A DNA stretch of 64,000 nt from Gracilariopsis chorda. Its lineage: Eukaryota; Rhodophyta; Florideophyceae; Gracilariales; Gracilariaceae. Shown one piece after another: positions 1-64,000 of this stretch. The number at the start of each line of letters is the position of its first letter. Position 1 is the stretch's first letter. A program made the position numbers and the translations under genes. The stretch lies in contig NBIV01000027.1 in NCBI GenBank assembly GCA_003194525.1, positions 1 to 64,000 on the forward strand, written 5' to 3'. The notes under the pieces are model-generated. The model worked only from the letters and a program-made list of their open reading frames with translations. It was not told the DNA's origin and did no database searches.

Positions 1-1113
1 CAGGCTATAAAGACTGCGAACCAACTCACTGCTATGCCTTCTGCGGAACGTGACGCCCCATCCTGACATTCTTTTCATTCCACAGCACACTCCAGTGACC
101 TCTGTGCCAAGCAAAACACAGCCGCAATACTTGCAGCTATGTATTTTCAATGTCCAGTCCGCGTACGGGCAGGAGGAGAGCGTGTGTGAGTGTTCGCCGC
201 ATCTTCCGCATCGCCTTTGACCTGCAGTGGGAAGCGTCTCAAACTCCGGCACGCTTGCACGGATGGCCGGATCATTCCTCGCCTGAGCTGCCACGGAATC
301 CCACGCATAGTACACGCGATAGAGTCCTCGATCAGGACGCCCAGCACAGTGCATGACCGTCATATCAAGCTGTTGCTGTGGCTGATGCTGCGGCTGGTGT
401 GAGGGAGCCGGTGTGATCTCATCCGCTTCCACCTCCATCGGAATGGACATCTGTTGTTCTTCCTGTTCAGCTTGTGGCAACGCAGGCTGCGGCGGCGGGT
501 GTGAGGGAGCCGGGGTGATCTCATCCTCTTCCACTTCCATCGGGACTGGCATCTGTTCTTCCTCTTGTTCAGCTTGTGGCAGAGCAGGCTGCTGTGATGG
601 CGGTGGCTGTGAGGGAGCAGGGATGATCTCATCCTCTTCCAATTCCATCGCAATAGGCATCTGTTCTGCAGGCATCGGTGGGAGAGGGGGAGGCATCGGA
701 GGCGGTGGAATGTGACTTGGAAGGCCTCTCACAAACTCCAGAAATCCAGGAATTGGGCACGATGTTGGTAGATCTGTGGCAGCGGACCCACTGGCTCCAG
801 CGGCGCTTGTGCTAACTGCTGCTGCAACCGAAGTAGGTGCAGGAGTAATTTCGTCTTCTTCAACCACTGGAACAATAGGTCCTTGAACGTGTGCTCCGCT
901 CTCATTTACTCCCAACTCATCTGGAGATGGAGGAGCTGGTTCTCTTCGGGGTCTTCCAGCTCCTGCCCGTGCTCCACCACTGCCGACGCGACGACCACCA
1001 GCGTTTTGCCTTGAACCGCCTGCGTTCAACCTGGCACCTCCAGAATTGTCTCTGGCACCTCCCGAGTTAGATCGGATGCCACCAGAGTTCAGACGTCGCC
1101 CTCCTCTCGTCAT
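1..1113 (-). CDS. Helitron RepHel N-terminal region, partial (truncated by window edge)
   Basis: The reading frame starts at the ATG complementary to 1111-1113 and stays open to base 1; I found no in-frame stop in the part I read codon by codon. The product begins with repeated S/NxGG-type units rich in Arg, Gly and Asn. It then has acidic-proline direct repeats (MEVEEDEI.PAPS type) and a CX2CX4HX4C zinc knuckle near the edge. It is the counterpart of residues 1-371 of the copy starting at 7768. The zinc-binding, low-complexity N-terminus is usual for Helitron transposases, but the catalytic Rep and helicase domains would lie left of the window. Confidence 0.75.
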   Translation of the reverse strand, partial: MTRGGRRLNSGGIRSNSGGARDNSGGARLNAGGSRQNAGGRRVGSGGARAGAGRPRREPAPPSPDELGVNESGAHVQGPIVPVVEEDEITPAPTSVAAAVSTSAAGASGSAATDLPTSCPIPGFLEFVRGLPSHIPPPPMPPPLPPMPAEQMPIAMELEEDEIIPAPSQPPPSQQPALPQAEQEEEQMPVPMEVEEDEITPAPSHPPPQPALPQAEQEEQQMSIPMEVEADEITPAPSHQPQHQPQQQLDMTVMHCAGRPDRGLYRVYYAWDSVAAQARNDPAIRASVPEFETLPTAGQRRCGRCGEHSHTLSSCPYADWTLKIHSCKYCGCVLLGTEVTGVCCGMKRMSGWGVTFRRRHSSELVRSLYSL

Positions 1114-1299
1114 TTCAATTTACCAAAGAAAAAAAAAAACAATTCTATGTTTTTAAACCGTTAAAAAATTTGCCAGAGTTCCAGAATAATTCCAATAAAA
1201 CACAAAGTTGAAAGTGAAAAAACTGGTTGCAGTTTGTTGCTTGCACCCACCGGGCCTAGTCGCATGCAGCAATTAAAAAAAAATTGCTGCAAGGCTTAT

Positions 1300-1660
1300 A
1301 TTTACCCGATGCAGTCGTGCGCAGCACAGGGACTCCGACACACTCCTGTTGGATTATGACGGGCGGAGTGTGCCCAGCCGGTTTTCAAGCCGTTTGATGT
1401 TTAACCCGCGTCCGGTTGTAAGGATTGGTCTGCCTTTACTCACACACACCGAAGTGTGCTTTCCGGCCCCAAGAGGTACGACACGGCGGCCGCCCCGGAC
1501 CCTGCACAGCAAGCTGGTATTAGGTCCGGTAAACCCTCAGACTTCCTGATCGCCGTCAAACGACCAGTATACCACAGAGGAGCACCTGACTTTTCCCAGA
1601 TCCGTGGTACTTAGTGGGTTACTCTTGTGGCGACCTGCACACGAGCTCGGCCTTGCCTAG
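1300..1660 (-). other. Conserved non-coding block in Helitron leader (copy 1)
   Basis: This stretch, and its counterpart at about 7965-8325, are nearly identical between the two autonomous copies, GC-rich and without a convincing ORF. On the minus strand positions 1458-1445 read CACAC-TTCG-GTGTG, a hairpin with a UUCG tetraloop. It may be a structured RNA or captured sequence; I do not recognise the family. Confidence 0.4.
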
Positions 1661-1836
1661 GTCCAGGCCAGCAAACAGTGCCCAAAGTAGCAAAAGATTA
1701 CGACACTGCGCTATTGGCCAAGACTGAATGGGATGGAAAATAGTGGTTAGGGTCAGCAAGCGAGATGCATTTGGCACTGCGCCAGTGCAGTATATACGTC
1801 TGTTGCAGGCAAGTCTGCAATGAAACTTCAGTATAC

Positions 1837-1910
1837 ACTGCACTGCGCAGTGCAATTTGCCACGTGTTGAAATGCGCTGCACTGGCGCAGTGCAATTTGC
1901 CACGTGTCGG
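1837..1910. repeat. 40-bp iteron-like direct repeats with palindromic core (copy 1)
   Basis: Two tandem units of about 40 bp, each carrying a CACTG.CGCAGTG palindrome followed by CAATTTGCCACGTGT. A reversed version of the core lies just upstream (GCACTGCGCCAGTGCAG near 1773). The first unit here lacks two bases relative to the other copy. Confidence 0.6.
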
Positions 1911-2311
1911 AATGAACAGGCGGGTTTTGCTGCTGAGTGGCTGGCACAACAATTTGATTGTATTGCAAGCCATTCAGCAGCCATTGCACAGTCAACTTGC
2001 AGCAGCAGCAGCAAATTAACTGAACGCTTTGCTGCTGCTGCTGCTGCTGAATTTTTTTAATGGTGGGAGGCGTTGCGCCAAATGGGCGATTTGCATGCGC
2101 GTAGAGGGCATACAGGGCGGTTTATTGGCGCACCGCCTCCTATCAATCAACAACACCCCCCTCATACATGTGTAAATCATTAAGAGTGGGGTGTTTGAGA
2201 CAAGAGGAAGCGGCCTTCGGCCGCGGGGGCGCTGCGCGCCGCAGTGGAGGGGTGTAAACAGCGGTGAGGAAAAAAGAGGGTGGAGAAAGCAAAAGCAGAA
2301 AAGCAAGTAGT

Positions 2312-5300
2312 TTAATTCAATGAAAAAAGAATGCAAGAGATATGATTACGGTTGTGGAGGGATGCAGAACTGAAAAACTTCAGGCAGCACTGGTTGGCGA
2401 TGGGAACAGGCATGGGATGAATTGTGTGCGCATTTTCGGGTGTAAGCAGCGGATCATGCAGGAGCAGCACATGGTCGTTCCTTCGAACGCGCGACAATGC
2501 GACATACAACTGACCTGCGCAGAAGAAGTTGGATCGTACATCCACAACCAAGCCATCCAAGGTTTTTCCCTGTCCTTTGTGAACTGTAGCTGCAAACGCA
2601 AGACGAATAGGGAACTGCCTTCGAATCATGCGAATGTCTGCGAAAGAAACTCGAAGTCGATACGATGCAGGAGCTGTCGTTCGAGCACCTGTCCGTTTCT
2701 CGTCGAATCGAGCCACCTGCATCGTAAAGTGATCTACACGCACGACTAGGAACAGCTTTCCGTTGAGCACAGCCGGATGCAACACGTTCCGAATGACCAT
2801 AACTGGCACACCAATCTTCAAATCCAAGTTATGAGGAGGTACACCAGTAGGTGCATTACTGATACGCAAACTCGGGAACAAAGGTATTGGTGACGTCGGG
2901 CTCTGAGTTTGGTACACGGTCAGGTTGTACCGTCGTAGCTGACGGAAGAGTGAAGCGTTCACCAGGAACAGATCTAGCGCTGCCGCATTGTGTTCATCGA
3001 CCAACTGATTTTGTGGAGGCAATGAGCATTTTGCTGAGATCCACATCCTCCTTGCGTCGTGTTGTGAGCCACTTCCACAGGAATTGGTAGGCGGTTTGCA
3101 TGCCACCGGTAGATCTGAGTGATAGCGGAGCGTTGTTGGATATTGTGTTTCGTGCAATGGAACGTAACAGCGACGCAAATGCAGGATCATCGGCTTGGCG
3201 TACTTGTTCCGTGAGGTACAGCACTTGAACCGAGCACAATATCCAAAGATCACTCTTCCACGGCAATTCGTTGAGAATGTTTGTGTCACTCGTCTCACAT
3301 TACCACTTGGCTCGGCCTCCATGTACACCTGCGGCACCACTGGAAGCAGCTGGGAGTAGTCGCCGGATAGATGATGGTCAAGCCCCCAAACGGAGGCGGG
3401 TTTTCCATTCCACTGCAGCGAGATCTTTGAGCAACGCATCCATGAGTTCGAAGAAGCTTTCGTGAGAGCATGGACGCCTCATCCAAGACGAGCAGTTGTA
3501 TTTCGCGTAGCAGTTCTGCACGTTGAGATCGGGGACCGTACTTTGACAAAGTGGCTGTAGTGTTGCTTGTGCTGTCCCTATCAGCTACACCCAGTCCGAG
3601 AAGGCTATGTAAAGTGCGGCCACCTTCGTACAACGAAGCTGCAATGCCTGTTGTAGCAGTCATTTCGGCGAGCATTCCTTCCGACTCAACGATATCACGA
3701 AGGAGGTTGAGCACGTATGTCTTTCCGGTTCCTGCGGATCCTTGCACAAAGAACACGTTTCCAGGAGTGCTTGTTCGCTCCTGCAGTGCCTGTCGTTGTT
3801 GCAATGCAGCAATGACGGTGTCAATGACTTGTCTTTGGCGAGGTTTTAAGGTGGCGTACCTTGACTGCAAAGTTGACGAATTTCGCACCACTCGTGCGTC
3901 TCGAGTTGTTGTAGCTCGATTCGCCTCAGTCAATGCTGTATGATCCTGCTGTAGGTGCTGGGAGAAGAAGCTGTGATCGCGAAGCAGTCGTCCTCCGTGC
4001 CGGTCTGAGATTTCCACCACACGTCGATACATTTTCTTGCTTTCGTTGCTGCTCATCTCCTGTATGTATGTCGCTACATAGTGCCTCCCAGTTTTCGACG
4101 GCCATTTTTTCTGGGTCTGCGCCTTGTTGGTATAGTGTAACAACCAGACGTCGTAGCTCTGAGGGCGTGCTGTATATCTGCACTGCTTCTTGGAATGCAA
4201 TATCAAACTCGGATCGGTCCGCGAGCAGTCCGCTTACAATCGCAGTTTCACGATACGTTCCATACTGCTGTCCGTTGAAAGTCCTTGCGTCTTCATAAGA
4301 GCTCGAGCCGTGATTCATGAGCAGCAAGCGCAGAGCAAAGAGCTCAATGGCCGACGGTGAAACACCTCTGATCCTTGCGACACACTGCTCGTCGTCCGTG
4401 CGCTCTACCACGTACATGGGCGGATCGCAGTCGTCTGTGGGCACCTGAGTGCTGTCTCCGTCGTATTGGTTAAGCACGCGGGCTGGAAGCGTGCGATACA
4501 ATCGCACTTTTTCAAAGTACGAAAGGTAGTCGAGGTTCGCGTATGCTTCGGGCCTTGCAAAGTATCTCTCCAGTGTAGACGGCTGTGATGCAGAAAAGAG
4601 CTGGTTTGGACCTCTCCGCAGAAATGTGCGCTCTCCTTCCAAGTGAATGGCCAGTCGCTCTACTTTTGGTACGATGTGAACATGTCGAAACTCGAAAAGT
4701 CTCCAAGCTGCATTGACGGCGCCCACCACACGCGCTCGCATGTATGCACGAATGTCGTTCTGCACCTGTGGCTCTTGTTGCTGCTCGTTGTGTGTGCCTG
4801 TCTCGTTAGCATCACTCACATTGAGCACCACCTCCTGAGCTTTGGGCTGCTTAAACGCGTACTTCATCAGATAAGCCACTGCGCCCCCTCCTTGCGCGCG
4901 TTCTACGTTGATATGAGAGCGGTACTTCTTGGTCAGTGTTGGGTTGTATGGCACAATCTTGAGGTCTTCTTGCCTTCTTCTGCGGTAAATCACGCGATTC
5001 GTGCCTTCTTCAATGTACGTCTCCGGCACAATCATATTGCTGTCGTATCCAAACTTGCACCGCCCAGCGCGATTCCGGCAATAGGTGGAGTGGCGGTGCC
5101 TGTGCATGGAACGAATGAGGGCACGCAACGCGTCGTCTTCGCCTGGAAGGGGAAGTTCTGCACGAATGAGCTCGTCGATCACATCAACGTCTTCAATCAC
5201 GCCTCCTTCGAGCCACACGAGCATGTGGTGATGAGGCACATTGCGCTCTTGAAACTCGAGCTTTGATGCAAGCCCCAGGCACTTCAATCCAAAGATCTGC

Positions 5301-7768
5301 TCCGAGTTCTTCTCCAAGTCCTTCATGAAGTCGTTTGCGTACTGGTTGTACACCCTTGCAATCAGATCAGGTCGGTCAAACGGTCGAGGGCGGTTACTTT
5401 GTGCCGTAAATGCGCCACGATTGGTGGTGTCCATCCCAAGACGCTGGATGTCCTCTCGCCAGATGTTCATGGTGATTGTAATGAACAGAGAAGGCGGTCC
5501 TCTCCGCGCCACGATCGCCTGTACATCCATGCGCTTGTTCTTCCAGTATGCTGCTGAGTTGACGGAGTCATCGGGCATAAAGATGCGTCCCATTAGCACG
5601 AACTGGGATTGTGGCACGTGACCGGTTTGCTGTTGTGCTTGCTGCATTTCTTGCTCTTGTACAATGCGTGCCCGTTGTTCTCTTTCGAGGAAACGCAGTC
5701 GCATGTCCTCAATGTTTGTGTGGGTGCGAAGCATCCACATCTGCATCAACGGTCCACTGTCCAGAAGGATGTTGTCTGAGTACAGTCGTCTCTTCGCGTT
5801 CTCAGCCCAGGTGAGCTTTCGGAGCTTCCACTCGTTGACGCTGAGACCTGAGATTTGCTGTGTTTAGTTCTTTGCCTCCAGAAACACGCCAATGTCAAAC
5901 GGTTCGTGCTGATCTCCGTACGGGTAGAGAAGAGGAAAAGTGCCTTTCTCTGCCATTTTGGATGCCGGTTTCAGAAGGCGGTACCGCACTTGCGCATTGT
6001 TTGCGGCATTCGCAGTCGCCCCATCTCCAGCATTAGCAGCACCAGCAGCCGTCACTACGGCGTGCTCTTCTGTTACGGTTCCTTCTACCAAGCGCGGTAC
6101 TTGAGACTCCACTCGGTACAGGCCAGTCGGATCCACGACGAGCGTTCTCATCATGGTTGGCCCCCCACCAGGAGCATCTTCAGGGAGAGGCCCAGCACCT
6201 ACGTGAGGAGCACTGACTGTGGCACTTCGGGTTCCTTCGTAACCACGTACGACTACTCCCTCTTCTGCTGCCTGCATGCTGATATCGACGGCGGTATCTG
6301 CATTTTGTTGTTGTTGTTGCGTGCTAAGCATGGATCGGTACCGCTCACGCACCACGTCTGGCTTGGGCTGGATCACATCGTACAACTTGGGCACGATGTC
6401 TCGTACGTTGATATCTTGAATGAACGCACGCAAATTGGCACGCGCATAGTGAGAGGGATCCAAGGAAGGTGGACCAGTACCCCACAGAAAGCTGTAGCGC
6501 GTGTTGTTCTGGTTCTGCGCGGGCAGAGCGAGAGCTGCGTTGCCTTCAAGTCTGAGAAAGGAGGGACCGCCTCCCGTCACATACGACATGTCCATGAGCG
6601 CTTGCGTCGTCGCGAAGAGCGTATTCAAGTTGAGAAAATGGCTGTGAAAGGCTCTCAGACTATAAAGACTGCGAACCAACTCGTTGTTATGCCTTCTGCG
6701 GAACGTGACGCCCCACCCTGACATTCTTTTCATTCCACAGCACACTCCATTGGTCTCTTTGCCAAGCAAAACGCATCCGCAGTACTTGCAGCTATGAATT
6801 CTCAATGTCCAGTCCCGGTACGGGCAGGAGGAGAGCGTGTGTGCGTGCTCGCCGCATCTTCCGCATCGCCTTTGACCTGCAGTGGGAAGCGTCTCAAACT
6901 CCGGCACGCTTGCACGGATGGCCGGATCATTCCTCGGCTGAGCTGCCACGGAATCCCACGCATAGTACACGCGATAGAGTCCTCGATCAGGACGCCCAGC
7001 ACAGTGCATGACCGTCGTATCAAGCTGTTGCTGTGGCTGATGCTGCGGCTGGTGTGAGGGAGCCGGTGTGATCTCATCCGCTTCCACTTCCATCGGAATG
7101 GACATCTGTTGTTCTTCCTGTTCCGCTTGTGGCAACGCAGGCTGCGGCGGCGGGTGTGAGGGAGCCGGGGTGATCTCATCCTCTTCCACTTCCATCGGGA
7201 CTGGCATCTGTTCTTCCTCTTGTTCAGCTTGTGGCAGAGCAGGCTGCTGTGATGGCGGTGGCTGTGAGGGAGCAGGGATGATCTCATCCTCTTCCACTTC
7301 CATCGCAACCGGCATCTGTTCTGCAGGCATCGGTGGGAGAGGGGGAGGCATCGGAGGCGGTGGAATGTGACTTGGAAGGCCTCTCACAAACTCCAGAAAT
7401 CCAGGAATTGGGCACGATGTTGGTAGATCTGTGGCAGCGGACCCACTGGCTCCAGCGGCGCTTGTGCTAACTGCTGCTGCAACCGAAGTAGGTGCAGGAG
7501 TAATTTCGTCTTCTTCAACCACTGGAACAATAGGTCCTTGAACGTGTGCTCCGCTCTCATTTACTCCCAACTCATCTGGAGATGGAGGAGCTGGTTCTCT
7601 TCGGGGTCTTCCAGCTCCTGCCCGTGCTCCACCACTGCCGACGCGACGACCACCAGCGTTTTGCCTTGAACCGCCTGCGTTCAACCTGGCACCTCCAGAA
7701 TTGTCTCTGGCACCTCCCGAGTTAGATCGGATGCCACCAGAGTTCAGACGTCGCCCTCCTCTCGTCAT
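2312..7768 (-). pseudogene. Helitron RepHel transposase, interrupted (Rep/HUH nuclease + PIF1-type helicase)
   Basis: Order on the minus strand: (1) 7768-5864, 634 aa, with an SGG-type Arg-rich start, three acidic-proline repeats, and a CX2CX4HX4C zinc knuckle near residue 300 plus further Cys pairs. (2) After one TAA at 5866-5864 the same frame continues without a break into the Helitron_like_N Rep domain (5749-3926), with an HHH..W HUH-like motif near 5235 and a YLMKY tyrosine motif near 4870. (3) A frameshift at about 4020-4080 leads into the PIF1 helicase N-terminus (4206-3295), with Walker A QGSAGTGKT and Walker B VLDEAS. (4) Several shifts at about 3360-3480 and 2990-3300 precede the C-terminal helicase motifs (KIGVPVMVIRN, ATVHKGQGKTLDG, QLYVALSRVRR), ending at 2312. 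The intact enzyme would nick, transfer and unwind DNA for rolling-circle transposition. This copy cannot make it as one protein. Confidence 0.88.
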
Positions 7769-7964
7769 TTCAATTTACCAAAGAAAAGAAAAAAACAATT
7801 CTATGTTTTTAAACCGTTAAAAAATTTGCCAGAGTTCCAGAATAATTCCCAATAAAACACAAAGTTGAAAGTGAAAAAACTGGTTGCAGTTTGTTCCGTT
7901 GCACCCACCGGGCCTAGTCGCATGCAGCAATTAAGAAAACAAATTGCTGCAAGGCTTATATTTA

Positions 7965-8325
7965 CCCGATGCAGTCGTGCGCAGCACAGGGACTCTCGAC
8001 ACACTCCTGTTGGATTATGACGGGCGGAGTGTGCCCAGCCGGTTTTCAAGCCGTTTGATGTTTAACCCGCGTCCGGTTGTAAGGATTGGTCTGCCTTTAC
8101 TCACACACCGAAGTGTGCTTTCCGGCCCCAAGAGGTACGACACGGCGGCCGCCCCGGACCCTGCACAGCAAGCTGGTATTAGGTCCGGTAAACCCTCAGA
8201 CTTCCTGATCGCCGTCAAACGACCAGTATACCACAGAGGAGCACCTGACTTTTCCCAGATCCGTAATACTTAGTGGGTTACTCTTGTGGCGACCTGCACA
8301 CGAGCTCGGCCTTGCCTAGGTCCCA
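7965..8325 (-). other. Conserved non-coding block in Helitron leader (copy 2)
   Basis: Second copy of the leader block. The UUCG-capped 5-bp hairpin is preserved at 8117-8104 despite a nearby indel relative to copy 1 (CA repeat length). It lies upstream of the RepHel ATG at 7768. It is absent from the two short units, so it is not needed for end recognition. Confidence 0.4.
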
Positions 8326-8496
8326 GGCCAGCAAACAGTGCCCAAAGTAGCAAAAGGTTACGACACTGCGCTATTGGCCAAGCCTGAATGGGATGCAAAA
8401 TAGTGGTTAGGGTCAGCAAGCGAGATGCATTTGGCACTGCGCCAGTGCAGTATATACGTCTGTTGCAGGCAAGTCTGCAATGAAACTTCAGTATAC

Positions 8497-8572
8497 GCTG
8501 CACTGGCGCAGTTCAATTTGCCACGTGTTGGAATGCGCTGCACTGGCGCAGTGCAATTTGCCACGTGTCGGA
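8497..8572. repeat. 40-bp iteron-like direct repeats with palindromic core (copy 2)
   Basis: CACTGGCGCA recurs at 8501 and 8541, giving a 40-bp period. Each unit contains the 17-bp palindrome TGCACTGGCGCAGTGCA or a one-base variant, then CAATTTGCCACGTGT. They lie within the leader of the autonomous Helitron, between its 5' end and the ORF. Confidence 0.6.
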
Positions 8573-8863
8573 ATGAACAGGCGGGGTTTTGCTGCTGAGT
8601 GGCTGGCACAACAATTTGATTGTATTGCAAGCCATTCAGCAGCCATTGCACAGTCAACTTGCAGCAGCAACAGCAAATTAACTGAACGCTTTGCTGCTGC
8701 TGCTGCTGCTGAATTTTTTAAATGGTAGGGAGGCGTTGCGCCAAATGGCAGTTTTGCATGCGCGTAGAGGGGCATACAGAGCGGTTAATTGGCGCACCGC
8801 CTCCTATCAATCAACAACACCCCCCTCATACATGTGTAAATCATTAAGAGTGGGGTGTTGAGA

Positions 8864-9296
8864 CAAGTGGAAACGGCCTTCGGCCATGGGCGGCGCTGCG
8901 CGCCGCGTTGGTTTTGTAGCTTTGTGTATTTCGTGGCGTTCGGAGGCTCTCCGAGCACTTTGCTCGCTTGCGCTCGCAATAGCGCTCGTAGAACCACGGG
9001 GCGCCGAGGCGCCTAGGTGTCTAAATTGACTGCAGTGCCAGCCAATGATGAGAAAGCGCGACACGTTGCTTTGTGTAACTGGGTGGCACTGCAGTCATTA
9101 TGGGAGTGCCAGCCAGTAAGCAGGAAGCTTTGCTGCTGCTGCTGCTGCTGAATTTTTTAAATGGTAGGGAGGCGTTGCTCCAAATGGCAGTTTTGGATGG
9201 GCAAACGGGGGCGTGGAAGAGGATTTTATGGCGCAACGCCTCCATTCAATCAAGAACACCCCCCTCATACGCGTATAAATACTTATGATGGAGAGA
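8864..9296 (-). mobile_element. Non-autonomous Helitron unit (433 bp)
   Basis: Minus-strand 5' end TCTCTCCATCATAAG at 9296, 3' end CCACTTG at 8864. It shares the first ~170 bp (including a CAG-repeat tract near 9128-9150) with the autonomous unit. It also shares the 3' terminal ~45 bp with its two hairpins. The middle ~220 bp is unrelated to RepHel and includes a perfect 13-bp inverted repeat (9028-9040 with 9084-9096). There is no coding capacity of note. Its 5' 35 bp differ from the other units. Confidence 0.85.
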
Positions 9297-9735
9297 CAAG
9301 TGGAAACGGCCTTCGGCCGTGGGCGGCGCTGCGCGCCGCGTTGGTTTTGTAGCTTTGTGTATTTCGTGGCGTTCGGAGGCTCTCCGAGCACTTTGCTCGC
9401 TTGCGCTCGCAATAGCGCTCGTAGAACCACGGGGCGCCGCGGCGCCTAGGTGTCTAAATTGACTGCAGTGCCAGCCAATGATGAGAAAGCGCGACACGTT
9501 GCTTTGTGTAACTGGGTGGCACTGCAGTCATTATGGGAGTGCCAGCCAGTAAGCAGGAAGCTTTGCTGCTGCTGCTGCTGCTGAATTTTTTAAATGGCAG
9601 GGAGGCGTTGCGCCAAATGGCAGTTTTGCATGCTCGTAGAGGGGCATACAGAGCGGTTTATTGGCGCACCGCCTCCCATCAATCAACAACACCCCCCTCA
9701 TACATGTGTAAATCATTAAGAGTGGGGTGTTGAGA
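9297..9735 (-). mobile_element. Non-autonomous Helitron unit (439 bp), right end of array
   Basis: Minus-strand 5' end TCTCAACACCCCACTC at 9735, 3' end CCACTTG at 9297. It is near-identical to the 433-bp unit except at its first bases. Host sequence begins at 9736. Reading the minus strand, the base before the element is A, matching the usual A|TC insertion context of Helitrons. Confidence 0.85.
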
Positions 9736-10566
9736 TAGTAGGGGTATAAGGATCACATCTTACTGTCGTACCTGGGGGTATAAGCTTTTTCTCATATGTA
9801 GCAAGCAAAACATTCTGAGCCCACTTATTGCACAGAACTTAGAAGGCTGAGGAACATGTGGTACAAAGAGAGCTTGCAAGACTGCCTCAGAAAGCACGCA
9901 ATAAAAGGAGATGAAGCGCACGGAGTGGATTGGGCCACAGAAGAACGGTAATCTCGATTGCAGTGGGCTAATCTTGGGTTTGGCGTGAACATGATGCCGA
10001 GAAGTCGGCTCATTATTCGTTGTCACGATCTTGACGTGGATCGTCGGTTTTGATTCTTCGTTTTAAATCTATATCTGTTCAGTTTGTAGAACATCTAGCA
10101 TAAACGTAAACAGGAGTTCGAATCCAATGTATTCCAAGAGGTGGGTGCAAAGCCACGATGAATGCACTCTGCCTTTGGACAGCAAGAGAAAAGTCATAAA
10201 ACCAGAGTGGCACTGACCGTGAATGGTTTTAGGGGTGGGGACGGGAGAAACTGCTTTCGTTTTTTGGCTTGTCTTCGAAAGCGGAGTAGCTCTCCACCGG
10301 GAGGATACCTGAAGCGGTATCGATCTTGGCACACTACATGGCTGAGAATGCACTGACGCGTCTTGGCCACGGCATGTGCGTCTGTTAGCACAGATTAGTT
10401 TCGCACCATCGAGCAGGATTAATGGATTTAGAGTGCCCGTAGTTCACCTCTCCTCGAAAGCTAGGCAGAAGCCAAGCCTGGTGCGACTCGGCGGGTCAAA
10501 TCGTAATAAGCACGGAATGTAAGAAAGTTGCAGACTTCGAATGACAAGCTCCCCAAACCGAAGTAA
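9736..10566. other. Intergenic, host flank of Helitron array
   Basis: No ORF with recognisable content. This is the unique sequence right of the transposon array and the 3' side of the HOOK-domain gene. A TTCGAATCC string near 10118 resembles a T-loop, but no cloverleaf could be built. Confidence 0.5.
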
Positions 10567-13500
10567 TTACAAACGTTTCGATCTGACATTTCTTCCGGCC
10601 TGCCCGTCTTTTTCGGCGGCATCGGAAGCTGCCGTGGGAGAGGTGGAAACGTCATTGTTGAATCTGTCCAAATGTAACAATCTTCTCCAAAAGCCTGCAA
10701 ACCGAGTTCCCTTCCTCGGAGTTCGGTCCTGATTACCTTTCATGCTACCACGAGCAGCAGCAATTGCGCTGGCACGAACATCCTCAAGCATCGTGCTGTG
10801 ATTCTTGGCAACACGTCTTGCCTCTTGGCGAGCTTCTTCAGCAATTCTCTGTTCCCGCTTCACTGCCTCGGCAATACCATTAAGTCGATTCTCACGCTCC
10901 TTCGAGATCTCCTTCTGAAGCCCGTCAGCGCGTTTCATCACGTCTTGGAGCTTGGCAACCACACCTTCACTCGTCTCGAGTTTGGCATTCAATCTAGCAA
11001 TCTCAACTTCCTGGGCTCTCTCAACGACTTTAGCTGCTCTGAGAGAGTCTTCAAGTGTCTTTCGAGAATGCTCTAGAGCCCGGACCTTCTCAGCAGCGGC
11101 CTTGAGTTCTTTCTTGGCGTTCGAAAGCTCTTCTTCCCTCACCTTCAAGTTGCTTCTTAGATGTTCGATCATTCGTTCCTTCTCCTCCAGCACCTTTGCT
11201 TCTTCTTCTTCCTTGTGTTCCTTGTAAGCAGAGAGCATGTCTACTTCTTTCAGTAAGAGATCCATCTCGGATCGCAGGCTATTACACTCCGCATTAGATT
11301 CAAGAAGCTTGGCATGCGCCTCGTTCAGTTGCTTTCTGGTGATATCTAGTTGATGGACAAGGCTGCCGACTGATCTAGAAGATTGTCTTTCCGTCCGCAT
11401 GAGGTCCAAAGTGTTTTGCAAGGAAAGCAACTCATTACGGGCCTGAAGAACAAGTGTTCGAGTAGTATCGGACCGGGATTCACTGCTGGATATTCCACTT
11501 CTCCTGCTCATAGAAAGACTCGACGCCCTCTTCGCAGTGCTCAGTTGGGCAAGGGAAGAATGTCGAACAGCGCGGATTTGTCTCGAGCCATACTGGAGCT
11601 GAACGGTTTGTCGTCCTGAATGCATGATGTCTTCCGCAAGGAATGGAGAATGTGGCTGATTCGGAGATCGCTTCACGGAGCCAACCCCAGAGCTCTTTCG
11701 CTCACAACTGCTCGGATCGGTGGCATGCATGACAGTTGCACTGAATGCAGCTGGCACGGTGGCATTCACTGTTTCATCTGCTGGCTCAGGGTCGCTGCTA
11801 GCATCACTTGTACTGAATGAGGTTGGGTTCGAGTTTGTAGTGGGGCTGATAGTAGGCTTTCCGCAAGAGGATGGCATGAGGGGTGGAACTTCTCTGTCAA
11901 GAGGAATCTCCTCGACATTTGTGTGATTTGCAGCGTAGTCAAATTCATCACCGTCGTAGCCCTTTTGAGCTCTTTCTTGGTAATCCATCACGGTGAACTC
12001 AGGCAATAAACTCATTCTGCTCTCAGCCTCACTTCCAACATAACTGGCATTAGTGTCAATGCTTTGCAGGCTTCCTCGAGAAACCGGTCGGGGTTTGTGC
12101 ACAACAGCAACACTGGAGGGCCTGCGTTCAAGTCCGATATCGCTAGCGCTTCTCACCGAGGGATCATCGCTTTCCATCGCATCCAAATCCTTCAAAGCAT
12201 CCATGACACCATCGATGCATTCTACGATATCCTCCCATCCCATTCGGGCGCCAATTTGTTGGGAGAGAATATCACATGCCCGCTCTTTGATGAGCTCTTC
12301 GCTCATATGAACCGAAGCTGGTAAGACTTGCTCAACAATGTTAGCATTAGCGGGGTGCTTGACGGAGGCGGAAGCATCCTCTGACGGCTTGTTCATAGCT
12401 GTGTCTCTAGACGCCGTATGGGCAGATTGCATGAGGAAGGTGGCCAACTGTTGATTGGCCGCCTCAACGGCCGCCTTAAGAGACGAATTGTCGCTCTTCA
12501 GCGTCTTGATTTCGTCTTCCTTCTTCTCAATGTCGGCAGTGAGGCTTTCGGTGAGTTTAGCAAACTGGGTGCTCCGATTATTGCTGTACGTGAGCTGAGA
12601 TTCAAGGTACTCGGTATGCTTTGTAATTCGTTCTTCGTTTTCTCTAAGGGCTGAGATTTGAGCTTCAAGATCTTTGTTCATCTTCCGCATATCCGCCACC
12701 TCTTCAAGTCTCTTGCTCGCTCTTTTAAGACTGGCCTCTAGTTGCTCTGCAGAGGCTGCTCGAGCTCGAAGAATATCGACTTCCTCTGCGGCGACATGGG
12801 CGCCACGCAGGGCAGATTTTGCATCATTGAGGGCCTTTGCCTTGGTGACAAGCTCAGTTTGGGCCTGTTCTTGCTTGGACTCAAGCAAACGAACCTTGTC
12901 GGAAGCTTCCTCAAGGTTGCTCTTCAAACCCTGAGATAGCTCCACAGCCTTGTTTCTCTCGAATTCACAGGCTGCGAGCTTTCTCCTGAGGTTGTCGCGT
13001 TCTGCAGCTAACGCCTTGTAATCAGCGAGAGGGATCCCACGAGGGGCTGAAAGAGGACTGGATTGAGCGTCGAGAGAATTAGACTTTTTGTTCGGCTGAG
13101 AAGACGGGCGGGATGTACTGAGATTCTCGTCGTTGACTGAGATCTGACCAAGCACTCGCGTGTCCTTAGCGTTCTCAACGGTGGTTCGGCAAATAGAGGC
13201 AGCCAGAGCGTCCTGATGATCCTGCGAGAGTGTGAGCACAGCCTTGATGAAGGTTTCTCTTTGCTCGCTATGCACAGCGGCAGAGAGCACAACTTCTGCC
13301 AGAGAGAGCATGAGGTGAAGCGGCTCGACATCCTCCGTACGTGCTGCCTCGGAGAGGGAGAGGACGGTGTCCTTTGCTTGCTGCCTGAGCTGGATGAGAG
13401 GGCGAGGAGTGGGAGCATCTGTCAGCGGTGTACGCGGATCTGGCGGGCAGATGTGGAAATAGCGTACGAGCGACTTTGCCAAACGTCTGGTGTTGTAGCG

Positions 13501-13746
13501 ACGGTGGCGAGAGAGATTTGCCTCGGCGCTGGAGGTGGGCTCGAAAAAGTCACGCTCGGCGAGTAAATGCGGAGCAAAGAGGGCGAATACTCGGCAAAGC
13601 GCGACACATTGTCGGGTGGCATATTCGAAGGAAAGGTCGGCGTCGACGAGGTTGAGGGCGGAAAGCCATGCGGAAATGGCGGAGGCGACCTGAGCATCTT
13701 GTGGGGAGAGGGAAATGTCGGCGGGCACGGTGTCGGTGACAACCAT
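10567..13746 (-). CDS. HOOK-domain coiled-coil protein
   Basis: 1,059 aa, single exon. Residues about 15-175 resemble the N-terminal HOOK domain of HOOK/CCDC88 proteins: an early W-L motif, a conserved R-N-x-x-x-LAKSLVRYF-like stretch, and a late leucine-rich helix (LHLMLSLAEVVLSAAV) followed by a Q/D-rich helix. Long heptad-rich coiled coils occupy about residues 235-430 and 740-1000, separated by a Ser/Pro-rich linker (about 440-730). HOOK proteins link cargo to dynein or microtubules in animals and fungi. Red algae are generally described as lacking dynein, so the partner here is unclear. It could instead be a generic coiled-coil structural protein. The HOOK call rests on pattern memory, not a search. 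Confidence 0.6.
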   Translation of the reverse strand: MVVTDTVPADISLSPQDAQVASAISAWLSALNLVDADLSFEYATRQCVALCRVFALFAPHLLAERDFFEPTSSAEANLSRHRRYNTRRLAKSLVRYFHICPPDPRTPLTDAPTPRPLIQLRQQAKDTVLSLSEAARTEDVEPLHLMLSLAEVVLSAAVHSEQRETFIKAVLTLSQDHQDALAASICRTTVENAKDTRVLGQISVNDENLSTSRPSSQPNKKSNSLDAQSSPLSAPRGIPLADYKALAAERDNLRRKLAACEFERNKAVELSQGLKSNLEEASDKVRLLESKQEQAQTELVTKAKALNDAKSALRGAHVAAEEVDILRARAASAEQLEASLKRASKRLEEVADMRKMNKDLEAQISALRENEERITKHTEYLESQLTYSNNRSTQFAKLTESLTADIEKKEDEIKTLKSDNSSLKAAVEAANQQLATFLMQSAHTASRDTAMNKPSEDASASVKHPANANIVEQVLPASVHMSEELIKERACDILSQQIGARMGWEDIVECIDGVMDALKDLDAMESDDPSVRSASDIGLERRPSSVAVVHKPRPVSRGSLQSIDTNASYVGSEAESRMSLLPEFTVMDYQERAQKGYDGDEFDYAANHTNVEEIPLDREVPPLMPSSCGKPTISPTTNSNPTSFSTSDASSDPEPADETVNATVPAAFSATVMHATDPSSCERKSSGVGSVKRSPNQPHSPFLAEDIMHSGRQTVQLQYGSRQIRAVRHSSLAQLSTAKRASSLSMSRRSGISSSESRSDTTRTLVLQARNELLSLQNTLDLMRTERQSSRSVGSLVHQLDITRKQLNEAHAKLLESNAECNSLRSEMDLLLKEVDMLSAYKEHKEEEEAKVLEEKERMIEHLRSNLKVREEELSNAKKELKAAAEKVRALEHSRKTLEDSLRAAKVVERAQEVEIARLNAKLETSEGVVAKLQDVMKRADGLQKEISKERENRLNGIAEAVKREQRIAEEARQEARRVAKNHSTMLEDVRASAIAAARGSMKGNQDRTPRKGTRFAGFWRRLLHLDRFNNDVSTSPTAASDAAEKDGQAGRNVRSKRL

Positions 13747-14660
13747 ATCGAAGGTGAGGGTGGGAACTGGTGCAGTTGTGGGGAGAGTGGTTTCTTAGTG
13801 GATTAGAGGGGGGTGGGTAGTGATGGACAGTTGAACTGCTAACTGCGCATTAGAACTGGGGGTCGAAGTGTGTTAAGTAGTAGGGAGCTCTAATTGGCTG
13901 AGTGGATTGAAGTTTAGTTGATAAGCCGAGCAGTAGAGAAGTGTGGGACGACAGGCGCACGGGCACGGACGAAGATCGCTTAGATAGAGGTGCGTGTTGG
14001 CAGGGAGGGGGGAGGGTTTTGGATGGAGGGATGAAGTGACGGGGGGTGGTCTTAACACGGTGGGGGAGGGGGGGGGGGAGGGGAGAAGGGGGGAATGTGG
14101 GCTAAAAGGGGGGGGTGGGGAGGGAAGGGGGGAGAAGAGGAAGGTGGCGACGGGGAGGGAGCGGAGCAGCACGAGCACGTCAGCACATCAAAGGCAGCTG
14201 AAGCTGCGACGATGGCGGTTTGGGGAAGGGGGAGGAAAGCGACGGCGTCAAAGAGCGGTTACGAAGCGCAAATGGGGCGCCATGTGAAGCGAAAGGGCGA
14301 CGTGCACGTCGGGGCGCGCTGAATCGGCAGCGGCGTGGCGCGCGCGAGTCGAACCGTCACCTGCGTGGCTGAGGCGCGCATTTGAGCTGAACGCGTGCGT
14401 TTCAAATTCAAATTCAAACTGCCGAGCCGTTTTGGCGCGCGCCTTTTGCCCAATGGCCGCTACAAATGCAAATTGCACCACCCCCCCCCCCCCAAAACCC
14501 CCATTCAAGAGCCGTTACGCGCCCGCCGTGTCGCCACCCCCCCCCCCCGCACCATACGTGGCCAACAATGGAACGATTGTTATAAACTTATCTGCCCCGT
14601 GCCATCTTCGTCGCCTGGCTGATACATATCTCCACGTCAATCCACAAGAAACCCCCCGCC
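13747..14660. other. G-rich intergenic region upstream of the HOOK gene
   Basis: About 14,055-14,150 is almost pure G with A/T interruptions on the plus strand (C-rich on the sense strand of the HOOK gene). Long C runs lie at 14,485-14,500 and 14,537-14,550. There is G-quadruplex potential; no gene seen. Confidence 0.6.
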
Positions 14661-16298
14661 TCATCGGCTCCGCACAATGCGCACCGGGTGTGCCTCCGTG
14701 TTGAACACCCACTCGTTCAGCGAAATCTTAGCTTCCGACCCCTTTCGCACATCGAACAGCAGGTAAAAGTACTTGAGCGTCTCCGCCAGAACGAACGAGT
14801 GCAGTTTGCCCGAATGATAAGGTCGTTCCTCCTTCCCCAACAAGTGCGTCGTCGTTGATATCACCCCGTCTTCCCGCCCTTCAACCTGCGCAAACGTCCG
14901 GATCTTCGTCCACATTTCGCGCCCCATGCGCTTGTAAGTGTCCCCGGCCTCTGGATCAATCTTATCCATGTAATACAGCGCCTCCACAATCTCCGGCCGC
15001 AGGTAACTGGTGTCCTGCCCCTGCGCGGGAGTCGGTTTCCCGGCGAAACTGGTCACCTCCCCTGCCAGTCCGTACGACACCCCCGTCGTCATGTCGAAGC
15101 AGCTCTTCGTCAGCCGTCGCGCAATGGGCAGATAATCATCGCTCCGCGTCCCATTCACCCCACCGCCCAATCCGTGCAGCGCCGCATACGCCAATGTCGC
15201 CGGGAAGAAGCACACCAGGTGGTCCATTGTGTGTTTGAAACTTCTAGGTCGATTTCGCGTCATCTCTCCGATGTACAGGTTATGCCCGTTGTCTTTGCTC
15301 AAAACGCGCATAATGGCACCCACAGACTCCTCAAACCTGTTGCGCAGAACTGTATCATTGTAACCCCACATGACCCAGTTCTTCACCAACATCTCGTACA
15401 TCGAGTCAACCGTGCCCCCAATTGTCCACCGGCTGCCTCGAAACTCTCCGTCATCCACGTCAAACGCCGGCGTAAGCAACTTGTCTTCTGGGTACGCTTT
15501 CATCAAAACGTCCATGCACTCGTCGATCGCTCGTTTATACTTGGAGTCATTTGCGAAATGAGAGAGTGTGCGCATCTCCAACTGCAGGGTGCCCACTTCT
15601 GCAGCGTTGGTCACACTTGATGCACGCCTGTTTTCCATCTTCATTGGAATATTGCTGCCGAGGTACGCCTCTGAACGCGGGCACTTGGACTTGGTGTCGT
15701 TAAACGCGTACAACAGCATATCTCCCAACTCAATGCTCTTGTTGAGCCAGAGCGCATCTTTGGTCAGCTCGTACGCCGAATTCATGCCGCCTAGAGCGCG
15801 AATAACGATCTCGAAGAGCGATATGAGGGAGGTCCTCTGGTAAAAGCTAAGGGAGGTTGCTGCCCAGGCGCGTGACGCCTCATACTCTGGCTTCAAATCC
15901 ATGAGCAGCAGCGTGTCAAGACTGTCCAGTACGCTGAGCCCGATGTTGAACCAGTGTTCGCATTGGTTGGTAGTGGGCACGAACTCGTCGTGGCCCATGC
16001 AGTGTTTCATGTACGCGCGGTACATCACTTGCGTAACGTGGCGCACATCGGCTTGCCACTGGTTCATTTCGTTGTCCGCGAGAGTGGCGGCGGCAGCGCG
16101 AATTTGTGGAGGGGGGGCTGTGGATAGTAGCATGCGGGTGGTGACAGGAACAGCGTAGAGCAGAATGAGGGAGAAGACGATCGCAGTGATGACGCCGGGA
16201 GACGGTCGACGACGTAAAGTGTGCTTGGAGTAGCGCAGCAGGCGTGAGCGCAGACGCCATACTGTTGGTGGTGATGAAGATATTGATGTGTTGCACAT
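14661..16298 (-). CDS. Class I alpha-1,2-mannosidase (GH47)
   Basis: Trims alpha-1,2-linked mannose from N-glycans in the ER or Golgi. The ATG at 16298 gives 545 aa. The frame is open further upstream to 16535, but that extension is Ser/Thr-rich and starts without ATG, so I prefer 16298. Layout: a basic cytosolic tail, one membrane anchor near residues 37-58 (type II), then the (alpha/alpha)7 catalytic domain. Family landmarks are visible: a D-S-L-D-T-L-L-L-M block, a N-A-A-E-V-G-T-L-Q-L-E block, H-T-M-D-H-L-V-C-F-F-P, L-R-P-E-I-V-E-A and the C-terminal N-T-E-A-H-P with the calcium-binding Thr. Length and anchor fit ER mannosidase I or a Golgi mannosidase I; I cannot decide which. Confidence 0.93.
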   Translation of the reverse strand: MCNTSISSSPPTVWRLRSRLLRYSKHTLRRRPSPGVITAIVFSLILLYAVPVTTRMLLSTAPPPQIRAAAATLADNEMNQWQADVRHVTQVMYRAYMKHCMGHDEFVPTTNQCEHWFNIGLSVLDSLDTLLLMDLKPEYEASRAWAATSLSFYQRTSLISLFEIVIRALGGMNSAYELTKDALWLNKSIELGDMLLYAFNDTKSKCPRSEAYLGSNIPMKMENRRASSVTNAAEVGTLQLEMRTLSHFANDSKYKRAIDECMDVLMKAYPEDKLLTPAFDVDDGEFRGSRWTIGGTVDSMYEMLVKNWVMWGYNDTVLRNRFEESVGAIMRVLSKDNGHNLYIGEMTRNRPRSFKHTMDHLVCFFPATLAYAALHGLGGGVNGTRSDDYLPIARRLTKSCFDMTTGVSYGLAGEVTSFAGKPTPAQGQDTSYLRPEIVEALYYMDKIDPEAGDTYKRMGREMWTKIRTFAQVEGREDGVISTTTHLLGKEERPYHSGKLHSFVLAETLKYFYLLFDVRKGSEAKISLNEWVFNTEAHPVRIVRSR

Positions 16299-17226
16299 GG
16301 TGCTCGTATGGAGAGTGAGCGCGAGGGACAGCGAAGGGGTTGGATGGTGAGGTTGGGAGCTGTGAAGAGAGCTGATGATTTCTGTTTCGTTGAGGGGGGA
16401 TATAGACAAAGCTGCGTCTGGACTCGACTGTACACCCTGGGGGCAGCTACGAAGGGTAAGGGTTACCGTTGTAGGTAGCGTGCTTGAAGTGCTCGAGGCA
16501 GCTGTATACCGGAAGCAGTGCCCACGGCAGTGCACCTGAGGGCTGGTGCGACGAACTGAGGAAGCTTAGATGCAGTTGCACGCCGCCGGAGATGAAGTGC
16601 TAATATTGCAGAAACTTTAGGCCACAGCCGCGCTGGACACACACGGTGAGGTGGTGGACTGCTTCAGAGTCTGAAGTTCAGACACGATACGAGTACTGTA
16701 TGAAGCAACCGTGCTTCCAGTGCGCAGGGAGGTTGATTTGTTGGCCTCCTACAGTGTAGCTAGGGTAGCGGTCTAACCCTTACAGCTAGGATGGTGACAG
16801 CTCTTAGCACTAGCTCAAAGCTAGCTAGCTAGTAGGTTGAGCCAGCGCTCCCGTTCAGAGCGGTTGGGCGTGAGCGAGCATTGCATTTTCATCAATTCCG
16901 ACGTGAAAATGGCCTTGAAATTTCTTCAAAACCCTCAAACTCCCCGCTTGGTGAATTGCGTAACAACAAATCCAATGAACCATCACAGCGCCCACTCGCA
17001 TCATTCGCCGATTGCAACAAGTTCTATTCTACTTGCAAGGATAGTGCAAGCCCAACGTGAAATACACGAAAGTTTCTTGAGATAGGCTCAAGACCCCAAA
17101 CGGGACGCGATCTCACAACACCAAACAAGATTTTGAAGCACGTTTACCACGAGAACAACGAGAACGCCTTTCGGTGCAAAGGGATATATGGATAAGCCTT
17201 TACCTTTGTACCTGTAGCACAGTAGT
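16299..17226. other. Intergenic, upstream of GH47 gene
   Basis: No supported gene. Contains the recurrent motif TAACCCTTACA at 16774-16784 and a short CTAGCTAGCTAG run near 16815. Confidence 0.5.
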
Positions 17227-18699
17227 TTACTCAGATATGATCTTAGGAGGACGGCCTCGTCTGCGCGTGCGCGTGCTCTTCTTTGTGCCTTTGGTACTTC
17301 TCTTCGCAGAGTCGTCCGCAGTATCATCAGACGCGCTTGGCCGTTTTCTTGCTCTGCTTTTCTTCCCACCTTGTTTCTCGACTGCATTACTACCTTCCAC
17401 CGCCTGAGCGCTTCCAACGGCCTGCTGCTGCATCCCCGCTTTTGTCGCGTCAGCACTGTTCTCAGCATCACCTACGTCGGCAGACTCCTGTGCCACATTG
17501 TCATCTAAACCGCCCGGCTCACCTTCCTTCGCAATTTGCGACTTCTTGTCAGCTGACAATGCCCCTGCAGCCGCGTCCCCCTCCCCGACCACGTCTTCTC
17601 GCATCGCTTCGTCACCGCCGCTCTCTGGCGGACCAATGCTATGCAACACATCATCAATAGCTTTGTCACGGCGTTCAATATTCATTTCCTCCTTCTCTAC
17701 AGTAGTTTGCGCCTTGTTCAGACGCGATTTGAACAGATCTTTCTTCGCCTTCATCTCGCGTTTAAGCATGTCTAAAGCATCCACCTCGTCTTGTGAAAGC
17801 ACGTCACTGTCCACCTGCGCCTGCGCTATCTCTGCGGAAAGCGCCAACTGTTCTGCTTTCAAGTTGAGCTTGATTTCTTTCAAACTCATTTCCGATCGTG
17901 CAGGATCACCACCACCACTTGTTTGACCTGGCTCTCCTTCTGTGGAGGCACGATTGCGTTCAAGTCGCTGTACAACTTGCTCCAATTGCTCCGAACGGTC
18001 ATCCAGATGCTGTTGACGATTGATTTGATCGGTTAGAGCGTCAATGGATGCCTGCTTGTCCGCTAGCTCAGCTCGCAGACGTTGCACCTCAGCCTGCGCA
18101 TCTGCCTGAGCGGATGATTGTACAAGCACGTTCTGCGAGGAGGTTCGCAAAGCATTCTGCAAATCATTCAACTGCTGTTGAGCACGTTGATTACAGCGGT
18201 GCACTTGAACCATAACATCGTCCATACTTTGTCTAACCGCAAGCAAGGCGTTCTTATCGCCGTCCGCCGCGTGAGAAGCGCCGTTTTGCAAAATGTGTTG
18301 CGACTGTTCCAACAACTGACGGGTTCGGCTCAGCGTAGCTTGCAGCTCATGCGCGCAAGCGTGCAAAAAGGGGAACTTGGAATGCTCAGAAGCCGGACGC
18401 GGGGTTGCGACAAGAGTGGCGAAGTTTCGAGCAAAGTCGGAAAGAAGGGCGACGGCAGCCAATAAGACGCCTAGCACTGCTTCCGGCCCGTTGAAGAGAG
18501 ACGGGGCGCGGTGCGGAGTGGTGATGGCGCCTTGTTGCGGCGCCGAAATTGAGGTGGGGTTGGGTTTACGTGGCGCCTCCGCGCAGGCGCGCGCGTGAAG
18601 AGCAGGTGATGCGGCGCATAGGGACGGATGCGACGCGCGGTACGCGCGGACGGCGGGGACGACGGTGAAGGCGGCGTTGCTGCCGTTGGCACACGCCAT
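17227..18699 (-). CDS. Coiled-coil protein with putative transit peptide, one TM helix and C-terminal AT-hook
   Basis: 490 aa, family not recognised. Residues 1 to ~60 are rich in Ala, Arg, Ser and Pro, almost without acids, with a Phe near position 11, like red algal plastid transit peptides. A hydrophobic helix follows (about 75-95). Coiled coil covers about 110-350. The Lys/Arg-rich tail contains RRRGRPPK, an AT-hook core. The combination of plastid targeting, membrane anchor, coiled coil and DNA-binding tail parallels plant MFP1 and PEND proteins that tether plastid nucleoids to membranes. That parallel is by architecture only. A nuclear chromatin protein is the main alternative if the N-terminus is not a transit peptide. 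Confidence 0.7.
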   Translation of the reverse strand: MACANGSNAAFTVVPAVRAYRASHPSLCAASPALHARACAEAPRKPNPTSISAPQQGAITTPHRAPSLFNGPEAVLGVLLAAVALLSDFARNFATLVATPRPASEHSKFPFLHACAHELQATLSRTRQLLEQSQHILQNGASHAADGDKNALLAVRQSMDDVMVQVHRCNQRAQQQLNDLQNALRTSSQNVLVQSSAQADAQAEVQRLRAELADKQASIDALTDQINRQQHLDDRSEQLEQVVQRLERNRASTEGEPGQTSGGGDPARSEMSLKEIKLNLKAEQLALSAEIAQAQVDSDVLSQDEVDALDMLKREMKAKKDLFKSRLNKAQTTVEKEEMNIERRDKAIDDVLHSIGPPESGGDEAMREDVVGEGDAAAGALSADKKSQIAKEGEPGGLDDNVAQESADVGDAENSADATKAGMQQQAVGSAQAVEGSNAVEKQGGKKSRARKRPSASDDTADDSAKRSTKGTKKSTRTRRRGRPPKIISE

Positions 18700-19367
18700 G
18701 GAGCGTCACGCCGGGAAAACGTCTGCGCCAGCCGCGGCGCTGCCGCAGGCGCCTTCCCGAAAGCGCGAGCTGCGATGGGGGGGGGGTGAGGTGAGATTGA
18801 CGAGGTGCGCTGGGCGTGGCCACGTGCGCACGTGGTACACGGGGCGGGGCGCGTGAGCGCGAGTGACGTGGCGCTGCAATTGCGATTGGGGCGCGCACTA
18901 TTTATGATGGTGGCCGTCGCTGCGGCGGTGTGATTGGATGCACAGGTGGGCCGTCACTTGTAAGCTGCACGCTGCTGTGCATCGCCGACACTGTGAGGCG
19001 CTGGCGGAGGTGCGACGTACGCTTTCTGCATGCTGCGTGCGCCTCGGGCGCGAAGAGGGGAGCGTTGCATTCCGTGCTACTCGTAGCTCGTTCGACACTC
19101 GTGGTCTGAAACGGCCGCTTCGCATGGTCGCAACGTACATGCCGCAATTAGTTTCCGTTCGCGCAGCAAGTCGGAAACGGAGCGCGACGGGGCGGGCGCG
19201 AAAGCGGCAACGGGCGAACAGGTAGCAAGCGGTAGCAGCACAAAATTTACAACAAAAGTTAAGCTGGATGCACGTCGGAAGACGACAAGCGTGCAATTCC
19301 GTAGGGGATAGTTGTATAGATCCGCAAGAACAAGCAGAGAGGCACGCAGGGGGCGGGCAGTATGGGT
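18700..19367. other. Intergenic, GC-rich
   Basis: Upstream of the coiled-coil gene. No supported gene; overlapping short ORFs on both strands look like GC-driven shadows. Confidence 0.5.
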
Positions 19368-19628
19368 CTACAGCATCTCAAACGACCGACGTGATGGTCG
19401 TCGGTTGTGAGAGCGGTCTCGCTCACGGTCGCGGTCAGGACATAATACGGAGTCGACGCTCTTTCCAACGGCGCGTACCAAGGCGGCTGTGCTTCCTATA
19501 CCCGGCGCGCTGACGGCGAGAATCATGACTGCGGAGCACATGAAGGCGGCCACCACAACGCCCAACGCAAACCAGAACGCCGCTTCCTTGAGGAGCGGAG
19601 ACATGAACATAGAGCGCGCAGTGTACAT
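19368..19628 (-). CDS. Small single-span membrane protein (hypothetical)
   Basis: 86 aa from the ATG at 19628; the frame is open upstream to 19880 but that part is Cys/Arg-rich and unconvincing. One clear hydrophobic segment (about residues 15-40, rich in Phe, Val, Ala, Met) is followed by a short polar linker and a tail with alternating Arg and Asp then Arg/Ser. No family recognised. Small size and compositional bias leave open that this is not a gene. Confidence 0.35.
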   Translation of the reverse strand: MYTARSMFMSPLLKEAAFWFALGVVVAAFMCSAVMILAVSAPGIGSTAALVRAVGKSVDSVLCPDRDRERDRSHNRRPSRRSFEML

Positions 19629-20318
19629 TGCTCCGCGGTTGGATGGCGGGGTTTGAAAGCGCGCGGCGTCAAGCACGGCAGGAAGCGATGAGCAAAGGCA
19701 GCGCAAGAAGAGAGCTATGCAGCAAGTTGAACGCTCGCAAGGGAAGGCGTCGCAGAGACGTCGCGCGTTGCTCGCGACCATTAAGAACAGGAACGCCGGA
19801 GAAGCGGCAACGCGCAAAGTGCCGTTGAGTTGCGCTAAATGCGCCACTCGCAGCTGTGTGGGAATGCTGTAAACCCGCACTGTAAGGAGCGCCGCCCCCT
19901 CCGTGGCACTCGTCCACGTGGCGCACAGTTACTGTACACAGCTGTATTGTCAGAATTTCTCGCTGGGTGGTCGGTGCCGCCTTCCAAGTTAGTTGCCGTC
20001 GTGGAGCGACTGACACACGTGCACACGTGCGGTTGAGCTCGAGCGCGTCGGAGATCTGTTTCGCACGCTACGGCTGTGGATGCACGGCGCGTGCTCTGCC
20101 GTTTGCGCTTCATCCAACCACACGCCTTCTGCACCCGTCAAACTCTACCGCCCATCTGTTGCGTGCAACTCCTATCCGTATTGCTCCCCCTCCATCGTAC
20201 CCCACAGCACCCCCCACCTCCATCGTACCCCACAACACCCCACACACGTCCACCCTTCTCCTTCGTCAACTCCCTGCACCCACGCACCCACGCACCCACC
20301 CCCCCCCCCGGTCCCGCC
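19629..20318. other. petC upstream region with C-rich leader
   Basis: About 20,165-20,318 is a C/A-rich pyrimidine tract on the sense strand, ending in an 11-base C run just before the start codon context CCGCCATGG. It probably contains the promoter and 5' UTR of petC. No gene seen. Confidence 0.55.
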
Positions 20319-20978
20319 ATGGCCTTCGTCAGCAGCATCCCCGTCGCAGACCGCCGCGCCTTTGCCGGCGCCGCCCTCACCTCCGCCGCGCCCCGCCGCG
20401 CCCCACGCGCTCACCCCCGTCTGCGCATGGCCGCCGGCGCCAGCGCCGACGAATTCGTCCCCGACATGGCCAAGCGCAACACAATGAATCTCCTGCTTGC
20501 CGGAAGCACAGGAGCCGTCGCGCTCAGCGTTCTCTACCCCTTCTCCTACTTTTTCGTGCCCAAGTCAAGCGGCAACGCAGGAGCCGGCACAGTCGCAAAG
20601 GACGCCCTGGGCAACAACATCAAGAAGAAGGAATACCTCGACTCCCATTTGGCCGGATCCAGGGAGCTCGTCCAGGGACTTCGCGGCGACGCCACCTACC
20701 TCATCGTCACTGACGACAAGTCCGATTTAGAGTATTTCGCCCTCAACGCCGTGTGCACTCATCTCGGTTGCGTCGTCCCGTGGAACAAGGCCGAAAACAA
20801 GTTCAAGTGCCCCTGCCACGGTTCGCAGTATTCCCCAACCGGTGCAGTCGTGCGTGGGCCGGCTCCTCTCCCGCTCGCATTGGAGCACGTAGAGTTTGAC
20901 GAAGCCGACAACGTCCTCCTCAAGAGCTGGAAGGAAGAAGACTTCCGCACAGGAGAGGCGCCGTGGTGGAACTTCTAA
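20319..20978 (+). CDS. petC: Cytochrome b6f complex Rieske iron-sulfur protein, plastid-targeted
   Basis: 219 aa from ATG 20319 (context CCGCCATGG). The frame is open upstream to 20076 but that part translates the C-rich leader. Residues 1 to ~40 form a basic, acid-poor transit peptide with an early Phe. A membrane anchor lies at about 52-75 ([18 protein letters not shown]). The C-terminal Rieske fold carries both [2Fe-2S] motifs, CTHLGC and CPCHGSQY, and the G-x-V-x-x-GPAPLPL loop. It ends in WWNF, typical of plastid and cyanobacterial PetC. It transfers electrons from plastoquinol to cytochrome f on the lumenal side of the thylakoid. The lack of a signal peptide supports a primary plastid. 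Confidence 0.97.
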
Positions 20979-21197
20979 ACACTACACCGCCCTGTGTAAT
21001 AGATTTTTGTTGTTCATGCACAGACACCCCAACAAGTCACTACCAATAAAGGAAAACAAAAACGCCTCAACACTCCCCAAGTCGCCAACAACACAAATAC
21101 ACTTAGCATCTTTCAATACAAAAAATTCCATCCAAGCCTTCAGCAAAACTTCTTTTTACCTTTGAGAAAAAAAAAAAACAACACAAGCACCACACCG

Positions 21198-24100
21198 CTA
21201 GTTGTTCACATGCGACGTGATCAATCTACCCAGCGTCTTCAACTTCTTCTCTAGCCCATCGTACTGATCTAGCAACTCTCGCTTCTGTCGTAATTCAGTT
21301 ACATTACTCGTTAGTTCTTCGATCGTTTGCATAGAACTCGACTCAATCTCCTCGGAATCAGGCTCAAGCACTAGCATGATCTCACGAAGCCATTCCACTT
21401 TCAGTTCAACGTCCTCATCGCACAGTCCCTGACCCAGCTGCTGCGCTAACGACAGCAACGACACCTGCGACAGCGTATGTGTCTCGAAGAACGTGCTCGT
21501 GTCAAACTTTCGGCACAGCCACATCACCAAATCCAGGTCCGCACTATCCAACGCCGTCATGAACGCGTCGTCTATATTGCCGACGGCAATCCGCTCTTCG
21601 ATTGTCCGCCTTGTGTCCTCAGGCCGGATTTCTACTACTTTTGGACCCACCTCAGTTTCGGGGTTCACCTTCACCATCTCCTTTCGCAACAACGCCACAC
21701 TTGCAGATAGGTCCTCGGCAGCATCATTCACCACCTCCACGGTCGGTTTTATCAACTCCTCATACTTTGATGACATTGACTTAGTGACAGCATCGGATAC
21801 TTGCCGTGTCATTTCGTCACACGCAGTCGAGAATGAGCCGCTGATATCCGCTCTTTCAATAACTTTAGTAAAGTGCTCCGTTGTGATTTTCGACTCTTGC
21901 TTTGCACGGCGCTTGATAGCTTCTCTGGATTCTGCAATAATCTGCGACACGCCTGGTACAAGCTTGTCGGCCAATACCTTCTTCATCGACGAGTTCACAA
22001 ATCGCTCCAGATTCGCTTCCGCTGTCTCTGTTACGGACTCGATTAGCCGCTCCATCTTCACCTTTTCGTTTGCGCTTCTCTGCGGAGCTGACTCTTCAAA
22101 TGCCGTGATTGCCTTCTTCGCAGCATTCAACAACGTTTCTATCACGTCGTCGGTTGATGCCGGAGCTTCTGTGGTTGCCGATGGACTTGCGTTAGGATGA
22201 GAGCTGCTCTTGGTGTTAACGTTCGCCGCTTGCGAGCCCACTGCAGAAGGCGTAGAAGAAATCGGACTTGACTTGTTTTCCATCCCAGGCGTAGTTGTGG
22301 TCGACATTGGGACATGCTGTGACGCAAGTTTGCCCGCTGTTGTGAGAAGTTCCCTGGACTGCTTGTTGGTAGACGGAGAGGTATTGAGACTCTTGACGTT
22401 GTTGAATGACCTTGGCACACGCTTTGGTGCGGATGTTGAAGGTGAAGTGCCAGAAACGCCCTCTTTGCCCTTAGAGGCTGAATTGATTGGATTCGGCGGC
22501 AGCGATTGGGACACAAGAGGTTGTGGGATCTTTTCAATCTTTCGCGAAATTGTTTTTTCAGCCGATGTTGGAAACACGTCCGGCTGCACTCGTGTCCGAG
22601 GAACACAGTCTGCCGATGGGAGGTGAATGAGGTTAATACCTCTCGGCTGTACGCACCATACCCCCAGGTCGTCGGACTGAGCCGGCGGAGTCATCTCTGG
22701 GAATGAGTTCAGAGCACCAGGCAGCTGTGGCCTGTCGTTCCGTGTCATACTGCACGAAAGGATTGGCTGTCTCACAGGCACCTCCGTGACAGTATCGAAT
22801 GCCTTAGCCGTCCGATTGTAGTGCAGTACAAAGAACGATTTTCCTTTCACGTTGGACACAATGACCACTTCTTCCGCGGGGTCGACTGAGGTTACACAGA
22901 ACAAGTCCGAGGTGTCCTGCGAGAACAGCTGAATTCTTTGGCGAAGCTGAACGGAGATTGACCTCAAGTCCGGGGGAATGTTGGTGACAGCCCAGTACTC
23001 GAGTTCCCGGCCAGCTTCGACCACAAGTAGTAAGCCATTGTTCTTAAACGCGTGGATGCTAGTTACCTTTGTCGGTTTCTCGCGGGGAGCTTAACTATGT
23101 AAGGCGACAGATTGTTCTCGGAGTTCCAAAGATGGACGTATCCCCCGCGCGAAGTAACAACAATCTTCTCGGACAACCATGCTGCAGAATCAATGTTGCC
23201 CTCAACCTTGCCGTTCTTGTCAACAACTTCATTCCGTGCCTTCAAAAACTTGTCACGCACCATCATCTTCTCGTTCATCTTGACTAGCTCCACGACACGA
23301 AGATCGGGAGACTCGCCGTCCATGAGCAGCATGGCGACGCCAATACCGTTCTCAGCAATGATGGAGTTGGGACCCGGTCTGAACGCAACGCGACGATAAC
23401 TCTTTCCTTTCTCATGTTGCGGATGCTCGAATCGGATAGCATCCTGTACCTGTAATTGGCTAGAGTTTGTACTGTCACGTCTTATGATCTTCCACACGTA
23501 GACGGAGCCATCATCAGCCACACTGCCAAGAATAGAAATAAACTCGCTTTCGAGATTAACGGAAACGTTTGTCTCTTGGGCGGCCAGAAACTCAAGATCC
23601 GCGACGGAGGAGTCATGACCCTTGAGCAGACAACGGCTATCCGGGCTGTTGCGCAGGATAGCACGAATGTGGCCACCTACAGCGTAGGTAATGACGCGGT
23701 CGTTGACGGCAATCTTGCGCTCATGACGCTCGAGGAACTGGGATGGGTACATTGTGATCTGAGTGACGCGCAAGTCTCGAGCTGAAGCGGCGTCGCGATT
23801 GGCTTCGACCTTGTATTGGTAAAAGGCGCGGATCATGTTAGAATGATGCGGGTCAAGAAGCTCGACGCCAGGCCACCTGGAAGCCCTGTCGGAGAGCGGG
23901 GTGGGATTTTCAGGGTCGTTGTTTGCGGTTGCTGAGGCGGCATCCTGGATGGAATCGTCCTGGGACATGACAAAGGTGAGGTCGCTGTCCTGGATGCTGG
24001 AGTTCTCGCCGTAGGTGGCGGCCTCGGAGGAAGTGGGCTCATGGTGGGGTGGGGTGGGCAGGGTGGCGTCGCGGCCGTTTGCGGTGGAAGAGGGGGCTTG

Positions 24101-24286
24101 ATGGGTGTCGCCGTTTTGGGCGGCGGAGCCGTTTGGCGGGGGCGAGGCGTTGGGCTCCGGGCGAGCGGAATCGTCGCCGTCGTCTGACTCGTCGGAAAAG
24201 AGGCCGTAGCGCTCGGCAAGCATGCGGCGCTGAGCCTCTAGACGGGCCTCTTCGGTTAGGTAGGCGCTGGGCTTGGTGCCGACCAT
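21198..24286 (-). CDS. EDC4: Enhancer of mRNA decapping 4 (EDC4/VARICOSE-like), with one-base frameshift
   Basis: Scaffold of the decapping complex in P-bodies, linking DCP1/DCP2 and XRN1. The upstream frame (24286-23063, ATG at 24286) has an acidic N-terminus and WD40-like blades (VITYAVGGHIRAIL, LLKGHDSSVADLEF, DDGSVYVWKI, YVHLWNSE). The downstream frame (ends 21198) starts with ...KPTKVTSIHAFKNNGLLLVV, finishing the propeller. Then come a Ser/Pro linker, coiled coil, and the conserved EDC4 C-terminal helical domain (IDDAFMTALDSADLDLVMWL, LSQVSLLSLAQQL, LKVEWLREIM). The two frames join if one base is added in the GGGG run at 23084-23087. I read this as one gene of about 1,029 aa. A sequencing error, a recent mutation or recoding could each explain the shift. 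No plausible intron bridges it. Confidence 0.85.
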
Positions 24287-24721
24287 GAGGTGAGGATATT
24301 TGGGGGTGGAGGCGGGTGGGGGAAGTGGGGAGGGGCGAGATTTGGTGAGCAGGTACGACAAGTGTTTGGGATAAGGAATACTGCAGCACTAAGCGGAAGG
24401 GAGGGGGATTTGGGCTGGAACAGGAGCGGAACGGGTGTGGGAAAATGGGGAGGAGGAGGAGGAAGAGTAGTAGGGAGGGGTGGAGGGAGGGACAAAGATC
24501 ATGCGTCGATGTGTAGAGAGATGAGAGGAGAGGGAGGGGGGTGGGAGGGGGGGTGAGCGTGATGCGGGTGAGCGGAAAAATGTGGGTGAAAAATGCGATT
24601 GGTGCGGAGTGCAGTGGCGCGTTTTCGCTTGCAGAAAGGCGGGCGGAGGGCGTGTGCTGGAGGGTTGGAAACGAAAACGCAAAATAGCGATGGGCAAAAA
24701 AGAGACGTTGCGACTGGCTGT
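24287..24721. other. Intergenic, G-rich (EDC4 leader, PUF6 3' flank)
   Basis: The plus strand is G-rich (24,300-24,560), so the sense leader of EDC4 is C-rich, as in petC. No gene seen. Confidence 0.5.
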
Positions 24722-26611
24722 TTACGGCAGCTGCAGCAGCTGCGCCACGTCCTTGCGACCACTGCTCTTCGCCAGATGGTCGCCGATGGCGGCGCAGCCC
24801 GCGCCACGCACCAGTGCGCGCACCAGCTCCGTGGCGCAGCCGTCCAGCACCGCGCAACTGGTCTTCGACCCGCCCAGTTTGAACACCGTCGCCAGCGTCT
24901 TGCGCGCGCAAGTGCTTCCTACCACCTCACTCACGCTCTCCTCCCTCGCAAGACACCCCACGATACCATCAATAACACTATCTGACGTGCTCTCACTTAA
25001 TAACGCGCCAATCACCACTGCCGCTGACCAGTGCTTCATTAACATGTCCTTCATTTCTCCTCTCATCACCCTCCGCATTCCCTCTGCCAACGTTTCCACC
25101 AGTTCCCGTCGCCGAACCGTCTCGTCCTTCTTTGATGTCACCCCAAACTTGTCCTCGTCTATTCCTTCCCATATAAACCCGTACATGTCCGGGTTAAAGT
25201 AACGGCTGTCTCGCCCTACCAACAAGTTCATCAGTGCCATACGTCCGTACTTATGCATACACAACCCCTTCATGTACTCCACGTCAATGTCCGACTCCCC
25301 CTCTGCACCCCCTCCCCACTTCTCATTGCTTTTTCCCTGCGCCGCCTTTCCCTTCTTCTCAGCCCGGCTCCGACCCCCGCGAGGCCTGCGCTTCTGCACT
25401 TCCCCCCCGTCGTTCAGCTCCGCGTCCAGTCGCGATGCCGAGAACATTTCCGTTCTTACAGTGCCCCCCACCAAGCGCGTATCATCCACCCACTCGAACA
25501 GGCTGATGATCAGTCGATGCCCGAACTCGTCTTCCAGTAGTTTCCGAATGTGTGTCTTCAGTCCACGCACCAGCTTTTTCCGATGCTTCGCATCGAGCAG
25601 CTTCACACACGCCACCGCCACCTGTACTCCACATTTCGTGTGAGCAAAATGCACTATTGTGGGTGCGAGCAGTTCGGCCATTTCTTGTGCCCGCTGCTTT
25701 GCATATCTCTTCATCACCACCTCCAAGTACTCTTTCACCGCCGCATGCACGATTTCAAACCGAAGCAGCTCTTCTTTATCCACAAGCTGGCTTATCGTAG
25801 AGCCGGCCGATTCTGCAGCCACGTCCCTAAACGACTCTTCAAGCAAATCCAAAGACTCGCCAAACACGTTTCGTCCACCCACGCCAGCTGCACCGCCCCG
25901 TCGTTCTTCAAACAGCCTCTTTCGCACCGTCTCAAACAGTTTGCGTTCTTTGCTGTACAACAGTTCAACGCTCAGCTCTGCTTTTGACTTGGGGTTCAAT
26001 GTCGTCTGATATGCAAAGTCCAGCACATCTGCCCCGCTTTTGCTTCGCATCAGCTCAGACACGTTTCCGCGTAGATACTTTCCGAAAATCACTTGCCTAT
26101 CTTTCTTACTCGCCGTTCTCAGTATCTTGAAAGCGAGATGGCTTCCAAACCGATCGCATGCCAATCGGACGAAAAACGGATTTGCTCCACTTGCAGCCTG
26201 CTCTTCTGCCCCTTCCATAAGCTCCTTCATTACAGCCGCCTTATGGTTTTCATTTCCGGCACCGAGCATCCACTGCACGATTCGAGACCCATCGTGTCGG
26301 AACACAAATTCAGCAATTCTCCCTTGAAGCATATCTAGCAATTCCTGTACCAACACTACAGACTTGTCTTTGGTAGTCGACTTCGGTCGTAACTGCTCCC
26401 ATTTCTGCCTCGCTTTGGCCATAAGCTCACGACGCTCATCCCTTCTGAGCACTTTTCTCGGCTTGCCATCATCCTGACCTGACTTTGCTTGGTGTGTTCT
26501 TCGTTTCTTTTTAGGAGACTGATCTCCTTGTGCCAACGACCTCTTTTCTTTCTTGTCCAATTTAGTCCTGCCGTCGTCCACTTTTTCTTTCTTATGAGAT
26601 GCTTCCTTCAT
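24722..26611 (-). CDS. PUF6: Pumilio-repeat ribosome biogenesis protein (PUF6/PUM3 type)
   Basis: 629 aa, single exon. The Lys-rich nucleolar-type N-terminus (1 to ~90) is followed by the RRDERRELMAKARQKWEQLR lead-in typical of Puf6/PUM3. Divergent Puf repeats run from about residue 110 onward (EFVFRHDGSRIVQWML, RLACDRFGSHLAFKIL, VHFAHTKCGVQVAVACV, LEDEFGHRLIISLFEWVDDT). The CPL-domain signature (KYGRMALMNLLVGRDSRYF, then NPDMYG) follows. Family members bind rRNA or mRNA in the nucleolus and act in large-subunit (5.8S/7S) rRNA processing. Length matches yeast and human homologues. It is transcribed in the same direction as EDC4 but independently. Confidence 0.9.
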   Translation of the reverse strand: MKEASHKKEKVDDGRTKLDKKEKRSLAQGDQSPKKKRRTHQAKSGQDDGKPRKVLRRDERRELMAKARQKWEQLRPKSTTKDKSVVLVQELLDMLQGRIAEFVFRHDGSRIVQWMLGAGNENHKAAVMKELMEGAEEQAASGANPFFVRLACDRFGSHLAFKILRTASKKDRQVIFGKYLRGNVSELMRSKSGADVLDFAYQTTLNPKSKAELSVELLYSKERKLFETVRKRLFEERRGGAAGVGGRNVFGESLDLLEESFRDVAAESAGSTISQLVDKEELLRFEIVHAAVKEYLEVVMKRYAKQRAQEMAELLAPTIVHFAHTKCGVQVAVACVKLLDAKHRKKLVRGLKTHIRKLLEDEFGHRLIISLFEWVDDTRLVGGTVRTEMFSASRLDAELNDGGEVQKRRPRGGRSRAEKKGKAAQGKSNEKWGGGAEGESDIDVEYMKGLCMHKYGRMALMNLLVGRDSRYFNPDMYGFIWEGIDEDKFGVTSKKDETVRRRELVETLAEGMRRVMRGEMKDMLMKHWSAAVVIGALLSESTSDSVIDGIVGCLAREESVSEVVGSTCARKTLATVFKLGGSKTSCAVLDGCATELVRALVRGAGCAAIGDHLAKSSGRKDVAQLLQLP

Positions 26612-27223
26612 ATTTCTTCTCTTGACAGGTAAAAAGGAGCAAAAAGTCTATGGTCGTATGCCGCATAGAGCCAGCTGAATAATGGTCAACACAACGAGTT
26701 GGCTTGTCTCTTGTTCGCACCATCACGATACACTTTGATCCATGAGCTATCATCGACGGCGTGGCATTTCGCTGCATGGATGCAATTTTTGGACTTTCTG
26801 TCAAGGGATGACTTTTGCGCAGTACAGTATCCCAATCTCAACAGTTGATGTGGGGAGGCTAAAAAGATTAGCAAGGTTACTACATAAATAGATAGTGTGG
26901 GCCACAGTGCGGCCGCCGCACATAAAATTATACGTGAGGTGCTCGAGAAAACAGCATTCAAAAATAATGTGGCCGACACTAATCACAGTGTTCGCGTACA
27001 ACGTTTAAATGCATGGCGTCTCGCATCAGCACACGTGCGAGCTCATGGTGCACGGGATATGGTGCAAACCATTTAATCTTCTCCCAGGGGAAGGCAGCTG
27101 CTCTGACGTAGCATATGCTAGACTCTTGACAAGCTGGCCTTGTGCTCAGAATAGAAGCGAAGGCCAACCCTCTTAGCTTTTATTGTCAAAGAAAAAGGAT
27201 ACATATTTGTGCAATCGCCATCC
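26612..27223. other. Intergenic between divergent PUF6 and GNAT genes
   Basis: Shared upstream region of two divergent genes. No ORF or RNA gene supported. Confidence 0.5.
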
Positions 27224-27881
27224 ATGACGCCAGTCTCCATCGTTCTTAGAGACTCTGGTGTGTTCACCATCCGTCCCATTCAATCGGAACGTGAGCTAGA
27301 AGTCGACGCTGTAGTGGCAATGGTCAACAGATGCTACAGGTCTACAGAAAACTGGACGAACGAGAACGCAATTCTGGAAGGTGTGCGTATCTGTCGTGAC
27401 TCCTTAAAGTATAACGCAAAACAGTTCGATATCTTCGTTGTGGAAGATCCGGAATCAAAGGCAATCGTTGGCTGCATAAAGACAGGATTGACACAAGACA
27501 CAGTAGTGGCAAAGTTACCAGAATCAGTTGGATGTATAGGTTTATTTGCGGTGTCGCCCGACTTTCAGAGTCGCGGCCTGGGATCGAGGATTATGCGATT
27601 TGCCGAGAACTTCTGCAGAGAAAAAGGTGCCCGCAGAATGGTAAGCTTGAAGAATTTTTTTGCTACTCCAGAAGTACTATGTCTACAACTAACACAGAAG
27701 CCACTTTCCTACAAAGGCTCTAGAAGTTTTGAGCGTACGGAATGATATCATCGCGTGGTATGAGAGATGCGGATACACCAATACAGGCATGTCTGTGGAC
27801 AGTGCCCCATTCTTCAAAGATAAGGGCGAGCACATGCTTCAACCGGCGAGTTTTGTTCTTTTTATCAAGCTATTGGTTTGA
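27224..27881 (+). CDS. GNAT-family N-acetyltransferase (two exons)
   Basis: Exon 1 is 27224-27640 and exon 2 is 27717-27881, giving 193 aa. The 76-nt intron begins GTAAGC, contains a CTAAC branch-like box at 27688-27692 and ends ACAAAG. Joining gives ...RRM-ALEVLSVRNDIIAWYERCGY, the expected GNAT beta5-alpha4 region, whereas reading through gives an unrelated tail and a stop. The acetyl-CoA loop is visible as QSRGLG with the preceding IGLFAVSP strand (about residues 107-120). It transfers acetyl from acetyl-CoA to an amine; the substrate cannot be told from sequence. The start at 27224 is the first ATG in frame. Confidence 0.88.
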
Positions 27882-28806
27882 GTGCATTTGCAGCTCATGG
27901 TCTCTCTTTACATGGGCTGCCTTTGTAAGAAGCGCACTCCCTTCCAATCTCGTTTCATGTAACGCGTAGAACAAGCCGCAACGGCACAAACTTGACGAAC
28001 AACTGATGTCCCACATTAGCGGCCCCATTTAGCTCTCCCCTGTGTCGTAGGGTCACAGCCGAGTACGTCATTCGTTGAGCGCAAGCTGTTCTTTCGGAAC
28101 TTATCAGATGTCCTACCGTCTTTTTTGATTTGTAAACCATATTACGTAACAATGTGGACAACCAAATATTCATCCTCGGTTACAAGCATGGCGTTCAGAA
28201 ACCTTCTGCTTAAACAGCTCATCTTTCAGAGAAATGCATGCATCCTAGCTTTGGTTTGGAGAATGCGTCAACAAATGTCGGAATGTGCTCGTATCCTACT
28301 CTGTTGCTGTTTTCGTAAGTCGAGCCCTTACGACACCTTGATGCGTTCCAAAGAAACCAACAGCTGATGTATCGTTCTTATCATTGCAAGGACATTTGTA
28401 TGCTTAAGAATGGTAATAACCAAGATAGGGAAGAGCTGCTCACCGCTTTCTCGTGCAACTTTTTTTGTCACGGGCTCTGGAAGCAGAAACGGTCCTGTCT
28501 ACAAAGTGAGACCTGCGAGTCTTCGTCGCAGGTGACGTCGTAGCTTCGCTTCTCATGAGAGATGCGGGTTGCAAACCTTTTTCTTTCCGTACCTTGTTGT
28601 ACTGCGTGGAGTCATGTGCCATATGAAGGCAGTCTGCTCGTAACCCTTTACCATGGATTATTTGGTCTGCGAAGCCTTCGAATTGCTCCGAAAGCGAGTA
28701 CACGAAGCAGCCGCTTTGATCTCTAGCGAAAACACGCATTTGGTATCGGTCGTTGCAACCGCCTCTAAGTTAGACCTTACTGCGCACATCGTGAATTCAT
28801 TCAAAA
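27882..28806. other. Intergenic
   Basis: Between convergent GNAT and C2-domain genes. Only short, compositionally unconvincing ORFs; nothing recognised. Contains TAACCCTTT near 28640. Confidence 0.45.
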
Positions 28807-30100
28807 TCATCGGCGAGGGCAGGTGAAAGTTCCGTCACGGTCCTCATCCTTGTCTTCTTCTAGAAGAGTGATGTAGTGTTCAGGAAAACTTACGGTGAAG
28901 TTGCGACGCATTTTCGTGTTCCCCTCACCCCTTTCATGTGTCGCTCTTGAAGTTGATTCGAAGTATGCGTCTGTATCAGTTACAACGGTTGGAGACAATG
29001 GTGACTTTGTCTCCGAGCGTGACTTGTACAGCGATCCACGACCTGAAGTCACTGATGTTCTCACGGCGTCAATAAGGAAGTGCGCTTCAGATCTTACTGG
29101 AGATACCGAAGCAGATGAGGTTGCGACCTGTGCTTGAAGGCCGGATGACTGTCCTGCATTCCACACTACTTCTTTCGGATTTTCTAGATCCGCAAGCATA
29201 AAGTGGAAGAAACCCAAAAGCCTGGGATAGCCCTTCCTACATCCGTACAGTTCAACGCGAATTGGATTGGTTTTGTTACCGTTTGTCAAATCACTTCGAC
29301 GAAGGTAAATTCTAGGGAACGTAGTCGAGATACTCCGCATGAAGGGTTTCTTAACGTGGTCCGATGCGTACAACCGATTCCACCTTCCGTGAAATCCGAC
29401 ACTGCAAATAGCCAAGTAGCTTTTCTGCTCTGCTATCGAAGTCCATGCTTTAGAACTAAGCTCAAACGTAAGAATTACCTGGTACTCGTCTTTTGGGAGG
29501 TGCGGAGGTCTCCCACTGATAGCGTCCAAAAATATTTTTCCTCTCGCGACTCTCTTGTTCTTCACTATGGCCAAAGAGGGAAAGACAGGTTCTACAACAT
29601 GTTCAAAACGGCAATCCCATAGGAGTTTCGCCAGTGAGCATTGGGCAGTGAAGATCTGCTGTTTGTTTAAGAATACATCCACCTTAAGAATAGTCCTCGT
29701 CGCCTCGCTCTGGGAATCGTCCAAGTCTAACGGAGAGAAATTAGCACGTCTTACGAACTTTGGGCTACTTTCCCCGGTTATGGCTTCTGTAGTAAGCTGG
29801 TGCACGAAAGTCTCTGAATTCGCTTCTTTAACAGAGAGCTCAGCATGAAGTCGAGTGGGACTCCATGGGTTTGGAAGTGCGAGAGTTTGGCCAGAGATAC
29901 TGATTTGAAAGCTGTTCGTCTTGAAGACCGCCGGAACCTCACCGTGATCACTATTCCTCCTTCGTTGCCGTTCAGATTGTTCGGTGTAGAATTCAAGAAT
30001 CTTGATTTCGGTCACGGTTAGCTCGTACTCGATACTCTAGATACCGGCACAGATGAAGGATTGTATTGTCACATACCGCTTTGTCGCTTGCAGACGTCAT
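28807..30100 (-). CDS. Copine-like double C2-domain protein (possible two-exon gene)
   Basis: The main frame (30036-28807) has no ATG near its start. Proposed exon 1 (30100-30077, MTSASDKA) joins in phase 0 across a 40-nt GTATGT...TCTAG intron to SIEYELTVTEIK, giving about 417 aa. Residues ~55-190 and ~200-310 look like tandem C2 domains. The second (SVGFHGRWNRLYASDHVKK...IRVELYGCRKGYPRLLGFF) resembles copine C2B. Copines bind membranes in response to calcium and carry a C-terminal VWA domain; here that domain is absent and the tail is low-complexity, ending in an acidic-basic stretch. C2 aspartates are poorly conserved, so calcium binding is doubtful. The intron is unusually short and unproven. 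Confidence 0.55.
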
Positions 30101-31970
30101 GGCGAACGTTTGTGGGACTGAAGTGTTGAGCACTAGTACCACGAATGAAGATGGATCCTGGTATTCCTTTATCCCCGGCTGATAGAATTTGTACTGTACT
30201 GGTATGCAGGCTCGTGCTTCCGATACTGGGGTGCTGACGTTTTTCGTACTCGAGGTGCACGTTTAAGTTCTCTTCGGAACTACCCGTGGTACCCTTGATA
30301 TGAAGGCACTCTTCTCCTTTCAGAAATATCCTATTACAGTATTCTAAAACAAACCGACAGTGTTGGTTCAGTGTGACCCTTGGGAAGTGGGAGAACTAAA
30401 ACAAGAACGGTTTCTTGAGGACGTCCACTGTTAACATGGAAAGCGTCTCGCTGACAACAGGCGGCACGGAACTTCTTTGTCGACTGTTGGGAGCCAAGAC
30501 TCTACTGAGCCCCGCTACGTTTGTTTGACAACGCTGTAACCCTTACATCTGATCGCAGATCAAAAGCCATCGTATCCTACTGATGAATTAACCATGATGC
30601 CGTGCTACAAAACAATTTTTCATGACGATATCGTTCTGCCATTTGTAAATTCTTCCTCAGATGCCATAAACCTAGCTGTTGACGGAAATGGCATGTTCTC
30701 CTTTTTGGGGTGCTACGAGCAATCAAAGGCTTTACGCAATTAAAAAACCTGCTGCTACAAACTATTGCATGACGGAGATGTAGAGCTTTGAGGGATGACT
30801 CCTTCAATTCGTTCGAAATGGGCACACGCAACCTTCCTTGCTGTGTGCATGTTCTTGTAAGTGAACAATCTGAGAAGAGCGAAATGATTCAAAATCGGGG
30901 TTTGAAAAGATATCAACGGAGCCAAACCTACCCCATAATTGAAGACAAGGTATTATCGTGTTGGATACATTTCTAACTGACGTGAATAGACATATATTTT
31001 TGCTCCAGTGAAGAAGACTCACTACCACCTAAGGGTATTCTGAGAGTCCGACTTTAGCGAGCGCTCGCCAGAGCGTTCGTTCTTCTTCTAGAAGTTTAAG
31101 TGTTCTTTTTCTCGTGAGTACTACTCACCTGAACTAGCGAGCTGCGAGATGTGGGATCGGTCCTATGCAGGAAAGAGAATGTTTCCCTTGCTTTGCCTCA
31201 ACACAGTACAAATCTACGTTACAGAGTAATTGCAATACTTGTGTCAGAGCACAGCTGATGTCGCTTTAGATTGGGAAGCATTCATAAAGAAAACTGAGCA
31301 TCTTAAATGGAGGAAATAGGTACAGTGCGCTTGCACAATACGTTTCGAAGAGTCTTCATTTTCAGACTATCTCGTTGGAGAACCTTTTGACAACTCCGCT
31401 TCCATTTGAATCTGGATCCAACGTTAATCTCACATTTGTGAAACAAGACATACACAAAGAGCGGCTACCAGCAGATTTCATCTCTGTTTTTCGTGTAGTC
31501 ATTTCGCGATGGAGGAAGCCTCCGGGTGATGTTGAATGGCTCGCTTGACATGCTAACAGCATTATTGATGACTGGGACTTCTTGCTGGTGTCGTAAATAA
31601 CTTTAGCTTTGCTTGTTACTCATCACTGACTTTGTAGATCTAAACGGCTCTTCGAGAGAAGGGAAAATTGCTTTTGTGGATTCTAAGGGAAACTTGACGA
31701 CGGAAATGCATCAGATGTTGTTGCGGTACTTGGTCTCTCCCCCCTTGCGCGCTAAAAAGTCTCACCTCGTCCATTTCGTTGGCTACTTTGCTGGCTACTT
31801 CGCTCTTGTTTCGCTCTCGAGGTCTTATTGCTATCGCTCATCTTCCGCAAAGTTATGATCTGCACTGCAAATCGGAACATAGAAATCCCTACAGTCGCGT
31901 GTACCAAGGGTTACAAGGGTAGGATTGCTAGCCTTGCGAGCAACTAAGACAGGTGAAGGGTTAGGATTGC

Positions 31971-31990
31971 TACCGTTGGTACCAACGGTA
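31971..31990. promoter_or_regulatory. 20-bp perfect palindrome with MYB-like CAACGG cores
   Basis: TACCGTTGGTACCAACGGTA is self-complementary over its whole length and holds two inverted CAACGG/CCGTTG cores, the type of site MYB proteins bind. It lies about 510 bp upstream of the ATG at 32500. Confidence 0.45.
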
Positions 31991-32412
31991 CCAAGGGTAC
32001 AGTAGATATCTTTACTGAGAGAAGAGCAACTAAAAAGGTCTGAGGGAACAATAACGGAATTACAGTAATCATTGCAATGCATGCTCTGGCACACGTTCGA
32101 GGGGTCTTAGAAAAGTCATAAAATACAAAGGGTTGCATGCATGTTTGGTAAATCAACAGCCACTTTCGTTCTACTCAGAAGTCGCCTTCGGTAGTCGTGC
32201 GAGCACATCTTCGTATTTGACAAACTCCATGTTCACGTAAGTTCCCTTGGCGTATCGAGTGGGGTTGCGTTGTATAACTGGTGCGAGGAACTTCGCCTAC
32301 GTTGCCTCTTTTTGGGATTTCTGGGTGTTATTCTTAATGAATCATCTCTCAACTGTTCAAGTTCTCTACCGTTCCCTATTCACGGGAAGAGTCAAATCCT
32401 TCCATACTTTGT

Positions 32413-32421
32413 CAACGGTAC
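32413..32421 (+). promoter_or_regulatory. CAACGGTAC box
   Basis: First of two CAACGGTAC copies upstream of the ATG at 32500. The same nonamer also lies at 55302-55310 before another gene. Confidence 0.35.
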
Positions 32422-32457
32422 AACTTGGGCACTGCGTCTGACCCGGTTGCCAACGAC

Positions 32458-32466
32458 CAACGGTAC
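32458..32466 (+). promoter_or_regulatory. CAACGGTAC box
   Basis: Second copy, 33 bp before the ATG at 32500. If the longer ORF starting at 32425 were used it would be coding, so its role is tentative. Confidence 0.3.
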
Positions 32467-32499
32467 TTGGAACGGTTTTCACTTCCCAGTGTCCTCATC

Positions 32500-33636
32500 A
32501 TGGCTGCGTATCAAGTCGACCCTGACGCGCTTTTTTCCGACGAAGACAGCCCCCCTCGCGAGACGCCTCCCAGAATCGCTCGACCCCAGCCAACTCAGTC
32601 GACACTTCGCCCTCTCACTCTACCTCCGCTCGGCAGATCATCTGTTTTTTCTAAAGCGCCATCGCTTTCGAATGGCCCTTTCTCCGGCCGAGGAAGGGGC
32701 AAGTACGAGTCCCGTCCGTATGAATCTGGGCCATATGGCTCTCGTCCTCATAATTCCCGTCCGTACGACGCTCACCGGCAGGATGGTCGTTCCTATAATT
32801 CTGCGTACTCTCGTGCAACAGAACAATCGCGACCCCCGCCACTGCGAGGTTTAAGTGCTTACCAACGTCCAAACACAAGTGAACGAAGTGATGTGCCCCA
32901 AAGGCCTATGGGGCGTGGTCGCGCAATGACACTTCCCGCGCACGTCACCAAAAATAAAAAAGCTGAATCTCCAAAGAAACCTGACTCATTGAGTGAAGCA
33001 GTCTCGATTCTTCCGGAACATACACGGGAGAAAGTACTGCGCGAAGAAGAGAAGCGACGGGCAGCCGCTGCGTCTGAAAGAAAGCGTCCGAGCCGGAGAC
33101 GCCGCCCAGAGGATCCTTCTGTCAAGAAAGCGGTATTGCAAAATGCGAAAAGATCTCGACAAGGCCAATCGATGGGCCTCGCGTCGTTGCTTGCTGCAGC
33201 TTCGAATAGTAATTCAATCATCAGGCTTGATCCCAACAGGAACAGAACGCATCGGGAACATCGCGCAACGAGCGAGCGAGCCTTCTATGAAGGTGTCACG
33301 ATGACAAAAGAGAGAAAGGAACGAGAGGAGCGTGAACGACTCGAGGCAGAGCGTAAACGCATTGACGAAGAACAGGCTGTGGACGAACATTTCCGACAGA
33401 TGCGAATTCAAGAAAGAAATGAGCGAAGGAGATTAGCTGATAAATGGCGCAGGCAGGAAACAGTGGCAGCAGGAATGCGCCATGTGTATCGGCTTGCTAA
33501 GATTGAGAGAAGTCTATTTTGTGACCCTAACGACAAAAACAAAGATTCTCTCTCATATCTTGGCCTAGCACTGCGCTCTATCGAAGAAGATGCGACAGTC
33601 ACTGAGCTGATGACCATCGAAGTGGAAGAGATTTAG
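32500..33636 (+). CDS. Arg/Ser-rich protein with basic coiled-coil region, unknown
   Basis: 378 aa from ATG 32500; an in-frame ATG at 32425 would add 25 residues. The N-terminus is acidic (DPDALFSDEDSPP), then Pro/Ser/Arg-rich with repeated YxSRPY/YGSRP-type units at about 65-100. A basic stretch (KRPSRRRRPEDPSVKK) lies near 205. A highly charged helix (KERKEREERERLEAERKR) covers about 265-330, before a compact acidic C-terminus. Composition suggests a nuclear RNA- or chromatin-associated protein, but I recognise no family and assign no function. Confidence 0.75.
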   Translation: MAAYQVDPDALFSDEDSPPRETPPRIARPQPTQSTLRPLTLPPLGRSSVFSKAPSLSNGPFSGRGRGKYESRPYESGPYGSRPHNSRPYDAHRQDGRSYNSAYSRATEQSRPPPLRGLSAYQRPNTSERSDVPQRPMGRGRAMTLPAHVTKNKKAESPKKPDSLSEAVSILPEHTREKVLREEEKRRAAAASERKRPSRRRRPEDPSVKKAVLQNAKRSRQGQSMGLASLLAAASNSNSIIRLDPNRNRTHREHRATSERAFYEGVTMTKERKEREERERLEAERKRIDEEQAVDEHFRQMRIQERNERRRLADKWRRQETVAAGMRHVYRLAKIERSLFCDPNDKNKDSLSYLGLALRSIEEDATVTELMTIEVEEI

Positions 33637-34810
33637 AATCATGAAACAAACCCACTCTGACTTTTTGCGTTGTTTCTTTTATGTGGTTATCAGCCCTACA
33701 TAACTTCAATGCGTTTCGTCTTACAACGCAAGAAGGTGTTGTGAAGTTTTGACCTATGACGAATATAGCTATGTGCATATGTCAGTGCGATCCTATGTTA
33801 AGGCTATCCCTTGGTCTTTGGTAAATAGCTATAATCCAATCCTTATGCGGCTCAAAGTATCTATGTATCTACGCCACAGGTTACATTACGCCGGAATCTG
33901 GAGAAAGTGTGTGTTAATGGCCGTTTATACGTCCCGAAATCGCCAATGGCAGAGACGAAAGAGTGGACTGCCTACTTTTGGTCACCAAAATCGTGGCATA
34001 TTCAATCCGCCTAGTCGTGGTGTGCCCTTGAGCTGGCGTCTGTAAGCGTCCTCTAGAGTTGGAGGAGGGAAAAGGGGAGAATAGCATGGAAAAGGCGAGA
34101 CGCGCCAAGAAGAAATGGATATGCAGTCGGGTATTCCCGCAGAAGTCCAACGCTGATCTACTGCTTTATGAGATAGTGGCTAGCCGCCTTGACGAAGGAA
34201 CGCTTCCTTGTAGAGTTAAGTGTTTCCCACGCTTCCGGAATCAGTAGCGTGCGCTCGCGACGAGCATCATCATACCATGGGTAGATGAACGTCTTCGCAC
34301 TACATTTCAGTTGATATATCACCGTTAGATGCCTGAGTATGAATGCTCCAAAGAATTAACCGAATCATAAATGTGTCGCTGCTCATACGCTTTTACAAAG
34401 GTAGTTGTTATGCTTTCTTTTGTTAGTTTTGCTCTATGTAGGAGGGCTAGCGGCTGCTGGTAACCCTTACAACCGAACGTCAAACAATAGATCATTAACA
34501 TATCTTGTCGTGTGATGAGTCAATGGCACAAATACACTGTCTTGGGGTCTGACTCCCCGACCACTCCCTACTTTAAAGAACTGCTTTGAGGTGAAAAGTT
34601 AGGATGAGAAGCATTGGCGAAGAGGCCACTGCACTTACTCTTGTAGATCGTCTTTTTCACTGATTCTCAGTTTGCGAATTGCTTAAAATACGTAACGTAA
34701 ACTTGTAGCCACACACTCACATGTACTCTCAAGCTATGAGTCCATCATTATTACGTGCATTTTAAACACCTATGGAAGAATAGCTTGAAGCTGGTAAACC
34801 TAGGCTAGAA
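33637..34810. other. Intergenic
   Basis: 3' flanks of two convergent genes. No supported gene; contains TAACCCTTACA at 34461-34471. Confidence 0.5.
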
Positions 34811-35812
34811 TCACAGAACCTTGGCATCAGTCCGAAGCTTCTCGATCAACTCGTTTACATTGTTAACCATAATGCCAGGGGGGCGTTTCGGAGGTTCGGC
34901 TACTGACAATGTTTCTAGTTTTGGTTCAATGTCGATTCCCAGTGAGCTTACATCAATTGTCTCCACTTTTTTCTTCTTGGCCTTCATAGTGTTGGACAAA
35001 GATGTGAACCTGGGCTTGTTCAAACGGAGATCACAAGTTATTACTGCGGGTAAGCTCAATTCCACTGTTTCTAAACCCCCGTCAACTTCCCGAGTTACAT
35101 TGACGACATCTGCAGATGCATTTTCTATTTCAACTTGGCTTGCAAAGGTTCCCTAAGAATGGATCAGAAGAAGAAAAGACGGGTTAGATACTGTCTGGTC
35201 ACGTTCTGGCCAGGGTATTACACTTTGCTGCAGTCAGCACTCGGAGAATCCGAATCCGTTTCGAATCAGGGGTTGGCACGAGGGTTAAGTTCGGCACTGT
35301 CATAAGACCGTCGTGATGGATGTAGTATCATCAACCTGCAAAACAACGAGAAATAACTATTCTTGAGTCGAACGTACCTGTGACCATCCTAACATTCCAG
35401 CGAGCATTTGCCCGGTTTGATTGTTATCGCCATCGATACTCTGCTTCCCGAGAATGACAATGTCCGGTCTTTGGTCGCCCACTACGTATTTGAAAATGGA
35501 TGCAATTGCAAGAGGTTGAAGCTCTTGGTGCTTTTCTGGAACAGAAACATGAATGGCTTTGTCTACGCCCATCGCAAGGGCTACGCGAAGAGTATCGACA
35601 GACTTCTTAGGTCCAACGGATACAGCGATTACCTCTGCTGCTTTTCCTGCTTCTTTCAGTCGAAGTGCCTCTTCAACTGCAATTTCGCAGAAGGGGTTCA
35701 TGGACATTTTGACACTTGCTGTATCCACGCCAGAACCATCCGGTTTAACGCGGACTTTCACGGCATAGTCTACGACTCGCTTGACCCCCACTAGGATCCT
35801 TCGACCTGACAT
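34811..35812 (-). CDS. ETFB: Electron transfer flavoprotein beta subunit (two exons)
   Basis: Exon 1 is 35812-35378 and exon 2 is 35152-34811; the 225-nt intron begins GTACGT and ends TTCTTAG. The spliced product is 258 aa, the usual ETF-beta length. The join reads LGWSQ-GTFASQVEIE, as in the family. Other landmarks are the start ILVGVKRVVDYAVKVRV, the nucleotide-binding region ILGKQSIDGDNNQTGQ, and the beta-ETF signature around VDGGLETVELSLPAVIT through NKPRF and KAKKK. In mitochondria it pairs with ETF-alpha to carry electrons from acyl-CoA and amino-acid dehydrogenases to ETF-ubiquinone oxidoreductase. No long N-terminal presequence, as is common for this subunit. Confidence 0.96.
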
Positions 35813-36423
35813 AACTCTATAACAGAATAGTGGAGCACAACTGGTCTTTGACTCGAAACGAAAATGACGGCCTCTTGATCTTTTCGTGCATGTATATCTC
35901 GATTAGCCCGATGCGCATCAGAACTCTAACCGCTTTCCGTCATTGGAGAGAGCACGATAAACCTGACAGCGAAAAAACTTGGCAGGTGTCCTAGGATCGG
36001 GGAAGTCGTGAACACCGACGTCGGTCAGCTTCATCGGCGCTGAGAGTAGCTTTCGCACCTTGTAGGACGTCGGCGGTGATATCATATCACAACTTGAGAA
36101 AACGTTAAACCGTAAAAGCCTTGGCTGTACACGTTTAACGGAGAACTGGACGTTTATCCACTTGCGTGACGCCAAGTGGCTTGAAAACAGTGAACAATCA
36201 GGTCGTTGAGCACAAGCTGCCGGCTGCTGAGTCAGCAGCCGGCAGCTTGTGCTCAGCAGTACTGACGCTCTGGACCATTGTTGTGGGATACGATTGCTAA
36301 CTCTTTTACCGCCGAGGAAAGCTAAACAATAGAAGTCACTGAGCGCGAACGGAAACGTCCCAACCGGGCTTCATTGACTTTAGAACCGTTGAATTTATCT
36401 CTGATTTCCTCTTTTGCAAGGAA
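35813..36423. other. Divergent intergenic region between ETFB and FKBP genes
   Basis: Holds the large palindrome at 36207-36255; otherwise no supported gene. A short open frame at 35918-36175 starts with TTG and shows no family signal. Confidence 0.5.
36207..36255. repeat. 49-bp near-perfect palindrome
   Basis: Two perfectly complementary 24-base arms (36207-36230 and 36232-36255) flank a single central G at 36231. Each arm contains GCACAAGCTGCCGGCTGCTG or its complement. It lies between two divergent gene starts and could extrude as a cruciform or be a dyad binding site. Not a transcription terminator for either neighbour by position. Confidence 0.9.
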
Positions 36424-37043
36424 ATGACGTCGAAGAACTTCTTTTTTGTCCCGCAAAACCCATTTACACGACCAGTAGGGCGCTCCAGCTCGGTCACTAA
36501 AATGACCGATGGAAAAACTCCAAAGAGCCCTCCATCGCTTCAGAGAAGAGCTGTTCTTCGTGCTTTAGCTCTCATGGCGTTCCAGGCATCCACAGCCCAA
36601 GCAGCCGTTCGCGTAGCAGACCCAACTGCTGGTGACAGGATCACGACTACGGAAAGCGGTCTTCAATACTACGACTTTATTCGGCCTGATGTCGATAAGC
36701 CACCTGTACAGACAAATTCGACTGTGACTGTTCACTACACTCTTGGAACTACGGAGCACGTAACGGATGGCGCATAGATAGTACCTACGAACGCGAGCCT
36801 TTCACTTTTCATATGGGGCGCGGTGACGTGATTCCTGGTATGGAGGAAGGAGTATTGGGGATGAGAGTAGGAGGGAAGCGACGCTTGCTCATTCCGAACA
36901 GCATCGGTTACCATAACGTTAATGACCGCCCTCTACCTGTCGGTTTTGCAGAATTTCAAAGGTTCAAGAACATCTACCTCAATCCCGATCGCGTTTACAA
37001 ACCGGACGTCGTGATGGACATCACTGTCCTTAAAATTCGTTAG
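36424..37043 (+). CDS. FKBP-type peptidyl-prolyl isomerase, thylakoid-lumen type, with one-base frameshift
   Basis: The upstream frame (36424-36777) has a plastid transit peptide (early FFF), then a twin-arginine lumen signal (QRRAVLRALALMAFQASTAQA, cleavage after AQA), then the FKBP start (ESGLQYYDF, VTVHYTL). The downstream frame supplies DSTYEREPFTFHMG, GDVIPGMEEGVLGMRVGGKRRLL and IPNSIGY through 37043. Adding one base near 36766-36771 (in GATGGCGCATAG) joins them as TDGRIDSTYER, giving about 206 aa. Lumenal FKBPs fold or assemble photosynthetic proteins. Proline-isomerase activity is weak in many lumenal members. As sequenced the gene is broken; error or true mutation are both possible. 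Confidence 0.85.
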
Positions 37044-37270
37044 TTTGTACAACCCGCGCAATGTTTTCATTCTTTCTTTGTCGATTACAATAGCTTATTG
37101 TACAGCAGTTTCGGTTTAGGAGTAGTGAGATCCAAACCGCACTCTGAGGTTGTGAATATACAGGTACAATTCATGCGGAAGCCGCCAAGCGAAAACTGGA
37201 ACAGACTTCTTTGCGGAGAACATTGTTTTCCGCACTGCTTGTTAGCACCTTGGAAACTGGAAATACTCGT

Positions 37271-38410
37271 TCAAAGGCCGAGTTCCATTTTTGCTCTGAA
37301 GATGAACATAGTTCTGTTCTTCAGCTGAGGAAGTGGCCACGTCAGCGCACCGAACGGAGTCTGAGCAAGACCTTTCTTGGGGCCCACAGTGATAAGGAAC
37401 ACAGGCGGACCTTCGGCTTTTGTGGCCAAGCCAGTCAAAAAGTCCGGGCTCATGTTCTGTCTCAAAGCACGCAAAGTCTTGATGATGTTCTTGGCGACAG
37501 CGGTCTTGCTTCCCATAGCATTGACTCCCGTCTTTTGTAGCGCATCACAGCAATCGCCCACGGCAAATATCCGACCCTCTGTACCGGGAACGCGGAAGTG
37601 GTCATCCACCTTGACCCAACCCCTGTCGTCGAGCGAATGGGAAAGGCCAACTTTCATGAAATCATTAATCGGGTACACACCTGTAGTCTTGATAACCAGA
37701 TCTGCCTCGATTGGCTGATCAGATGATTCCAGAAACCATTTGCCGTCTTTTTCAATGGCCTTCTCCTGCAAGTGAACTTTGACGCCCATATCTTTTACCA
37801 TGTTCAAAACCTTTGTAGCGCCTTTTGCTCTCAGTTCTGGCACGAGATGGTTTCCGGAGTGGACGAGTGTAACAGAGGGCTTCGGACCGTTTTGCATGGC
37901 ACTGAACCCTGCGATATCGGCGGCAAGCTCTGTACCAATGGCACCGCCACCAATGATGAGGATCGAGCTTGCTGCAAACATGTTTTTTCCTGTCGCAGCG
38001 AGGGCGTCTCGTCTGGACTCTAGAGCCTGCTCCTCGCTGTCCGATGTCGATGCCGAAACGTAAGCGTTAAGGATGTCCAACGATTTTCTTGCGCCGGTGG
38101 CAAGAAGGCAGACGTCGAACGAGAGCTTCTGGCCATTATCAAGAGTGACCTCGGATTTTGTAAGACTAGTAACTTTGGCACGGATATGAGTCACCTTGGG
38201 GTGCTTAGCGAGAAAGTTGGACATTGGCATCGTGCAAGTCTCGGATACACGACAGTCAAAGAATGCCCGCAGGGTAGCCCACGGTACTTCGATGTACGCT
38301 TTGGGCTCAACGACAGTGATGGTGAGGGTGTCATCCTTTGCCGCGCTCCTGTGAATGGTGTGTGCAGCAGCGAGACCTGCTAGACCGCCGCCGATGATGA
38401 GCAGGTGCAT
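37271..38410 (-). CDS. FAD-dependent NAD(P)H oxidoreductase, AIFM2/FSP1-like
   Basis: 379 aa, single exon, close to the length of human FSP1 (AIFM2). The N-terminal FAD Rossmann motif is IIGGGLAGLAAA (residues 4-15). The NAD(P) motif is ILIIGGGAIGTELAADIAG (about 150-168). The second FAD-contact motif is RIFAVGDCCD (about 285-295). LLATGAR near 105 is the usual linker motif. FSP1-like enzymes reduce quinones with NAD(P)H at membranes; plant and fungal relatives include type II NADH-dehydrogenase-like proteins. No targeting peptide is evident. Divergent from the SNF2 gene, sharing a 312-bp upstream region with a dyad. Confidence 0.88.
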   Translation of the reverse strand: MHLLIIGGGLAGLAAAHTIHRSAAKDDTLTITVVEPKAYIEVPWATLRAFFDCRVSETCTMPMSNFLAKHPKVTHIRAKVTSLTKSEVTLDNGQKLSFDVCLLATGARKSLDILNAYVSASTSDSEEQALESRRDALAATGKNMFAASSILIIGGGAIGTELAADIAGFSAMQNGPKPSVTLVHSGNHLVPELRAKGATKVLNMVKDMGVKVHLQEKAIEKDGKWFLESSDQPIEADLVIKTTGVYPINDFMKVGLSHSLDDRGWVKVDDHFRVPGTEGRIFAVGDCCDALQKTGVNAMGSKTAVAKNIIKTLRALRQNMSPDFLTGLATKAEGPPVFLITVGPKKGLAQTPFGALTWPLPQLKNRTMFIFRAKMELGL

Positions 38411-38452
38411 TATGGACGAATAAGTTGGTGCTGCGGGAAGGATGGAAGATGG

Positions 38453-38489
38453 GGCTGTACCAGCGGTTGGACCAACGGTTGGTACAGCC
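38453..38489. promoter_or_regulatory. Inverted repeat with CCAACGG core between divergent genes
   Basis: Ten-base arms GGCTGTACCA (38453-38462) and TGGTACAGCC (38480-38489) enclose GTTGGACCAAC and a CCAACGG core. It is 43 bp from the AIFM2-like start and about 235 bp from the SNF2 start, so it is placed to act on either promoter. Confidence 0.45.
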
Positions 38490-38722
38490 TCCAGAGTCTG
38501 AAGTCCGGGCGCTTATGAAGGCACCGACGAGCTTGAGACGGAGTAGAATGGCGGATACATCTAAGGTGATGCCATTGGTTGTGCCCTGTGATTCGCAATG
38601 CCCTACATAGAATCCATACAGTATGTATGATTCGTTACGTAACGCTATCCGTAGCGTGCATTTGGTGCACTGCAACTCGCCATCTGCGTGTCATCTGCCC
38701 CAGCATCGCCACCGTCACCGCG

Positions 38723-41700
38723 ATGGATGATGAGCAAAAGCGGGACGTCTTCCGCTCTCTGTTCGCCACTCGAGCCCCAAGCGTCGCTTCAGCTTCGGCC
38801 TCAGCCTCGCTCACGTCTACGGACCAATCCGAGCCACCGACCCCTCCGCCCGAACCGCTTCCCCGGACCACGCGTCCGTCTCCCGCGCGAAGCTACGCCT
38901 CCTCCGACGCTGAAACCGTTGAACCCGAACCCGAACACCTTCGTCTCACTGAAAATGTACAATTGCCCCGGCCCAATTCTGCCTCCGTTAGCCTCGTCAC
39001 CGCCCCTGTGCAAAGTCGCCCTTCCACAGCCAATCCACCCCCTTCCGAACACTCTATCTCCTCGAGCGCAGAAACTGTGCCCCCACCCTCACCCGGTGCT
39101 TTGGAACGCCTCTGTGCACGTACCGCTACCGATGCATCGACCCCTGCCCCGCGTGTCGCCGCCGTGGAAGAGCGTGGAATAGACGGGTGGGAGGCTGACC
39201 AAGCTTCTGCGCTTGCCCATGAAAATGCCTATCCACGACGCCTTGGTCACGGTTATCCAAAACTCACCTCCGCCAAGTTTGACTCAGAAGTGCAGGATGA
39301 TCTGCAGCTTTCGAATCGTACAACACCACCAGCTTCATTTGGCATTCTACCCGCTACATTACTCCGATATCTTAGTCCGTTCCAGCAGGATGGCATAATG
39401 TTTTTGTATCGCTTGTATGAGAGGGGTCGAGGAGGCTTGTTGGCTGATGCCATGGGGCTAGGAAAGACTGTTCAGACTGTGTGTTTCTTGGGTGCCGCTT
39501 TCGCTGTATGGGATCGGGATCAGCGCGTACAGAACCTCGCTGAACAGGCTCCCAGGGTCCTTGTGGTCGCTCCGGTCTCGGTTAAGGAAAACTGGAGAAG
39601 AGAATTTGAAACCTGGACTCCCTTTAAAGTTGACATATACGACAAGAACAGACAACCTGAGATTTCCCGCGCACTTCAAAATCAAGAGCTTGATATACTG
39701 ATCTCCGGCGACAACCCAATAGCTTCATATGGTAGCACATTTTTCTCAAATCCATCGAAAGATCCCTCTGGATGGAAGTGGGACATCGTCATTGTGGATG
39801 AGATACATATCGCTAAGAATTGCAATACCAAGATCTACAAGTCTCTTTCGAGTTTACCCAGGAGAGTTATGTTTGGTCTTACAGGCACTGCTGTGCAGAA
39901 CCGTCTCAAGGAACTTTGGAATGTAATGAGTCTAGTAGTGCCGCCATCGCTTTGGCCGTCTTACCCTTCCTTTCGAGGACATTTTATCGATATCATCAAC
40001 CGCGGAACAAAGAAAGATGCATCAGATTACATGCGTGGTAAAGCGAATGAACGGATTGCCTCCCTACGAAACCTTCTCGCAAAGCACATGGTACGACGTC
40101 CCAAGTCCATTATCAAAAACGAACTACCTGGAAAGACAGATTATTGTGTTTTCATGCGAATGAAACGTAATGGGCTGCAGGCATACATGTACGAAAAGTT
40201 TCAAAACAGTTACGATGTTAAGCTTTTGCGTGACGCTCACCTTCCCTGCGACTGTGGCAGCGAGTATCAGTCACGAGAATGTTGTCACCGGTTCCCAGCT
40301 ACAGAAGAATACAAAGAGAACGCACCTATCTGGAAGATGCACCACAAGAACCTTCGTCCGTGCGAAAGGTGTCCGAACTGCCTCTGTTTCTATCTACAGC
40401 ACATTTCTCGCGCGATTGCCACACATGCTTTTCTGCTACTGCCGGAAGAGGACGAATCGGATCCCGAGAAAAAGAAGGCTCGACACAAGCTGTTTAATTA
40501 CTATGTAGGCATTCATGCAGAAGCAGTGAAGAAACCATTGACAACGTTGGAGCGAGAAGCCGATGTGTCATGCAAGCTCAGTGTGGCACTGAAATTGCTG
40601 AAGTCCTATGAGCAGAAGGGACACAAAACAATAATCTTTTACGAAAGTATTCGCCTTGGAGACATCTTGCAGAGATGGGCTACGAACAATGGACTCGTCT
40701 TCGAAGTTATTGATGGAAGCGTAACGAATGGTCGACGGCAAATTGCCGTTGATCGTTTCAATGCAAACCCTTTGTGTTCAATCTTCTTCATCTCCAAGAA
40801 ATCTGGTGGCACCGGTCTGAACATAAGTGGGGCAGATCGTGTTCTTATTTTTGAGCCTTGTTGGAACCCAACACTCGATTTGCAAGCTGGAGATAGAGCA
40901 CATCGACTTGGTCAGAGACGATGTGTGGATATTGTGCGTCTAGTTGTGGAGAACACAATAGAGCATTATGTGTGGAACACGGCGATATCTAAATCACAAG
41001 TTAGCAGTGCAATTCTGGACAATACAAAAGAAGACTGGCTCGTTCGTGAAAACGAAATAGGAAGTATGCAGGCTATGCTTCAAATGGGCGAGAAGGAGCA
41101 GTTCATGAGTGGCGATACTGGGCCTGATGACTTCAGGGTTGAGAAAGCAGAGCAGGTCTCCACCCGAAGTGTAGGTAACGGCGATTCTTCTAACTTAATA
41201 GCAGTTCCTCGAACTTCCAGCGACGAACAAGCCAAAACAGAGGACGACGAGAGTCGGGAAGTGGATGTTCTCGGAGAATCGATCGTATGTGCGCTTGATG
41301 TTGACTTAGGTGAAGATAGGATGTCCCCTAATCCGAATCGATGTGCTAGGAGTAACAGCGAGGGATCTGAAGCGGACGTCGAGAAAAGCTTTATTGCTTC
41401 AGAGTCTCAGTTTGAAACTGATGTTGTTCTTCAAGAAGGTGGAGCAAGCAGCAAGTTTGTTGTCACCTCAACACATGGTAAGAAGCGCAGCAGACAAGTT
41501 ATGGGCCTGACTGGAGCTGAAGACTCCGGTATCAATCCGGAAGGCCCAGTTGGGATTAATTTTGATGATGCTAAGTTTCGGGGAATGTCGAAACCCACTA
41601 GCGATGAGGAAATCAGTGGTGAAGACGGTGACATTGTGGTTCGAAAGAAGAGGAGACGCAAATCTCCGCGGCAACAGAACCCGCGTGATACTCACAATGC

Positions 41701-41878
41701 GAGTCGAGGAGTTAGAATTGCTGAAGTATCTGCTAGAGGGAATGCTACGAAGCAAGCTCGGAAGAAAGTTGTCGTAGACAAGAAAGGAGCAGCACCGGCT
41801 ACGAAAGGTTTAGGATCCAATCCCACGGCAAAATCTGTGTTTAAAGCTCGGGCGAGGGTTCGTCGTCCGCAGGACTAA
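38723..41878 (+). CDS. SNF2-family DNA-dependent ATPase, ERCC6L2-like
   Basis: 1,051 aa from ATG 38723; the frame is open upstream to 38579. The N-terminal Ser/Pro-rich region (1 to ~190) precedes the ATPase: motif I ADAMGLGKTVQT, motif Ia VLVVAPVSVKENW, motif II VDEIH (DEIH, not DEAH), motif III GLTGTAVQN. A Cys-rich insert follows (CDCGS, ECCHRF, CERCPNCLC; about residues 508-560), likely zinc-binding. The helicase C-terminal part has IIFYESIRLGD, SGGTGLNISGADRVLIFEP and AGDRAHRLGQ. The tail is acidic then strongly basic (VRKKRRRKSPRQQ). The insert and layout resemble ERCC6L2 (DNA repair, transcription-coupled contexts). RAD26/CSB-like is the alternative. Confidence 0.85.
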   Translation: MDDEQKRDVFRSLFATRAPSVASASASASLTSTDQSEPPTPPPEPLPRTTRPSPARSYASSDAETVEPEPEHLRLTENVQLPRPNSASVSLVTAPVQSRPSTANPPPSEHSISSSAETVPPPSPGALERLCARTATDASTPAPRVAAVEERGIDGWEADQASALAHENAYPRRLGHGYPKLTSAKFDSEVQDDLQLSNRTTPPASFGILPATLLRYLSPFQQDGIMFLYRLYERGRGGLLADAMGLGKTVQTVCFLGAAFAVWDRDQRVQNLAEQAPRVLVVAPVSVKENWRREFETWTPFKVDIYDKNRQPEISRALQNQELDILISGDNPIASYGSTFFSNPSKDPSGWKWDIVIVDEIHIAKNCNTKIYKSLSSLPRRVMFGLTGTAVQNRLKELWNVMSLVVPPSLWPSYPSFRGHFIDIINRGTKKDASDYMRGKANERIASLRNLLAKHMVRRPKSIIKNELPGKTDYCVFMRMKRNGLQAYMYEKFQNSYDVKLLRDAHLPCDCGSEYQSRECCHRFPATEEYKENAPIWKMHHKNLRPCERCPNCLCFYLQHISRAIATHAFLLLPEEDESDPEKKKARHKLFNYYVGIHAEAVKKPLTTLEREADVSCKLSVALKLLKSYEQKGHKTIIFYESIRLGDILQRWATNNGLVFEVIDGSVTNGRRQIAVDRFNANPLCSIFFISKKSGGTGLNISGADRVLIFEPCWNPTLDLQAGDRAHRLGQRRCVDIVRLVVENTIEHYVWNTAISKSQVSSAILDNTKEDWLVRENEIGSMQAMLQMGEKEQFMSGDTGPDDFRVEKAEQVSTRSVGNGDSSNLIAVPRTSSDEQAKTEDDESREVDVLGESIVCALDVDLGEDRMSPNPNRCARSNSEGSEADVEKSFIASESQFETDVVLQEGGASSKFVVTSTHGKKRSRQVMGLTGAEDSGINPEGPVGINFDDAKFRGMSKPTSDEEISGEDGDIVVRKKRRRKSPRQQNPRDTHNASRGVRIAEVSARGNATKQARKKVVVDKKGAAPATKGLGSNPTAKSVFKARARVRRPQD

Positions 41879-42699
41879 GCTTATAGGTGCACGGACGTTT
41901 TCTGTACTGGTTGGAGGATATTCAGGAATAAGTTCTCGTGAATGTTGAACCAGTTCCTAGTGCATTTCTTTGTCAGATGCCATACGTGTTGCGAAACCTG
42001 ACTTCATCTCCTTCACGCCTTATGCGCAGAGACTGTTCTTTAAGATTCCACGGAAACTCATCATTATCCATAGTGCCCCTTTCACCAGGTTAAGAAGACT
42101 ATTCGTTCGCTATTGCAATATGGCCCCTAATATTCATCGTATGTTTCTTTATTTGATTTCGTCCGACAAGACTGCGAGTTGGACATTGCCACCGAGAGGG
42201 CAACTGTCAGGCTAGAGCGCGATGGGTTGCCGAAGGGAAGATGCTATGGACATGAACATGGGATGTCGAAGTATGCACCTCCCGTACTTATTTATGTTCA
42301 AGCATTCGCATCGCACCATCATATCAACTTGATTTCTGTCCATTTGGGAGGCTTGGTATGGATAGACTCACTCTGTCTGATCATCAGGTTCTTCATTTTG
42401 ACTCACTCTTGTACTAACTCTTAAACTTACCGTCGACATGGCACTTTCGCCTTGCGACGTATTAACAACACTGCAGATGCCCATGGCTCTGCTTCTACTG
42501 CTCAAGCAAGCACTAATCCATGAACGACATACCTCTTGTGCAGTTCTGCTGTCTCTAGGTGTTGTCTGTCTCTATGCCTGGGTCTTGGGTGTTCATCTCC
42601 CATGCAGTCCCAATTACATGTCCATTTCGCTTCCCTTACTCGGCGAGAGGGAAAACGAGCACACCTCGTGAACGCGGATCAGCTTGTACCCGGCTGGTC
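41879..42699. other. Intergenic
   Basis: Between the convergent SNF2 and parvulin-rhodanese genes. Short ORFs only; nothing recognised. Confidence 0.5.
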
Positions 42700-43491
42700 T
42701 TAATACTGAGGGACAGAATTGTCGATTTTCTTCGCGTAGGCATCTATGCCCCCGATAAGGTTTCTCACATTTGTAAAGCCATGTTGTGCTAAGAAAGAGC
42801 AGAAGTTTGCCGAACGAATCCCGTGATGGCACATGACGATGGTCTCCTTGTCCTTTTCGAGCGATAGCTTACCATTCTCGAACTGGTCTGCCCATCGGGC
42901 GTACTCTCCCATAGGAAGATTGAGGAAGTTTGGAAGACTCGACAATTCAAGTTCTGATGTTTCTCGACAGTCAATTAACTGAACGCTCAATGGGTCATCA
43001 GTGCCATCCTTTCCAAATCTCCTTCCTAACTCATCGACTGTGATAGACTTTGCTGCCATCCCGTGTTCTTCAACTTGGATTAAATGCCATCCGAACTCGC
43101 TCTTGACTTTGACCACAGAACCAGGAGGGTTTGAGAACGCCGCCTCTTCGAACTCCTTTACCATTATGTTACGCTTAAACCACCCAAGATCCCCGCCACG
43201 ATCCTTAGATGGACACGTACTTACAAGTTTTGCAAGGTCCGCAAAGTTCCCCTTTCCATCTTCCAGTTGTTGTTTTATCGCATCAATCATTTCCTCACTA
43301 TCTACTAGGATATGCTTGGCGCGAACCATGGAAGGTTCGCTTGTTTTTGTTCTAGGTTGCACATTTGATGTGCACATTCTTGTTAATGGTCGTGCTCGTC
43401 TCACGCACTTCTTTTGTCGATTCAAGCAGACTTCGGCGAGTTTTCGACTCCCAGCCCGAAAAACCGGCGAAGGAACAAAGCCGGGCTTCAT
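42700..43491 (-). CDS. Parvulin-rhodanese fusion protein, plastid type
   Basis: 263 aa from the ATG at 43491 (the frame opens further to 43530 without ATG). Residues 1 to ~55 are a basic, acid-poor transit-like leader. A parvulin prolyl-isomerase domain follows (RAKHILVDSEE, CPSKDRGGDLGWFKR, FGWHLIQVEEHG; about 56-150). A C-terminal rhodanese domain (about 155-258) carries an active-site loop C-H-H-G-I-R-S within VMCHHGIRSANF and the LIGGIDAY ending. Plants have the same fusion in chloroplasts. The catalytic Cys and loop Arg are present, so sulfur transfer is possible. The partner substrate is unknown. Confidence 0.92.
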   Translation of the reverse strand: MKPGFVPSPVFRAGSRKLAEVCLNRQKKCVRRARPLTRMCTSNVQPRTKTSEPSMVRAKHILVDSEEMIDAIKQQLEDGKGNFADLAKLVSTCPSKDRGGDLGWFKRNIMVKEFEEAAFSNPPGSVVKVKSEFGWHLIQVEEHGMAAKSITVDELGRRFGKDGTDDPLSVQLIDCRETSELELSSLPNFLNLPMGEYARWADQFENGKLSLEKDKETIVMCHHGIRSANFCSFLAQHGFTNVRNLIGGIDAYAKKIDNSVPQY

Positions 43492-45159
43492 TGAGTAGTT
43501 GAGGAAAGCAGATCTATAGTTGTTGCTCAATGACAGTGCAGATTACTGAATGGCTGATTATGCTTGCGTTCTGGAAAGCTGCTCTGCCTCTGCCGTCAAA
43601 GGAGAGACGCGGATGAGATCCCGCGAAGTAAATATATCGCAGATACCAAGGTAGGTGGCAGATTTTTGCTTCTTTGCAGGCGAGTGCTGCAAAAGCGTTA
43701 ACAGAGAATGAATGGTTGAAACTGATCCTCTTGACGCCATTATGGTGTTCACACGTGTGTACCTGAACTCGAAAGTAGGACTAAAGGATTGGACTAGCAA
43801 TCGATCGCTACTTTCGAGTACGAAAATACACTCCTTCAGTCTATCAAGGTTCTACCAAACAAAGAGAGCAGGGCGGCCAAATCCTTTGGCGAATCAGTGA
43901 GCTTCCTCAAGCTAGCATTGTGGCAATGAGCTCAAAAGGCGAACAACCTATTCGGTACGAACGGTAGGCAACGGAACAAGGCAGCATTGTGTCTCTTGGC
44001 AATTACTGCACTTCGACGGGTTCAAACAGAGGGCAACGGTGGTTGAGGTCTACTACGAGCACGATACACATTTTCGTGATTCTTTTTCTATGAACAACAC
44101 ACTAAGACCTCCTTGCATCCGTTCTTAGTGGAACGAAGGTATTCTACGCGGTAGGTGATTCTCGACCAGATCAAAACTGAAACTCTACGATACATCTATG
44201 CACTAGAACAGTACCAGATTCCTTGGGTACCACAACTGTTTCCTACGTTGTCTCAATGACATCAGTTGCGCAGCAAAAGCAGGTGGTATTATTGAGGTAA
44301 CCATCTCGCTGGGCACGAGTATCGTCGGTGCGTAGCTCATATAGATTGCTTTTCTCAGCATCCAAAACCCAGGCACAGAATATGTTATCACTTGTCCTGA
44401 ACCGCCCAACTCCGCGAGCGGCGCAGTTTCGATGTGAACAAGAGCTACTAAGACAGGTATTGATGATTGGAAAAGCGCAACAGCATCAGTGCAATCCATG
44501 ATTCTTGCTGGTATGAGCACGACCCACAGAAAACAACACATGTAGGTGTGGAAGGAGAAAAAGTGACATCTCTCGCGTAACGCCACACTAGACAATGCAT
44601 CCAGACATATAAACATCGGACAGTCTAATGAGCTGACTCGCCGTACGTCCTTGCGGATTGGTATCGCGCATTCAGTAAACTGCTGGGTGGTCATCGGGCA
44701 AAAAGCCCTCAAATCTCACGCACAAAACGTACGAAAGAAACAGCAAGAAGAACTCAGTGAAATGCGCTTGGAGAGAGTGATCTCGGAAAATGTAGAAAAC
44801 CGAAACTACATGCAAGAGAACAAGTGGTGACAGTGTTTACGGCTTGAGCGCCATCACATCTTCACATGAGTACATGTATGTGAAGCAGTTGATCCAGACT
44901 GAGAGAACCCCCCCGAAGACCCGAAGAAAACAGACGATGGTTATACAGAAAACGAGAAATGTATTTGTTAGTGGGGATATTATTACGGCAAGAGAAACAA
45001 GATAACGCGACAACCAGAGGTGTATAGTACTGGAGGCAGATGATCAAAGGAGGTAGATATGGAAGGTACAAAAGCCGACCATAACCATGCGAGCAATCGA
45101 CATGGAGGCGGCAAGAACAGGCAAAAGAAACAAAAGCTGAGACGTTGGTAAGAGGTAAA
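43492..45159. other. Long intergenic region (1.7 kb)
   Basis: No gene I can support. A 169-codon minus-strand open frame (44712-44203) has no recognisable domain and Cys/Met-rich irregular composition; probably chance. Confidence 0.4.
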
Positions 45160-45906
45160 TTAAACAATACGCTGGTAACTTCTGGTGCGAGTAGGAGTGG
45201 ACTCCAAAACTTCCTTCAGACTAACCAGAAATGCACCGAGTTCAGTGACAATAATGACAGACCACTTGAGCCAGTTCCAAGCCGGTCGAAGAGACGCAAC
45301 CATGTTCGCTCTGGTGCGTGCAGTTGTTTCTCCCACTATGTGCGGAACAAGTTCTCTTGCTTCAGTTTCAGCGTGGACGTATCCATTCCACGCATCGCCG
45401 CCACGAGCGGAGACGCGAGCTTCAACAAGGCTCTTGAGCGCAAAATTAACCGGGAGACGATCGAGCTGGGCCTTGATCCTTTTGCGACACACGGGACAGG
45501 GGGGATGTCTCTCATGCTCGAATAGCGAGGCGAGACAGGAGGTGCACAACGTGTGGCCGCACGGTGCTACGCGGGGTATGATGAATTCGGTGAGACATAC
45601 AGGGCAATCCAAGGGTAAGGAGGGGTTCAATGCTTGGTGAGGGGTGGGTGGATATTGTGGAAGAATGTCGCTGTTGCAAACGTTGACATTGCGACGAAGA
45701 CGTCTTCTGGCGCGTCGGGCGCCGAGAGTTGCGCCCAAGGCAAAGCAGCCGAGTGAAGCCAAGGCGGGCGCTACGGCGTTGCGCTTTCCCATGATGAAGT
45801 GCCACTGGACTTGGGGAAGAAACTCTAATGTCGACAGGGCAGCAGCGGAAAGCTGCCTGCCGAAGCAAGGCCGTCGCGCCGAGCGCGCTGCACACGGCGG
45901 CTGCAT
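45160..45906 (-). CDS. Membrane-associated RING-finger protein (putative E3 ubiquitin ligase)
   Basis: 248 aa from ATG 45906; a later ATG at 45792 would give 210 aa starting with a hydrophobic anchor (PALASLGCFALGATLG) followed by an Arg cluster. A C3HC4 RING lies in the middle (CPVCLTEF...CGHTLCTSC...CPVCRKRI), with all eight ligands present. A C-terminal hydrophobic helix (WLKWSVIIVTELGAFLVSL) suggests a second membrane contact. Such proteins recruit E2 enzymes for ubiquitination at membranes; the substrate is unknown. Divergent from the spermidine-synthase-like gene with 221 bp between starts. Confidence 0.82.
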   Translation of the reverse strand: MQPPCAARSARRPCFGRQLSAAALSTLEFLPQVQWHFIMGKRNAVAPALASLGCFALGATLGARRARRRLRRNVNVCNSDILPQYPPTPHQALNPSLPLDCPVCLTEFIIPRVAPCGHTLCTSCLASLFEHERHPPCPVCRKRIKAQLDRLPVNFALKSLVEARVSARGGDAWNGYVHAETEARELVPHIVGETTARTRANMVASLRPAWNWLKWSVIIVTELGAFLVSLKEVLESTPTRTRSYQRIV

Positions 45907-46051
45907 TTTGTCTGCATAGATGATATTACACAGCTCAAAACCCCAGCCCGTTCTACTATTGCAGAGGCACTTGGTCACCTTCTATTGGCCGAATCAGCAT
46001 GACGCGTACACGTGTCCACAGCACGCTTACATACCAATGAACGCGAAAGCC

Positions 46052-46088
46052 CTTCTTCGTCTTCTTCGTCTTCTTCGTCTTCTTCTTC
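46052..46088. repeat. CTTCTTCGT microsatellite
   Basis: Four consecutive nine-base CTTCTTCGT-type units, the last degenerate, in the 221-bp region between the divergent RING and synthase-like genes. Confidence 0.9.
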
Positions 46089-46127
46089 CGCGGGTCTTTG
46101 TTCGTGGGCCCGTCCGCAGTTGGAGAT

Positions 46128-47657
46128 ATGAAGCACTCTAGCACAATACGCGCAGCTCTCAGCGTGCTTCTCTCCATCTGCGCATTGCTACAGTACCGGA
46201 TCATTCGCCTGCAGCTCCCTGCGTTACATTCAGCCCCCCTCGCAGATGCAATATCGTTTCTAGCGCCTCCACTCGTCCTGGCACTCGGTGCCATTCTGCA
46301 ACGCAGCCTGCCACCAATGTGTTTCATTCCGCTGGTCATTTATCCCTCGCTCAGTGCATGTGTGCTTCCAGTTGCTCAACTGCTTTGCCTGTCCCTGCTA
46401 ACTGCTCTTGTCATATGCTCCTCCAAAACCGACTTTGTTTGTGCATGCATTACATCACTGTTCTTGTTCATACTGGATGCTGCTGTACACTCTCGTTTAT
46501 CACATGTTTGGTTGTTTAAAGTACTCAAAACTACGCTTCCCTCACTAACATTTGCGATTGCAATGACGCACTTTGCGACTAGATCTGTAGCTCTAAACAC
46601 ATTACGTCTTTCACGGGACAAGCGCGCTCGTCGGAAAAAGAAATCCCTCCCCATCATGTACAGTTTGGTCATGGTTTTCCTGGCATCACTACTTGTAGGA
46701 CAGCTCCCCCCATTCATGCCACCACCACCACTTCCTAAACAGTATACCCTCCTTGCGCAGTCTCGTGGTCCGACGGGCTTGATCAGCGTTGTTGAGAAAC
46801 GAGGGGAGTATCGAATGCTACTTGCGGATCTGTCCGTCTTGGGTGGTTATTTCGACGCCAGCAAGTACTACCCGGATTCCATATTCTCCCAATTCTATGT
46901 TCAGGAGGCAGTGCGGCTTGTCGGACAGCGCAAGGACAACGCAACTGCACTATGTATTGGTCTGGGTATTGGAGTTGCTGCGAACGCCCTTTCGAAACAT
47001 GGCGTCAAAGTAACTGCTGTTGATATCGACCCGATCGTCGCACTTTACGCCCGCAAGTACTTCGGGCTCCAGATCCCTGTTCAAGTGGAGGACGCCGTGT
47101 CATATGTCACAAAACTTCCCATTCATTCTTATGATTACGTGATCCATGACGTTTTCACGGGGGGCACAATGCCGTCCGCGCTGTTCTCAGTTCAGATGTT
47201 TGAACATATAACACGCCTTCTTAAACCAGAAGGCGTGTTGGCTGTCAATTTTGTTGGAGCTACGGAGCTCCCACCAACACCTGCGTCACAAGCTTTGTCA
47301 CTTGTTTCCCAAAGGATGAAGAACGTATTTGGAAAAGTGCGTGCGTTTTCAGATGGTTTAGATGCTCGAATGCACAACATTGTAATGTTCACATCAACAG
47401 GGGAAGGCGCTGTGGTGTTCAGGGAACCGGATGAACAGGACTTCCTCGGCTCTTCGATGAGACGCACTGCGCTAACCAGCTTTCAAGAGCACGAACTAGG
47501 TGAAGACCAGCTAAAGGGGTGCGGTGATTCGTCGAGTGTGGCTTGGGTGATGTACCGGGGATTACTCGATATAGCTGAGGCACACCGAAAACTCATGTAT
47601 AATATTCACCCCAAGCAATTATGGCCTGCTATGTTGGCAGCTGAGAAGTGGAAGTAA
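46128..47657 (+). CDS. Membrane-anchored spermidine synthase-like protein
   Basis: 509 aa from ATG 46128. The first ~215 residues form several hydrophobic helices (ISFLAPPLVLALGAILQ, LLCLSLLTALVICS, ITSLFLFILDAAV, SLVMVFLASLLVGQLPP). The C-terminal half is a spermidine/spermine synthase-type Rossmann domain. It shows RMLLADLSVLGGYFD (pre-domain strand), ALCIGLGIGVAANALSKHGVKV (SAM/dcSAM loop), TAVDIDPIVALYARKYF, and YDYVIHDVFTGGTMP with the acidic catalytic region. Canonical spermidine synthases are soluble. Membrane-fused homologues occur in bacteria and fungi, with unclear substrates. Polyamine synthesis is therefore an inference. Confidence 0.82.
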   Translation: MKHSSTIRAALSVLLSICALLQYRIIRLQLPALHSAPLADAISFLAPPLVLALGAILQRSLPPMCFIPLVIYPSLSACVLPVAQLLCLSLLTALVICSSKTDFVCACITSLFLFILDAAVHSRLSHVWLFKVLKTTLPSLTFAIAMTHFATRSVALNTLRLSRDKRARRKKKSLPIMYSLVMVFLASLLVGQLPPFMPPPPLPKQYTLLAQSRGPTGLISVVEKRGEYRMLLADLSVLGGYFDASKYYPDSIFSQFYVQEAVRLVGQRKDNATALCIGLGIGVAANALSKHGVKVTAVDIDPIVALYARKYFGLQIPVQVEDAVSYVTKLPIHSYDYVIHDVFTGGTMPSALFSVQMFEHITRLLKPEGVLAVNFVGATELPPTPASQALSLVSQRMKNVFGKVRAFSDGLDARMHNIVMFTSTGEGAVVFREPDEQDFLGSSMRRTALTSFQEHELGEDQLKGCGDSSSVAWVMYRGLLDIAEAHRKLMYNIHPKQLWPAMLAAEKWK

Positions 47658-48495
47658 AGTACACATATCAGACGCAGGTCCCTGCACATTAAGACTCCGG
47701 CAAAGCTTAGAAGAGGAGGATAACGTTGTGTCCATTGTTAGGAGTCCCGTATGAGCCGTGGGAACACGGCGACGGAACATGTGCTCTAATCGCCGCCTGA
47801 CAATGCAGGAAAAATTGTGTGAACAATGCTCTGCTCGGGTGTCTTGATTGAGCTTGTAGCGCATTGCTTAGAAGATCATATAAGAAGATCAGTCACAAAA
47901 GCGTTCGAGTTTGGGTAGGCGCCTCTTGGAGACTTATCCTTACCATGTATGTGTGTAAGAACAGAGTTCGAGACGCACAGGGCGGGGAAGAACGAGACTT
48001 TGTGGTTGGAAAAGTTCTAGGCCGTTCCAGATAGAGCCTTGAAACATATGTTTGACGTGAATCCAAATGGGTTTGTGATCTTTATCGTTCGCTTCTTCTT
48101 GCTGATCACTTCAAGTTTAACGGCTGCTGAGTGGCTGCTCCCGCTGCACAGTAGGCAGGTATCCACGGTTTACACATACAGGGAAGCAATCTACCTTCGC
48201 AGATTCACCAACTGACGAGGAATGCGCTGGCGGCGCTGTAATACGCGATCTGGCAGTCACCAAAGCATGCAAGTGTACATGGAATTTTTTTGGTTTATTT
48301 TCGAAATAAAGCATGCATTGCTCACAGTGACAGGTCACTGGAGCAGTGTGAGGGTCGGCGGAGTTGATTGCCCAGACGCGCAGACGATAATCCAAAGCTC
48401 CTTTGCTGTTCATCTTCAGAAGCATGATAGATAACAAAGAAGGGCCCCATAATTCCAACTCGCGTGCATATTTTAGGTCTAACGAATACTAGATC
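47658..48495. other. Intergenic
   Basis: Between two plus-strand genes. No supported gene. Confidence 0.5.
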
Positions 48496-50271
48496 ATGCC
48501 TACGGTGTCAGTATCCCGTGACCGTCTCTTCGAAGAACTAGGCCAAACTTTCACCAGAGAAGAGTTTGATGATCTATGCTTCGAGTTCGGACTAGAGCTG
48601 GATGATGTCGTCAGCGAAAAGCCCCAAATCGGTTCCAAGGCTCTTTCAGCAGGAATAGATGTGGAGGAAGAAATCCGTTATAAGATTGAAGTACCGGCCA
48701 ACCGCTATGATTTGCTCTGTGTAGAGGGTTTGAGTCAAGCGCTTCGGGTTTTTATGGGTTACGATGCGGCAGTGCCAGATTATCAATTGGATGGCGAACC
48801 AAAATTTACTTTTACCGTCGCGGAAGAAGTGGCACAAGTTCGTCCATACGTTTTTTGCGCAGTTTTGAGAAACTTGCAAATGGACGATGCTATTTATCAA
48901 AGTCTTATAGATCTACAGGACAAGCTTCATCAGAACATTTGCAGGCGTCGTACCTTGGTCGCCATCGGAACCCATGATCTTGACACGCTAACTGGACCAT
49001 TCTCGTACGAAGCTTTGCCACCTAAACATATTTCTTTCATTCCTCTCGCCAAGACCGACGAGTATGATGCAGAGCAGCTCATGGAGCTCTATGAAGATGA
49101 TGTCCGTCTGAAGAAGTATTTGGGAATTATTCGCGACTGTCCTCGATACCCGGTGATCTACGACTCTAACCGAACAGTGCTTTCCATGCCACCTATTATC
49201 AACGGGGATCATTCCAAAATAACTCTAAACACGACAAACATGCTAATAGAGTGCACTGCAACCGATAAGACGAAAGCAAGTATTGTTCTCAATACACTTG
49301 TTGCTATGTTCTCTCGTTACTGCGAACGGCCATACACCGTCGAACCCGTCCGTGTTCAGTATGCCGATGGTACTACCATGATAACCCCCGACTTGTCAAT
49401 GCCAAAAGTGAATGCAGATGTTAACTACATAAATCGACTCGTGGGAGTGCATCTAGCCCCAAAAGATATGGTAAGCATGCTTTCTCGGATGCAACTTCCA
49501 GCTACGGTTATTGATGACAAGACTATTGGCGTAGATGTGCCCATTATTCGTTCTGATGTGTTGCACGCATGTGATGTTATGTGTGATGTGGCCGTGGGAT
49601 ACGGTTTCAATCGGGTTCCTGAAAGGGTGCCAGAGACAAGCACAGTGGGCAAGCAATTACCGTTGAATCACCTGTCCGATATGATCCGCAGGGAGGGCCT
49701 AGCGCAGCAAGGATATACCGAGGTCTTAACATGGGTAACCGTTTCGAATGCCGAGAATTTCGGTTCTTTGCGACGGGAAGATGACGGATCTATCGCGGTG
49801 AAGATTGGTAACCCAAAAACTCTCGAATTCGAAGAGTGCAGGACATCCCTTATCACCGGTTTGTTGAAGACCTTGCGTGAAAACAGAAATGCAAAGGTGC
49901 CAATCCGTCTCTTCGAAGTAGGAGACGTAGTGTTGAAGGATGAGCAGACTGAGGTCCTAGCGCGTAACAAGAGAAAGGTGGCAGCAGTATACTGTGCACC
50001 TTCGGCTGGTTTCGAGGTTATACAAGGGCTGCTAGAGAACGTTCTAAGTACATTAGGTGTTAAACGGGGGGATGGGGATGAGAAAGGGACGTGGAGCTTG
50101 GATGCCGAGAATTGTTCTGACGGTACCTTCTTTGAGGGACGAAGGGCTAATATTGTTTACGGAGGAGTCGTCATTGGTGTTATTGGATGGATTCATCCCG
50201 AAGTGCTGAGCAACTTTTCGTTGAGTTATCCATGCTCCGCGATAGAGTTTGATTTGGAGGATTTTCTGTAG
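48496..50271 (+). CDS. FARSB: Phenylalanyl-tRNA synthetase beta subunit, cytosolic type
   Basis: 591 aa, single exon, full family length. It begins MPTVSVSRDRLFEELG as in eukaryotic and archaeal PheRS beta. It contains the B1-like KIEVPANRYDLLCVEGL segment, B3/4 (IGTHDLDTLTGPFSYEALPP) and the B5 domain (NYINRLVGVHLAPKDMVSML, then IIRSDVLHACDVMCDVAVGYGF). The C-terminal catalytic-like fold follows (EVLTWVTVSN, RTSLITGLLKTLRENR, RLFEVGDVV, IGVIGWIHPEVL). With the alpha subunit it forms the alpha2-beta2 enzyme that charges tRNA-Phe. No organelle presequence, so cytosolic. Confidence 0.97.
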   Translation: MPTVSVSRDRLFEELGQTFTREEFDDLCFEFGLELDDVVSEKPQIGSKALSAGIDVEEEIRYKIEVPANRYDLLCVEGLSQALRVFMGYDAAVPDYQLDGEPKFTFTVAEEVAQVRPYVFCAVLRNLQMDDAIYQSLIDLQDKLHQNICRRRTLVAIGTHDLDTLTGPFSYEALPPKHISFIPLAKTDEYDAEQLMELYEDDVRLKKYLGIIRDCPRYPVIYDSNRTVLSMPPIINGDHSKITLNTTNMLIECTATDKTKASIVLNTLVAMFSRYCERPYTVEPVRVQYADGTTMITPDLSMPKVNADVNYINRLVGVHLAPKDMVSMLSRMQLPATVIDDKTIGVDVPIIRSDVLHACDVMCDVAVGYGFNRVPERVPETSTVGKQLPLNHLSDMIRREGLAQQGYTEVLTWVTVSNAENFGSLRREDDGSIAVKIGNPKTLEFEECRTSLITGLLKTLRENRNAKVPIRLFEVGDVVLKDEQTEVLARNKRKVAAVYCAPSAGFEVIQGLLENVLSTLGVKRGDGDEKGTWSLDAENCSDGTFFEGRRANIVYGGVVIGVIGWIHPEVLSNFSLSYPCSAIEFDLEDFL

Positions 50272-51523
50272 ATTGCTCTTTGCGTTGTGAATTCACTTCT
50301 TAAACAGACTAACTGCTCACAAGAGAAGGAGCAAAAACGGGTTTCCAACAGCTTTGTCTGCTACAGTATCTTGGTCGGAACTGCATAGCTTACAATGATG
50401 GACTTGGCACTGGGCGTCTATTCCACAGCCAGTGGTGCTTCAAAAAGGATGCCGTAGCCGGAGGCATGTAAAGCATCTGCGAACACACCGCATGTGCTTT
50501 CCTTGCTAGAGAAGAGTTGGCAAAAGTACAGCCATGGAGCATAAACAGCAGGAAGGAAATGCTTAAATGTTCTATGAAGTTGCAGAGCAGTCAATGGCAC
50601 TCACGCACGAGACTTTCACCTGCTGACCTTCATTCATGTAGCTTCTCTCAGTGTTACGCTATCTTTGAAAGGCATTGGCTACTTGGAAAAGAAATGAAGC
50701 GTCCCGAAGAACGTGATGGTGATGAAGACTTGCAAACTACGGACGGACTATCTTAGTTCAGGCACAGGTTTGCAGAAGCAGGTCAACGATTTTCGCACGA
50801 TTGCTAACACTTTACTCTACCCTTCGTAGTACGAAGTTCGTACATCTTGATGCCACAGCATGCTTTCTACCCTCGCAGATTAGGGTACAAGTTGTATCGT
50901 TGTATCAAGGGCAAGGAGATCCTACTGTACCAGTGTGAAACAGCCAGCAAATACAATGTTCAGATAAGGCCTTGATTGACTGTAAGTTGTCCCCTTTGCT
51001 GTGCGTTCAAAAATTTTGACTTCCCCCGAGAGTCCGAGTAGGACCGTATCGTTTGCCGTTTGGGGACAGAACAGCTTTACGTAGCAAAAGTGCAGTCACA
51101 AGACCACTCACATGCCTTGCCGTAAGCATCTAGAAGGATTTGGTCTGTGCCAGCCGCAACCCTCCGAACATTCTCAACGTAAATAGGAACTCGTTCCCAA
51201 CACCTGGAATACCACGCTCCCCTATCTAACCTTCGTTGCCACATACAACTAAACCTTTCAACGTGCTTTCCGTGTTATCTCGTCTTGCAAATCAACCATA
51301 AAGTCTGCTACTTGCTGATCCTGTGCAGAGAACCGCGTAAAGAACCGTGTCATGCGGAAGTAATGGAACTCTGATTGCCCCTTTTGTATGGTTGTATTCA
51401 AAGAACGGATACGTGTCTTTACGATTCCATCAATACTCGCTTCATCATATCAACGCCCACTTCTACCGCCGCATTACTCAACGCACTTAACGTTCAGTTG
51501 CCGTGTATCGGAATAGTCCTAAA
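50272..51523. other. Intergenic (1.25 kb)
   Basis: No supported gene between FARSB and the following membrane protein. Short ORFs only. Confidence 0.5.
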
Positions 51524-52087
51524 ATGGTGACTGTTTTACAACGGGCGAAGCTGATCGATACAGCGGCCGTAGGACTGCTGCTTTGTATCTTTACACTCGT
51601 TCCCGTGATTCTTATGTTAAGAAATGGCGCCGACGTATTCAAACCTGGCATGCGAACTGCGACAATAGCCCTTCTTGGCATTTCATGGCCTTTCTTAATA
51701 TCTGGGTCTTTAATACTCTCCTTTTTCTGGTATAAAGGACGTTCAGTGGATAAGCATTACTTCTCAACAGCGACGCCTCGACAGCTGAATTTCGTCATGG
51801 GCGCATCTGTTTCAGTTCTTCTCGGGGGCATTCTTATATTTGCCAGTCAAATTCTTAGTGTCGTGGACAAAATACAACGGTATCCGACGTGGAGGATCGT
51901 ATTTGATGTCATTGTTCTACTGCTGATAGGATTCATCCTTCATTCTATTCTTGCTTTCATACTTGAGGTTCGCAGAGCAAAGCACTCAATGAATGAAATT
52001 GTTATGGCACAGCGAGCAAATGCAGCACAAGGCCGCGGGGAGGGAGTCTGGGCATCCTCCGGTCAATCGCAACCAACTGCTGTCTAA
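51524..52087 (+). CDS. Four-span membrane protein, unknown
   Basis: 187 aa from ATG 51524. Four hydrophobic helices can be seen: AAVGLLLCIFTLVPVILML, ALLGISWPFLISGSLILSFFW, FVMGASVSVLLGGILIFA and VFDVIVLLLIGFILHSILAFI. A polar C-terminal tail of about 35 residues follows. Even spacing suggests a compact four-helix bundle with both ends on one side. I recognise no family and assign no function. Conservation elsewhere would decide whether it is real; hydrophobic periodicity argues that it is. Confidence 0.7.
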   Translation: MVTVLQRAKLIDTAAVGLLLCIFTLVPVILMLRNGADVFKPGMRTATIALLGISWPFLISGSLILSFFWYKGRSVDKHYFSTATPRQLNFVMGASVSVLLGGILIFASQILSVVDKIQRYPTWRIVFDVIVLLLIGFILHSILAFILEVRRAKHSMNEIVMAQRANAAQGRGEGVWASSGQSQPTAV

Positions 52088-52797
52088 GCCTGGGGCGAAC
52101 CAATTCTAACTTACGGTCGAATAGAGTCGCAGGTTTCTCACTGCTGCTGCAGATGTATTGGAGGGATTTGCTTTCGTGCACTTGGATGTCCTCCTTGTTT
52201 GGACGCCGGAGTTGTCAAGTATGGTCGTCCGAGACTATTGAGAAACAGAACGTTCGCATTGTGTCGTGGATATAGCAATCATGGGGATGTAGTATGTCAT
52301 CGTTTGTTTCACTCACATATGGAACTGTGAGATTCTCAGTGTAAGTCTCTTTCGCGATGAACCCGGCCATTGCCTTCCACCACGATGCTGCGCCTCTACA
52401 TTGGTGTCTGTCGCCGTAAGGGTTCGTACCCGCGGTAAAGCAGTTCAGGGTTAACCTCCAAGATTCGAGAAGCATTCATCCTCGTAGATATCTGCTCCCC
52501 GCGTCGCTTAGCAAGCAATGATTTGGTCTTCATGTGTACCCTTGTAGCCGCTTTTTGTACCTTGTAGCATTAGAGCACGTGTCCTTTCTAAAACACGCAA
52601 ATTAGTTGAGTTTTGGAGTTTCCCGGGCTATTCGTTGCACCCTTACCCCCTAAGGAACGCGACTGACAGATCTGTCACTTGCGCCGTTTTGACCCGACCA
52701 GAGTCTCGCAAGTTATCAGCGATCTCTTTCTCGGCCTCGTCAGTTCTACGAAAGCGACTATTCGCAGCCGTTCTTCGCATCCCAGTAGTCTACGGAA
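52088..52797. other. Intergenic, upstream of PIN1
   Basis: No supported gene. TACCCTTGTAGC occurs near 52540 and again near 62090 elsewhere in the window. Confidence 0.5.
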
Positions 52798-53136
52798 ATG
52801 TCGCAGGTTCGATGTCGCCACCTTCTGGTGAAGCACTCCGGCTCTCGTCGTCCGTCCTCATGGAAGTCTGAGAATATCACTCGTAGCAAAGAACAAGCTT
52901 TAGAGATGCTGGCTGAATTCCGTGAGCGCATCGTTCTCGGTCAGGTCAGCTTCGAGGAGCTCGCTTCTACAGAAAGCGATTGTTCTTCTGCGAGAAACGG
53001 AGGAGACTTGGGCTTCTTTGCACGTGGGCAGATGCAGAAACCTTTTGAAGACGTCGCTTTTGGTCTAGAAGTGAACGAACTTAGCGGGCTAGTTGAGACA
53101 AACAGTGGCTTGCACGTAATCAAGCGCATTGCATGA
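52798..53136 (+). CDS. PIN1: PIN1-type parvulin prolyl isomerase without WW domain
   Basis: 112 aa, plant-type architecture: the parvulin domain alone, lacking the N-terminal WW domain of animal and fungal PIN1. It starts RCRHLLVKHSGSRRPSSWKS, the basic phosphate-binding loop typical of phospho-Ser/Thr-Pro-specific members. It continues with ESDCSSARNGGDLGFFARGQ, M-QKPFEDVAF and SGLHVIKR. The active-site Cys, both His positions and the loop arginines are present. Cytosolic or nuclear; it isomerises phosphorylated Ser/Thr-Pro bonds in signalling and cell-cycle proteins. Confidence 0.96.
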   Translation: MSQVRCRHLLVKHSGSRRPSSWKSENITRSKEQALEMLAEFRERIVLGQVSFEELASTESDCSSARNGGDLGFFARGQMQKPFEDVAFGLEVNELSGLVETNSGLHVIKRIA

Positions 53137-53298
53137 TAGGCTTGGCATCAGGTGTTTGGCCTCGCGAGTTTGGCATATAAAGCTCTCTTTCTGCCTATGG
53201 AACAGTGCGATTTACTACTATGGACTTGCCATATACCAGTGTTACAATTAAGCGTATGTTCATATTTGAATGTTTTCTGTTGACTATGCTATTCTCCG

Positions 53299-54183
53299 CT
53301 ACCGTCTTCCTTGTTCCCGTCGGAACTCCATTCTCATTCGAGTCAGGAGACTTAACGAGCCGGACGTCGACGCTGAAGATGCTCTCCGCTTCTTGCCTTC
53401 AGTTCTGATTATTTTTGTTTTACCCATGTGCCTCTTCTCGCGGTCTTCCATAGCCTTGTTGTACCCCAATCGCAACCTCTTGGTAGCCCGCTCCAAACGA
53501 CCATGCTCCTGATCCACTCGTAATTGGTAAAGAGCTCTCCACCATTGTACCCCCTCGGGCAACTCATCCTCTTCGTATTTTGACAAACAAAGCCGCGCCC
53601 ACACAGCTTCCAGCACGTTCACACGAGTAGGGTTCAACTCTTCTAGTCCCTTCAAAAGCTCTGGTGACACAGTGTTGTGGCACAAAATGTCGTACACAAA
53701 CTCATCTGGCAATCTTGAGAGATCCATCGCATTGCCTCCTGCAGTGTACATCCGAGCAACATTAACAGCTAGAGCTGAAAGCCTTGGTGCTCCTTGTAGC
53801 AAGTCCATGTCTCTTGTGCTGGCGAACATCGCAGCGATGTCTTCAAATCGCCTCGGAGGGTACGGGACTCCTTTCCTCATCTCATCCAGGCTTTGTTCAA
53901 TCACTGTCGTTGATTTGTCTTCTGATGCAAAATGTTTTTCAGGCGAAAGGGTTTTGCTCTTAGTGTCACTAGTCGTTCTATGTAACGCAGAAGCTGCGGA
54001 GCGAGACCTAGGCCTCTTTGGTGTTGTACCACTAATTTCTCCGTGAGGTGATTGCGTTGGTCTCTTCCTCGACCTCTGATATGGGAGAAGATGAAGGTGA
54101 CTGAAGAGCTCCTCATCCTCGACTTCTCTCCCCAAACCATGGCGGGGCCTTGTTTCCTTTCTTCTGGGAGTACGAGCGTTCAT
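53299..54183 (-). CDS. Elongin A-like (transcription factor SIII subunit A) protein
   Basis: 294 aa from ATG 54183. The N-terminal ~130 residues are polar and basic (SRKRPTQS, TTPKRPRSRS). About 150-255 resembles the Elongin A domain: a DLSRLPDEFVYDIL start (F-box-like), HNTVSPELLKGLEELNP, AVWARLCLSKY, then WWRALYQLRVDQEHGRLERATKR. The C-terminus is basic. Elongin A binds Elongin B/C and stimulates RNA polymerase II elongation or acts in a ubiquitin ligase. The TFIIS-like N-terminal domain of animal Elongin A is missing, as in fungal Ela1. Divergent enough that a search is needed to be sure. Confidence 0.65.
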   Translation of the reverse strand: MNARTPRRKETRPRHGLGREVEDEELFSHLHLLPYQRSRKRPTQSPHGEISGTTPKRPRSRSAASALHRTTSDTKSKTLSPEKHFASEDKSTTVIEQSLDEMRKGVPYPPRRFEDIAAMFASTRDMDLLQGAPRLSALAVNVARMYTAGGNAMDLSRLPDEFVYDILCHNTVSPELLKGLEELNPTRVNVLEAVWARLCLSKYEEDELPEGVQWWRALYQLRVDQEHGRLERATKRLRLGYNKAMEDREKRHMGKTKIIRTEGKKRRASSASTSGSLSLLTRMRMEFRREQGRR

Positions 54184-55376
54184 TTTTAGGCGTAAAGATG
54201 ATGCGGATAGCGCAAGATATGACAACCAAGGAGGGTTCACAAGTGGCCATGTTTGCAAAGAGAGGAGGAGGAAGCATATCAATGTGTGTCTCCGTGTCCC
54301 CGCAGGAGTAGACTACGCAATGCAGAGCCAGATGCTAAATACTCATTTTTTGCCCTGTTTTCACGACGGTGTTCATCTTTTTCTTTTGGAGTTGAAACAG
54401 CAATGGGGCCCATTCGCGATTTGTCACTTACATACGTACCCGTGGTATCAACGGGGGTTTGATTGCTAACCTGTTACTGTTGTGCCAAGGGTACCGAGAA
54501 CGCTTCTTTGGTTTCAACACCGTCGAAGACCGTCGCAGCTCGAGATAATCGCTCGCTCGAGCCGAATACTCTTATATGGCGCAGATATGGCAACTCTTGA
54601 AACAGGGTTAGCAATGGCTACCCCTGAAGATATTCGCGTTGGAAAGCAGTTGACGCTTATTGACTGCCTCTCTCAGTAACTCAGATACGGAGCACTTAAA
54701 CGTCACCCTTCGTGTTTCACTTGTTTTGGTACATCCCGCATCACGACTGCGCATGGGCACATCCTACTTACCACTGCAGGAGTTCCTTATGAAATCCCTA
54801 AACCCAGAAGAAGTGTCCCTCTATCGTCGGTACACTTGAACAAAAATACGAGAGTCCTGAAAGCAGGCAATTTGAGAGACAAGTTACACCACTGCAACCA
54901 TGAAGTGACACGGCGCAAGAACATCCCCCGACCAAACCCCCGAAAACTGCCAATGGTAACATTCTTAATATGCTCTCATGTATAGTTACAAATCGCGGTT
55001 GGGGCAAAGCACAGTATTTCGTCTAGATTCCCTTTTCAGTGACGTAATCTTTACCACTAGTTCGAATACGGATTGCATCGGGCCTTGATCCATCGGAAGA
55101 AATTAGAAGCTGATCTAGAACAAGGAGGGCTCGATGGCCATGTTTTCTGTGAGGTGGACCATTTTCATGACTATAAACATAACATCTCAATACGCATCGC
55201 CACATGCCCGACATGTTCCGCACCACTTCCACGGCGATCGGGTTCGCACTAAGTTGGCAACATCTCCGTTCTTACATCAAGCGATCCATAGTCGTCGAAG
55301 TCAACGGTACCATTCTCTTTAGCGGTCTGTAGTATTCTTTTCATCCAAAATAACAGCCCTCACCCCAGTCCGTAAG
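54184..55376. other. Divergent intergenic region (1.2 kb)
   Basis: Between the Elongin A-like and POFUT-like gene starts. No gene supported; a CAACGGTAC box lies at 55302-55310. Confidence 0.5.
55302..55310 (+). promoter_or_regulatory. CAACGGTAC box
   Basis: Identical to the boxes at 32413 and 32458; 66 bp before the ATG at 55377. Confidence 0.35.
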
Positions 55377-57527
55377 ATGGTGGCCACGCAGAGGTCCGGC
55401 CTGTGGGGTTTCATCATTTTGCTGGGCGCCCTTGCATTTCTCCGATCTCTCGCTCCGGAACATACTGAACATGCAGTTCGAGGTTTGATGAATTCAGCAA
55501 GCTCTTCAAGTGAGGAGCCTTTAGATGCGCAGAAAGAGAAGCTCAAAGAGATGACAGATGAATTGAAGCGTGAACGAATCGCTCTGGAGAGACTGAAGAA
55601 GGAACTCGATCTCAAGGCTGATGATATTAGCGATATCATAGGTGTAGAACAACGCTCTTCCAGCGTGCACGGCATACAAGGCGTTGATTCACCTGTAGGT
55701 CTTGTATCAAAAAATGGAAACGAGGAAGATGCTCTTGATGAACAAAAAGAAAGTGAAAGTTCAATCAATGAAGTGGACACAGGAAATACTGAACTGAATA
55801 CTGCAGAAAAGGATGACGCAGAGGCAAAAGGGGAAGAACAGATCGCTGGCGCAGAGGGAAAAAGAGAGAAAGAAACTGACAATGATACAGTGCAAGACGT
55901 CAAGAGCGATGGTGAAAAAGATGAAGCAGAAGCAGAAGCAGAAGCAGAAGAGAAAGAAGAAACCGATGGAGCTGGAACAGAGGAGGAAGGTAAGGAAGAA
56001 ACCGGCAATGATACCGCCGAAGACATTAAGAGCGATTATGAACACTCTGATCACGATGTAGAATTTGTTGAGTTGACCGAAGATGAATGCCCAATTGTTG
56101 TGGTTCCTGAGTTCTCAAAATCAGGACTTGGAACGCAGATTGAACACCTCTGGACGTCGTTGTCTGTGACTCTTGCAATTCGCAATGCATGCATTATCCT
56201 GCCACCAGTCGTTACAGACAGTGAGAAGACAGACATCAAGATCGTTCCGTTCCATGAAATCTTTGACATTGACGAACTTGGCCGCACAGGTTTGAGGATT
56301 CTTCCATTGTCTGCATGTAAGAACCATGGAATTGAATCTCTCTTTGATGACAACGGAGCCGAAACCGCTATTGTGAAGAATTTCATTGAATATGTGAAGA
56401 AAAGTCATCCAAATCTAGCACAGGAAACAGTCCTTGTTAACGAAAACACTAAATCTTATCGCTTCCCATCGATCGAAGAAACGGAAGGAGACGTAAACAA
56501 GGTGGCAAAGTACATCTATTCAAAACTACCAGAAGGGCAAACCCGTAGCTGTGTTGGATTTGGTCGAGTACGCTCTTCGATAGCGTTCAATCTAGATGTT
56601 GTGGAACACTTTCAGCCAGCTCCGAGCATTGACGAATACGTTACTAACAAATATTCAAACATGAATGATACGGTTTTTGTCAAGTTGCGATGGAACAAGG
56701 CGCACTGTGAAGATGTGAACAAAGAAGACGGACCAGTTTGCCTGTTTACCGGCAATGTCATTCCAGTTGACGACTACATCAAAAGCATTGCTTACGCTGC
56801 TATGTCTGCCGGTGCAACAAGGATTTATGTTTCTACTCCATTGCATGTTCCGGAAAATATTAGTGCCTACTTGTCTTCTAAACTGGCCCTTATTGATCCT
56901 GTTCTTCTCGAGGTCGGATCTGATTTCTTTACAGCTACCATCATAGAACGAGAGATGGCGGTAAGGGCCCGAGTGTTTGTGCCTGATGGTGGTGCTTGGG
57001 ACGAAACGGTTCAAGAATCTCGAAAAATGCACTATCCGCATCTGTTCAAAGAGGGATATAGCTCACTTGTCATGGTTCAAGAATGGAAGAACGCAGGCTC
57101 TCCAGCTGATTTGGCTGTACTGAAGGACACAATTAATACCCATGAGACTGAACAAATGAGCAACGACAGGGGGCCAGAAAACCCTGGCAGTCGTGAGGTT
57201 CCTTCCCAGAATGTCCGGGAAGAGGGGCATCAAGACAAAGAGATAGGGGTTGTTAATAGTTCAATGATGACCAACGGCATGTCAACAGAGAATGAGGATT
57301 CAGATAACGCGACCGATGTGCAGAATGGTAATAACATAACTGCCAATACTGGAGGAGCAACTACAGCTGCACAGTTAGAGGAGCAGAGTGCGTTGGAAAT
57401 GGAAGCTGGCGGTCAAAGACCAAACGAATATCTTCTGCCACAAGGTTATATCCCGAACGACGAGAGCGATGAACATTTGTTTGCAGACGGACAGATCCCG
57501 CAGCAAGACATTGCGAAACAAGGATAA
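55377..57527 (+). CDS. Type II membrane protein with O-fucosyltransferase-like domain
   Basis: 716 aa. A single anchor near residues 8-24 (GLWGFIILLGALAFLRS) suits a Golgi type II enzyme. Then comes a long acidic, Lys/Glu-rich stalk (about 40-230, coiled coil with EAEAEAEAEEKEE). The globular part (about 235-560) recalls GDP-fucose O-fucosyltransferases: GLGTQIEHLWTSLSVTLAIRNACIILPPV (N-terminal nucleotide fold), FVKLRWNKAHCED, AMSAGATRIYVSTPLH, ending with FFTATIIEREMAVRARVFV. The C-terminal ~150 residues are polar and low-complexity. The GT call is tentative; other GT-B folds share this layout. Stalk and tail make it much longer than animal POFUT1. Confidence 0.55.
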   Translation: MVATQRSGLWGFIILLGALAFLRSLAPEHTEHAVRGLMNSASSSSEEPLDAQKEKLKEMTDELKRERIALERLKKELDLKADDISDIIGVEQRSSSVHGIQGVDSPVGLVSKNGNEEDALDEQKESESSINEVDTGNTELNTAEKDDAEAKGEEQIAGAEGKREKETDNDTVQDVKSDGEKDEAEAEAEAEEKEETDGAGTEEEGKEETGNDTAEDIKSDYEHSDHDVEFVELTEDECPIVVVPEFSKSGLGTQIEHLWTSLSVTLAIRNACIILPPVVTDSEKTDIKIVPFHEIFDIDELGRTGLRILPLSACKNHGIESLFDDNGAETAIVKNFIEYVKKSHPNLAQETVLVNENTKSYRFPSIEETEGDVNKVAKYIYSKLPEGQTRSCVGFGRVRSSIAFNLDVVEHFQPAPSIDEYVTNKYSNMNDTVFVKLRWNKAHCEDVNKEDGPVCLFTGNVIPVDDYIKSIAYAAMSAGATRIYVSTPLHVPENISAYLSSKLALIDPVLLEVGSDFFTATIIEREMAVRARVFVPDGGAWDETVQESRKMHYPHLFKEGYSSLVMVQEWKNAGSPADLAVLKDTINTHETEQMSNDRGPENPGSREVPSQNVREEGHQDKEIGVVNSSMMTNGMSTENEDSDNATDVQNGNNITANTGGATTAAQLEEQSALEMEAGGQRPNEYLLPQGYIPNDESDEHLFADGQIPQQDIAKQG

Positions 57528-57949
57528 GCAGCAGTAGAAATGAACGCAAAAAAGTGAGACGAACCAAAGCAACGACTGTTGACAATCTGGCTGTGGGGTA
57601 TTCGTGAGCGGACATTTCGTAGACAGCACAAGAGCTCAAGCAGAGAAACATGAGTGGTCATCATAGGATTATGCAACATACGGCTTGGTTTGGTGGTTTG
57701 CTACTGCATGCGAAGAAGGCAGTGCAAGTCGCTCGTTTGAGTTGATCGTTTGTCTGGTGTCAAAGGATGTTATATGCGTGATCGTATGCAATGTTTGTTG
57801 ACCATCGTATGTCGATGAACGTGGCTTAGCAGGATGGCAGAATACAGTGAGACACAGCAAAGCGCTACGTTTATCGCCAAGGCTGTGGTATTATGTGTAG
57901 TGCTGAAGATTCACCACTCCGAACAGGCGCTCGTGGAACGGATGATTCT
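57528..57949. other. Intergenic
   Basis: 3' flanks of two convergent genes; no gene supported. Confidence 0.5.
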
Positions 57950-59302
57950 CTAGGCATTAGACTGAACGCTGAGTGCTCTGCGATGCGGGGCTGGAGATAG
58001 ATCTTGTTGTGGAGGAACAGGAACGATAGCGCTCGGGTTGAGCGGGAAAAGACTGGTGTAGTAATTATTTCGCGTGGCCTCAAGATCGCAAGTATCTGCG
58101 ACATTGGGTAAATTGTATATGTCTACGATGGTAAACGATAAGTTAATACGTGGTTGGCGATGGGAACTGAGGACAGGGTAGGTAGGGAATGACGCACCTC
58201 GAATCCATGCGGATATGGATGGATAATCAGCACGAATAGTTTTCCGACAGGCTCTGAAAAGCACAGCGTAGACTGCGTCAAAGCGGAAGGCTGTGGGAAA
58301 CAAACGCACGTCGGCTTCAGTGATAACAGTATTGCTGCAGAGGAATCGTGTTTTGGACAGCAGCGATTCGACGTAATCAAGCGTGGCGAACAAGTTTGAT
58401 TCGGCCTCCTCGTAGGCGAGCTGTGAGGTAGCGAAACCACAGCGATACACGCCATCGTTGACGTTATTGTACAGGTCGTGACATAGCTTTTCCAGTAGAT
58501 CAGGTTGTACATCAAAGCCATGCTCCTCTCGCGGACGCAGGCACACTACGGTGTGTTGATCTATGGTTTTTGGTTGGAGATTGGCAAAGAAGCGGAGTAT
58601 GTGTGCAGACTCGTTCGATACAATCGAGTACTGATCAACATCGACAAGCAGCGGGGCGGTGTATCGACCCTTGTACTTGCGATCTAACTGGAGATACACC
58701 TCTTTAAGAGTTGACGCTGTGGCAGGATACTGTTGCGGATCGGAAAGTCGCCATAATCCCTCGGCGCCTGGTGTGAGGTATCGAAGCTCGAGCTTGTCTT
58801 CAAGAGCGAGGAGAGCGCGGGCCAGCAGGACGCGATGGCACCACTGGCAGGCGACGCCGACGTAGACTGCGTAAGGAGGCTCTTCGTATCGGGCCAGAAA
58901 TGAGCGCGAGACAGTGGCGACGGTCTTTCCGAGTGGCCCGGTATCGTATTCGGCGGAAAGCGTGGAGGTGGGGCGGATGTAGCGACCGTGCTTATCGGAG
59001 GGGGCGAGCTGCGACATGAGCACTTTCCAGAATAGCTTGTACGAGGTGCGGGCGGTGCGCACGAGCAGGGGGAGAATGGGCGACTTGGACATGAGCAGAT
59101 TGGACAGCGGGTTGGAGGGGGGGGTGGTGCGCGGGGGGGGGTCGGCCGCGCAGGCGGTGCGGGTGGCGAAGGACGGGCGGGCGGGCATGCATTCCGGGAC
59201 GGGGATGCATTTCCGGGCGGGGGCGACGGCGCGGCGGGGGAGGAAGGAGGGCGCGGGGGGCGAAGCGAAAGCGCGATGCGAAGCGAAAGCAAGCAGCGAC
59301 AT
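57950..59302 (-). CDS. Glutathionyl-hydroquinone reductase (Xi-class GST), probably plastid-targeted
   Basis: 450 aa. Residues 1 to ~70 are rich in Ala, Pro, Arg and Ser, like a plastid transit peptide. The thioredoxin-fold N-domain has GRYIRPTSTLSAE and the active-site Cys in VACQWCHRVLLAR (usually CPW.HR, so Pro is replaced by Gln). The all-helical C-domain includes NNVNDGVYRCGFATSQLAYEEA, ITEADVRLFPTAFRFDAVY and the family aromatic positions. Xi GSTs reduce glutathionyl-hydroquinones using GSH. Bacterial and plant homologues lack the long leader. The C-terminus is extended with a Pro-rich tail. Function is inferred from family. Confidence 0.9.
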   Translation of the reverse strand: MSLLAFASHRAFASPPAPSFLPRRAVAPARKCIPVPECMPARPSFATRTACAADPPPRTTPPSNPLSNLLMSKSPILPLLVRTARTSYKLFWKVLMSQLAPSDKHGRYIRPTSTLSAEYDTGPLGKTVATVSRSFLARYEEPPYAVYVGVACQWCHRVLLARALLALEDKLELRYLTPGAEGLWRLSDPQQYPATASTLKEVYLQLDRKYKGRYTAPLLVDVDQYSIVSNESAHILRFFANLQPKTIDQHTVVCLRPREEHGFDVQPDLLEKLCHDLYNNVNDGVYRCGFATSQLAYEEAESNLFATLDYVESLLSKTRFLCSNTVITEADVRLFPTAFRFDAVYAVLFRACRKTIRADYPSISAWIRGASFPTYPVLSSHRQPRINLSFTIVDIYNLPNVADTCDLEATRNNYYTSLFPLNPSAIVPVPPQQDLSPAPHRRALSVQSNA

Positions 59303-59772
59303 GGCGACGTGCGCGAGCTCGACGCAGACGCAGCGCGCGGAGGCAGCACGTCAGACAAGCGGCTGCTGCTGCTGCTGCTGCAGCAGCTGATGCTGAAACG
59401 GCGCGCAGTGGCGCGTGACATAGGGTTGTTCCGCACACGTCACACACGTGTGGTGTCGGCGCTGTGTCGGCGCTTGGCACACGCGCTGCGCGCGCGGTGT
59501 CCGTATCGTGCGCGCGTTTGGCGCCTCTGACAGCGCGGCGGTGCCGCTCACCGACCAGCGCGCGCCCGCGTCTGTGCCCGCTTCGCGTTGTGTGCCTGCC
59601 GACGCCCCGCTTCGCCCGTTACGCCCTCGTCCGCTGCGCGCCCTCCCTGCGTCGTCCTCACTACACCCCCCCCTCCCCGCTTCCAAGCAATCTCACCACC
59701 TACACTACCCGCTCACCCCTCCTTTTCTCCCTCTCAACCCCCCCCTAAACACAACCCCCCCCACCAGCACTC
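59303..59772. other. Divergent intergenic region, C-rich
   Basis: The sense leader of the CaaX protein gene (about 59,650-59,772) is a C/T tract with several C8 runs. CTG repeats lie near 59,362-59,386. No gene supported. Confidence 0.5.
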
Positions 59773-60471
59773 ATGTATTCTCATCAAGGCGGCCGCCCTG
59801 CCGGCCCCCCCAAAATGACAAACCGCTACATCAAGGGGCGCCTTCCCGAGGGCGTCGACTTCGCCGCCTATCCCGGTCGCTCCTCCACACCCCTCCCCAC
59901 CGCCGAGAGCAAGAGCGCCGAGCGAATCAACCAACTCAAGATCTGGAACGAGGCCGCAACCAATGACGACCGTCGCCTCGGCGCTGGCAAGACCCTCGGC
60001 GTCAACGTAGCAACCGTCTCCGCTACCCGCCGCACTGACTCTTTCAAGCAAGCAAAGGACCGTCATTCCGCCTCGTTCCACGCCACCCTGCCTACTTCCA
60101 ACCCCTCCGCAGACTCTGAACGTCGCGCCAATATCCGCCACGCCTCCATCCCCCTCAACCGCAACAAGGAAATCTTCGCTGATAGGAGCGACTCCGAGTC
60201 TGATGACGAGCCTCTTGAACATGCTCTCGACTCTCCAATTCCCTCTCCTCACCAACCGCCCCATCCCCAACAACCTGCTACCCGTCCGCAAACAACATCC
60301 CGACCTGTCAGCGTTCCACCAGCGCGCCCGTCCAACCCCTACCCGACCGCCGATAACCCTCATCCAAGACCTGTCTCCGCCCCCCCCGCTCAGAACAACA
60401 TGAGTCCCCCTGAAGCCTTTCCCCCCGCCCGTCAGCCCAAGAGCAAAAACGCTTGCTGTATAATCATGTAA
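59773..60471 (+). CDS. Pro/Ser-rich protein with C-terminal CaaX prenylation box
   Basis: 232 aa, no known domain recognised. The N-terminal half is moderately ordered-looking and conserved in style (RYIKGRLPEGVDFAAYPGR, ERINQLKIWNEAA, GKTLGVNVATVSATRRT). The second half is Pro/Ser/Arg-rich and disordered. It ends KNACCIIM: CIIM fits a CaaX box (Met suggests farnesylation), and the preceding Cys could be palmitoylated, as in small membrane-tethered signalling proteins. It has no GTP-binding motifs, so it is not a RAS or RAB. Likely a membrane-tethered adaptor; role unknown. Confidence 0.72.
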   Translation: MYSHQGGRPAGPPKMTNRYIKGRLPEGVDFAAYPGRSSTPLPTAESKSAERINQLKIWNEAATNDDRRLGAGKTLGVNVATVSATRRTDSFKQAKDRHSASFHATLPTSNPSADSERRANIRHASIPLNRNKEIFADRSDSESDDEPLEHALDSPIPSPHQPPHPQQPATRPQTTSRPVSVPPARPSNPYPTADNPHPRPVSAPPAQNNMSPPEAFPPARQPKSKNACCIIM

Positions 60472-61356
60472 CTCAGTTTTGGTCGCCACTTTCGCTCTGT
60501 GCTTCTCCGTTTCAGAGTCATGCTGACACCCTGCTCCACCGCATGTTTTCGCTTTGGTCGTCCTCAGCCACCGTCTCGCCCTTTCTTCCCATATCCACGC
60601 CGATTCAAACTGTGCCCCGCCCACAGCTTTGCGCCCCAACAGAATTGGCCACCGTCATACATCCGCGTATTCATGTGCTTCAAATGCTGTTCTCGTTTCA
60701 TGCGTACACTTTTCGCCCTCCAAGATTGAACAAACCACTCAAAGAGCATTTAAGGCCATCTTCGCAACAGAACGTGTGTACTCTTTAAACGGACTGCTCA
60801 GCAAAAGCACGCTTACCAGCCCCTTTACGTTTTTCAATGTCGATGCGAATTCATGCTAGTCGCGTCTTTTGTTCCTATGTACAGCGTTTAAACCTATTTG
60901 TTCTACTTTTCCATTATTCCCAAAAACCTTCTCTAGAAAACACCTTAGCAGTCTCGTTTTCGCCTCTCGCAGCCGTGCAGACAGCGGGAGAAGCAATTCA
61001 GATCCTTTCGCAGCGTAGTTCCTAGATCTTTCGATCTCTTTGGTTATGCTTTGCGGCTATGCGTCCAAGTACCTTTCCAGTGTTGGTGCATTAGGACGGA
61101 AGCAATTTCCTTTCCTAAGCTTTGAACGAAGCCGTAGCCAAGTCGGGTGCATTCGACAAACCCGTCCACTCGCCATGGAAATCAACTTCAAATCGTGAGC
61201 AAAACTCAGGGGGCACTACGCCTTTGAGATTCAATGGCGCACACTTTATGCACTAAACGCAACCTTCTCACCATGCTGAAACAGTGCCTGGACGTGCGGC
61301 AGTCTTTGACATGAGGAATCTAGACTGATAACATACATTCTGTGTCCTAGAATCAC
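60472..61356. other. Intergenic
   Basis: Convergent 3' flanks. No supported gene. Confidence 0.5.
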
Positions 61357-61836
61357 TCATTTGTTCAAGTTGTCGCTACTAGTCTCAGAATCTGATGCGA
61401 AGCTAAGCTTTTTGCGATCCCTGTCGCGTGATGTAGGGACCACAGACTTCCCCAGCCTTGACCTCTTCTTCGTGATTCTGGGACTCTTGGCTGCATCAAA
61501 TGCTCTCTGCATCGGAGTGCGTTTGGACTTTTTCTTCGTTATTTTCTTTTCCTTCTTTGCATCGTCCTGGACAACTACGTTGAATCCTTGTTTCTGGAGA
61601 GCTTCAATCTCCATCATATCAACGTTTGTATCTTGGTCCTCCTTCTTGGGTCTCCTGTCTTCGGCGTCTGTTCCAAGGTGGTGCGTGGCCGTTTCACGTT
61701 TAGCTGCTAGCGGGTCTTGGGGTTCCTCGTTCAGCATTTCTCTCAAGAACTTCGGCATCGGCCGTTTATAAGTCACTTGATTTCGACTACCTCGTGCTGC
61801 ACCAGAGCTCGCTCCACCTTTGCTGCCACGGTCCAT
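61357..61836 (-). CDS. Small basic protein, DUF4604-like
   Basis: 159 aa from ATG 61836; the frame opens further to 61914 without ATG. The N-terminus carries NQVTYKRPMPKFLREML, matching the start of DUF4604 proteins (a short Y-x-x-P-x-FL motif). The rest is Lys/Arg-rich with KKEKKITKKKSKRTPMQRAFD and KKRSRLGKS, then an acidic-serine tail. A nuclear location is likely from composition. Function is unknown in the family. Confidence 0.7.
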   Translation of the reverse strand: MDRGSKGGASSGAARGSRNQVTYKRPMPKFLREMLNEEPQDPLAAKRETATHHLGTDAEDRRPKKEDQDTNVDMMEIEALQKQGFNVVVQDDAKKEKKITKKKSKRTPMQRAFDAAKSPRITKKRSRLGKSVVPTSRDRDRKKLSFASDSETSSDNLNK

Positions 61837-62214
61837 AATGTCAAGCGTTTGTAGAATTGAAGGCAAGTGAGAAAGGGAGTGGTAGATTGAAAAGGGCGTC
61901 AAAGCACGGAACAAAAGAAGCTATTGCGACTCTCAGACACACGCTTTCGAGAAGGGGAGAAGCTCCAGACACAACGTCGCAGTCTTAAGTAGAAAATGCG
62001 AGGAGTATGCGAGTACCGACCGTACCGAGAAATCTGCCGACGGTATCGAGGGATCGGAAGGACGGCCTGATCGCTTCGTAACCTACCCTTGTAGCGCAGT
62101 ACAGTAACAGGAGATGCAGCACACTACACCCTTCATTCCTGCATCAACGCTTTCCTACACCGGGCAACGTGCTATCGTTTCCCTACAGCACTGATGCACT
62201 TCCGTGCCCATCTC
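61837..62214. other. Intergenic
   Basis: Upstream of the DUF4604-like gene. A TACCCTTGTAGCGC string lies near 62090. No gene. Confidence 0.45.
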
Positions 62215-63708
62215 TCAGGTGGTGGACGCAGGCCTCAAACGATTTCTCATAATCCGTTCTTGTAGCAGTCGCTTCTCTCGCCTCTTTTCTGAGGAACTTG
62301 TAGCAACAGGTAACTTTCCACGGCGATCGCGTCCAGTCGGGTCAATAAAGTCGACAAGGAATTCACTGAGCAAGGAAACAGTTGCGAATGTCGCATAGGA
62401 AGCAAGACTCCACCATGCGAGAAATCCACCTATTTCCCGGTAGAAGGTGTCCGTCAAACGGTCGTTATCCAGTAGACCACTCCTGCAGAAGCCCGGTCGG
62501 AAACCACCATCGTGCTTCGCAACCAAAGCAAAAATAAGCGGTGAGAGGGCGGGAGCAACGTAGGCCATTGTTATGAGCATAACATAAAATGACGTCCCCA
62601 TAACTTGAAAAGAGCAGTTGCGCCCTGCTTCAACCACTCCGTTCACGGACTTCTCCGCCCAGAATCGACGATATGCATCTATAGCGCCGTCAAGATATCC
62701 CTGGATTCGAATTCGAGCCATGCCAAAGCGAACAGCAACGCATAACAAGATTCCAATCAAGCGCCATCCACTGTAGAAGTCCTCATCTCGAGGGCTGACG
62801 GCCCAGAGGAATGCAGTCCCCAAGGGGACTACATAATCCAATGCTATGCGCATCATGGTAAGCGGGGTCGGTGGTCCTAATGCGTATGGATCATTACGAC
62901 GATCCGCCTCGTCCATTCGATACTGAAGATTGAGGTCGTAGTCAATCCGAGAGAAACGGCGTGCCGGGACAGCGGTTGAAGCAGCAATCAAAGCAGCTAC
63001 AACTGTAACTAGTATACGAACAAAGACTGTCATCGAAGTTGCATAGAGCTCCACTTTCTCGGGCTCAAAATCCATAACATCACGCAAAACGATCGTTACT
63101 TCCTCACTGAGCGCCGTGAACGCTTTGTCAAACTTGATGAAATTGCTGAAGTCTCCAGCAGAAACACCGAAGAGCGCTACAATCCATGATGCTCCTGCTA
63201 AAGCAATTACAACTCGTTTTGATGTTAGACTGATTGATATCTTCAACGCTTCGTATACGGCGAAACCAACTGCGAATAAAGCGACGTAAACAGATCGTCT
63301 GTTGGAGAGCAAGCCAGGGAAAAAGCAGCCCATAGTGTCTTCGAAGAGAAAGGCGGCAAGATAGCCACAGACAATGCCGGTGACATGTGCCAGTTCCCGA
63401 TGATGAGGAAATTCAGCTTCTGACGGGAAGAATGCGTGATCGATTTTAGCTCGTCGGACGGGAAGGGCAGTGACTGTTATCTTTGTTGACTTAGATGTTG
63501 ATGATGATTGTCTGCCTTTCTTTTTCCCTGGTTGCAAACCCTTGTTGGTTGCCTCTGCAATAGCAGCAAGATCGTTCTTGTCGGGTTCTATGCAGTACTT
63601 CAACCCAAACAGCAGTGGATGTTCGAAGATGTAGAAATGGGAATGCAGGCGAGTGAGGACAAACATCACACACATTGCGACAACGAGAGCTGGAGAAAGG
63701 ATAGCCAT
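62215..63708 (-). CDS. Multispan membrane protein (TMEM161-like?)
   Basis: 497 aa from ATG 63708. At least eight hydrophobic stretches: near the start (ILSPALVVAMCVMFVL), then SVYVALFAVGFAVYEALKIS, VVIALAGASWIVALFG, VFVRILVTVVAALIAAS, ALDYVVPLGTAFLWA, LIGILLCVAVRFG, GTSFYVMLITMAYVAPALSPLIFALV and FLAWWSLASYATFATVSLLSEF. A Lys/Ser-rich loop lies at about 60-80. The N-terminus and overall layout recall TMEM161 proteins, but I cannot confirm it. The C-terminus is basic (RRGKL, SSEKRREKR). Function unknown. Confidence 0.7.
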   Translation of the reverse strand: MAILSPALVVAMCVMFVLTRLHSHFYIFEHPLLFGLKYCIEPDKNDLAAIAEATNKGLQPGKKKGRQSSSTSKSTKITVTALPVRRAKIDHAFFPSEAEFPHHRELAHVTGIVCGYLAAFLFEDTMGCFFPGLLSNRRSVYVALFAVGFAVYEALKISISLTSKRVVIALAGASWIVALFGVSAGDFSNFIKFDKAFTALSEEVTIVLRDVMDFEPEKVELYATSMTVFVRILVTVVAALIAASTAVPARRFSRIDYDLNLQYRMDEADRRNDPYALGPPTPLTMMRIALDYVVPLGTAFLWAVSPRDEDFYSGWRLIGILLCVAVRFGMARIRIQGYLDGAIDAYRRFWAEKSVNGVVEAGRNCSFQVMGTSFYVMLITMAYVAPALSPLIFALVAKHDGGFRPGFCRSGLLDNDRLTDTFYREIGGFLAWWSLASYATFATVSLLSEFLVDFIDPTGRDRRGKLPVATSSSEKRREKRLLQERIMRNRLRPASTT

Positions 63709-64000
63709 GACTGTGGTATGGGGATCCTGTAACTGGAGCGTTTACCGTATTGAAAGGAATGCTCGAAGGTGCTTGGTGGCGTTGAGAAGGTACGCAGTTC
63801 CGATGACGAAAGCGTACTCTTCGTTCTTACGGAACACAAGAGAAAGTTGAAATTCGAGGAGCGCCACGGAGTTGCGCAAAGTGATGCGTTGCAGGCAAGG
63901 TTGAACTTGGCTAAGGGAACGAATATAATGAGTGAGCACCTGCGTATAACTATGCGTCTGACGTGAGATGTTGCGTGTTTCAGTAGTACGTCGAGAGTTT
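63709..64000. other. Right edge, upstream of the multispan membrane protein gene
   Basis: No gene supported. The open frames here are short and overlap on both strands. Confidence 0.4.

Follow-up and report, generated by a model that had tools for sequence, protein, structure and literature searches.

Given that Helitrons are sometimes found joined head to tail with no host base between them, we questioned whether such loci arrive as ready-made multimers or are built by repeated insertion, a matter so far argued from few cases. Xiong et al., in 2016, reportedly described truncated Helitron arrays in plant centromeres. The window analysed here, the first 64,000 nucleotides of contig NBIV01000027.1 (C27) of the red alga Gracilariopsis chorda, opens with an array of this kind, in which the 3' CTTG of one minus-strand unit meets the 5' TCTC of the next at 9297/9296, 8864/8863 and 2201/2200 with 0 bases between, positions that held on re-checking (Table 1). 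A first-pass annotation had described four tandem units, two of them non-autonomous elements of about 435 bp and two of them autonomous copies. Parsing the units bears out the mixture of short and long elements, the short ones measuring 439 and 433 bp, but narrows the rest of that description: three units carry both ends and are joined exactly, whereas only the 5' third of the fourth is present, its 3' end being unseen because window base 1 is the start of the contig. Likewise, both long copies are of the RepHel type, but the frame of unit 3 is broken and unit 4 is cut by the contig start; the complete long copy is thus autonomous in kind and not intact as assembled. The two short units have their 3' ~300 bp in common at 99% identity, and unit 1 is 99.5% identical to one unit of the C1 array. 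At the outer 5' border the sequence reads CTACTA followed directly by TCTCAACACC. Long host open frames adjoin the array.

Table 1. Units, terminal hairpins and open frames of the array at the start of the window.
Feature	Positions	Strand	Description
Unit 1	9297..9735	(-)	439 bp, non-autonomous, class A, 5' TCTCAACACCCC; outermost 5' unit, host A before it
Unit 2	8864..9296	(-)	433 bp, non-autonomous, class B, 5' TCTCTCCATCATAAG
Unit 3	2201..8863	(-)	6,663 bp, long RepHel-encoding Helitron, both ends present, coding frame interrupted
Unit 4	1..2200	(-)	second long copy, 5' part only, 5' TCTCAAACACCCC; ends at contig start
Host A	9736..9736	(-)	adjoins outer 5' T of unit 1; putative next landing A^T
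Two adjacent 3' hairpins, unit 1	9306..9339	(-)	9 nt from unit end; -16.2 kcal/mol, z -2.55
Two 3' hairpins, unit 2	8875..8906	(-)	11 nt from unit end; -13.3 kcal/mol, z -1.52
Two 3' hairpins, unit 3	2210..2240	(-)	9 nt from unit end; -12.9 kcal/mol, z -1.67
Open frame, 636 aa	5867..7774	(-)	N-terminal part of long-unit protein; no Pfam match
Open frame, 645 aa	3929..5863	(-)	Rep/HUH domain (Helitron_like_N); resembles residues 429-944 of Helraiser 7lcc
Open frame, 312 aa	3298..4233	(-)	PIF1-like helicase domain
Open frame, 388 aa	2315..3478	(-)	Pif1 2B domain

The assignment of these elements to the Helitrons, made in the first pass, is supported by the Rep and PIF1 domains, a Helraiser match that includes both tyrosines, the 3' hairpins and the A^T target. 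Pfam matches of the long unit comprise Helitron_like_N (E 2.1e-27) and PIF1 (E 9.4e-26), and the solved Helraiser transposase (7lcc) was matched at E 1.2e-34, with an HHH motif and with tyrosines aligned to Tyr727 and Tyr731. The family therefore has the HUH Rep, two tyrosines and PIF1-like helicase of a RepHel protein; in the window this frame is interrupted, the coding region of unit 3 being spread over four frames. Two of 12 long units inspected, C1_6 and C38_2, hold it as a single open frame (1,807 and 1,809 aa).

All four window units start with TCTC and so carry the 5' TC of Helitrons, and in all three complete units the last 3' hairpin lies 9-11 nt from the end. The family ends in CTTG rather than in the canonical CTRR; judged strictly on this trait, it departs from the textbook canonical type and belongs with Helitrons whose 3' end is a variant. 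CTTG ends are known from some Helraiser derivatives and from maize Helitrons, according to the available text of one report (PMC4778049). In the sampled arrays, 26 of 27 outer 5' borders had A as the host base and all 15 outer 3' borders had T, as in A^T insertion without target duplication, the absence of duplication being read from the border bases.

Across the 91.3-Mb genome, in 1,081 contigs, 450 of 578 exact 3' ends, about four in five, run directly into TCTC. The 26-base pattern formed by the 3' end plus TCTC has 450 exact occurrences against 0 when read backwards, which rules out chance for the junctions. Head-to-tail stacking is the usual state of this Helitron family, and with so many intact 3' ends in tandem the origin of the stacks becomes a countable question. 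The arrays parsed into units were picked from lists of junctions and of top matches, largely the first contigs listed, and are not a random sample. C699 was excluded from the border, class, identity, age, neighbour and donor counts, its unit order being that of C38, of which it is probably a second copy from one locus; arrays added later enter the border, junction, class-mix and identity counts and are absent from the age, neighbour (58 comparisons) and donor tests. In this sample 145 of 161 inner junctions were exact CTTG/TCTC, and the parsed units mostly had both ends.

One explanation is that the arrays were inserted ready-made, as rolling-circle multimers of one circular element or by read-through past a missed 3' terminator. 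The available text on Helraiser describes circles with exactly such a joined-end junction, and read-through does occur there (PMC4778049). A multimer of one element, however, cannot yield junctions between different classes, and these made up 97 of the 161 junctions in the sampled arrays. Class order was random where an array had three or more units, with 86 mixed junctions observed and 87.1 +/- 4.9 obtained by shuffling. Short units of one class resembled those of other arrays about as closely as those of their own, with a median identity of 0.963 for adjacent units (n=44), 0.954 for non-adjacent units (n=273) and 0.951 for units of other arrays (n=6,703), C289 being excluded from the within-array part. 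Nor were neighbours common to different arrays: near-identical short units had near-identical neighbours across arrays in 0 of 58 comparisons, a test that covers short units. Movement of multi-unit blocks between loci finds little support in these short-unit comparisons. Both long units of C27 have C1 counterparts (98.9% and 98.3%) that follow one another likewise, which may reflect an old block move of this pair. In C45, adjacent long units matched each other at 96.8 and 98.4%, no better than they matched C1_5 (96.5-98.6%), at odds with a multimeric origin.

Parts of the sample do look multimeric. C135 consists of (BA)2, its A and B units each 100% identical from one repeat to the other, with host DNA on both flanks, C289 holds eleven units with a two-unit period, C24_2 equals C24_3, and C1_1 and C1_2 are 99.94% identical; near-identical repeats are present inside C289, C135, C24, C163 and C1. 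Same-class pairs of at least 99% identity were enriched among adjacent units (7/44 against 7/273 non-adjacent, C289 excluded). This enrichment, together with the local repeats, means that a second process is needed. Local block duplication occurs, as in C135 and C289, and a minority of junctions stem from such duplication of one or two units, perhaps through rolling-circle replication of a unit or block. Neighbours are siblings, as in a concatemer, locally (C289, C135, C24 and C1) and not overall, given the heterotypic majority of the 161 junctions and the 7 of 44 adjacent same-class pairs that reach 99%. As a general origin of the stacks, insertion of ready-made arrays is in our judgement unlikely.

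Donor relationships point to the unit as the entity that moves. Within a unit, both halves traced to one donor in 23 of the 33 cases that could be tested (8.6 expected); across a junction, the 3' half and the adjoining 5' half did so in 2 of 26 (6.2 expected). Read-through and repeated insertion at an existing end had both been put forward for this locus; in the sampled arrays repeated single-unit insertion is favoured for most junctions (0/58, 97/161, and 2/26 against 23/33), and read-through is probably not the main route. We consider it probable that the stacks mainly reflect single elements inserting, one after another, next to the 5' end of a resident element.

The 5' end as landing place is suggested by the data less firmly than single-unit insertion itself. 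The host A and the resident's first T (A/TCTC) would together form the A^T target used by Helitrons, and insertion there would join the newcomer's 3' CTTG to the resident's 5' TCTC with zero host bases between, while re-creating A/TCTC at the newcomer's own 5' end. Because the target would be renewed at the 5' edge only, a stack would grow 5'-ward with its founder at the 3' end. The 5' border is also the expected site of the transposase nick at the start of transposition, and bound or nicked resident ends could draw new copies. This insertion chemistry is our inference, as are the attraction of new copies by the resident's end and the sequence in which the window array was built. That the resident's own 5' end, perhaps transposase-bound or nicked, is the family's preferred landing site, and that the loci are one-ended, time-ordered stacks with the newest unit at the 5' edge and short and long copies in random order, strikes us as evenly balanced between right and wrong.

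Growth at one end should leave an order of divergence along the stacks, which we assessed with 169 aligned short units (420-480 bp) drawn from 36 arrays; 30 of these arrays contributed two or more units each, 163 in total. Where the 5' border was seen (22 arrays, weighted equally), singletons rose 3'-ward (mean tau 0.318, p 0.0145; 15 up, 5 down), as did nearest-neighbour distance (tau 0.355, p 0.0142; 16 up, 6 down). All 30 arrays at equal weight gave tau 0.207 (p 0.0497) for singletons and 0.317 (p 0.0097) for nearest-neighbour distance. In the remaining 8 arrays, whose 5' border is unseen, there was no clear trend in singletons (tau -0.095, p 0.68; 1 up, 4 down) or in nearest-neighbour distance (0.212, p 0.20; 5 up, 3 down). 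The pooled pair statistic depends on the two longest arrays, C7 and C38, and loses significance without them (singletons p 0.60, nearest neighbour p 0.23). The equal-weight test without C7, C38 and the diverged unit C4_1 gave p 0.0165 for singletons and 0.0357 for nearest neighbour. All equal-weight p values are to be read in the knowledge that this weighting was chosen after the pooled result had been seen and re-examines data already used. By thirds from 5' to 3', mean nearest-neighbour distance climbed from 1.66 through 1.86 to 4.09% in C7 and from 1.44 through 2.55 to 4.86% in C38, and was flat or uneven in C275 and C24. Against growth at this edge, the outermost 5' units do carry private changes, with a mean of 2.70 singletons (n=23), compared with 0.98 in internal units (n=90) and 3.11 in 3'-terminal ones (n=9), though the respective median nearest-neighbour distances were 1.86%, 2.28% and 3.24%. 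A tendency of older length classes to lie 3' of younger ones (p 0.006) fell to p 0.41 without C7 and C38 and is not relied on. Collectively, a 3'-ward rise of divergence in 5'-bordered arrays is supported, not proven. If stacks do grow at one end, the order of units would be a record of transposition bursts, many such readable records would lie across the genome, and the border between host and element would offer a eukaryotic HUH transposase a defined target open to testing.

Joined-end circles could also recombine homologously into a resident unit, one unit per event, leaving perfect and identical-looking junctions, and chimeric units with class-B 5' ends and a long-unit type of 3' end are indeed present. 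Such integration predicts a common donor across the junction, where sharing fell below expectation in the half-unit donor test, and it predicts no 5'-to-3' order, in contrast with the divergence trend; we regard it as very improbable. Equally hard to credit are satellite-like expansion through slippage or unequal crossing-over and the artificial joining of separate loci during assembly. Local near-identical repeats speak in favour, as does the start of contig C27 inside a 6.6-kb repeat, but satellite growth sits poorly with the random class order and the lack of general homogenisation within arrays, and mis-assembly would hardly produce the seven arrays of 2-4 short units (C135, C49, C342, C83, C29, C8 and C45b) that lie within single contigs, span less than 2 kb and are bordered at both ends. 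Least credible is insertion at the resident's 3' border into a noncanonical G^T target with stacks growing 3'-ward, which would give the same end-product junctions and is one of the two orders considered for a pair of maize elements in the available text of PMC2267711, but which predicts that the 3'-terminal unit is the youngest, although divergence in 5'-bordered arrays rises in that direction, and a G^T target that the A and T of the outer borders do not match.

Comparable systems are described in the available text of several reports. In maize, two different Helitrons lie head to tail with a G/T junction (Du et al. 2008, PMC2267711), and canonical insertion at host A plus resident 5' T is the other order offered; that single case left the order open, whereas here there are 450 exact junctions genome-wide and an order signal that favours the 5' side. 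Tandem Helitrons of Myotis lucifugus (Pritham and Feschotte, via PMC2267711) have perfect head-to-tail junctions like those of the red-algal arrays, and were taken there as tandem repeats since no host A lies between them; insertion at the 5' border would lead one to expect exactly no A between units. Plant centromeres hold arrays of many tandem Helitron units (PMC5148889, PMC10095026), likewise a rolling-circle family in tandem, but truncated, whereas the units parsed here are mostly two-ended and the window array has long host open frames beside it. Helraiser, a reconstructed bat Helitron with joined-end circles, an A^T target and a 3' hairpin, has the Rep and helicase type, two tyrosines, hairpin and target in common with this family, the circles being Helraiser's feature; its usual 3' end is CTAG rather than CTTG, although some insertions from constructs without the hairpin or 3' end ended in CTTG, and stacking on residents is not described in the available text (PMC4778049, PMC5876387). 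Three tandem copies in Metarhizium acridum are a single case, in a report whose elements are mostly of the Helitron2 type (PMC5148889). Active wheat Helitrons, Xuan-Feng, form circles and insert at AT dinucleotides, and for Xuan1, unlike the stacks here, genomic tandem copies were tested for and not found, as far as the available text goes (PMC13286980). Tandem Helitrons and the option of 5'-border insertion are thus already published; the scale and the order evidence seem new.

Separately, seven phycobilisome-linker matches on seven contigs make a red-algal origin of the DNA likely. One of these aligns nearly full length to linker LR3 of 5y6p, which we take to be from the red alga Griffithsia.

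We observed four successive units on the minus strand from the host border of the window array at 9735/9736, measuring 439 bp, 433 bp and 6,663 bp and followed by the initial 2,200 bp of another long unit that runs off contig C27, of which the window is the opening 64 kb. The first-pass annotation had described units joined exactly and without host bases, and this holds, with CTTG|TCTC at 3/3 junctions and zero bases between. The two short units have ~300 bp of 3' sequence in common (99% identity), and unit 1 resembles the long unit at 94% over its 5'-most 193 bp; we term the 5' types A (TCTCAACACCCC) and B (TCTCTCC). Coding sequence in the long unit specifies a Helitron_like_N Rep domain (Pfam, E 2.1e-27) and a PIF1-like helicase (Pfam, E 9.4e-26), and the Rep part matches the structure of the bat transposase Helraiser (7lcc, E 1.2e-34), with an HHH motif and with tyrosines at both Helraiser positions, Y727 and Y731; the Y727F/Y731F double mutant of Helraiser fails in end joining (PMC5876387). 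Two hairpins lie close to the 3' end in 3/3 complete window units, and at outer borders TCTC is preceded by A and CTTG followed by T. The family is a Helitron with CTTG replacing the usual CTRR 3' end, a variant already on record (PMC4778049). The annotation's two autonomous copies are indeed two long units; their autonomy was not borne out, given that one needs four frames to cover its coding region and the other runs off the contig. Among 11 other long units examined, two hold a single open frame (C1_6, 1,807 aa; C38_2, 1,809 aa).

The array adjoins a region with many long host frames. An open frame at window 20037-20978 (+) carries CTHLGC...CPCHGS motifs and is presumably the Rieske iron-sulphur protein of photosynthesis. 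The proposal of a probable red alga is supported by seven phycobilisome-linker matches, one on each of seven contigs. One linker protein, L063, ranked CpcN of 8imn first (multi-repeat linker, E 3.3e-169, five stretches) and linker LR3 of 5y6p second (residues 21-347 of 351, E 2e-139), with LR3 of 6kgx below the latter (E 1.1e-85). With 5y6p from Griffithsia and 6kgx from Porphyridium, this ranking points to a multicellular red alga.

Across the genome (91.3 Mb, 1,081 contigs), an exact match to the 3' end pattern is present at 578 places, 450 of which continue directly as TCTC, and the junction pattern allowing up to 2 mismatches occurs 935 times; a backward-pattern control gave 0 matches in each of three genome searches. 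Intact 3' ends that can be recognised in this genome are therefore tandem as a rule, and the window array is no one-locus oddity.

We parsed 42 arrays or array parts, including the window's (203 units, 161 junctions between complete units), omitting C699, whose array probably represents the C38 locus a second time. Class, defined by 5' type and size, differed across 97/161 junctions, and arrays of more than two units held 86 mixed junctions against 87.1 +/- 4.9 when shuffled, so that class order is as shuffling gives it; a multimer of a single circle cannot produce such mixing. Short units in a first identity set (94 units, 12 arrays) were about as alike within arrays as between them (class A, 93.7% vs 94.8%; class B, 95.3% vs 94.9%). 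Near-identical short units of different arrays had near-identical neighbours in 0/58 comparisons, and units therefore seem to travel singly. Both halves of one unit had a common donor in 23/33 testable cases (8.6 expected), compared with 2/26 (6.2 expected) for halves that face each other across a junction (3' half of one unit, 5' half of the unit after it) and 5/24 (4.1 expected) for the opposite pairing used as control, indicating that units arrive whole, end to end. Whole-unit arrival thus fits delivery by a transposase, unlike homologous integration of circles, against which the whole-unit and cross-junction counts both speak.

Local duplication adds to insertion, via rolling-circle replication or recombination. 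Array C135 reads (BA)(BA) with identical repeats and a host border on either side, C24_2 equals C24_3, C1_1 and C1_2 are 99.94% identical, and C7 contains a repeated pair of one long and one short unit (99.2% and 99.8%). Thirteen 432-433 bp units occupy C289:79166-84793, and units 4 to 14 of C289 alternate two types, near-identical at even lags. Near-identity of same-class units was enriched among adjacent pairs (7/44 vs 7/273 non-adjacent). Two long units in matching order on C27 and C1 (98.9% and 98.3%) are possibly the outcome of one ancient block transfer or of assembling across a 6.6-kb repeat. Between the annotation's read-through and repeated insertion, class mixing and the neighbour comparisons in the parsed arrays favour insertion of single units for most junctions, with duplication alongside.

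We propose that a newcomer would land between a host A and the resident's first T, which would account for A at outer 5' borders, T at outer 3' borders and inner G|T junctions free of host bases; Du et al. leave this open as one of two possible orders (PMC2267711). Loci were selected for carrying junctions, hence exact 3' ends are partly selected, while bases on the opposite side were free to vary. The base was A at 26/27 outer 5' borders, the exception being C289, where a 26-bp partial 5' end preceded by A lies ahead; in C7 and C38 the border A closes a partial 5' end of 8 bp that itself follows an A. All 15/15 outer 3' borders had T, and TCACAACACC behind that of C19 could be a decayed further unit, not host. 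Inner junctions were exact CTTG|TCTC in 145/161; of the 16 others, 13 had a base altered or lost in one end, C38 and C855 a single additional base each, and C4 an intervening ATA. At this last junction (C4:280897-280900), the only one of the 161 to gain several bases, ATA separates a strongly diverged unit from its neighbour. Partial 5' ends look as if transfer had aborted and restarted, or as if the remainder had been lost; no remainder of the 351-bp piece was seen directly behind the unit that follows.

Partial 5' ends lying directly ahead of a complete unit
Location	Length
C7:299321-299328	8 bp
C38:389814-389821	8 bp
C38:397354-397392	39 bp
C289:78701-78726	26 bp
C134a:28078-28103	26 bp
C855:2578-2602	25 bp
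C7:269977-270327	351 bp

Insertion at the 5' border would leave the 3' end to the oldest unit. When 30 arrays with 163 short units were pooled, divergence rose 3'-ward (p 0.0001 to 0.0004), a rise that depends on C7 and C38, the longest of these arrays, and was not significant without them (p 0.60 and 0.23). Under equal array weights, all 30 gave p 0.0497 for singletons and p 0.0097 for nearest-neighbour distance, and the 22 with a seen 5' border gave a mean per-array trend (tau) of 0.318 (p 0.0145, 15 up/5 down) and 0.355 (p 0.0142, 16 up/6 down), respectively. Leaving out C4_1, a diverged unit, together with C7 and C38 gave p 0.0165 and 0.0357 for these bordered arrays. In the 8 arrays whose 5' border was not seen, no trend stood out clearly (p 0.68 and 0.20). 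By thirds, divergence in C7 and C38 was minimal in the 5' third and maximal in the 3' third, so it does not rise to both edges; C275 and C24 depart from this pattern. Mean singletons (outermost 5' units 2.70, inside 0.98, 3' end 3.11) do not fit the model at the outermost 5' units; median nearest-neighbour distance (1.86, 2.28 and 3.24%) agrees with it. Growth in the 5' direction is likely, not proven.

Head-to-tail Helitrons are on record in bat, maize, rice, Drosophila, plant centromeres and fungi (PMC2267711, PMC5148889, PMC10095026); the maize case of Du et al. is a single pair (PMC2267711), whereas tandem junctions are counted genome-wide here. Our full-text search, with subscription literature mostly outside it, met no report of a genome with most Helitron copies stacked or of age order along stacks, a weak absence. 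In the red alga Gracilariopsis lemaneiformis, Helitrons are reported to make up 1.71% of the genome (PMC5970526), and the accessible text of that paper makes no mention of arrays.

Mid-size units of 1.8-1.9 kb with internal deletions and the long unit's 3' end were also present (C1_1, C1_2, C7_6, C7_10, C7_14, C24_1 and C289_15). B-type 5' ends on 5/7 of them show that the classes have traded 5' ends. A 136-bp unit within an array (C52:92828-92963) keeps both element ends, an extreme internal deletion. Two arrays of opposite orientation meet at C56:330685-332422, the plus-strand one starting after an A within the 5'-terminal region of a unit on the minus strand.
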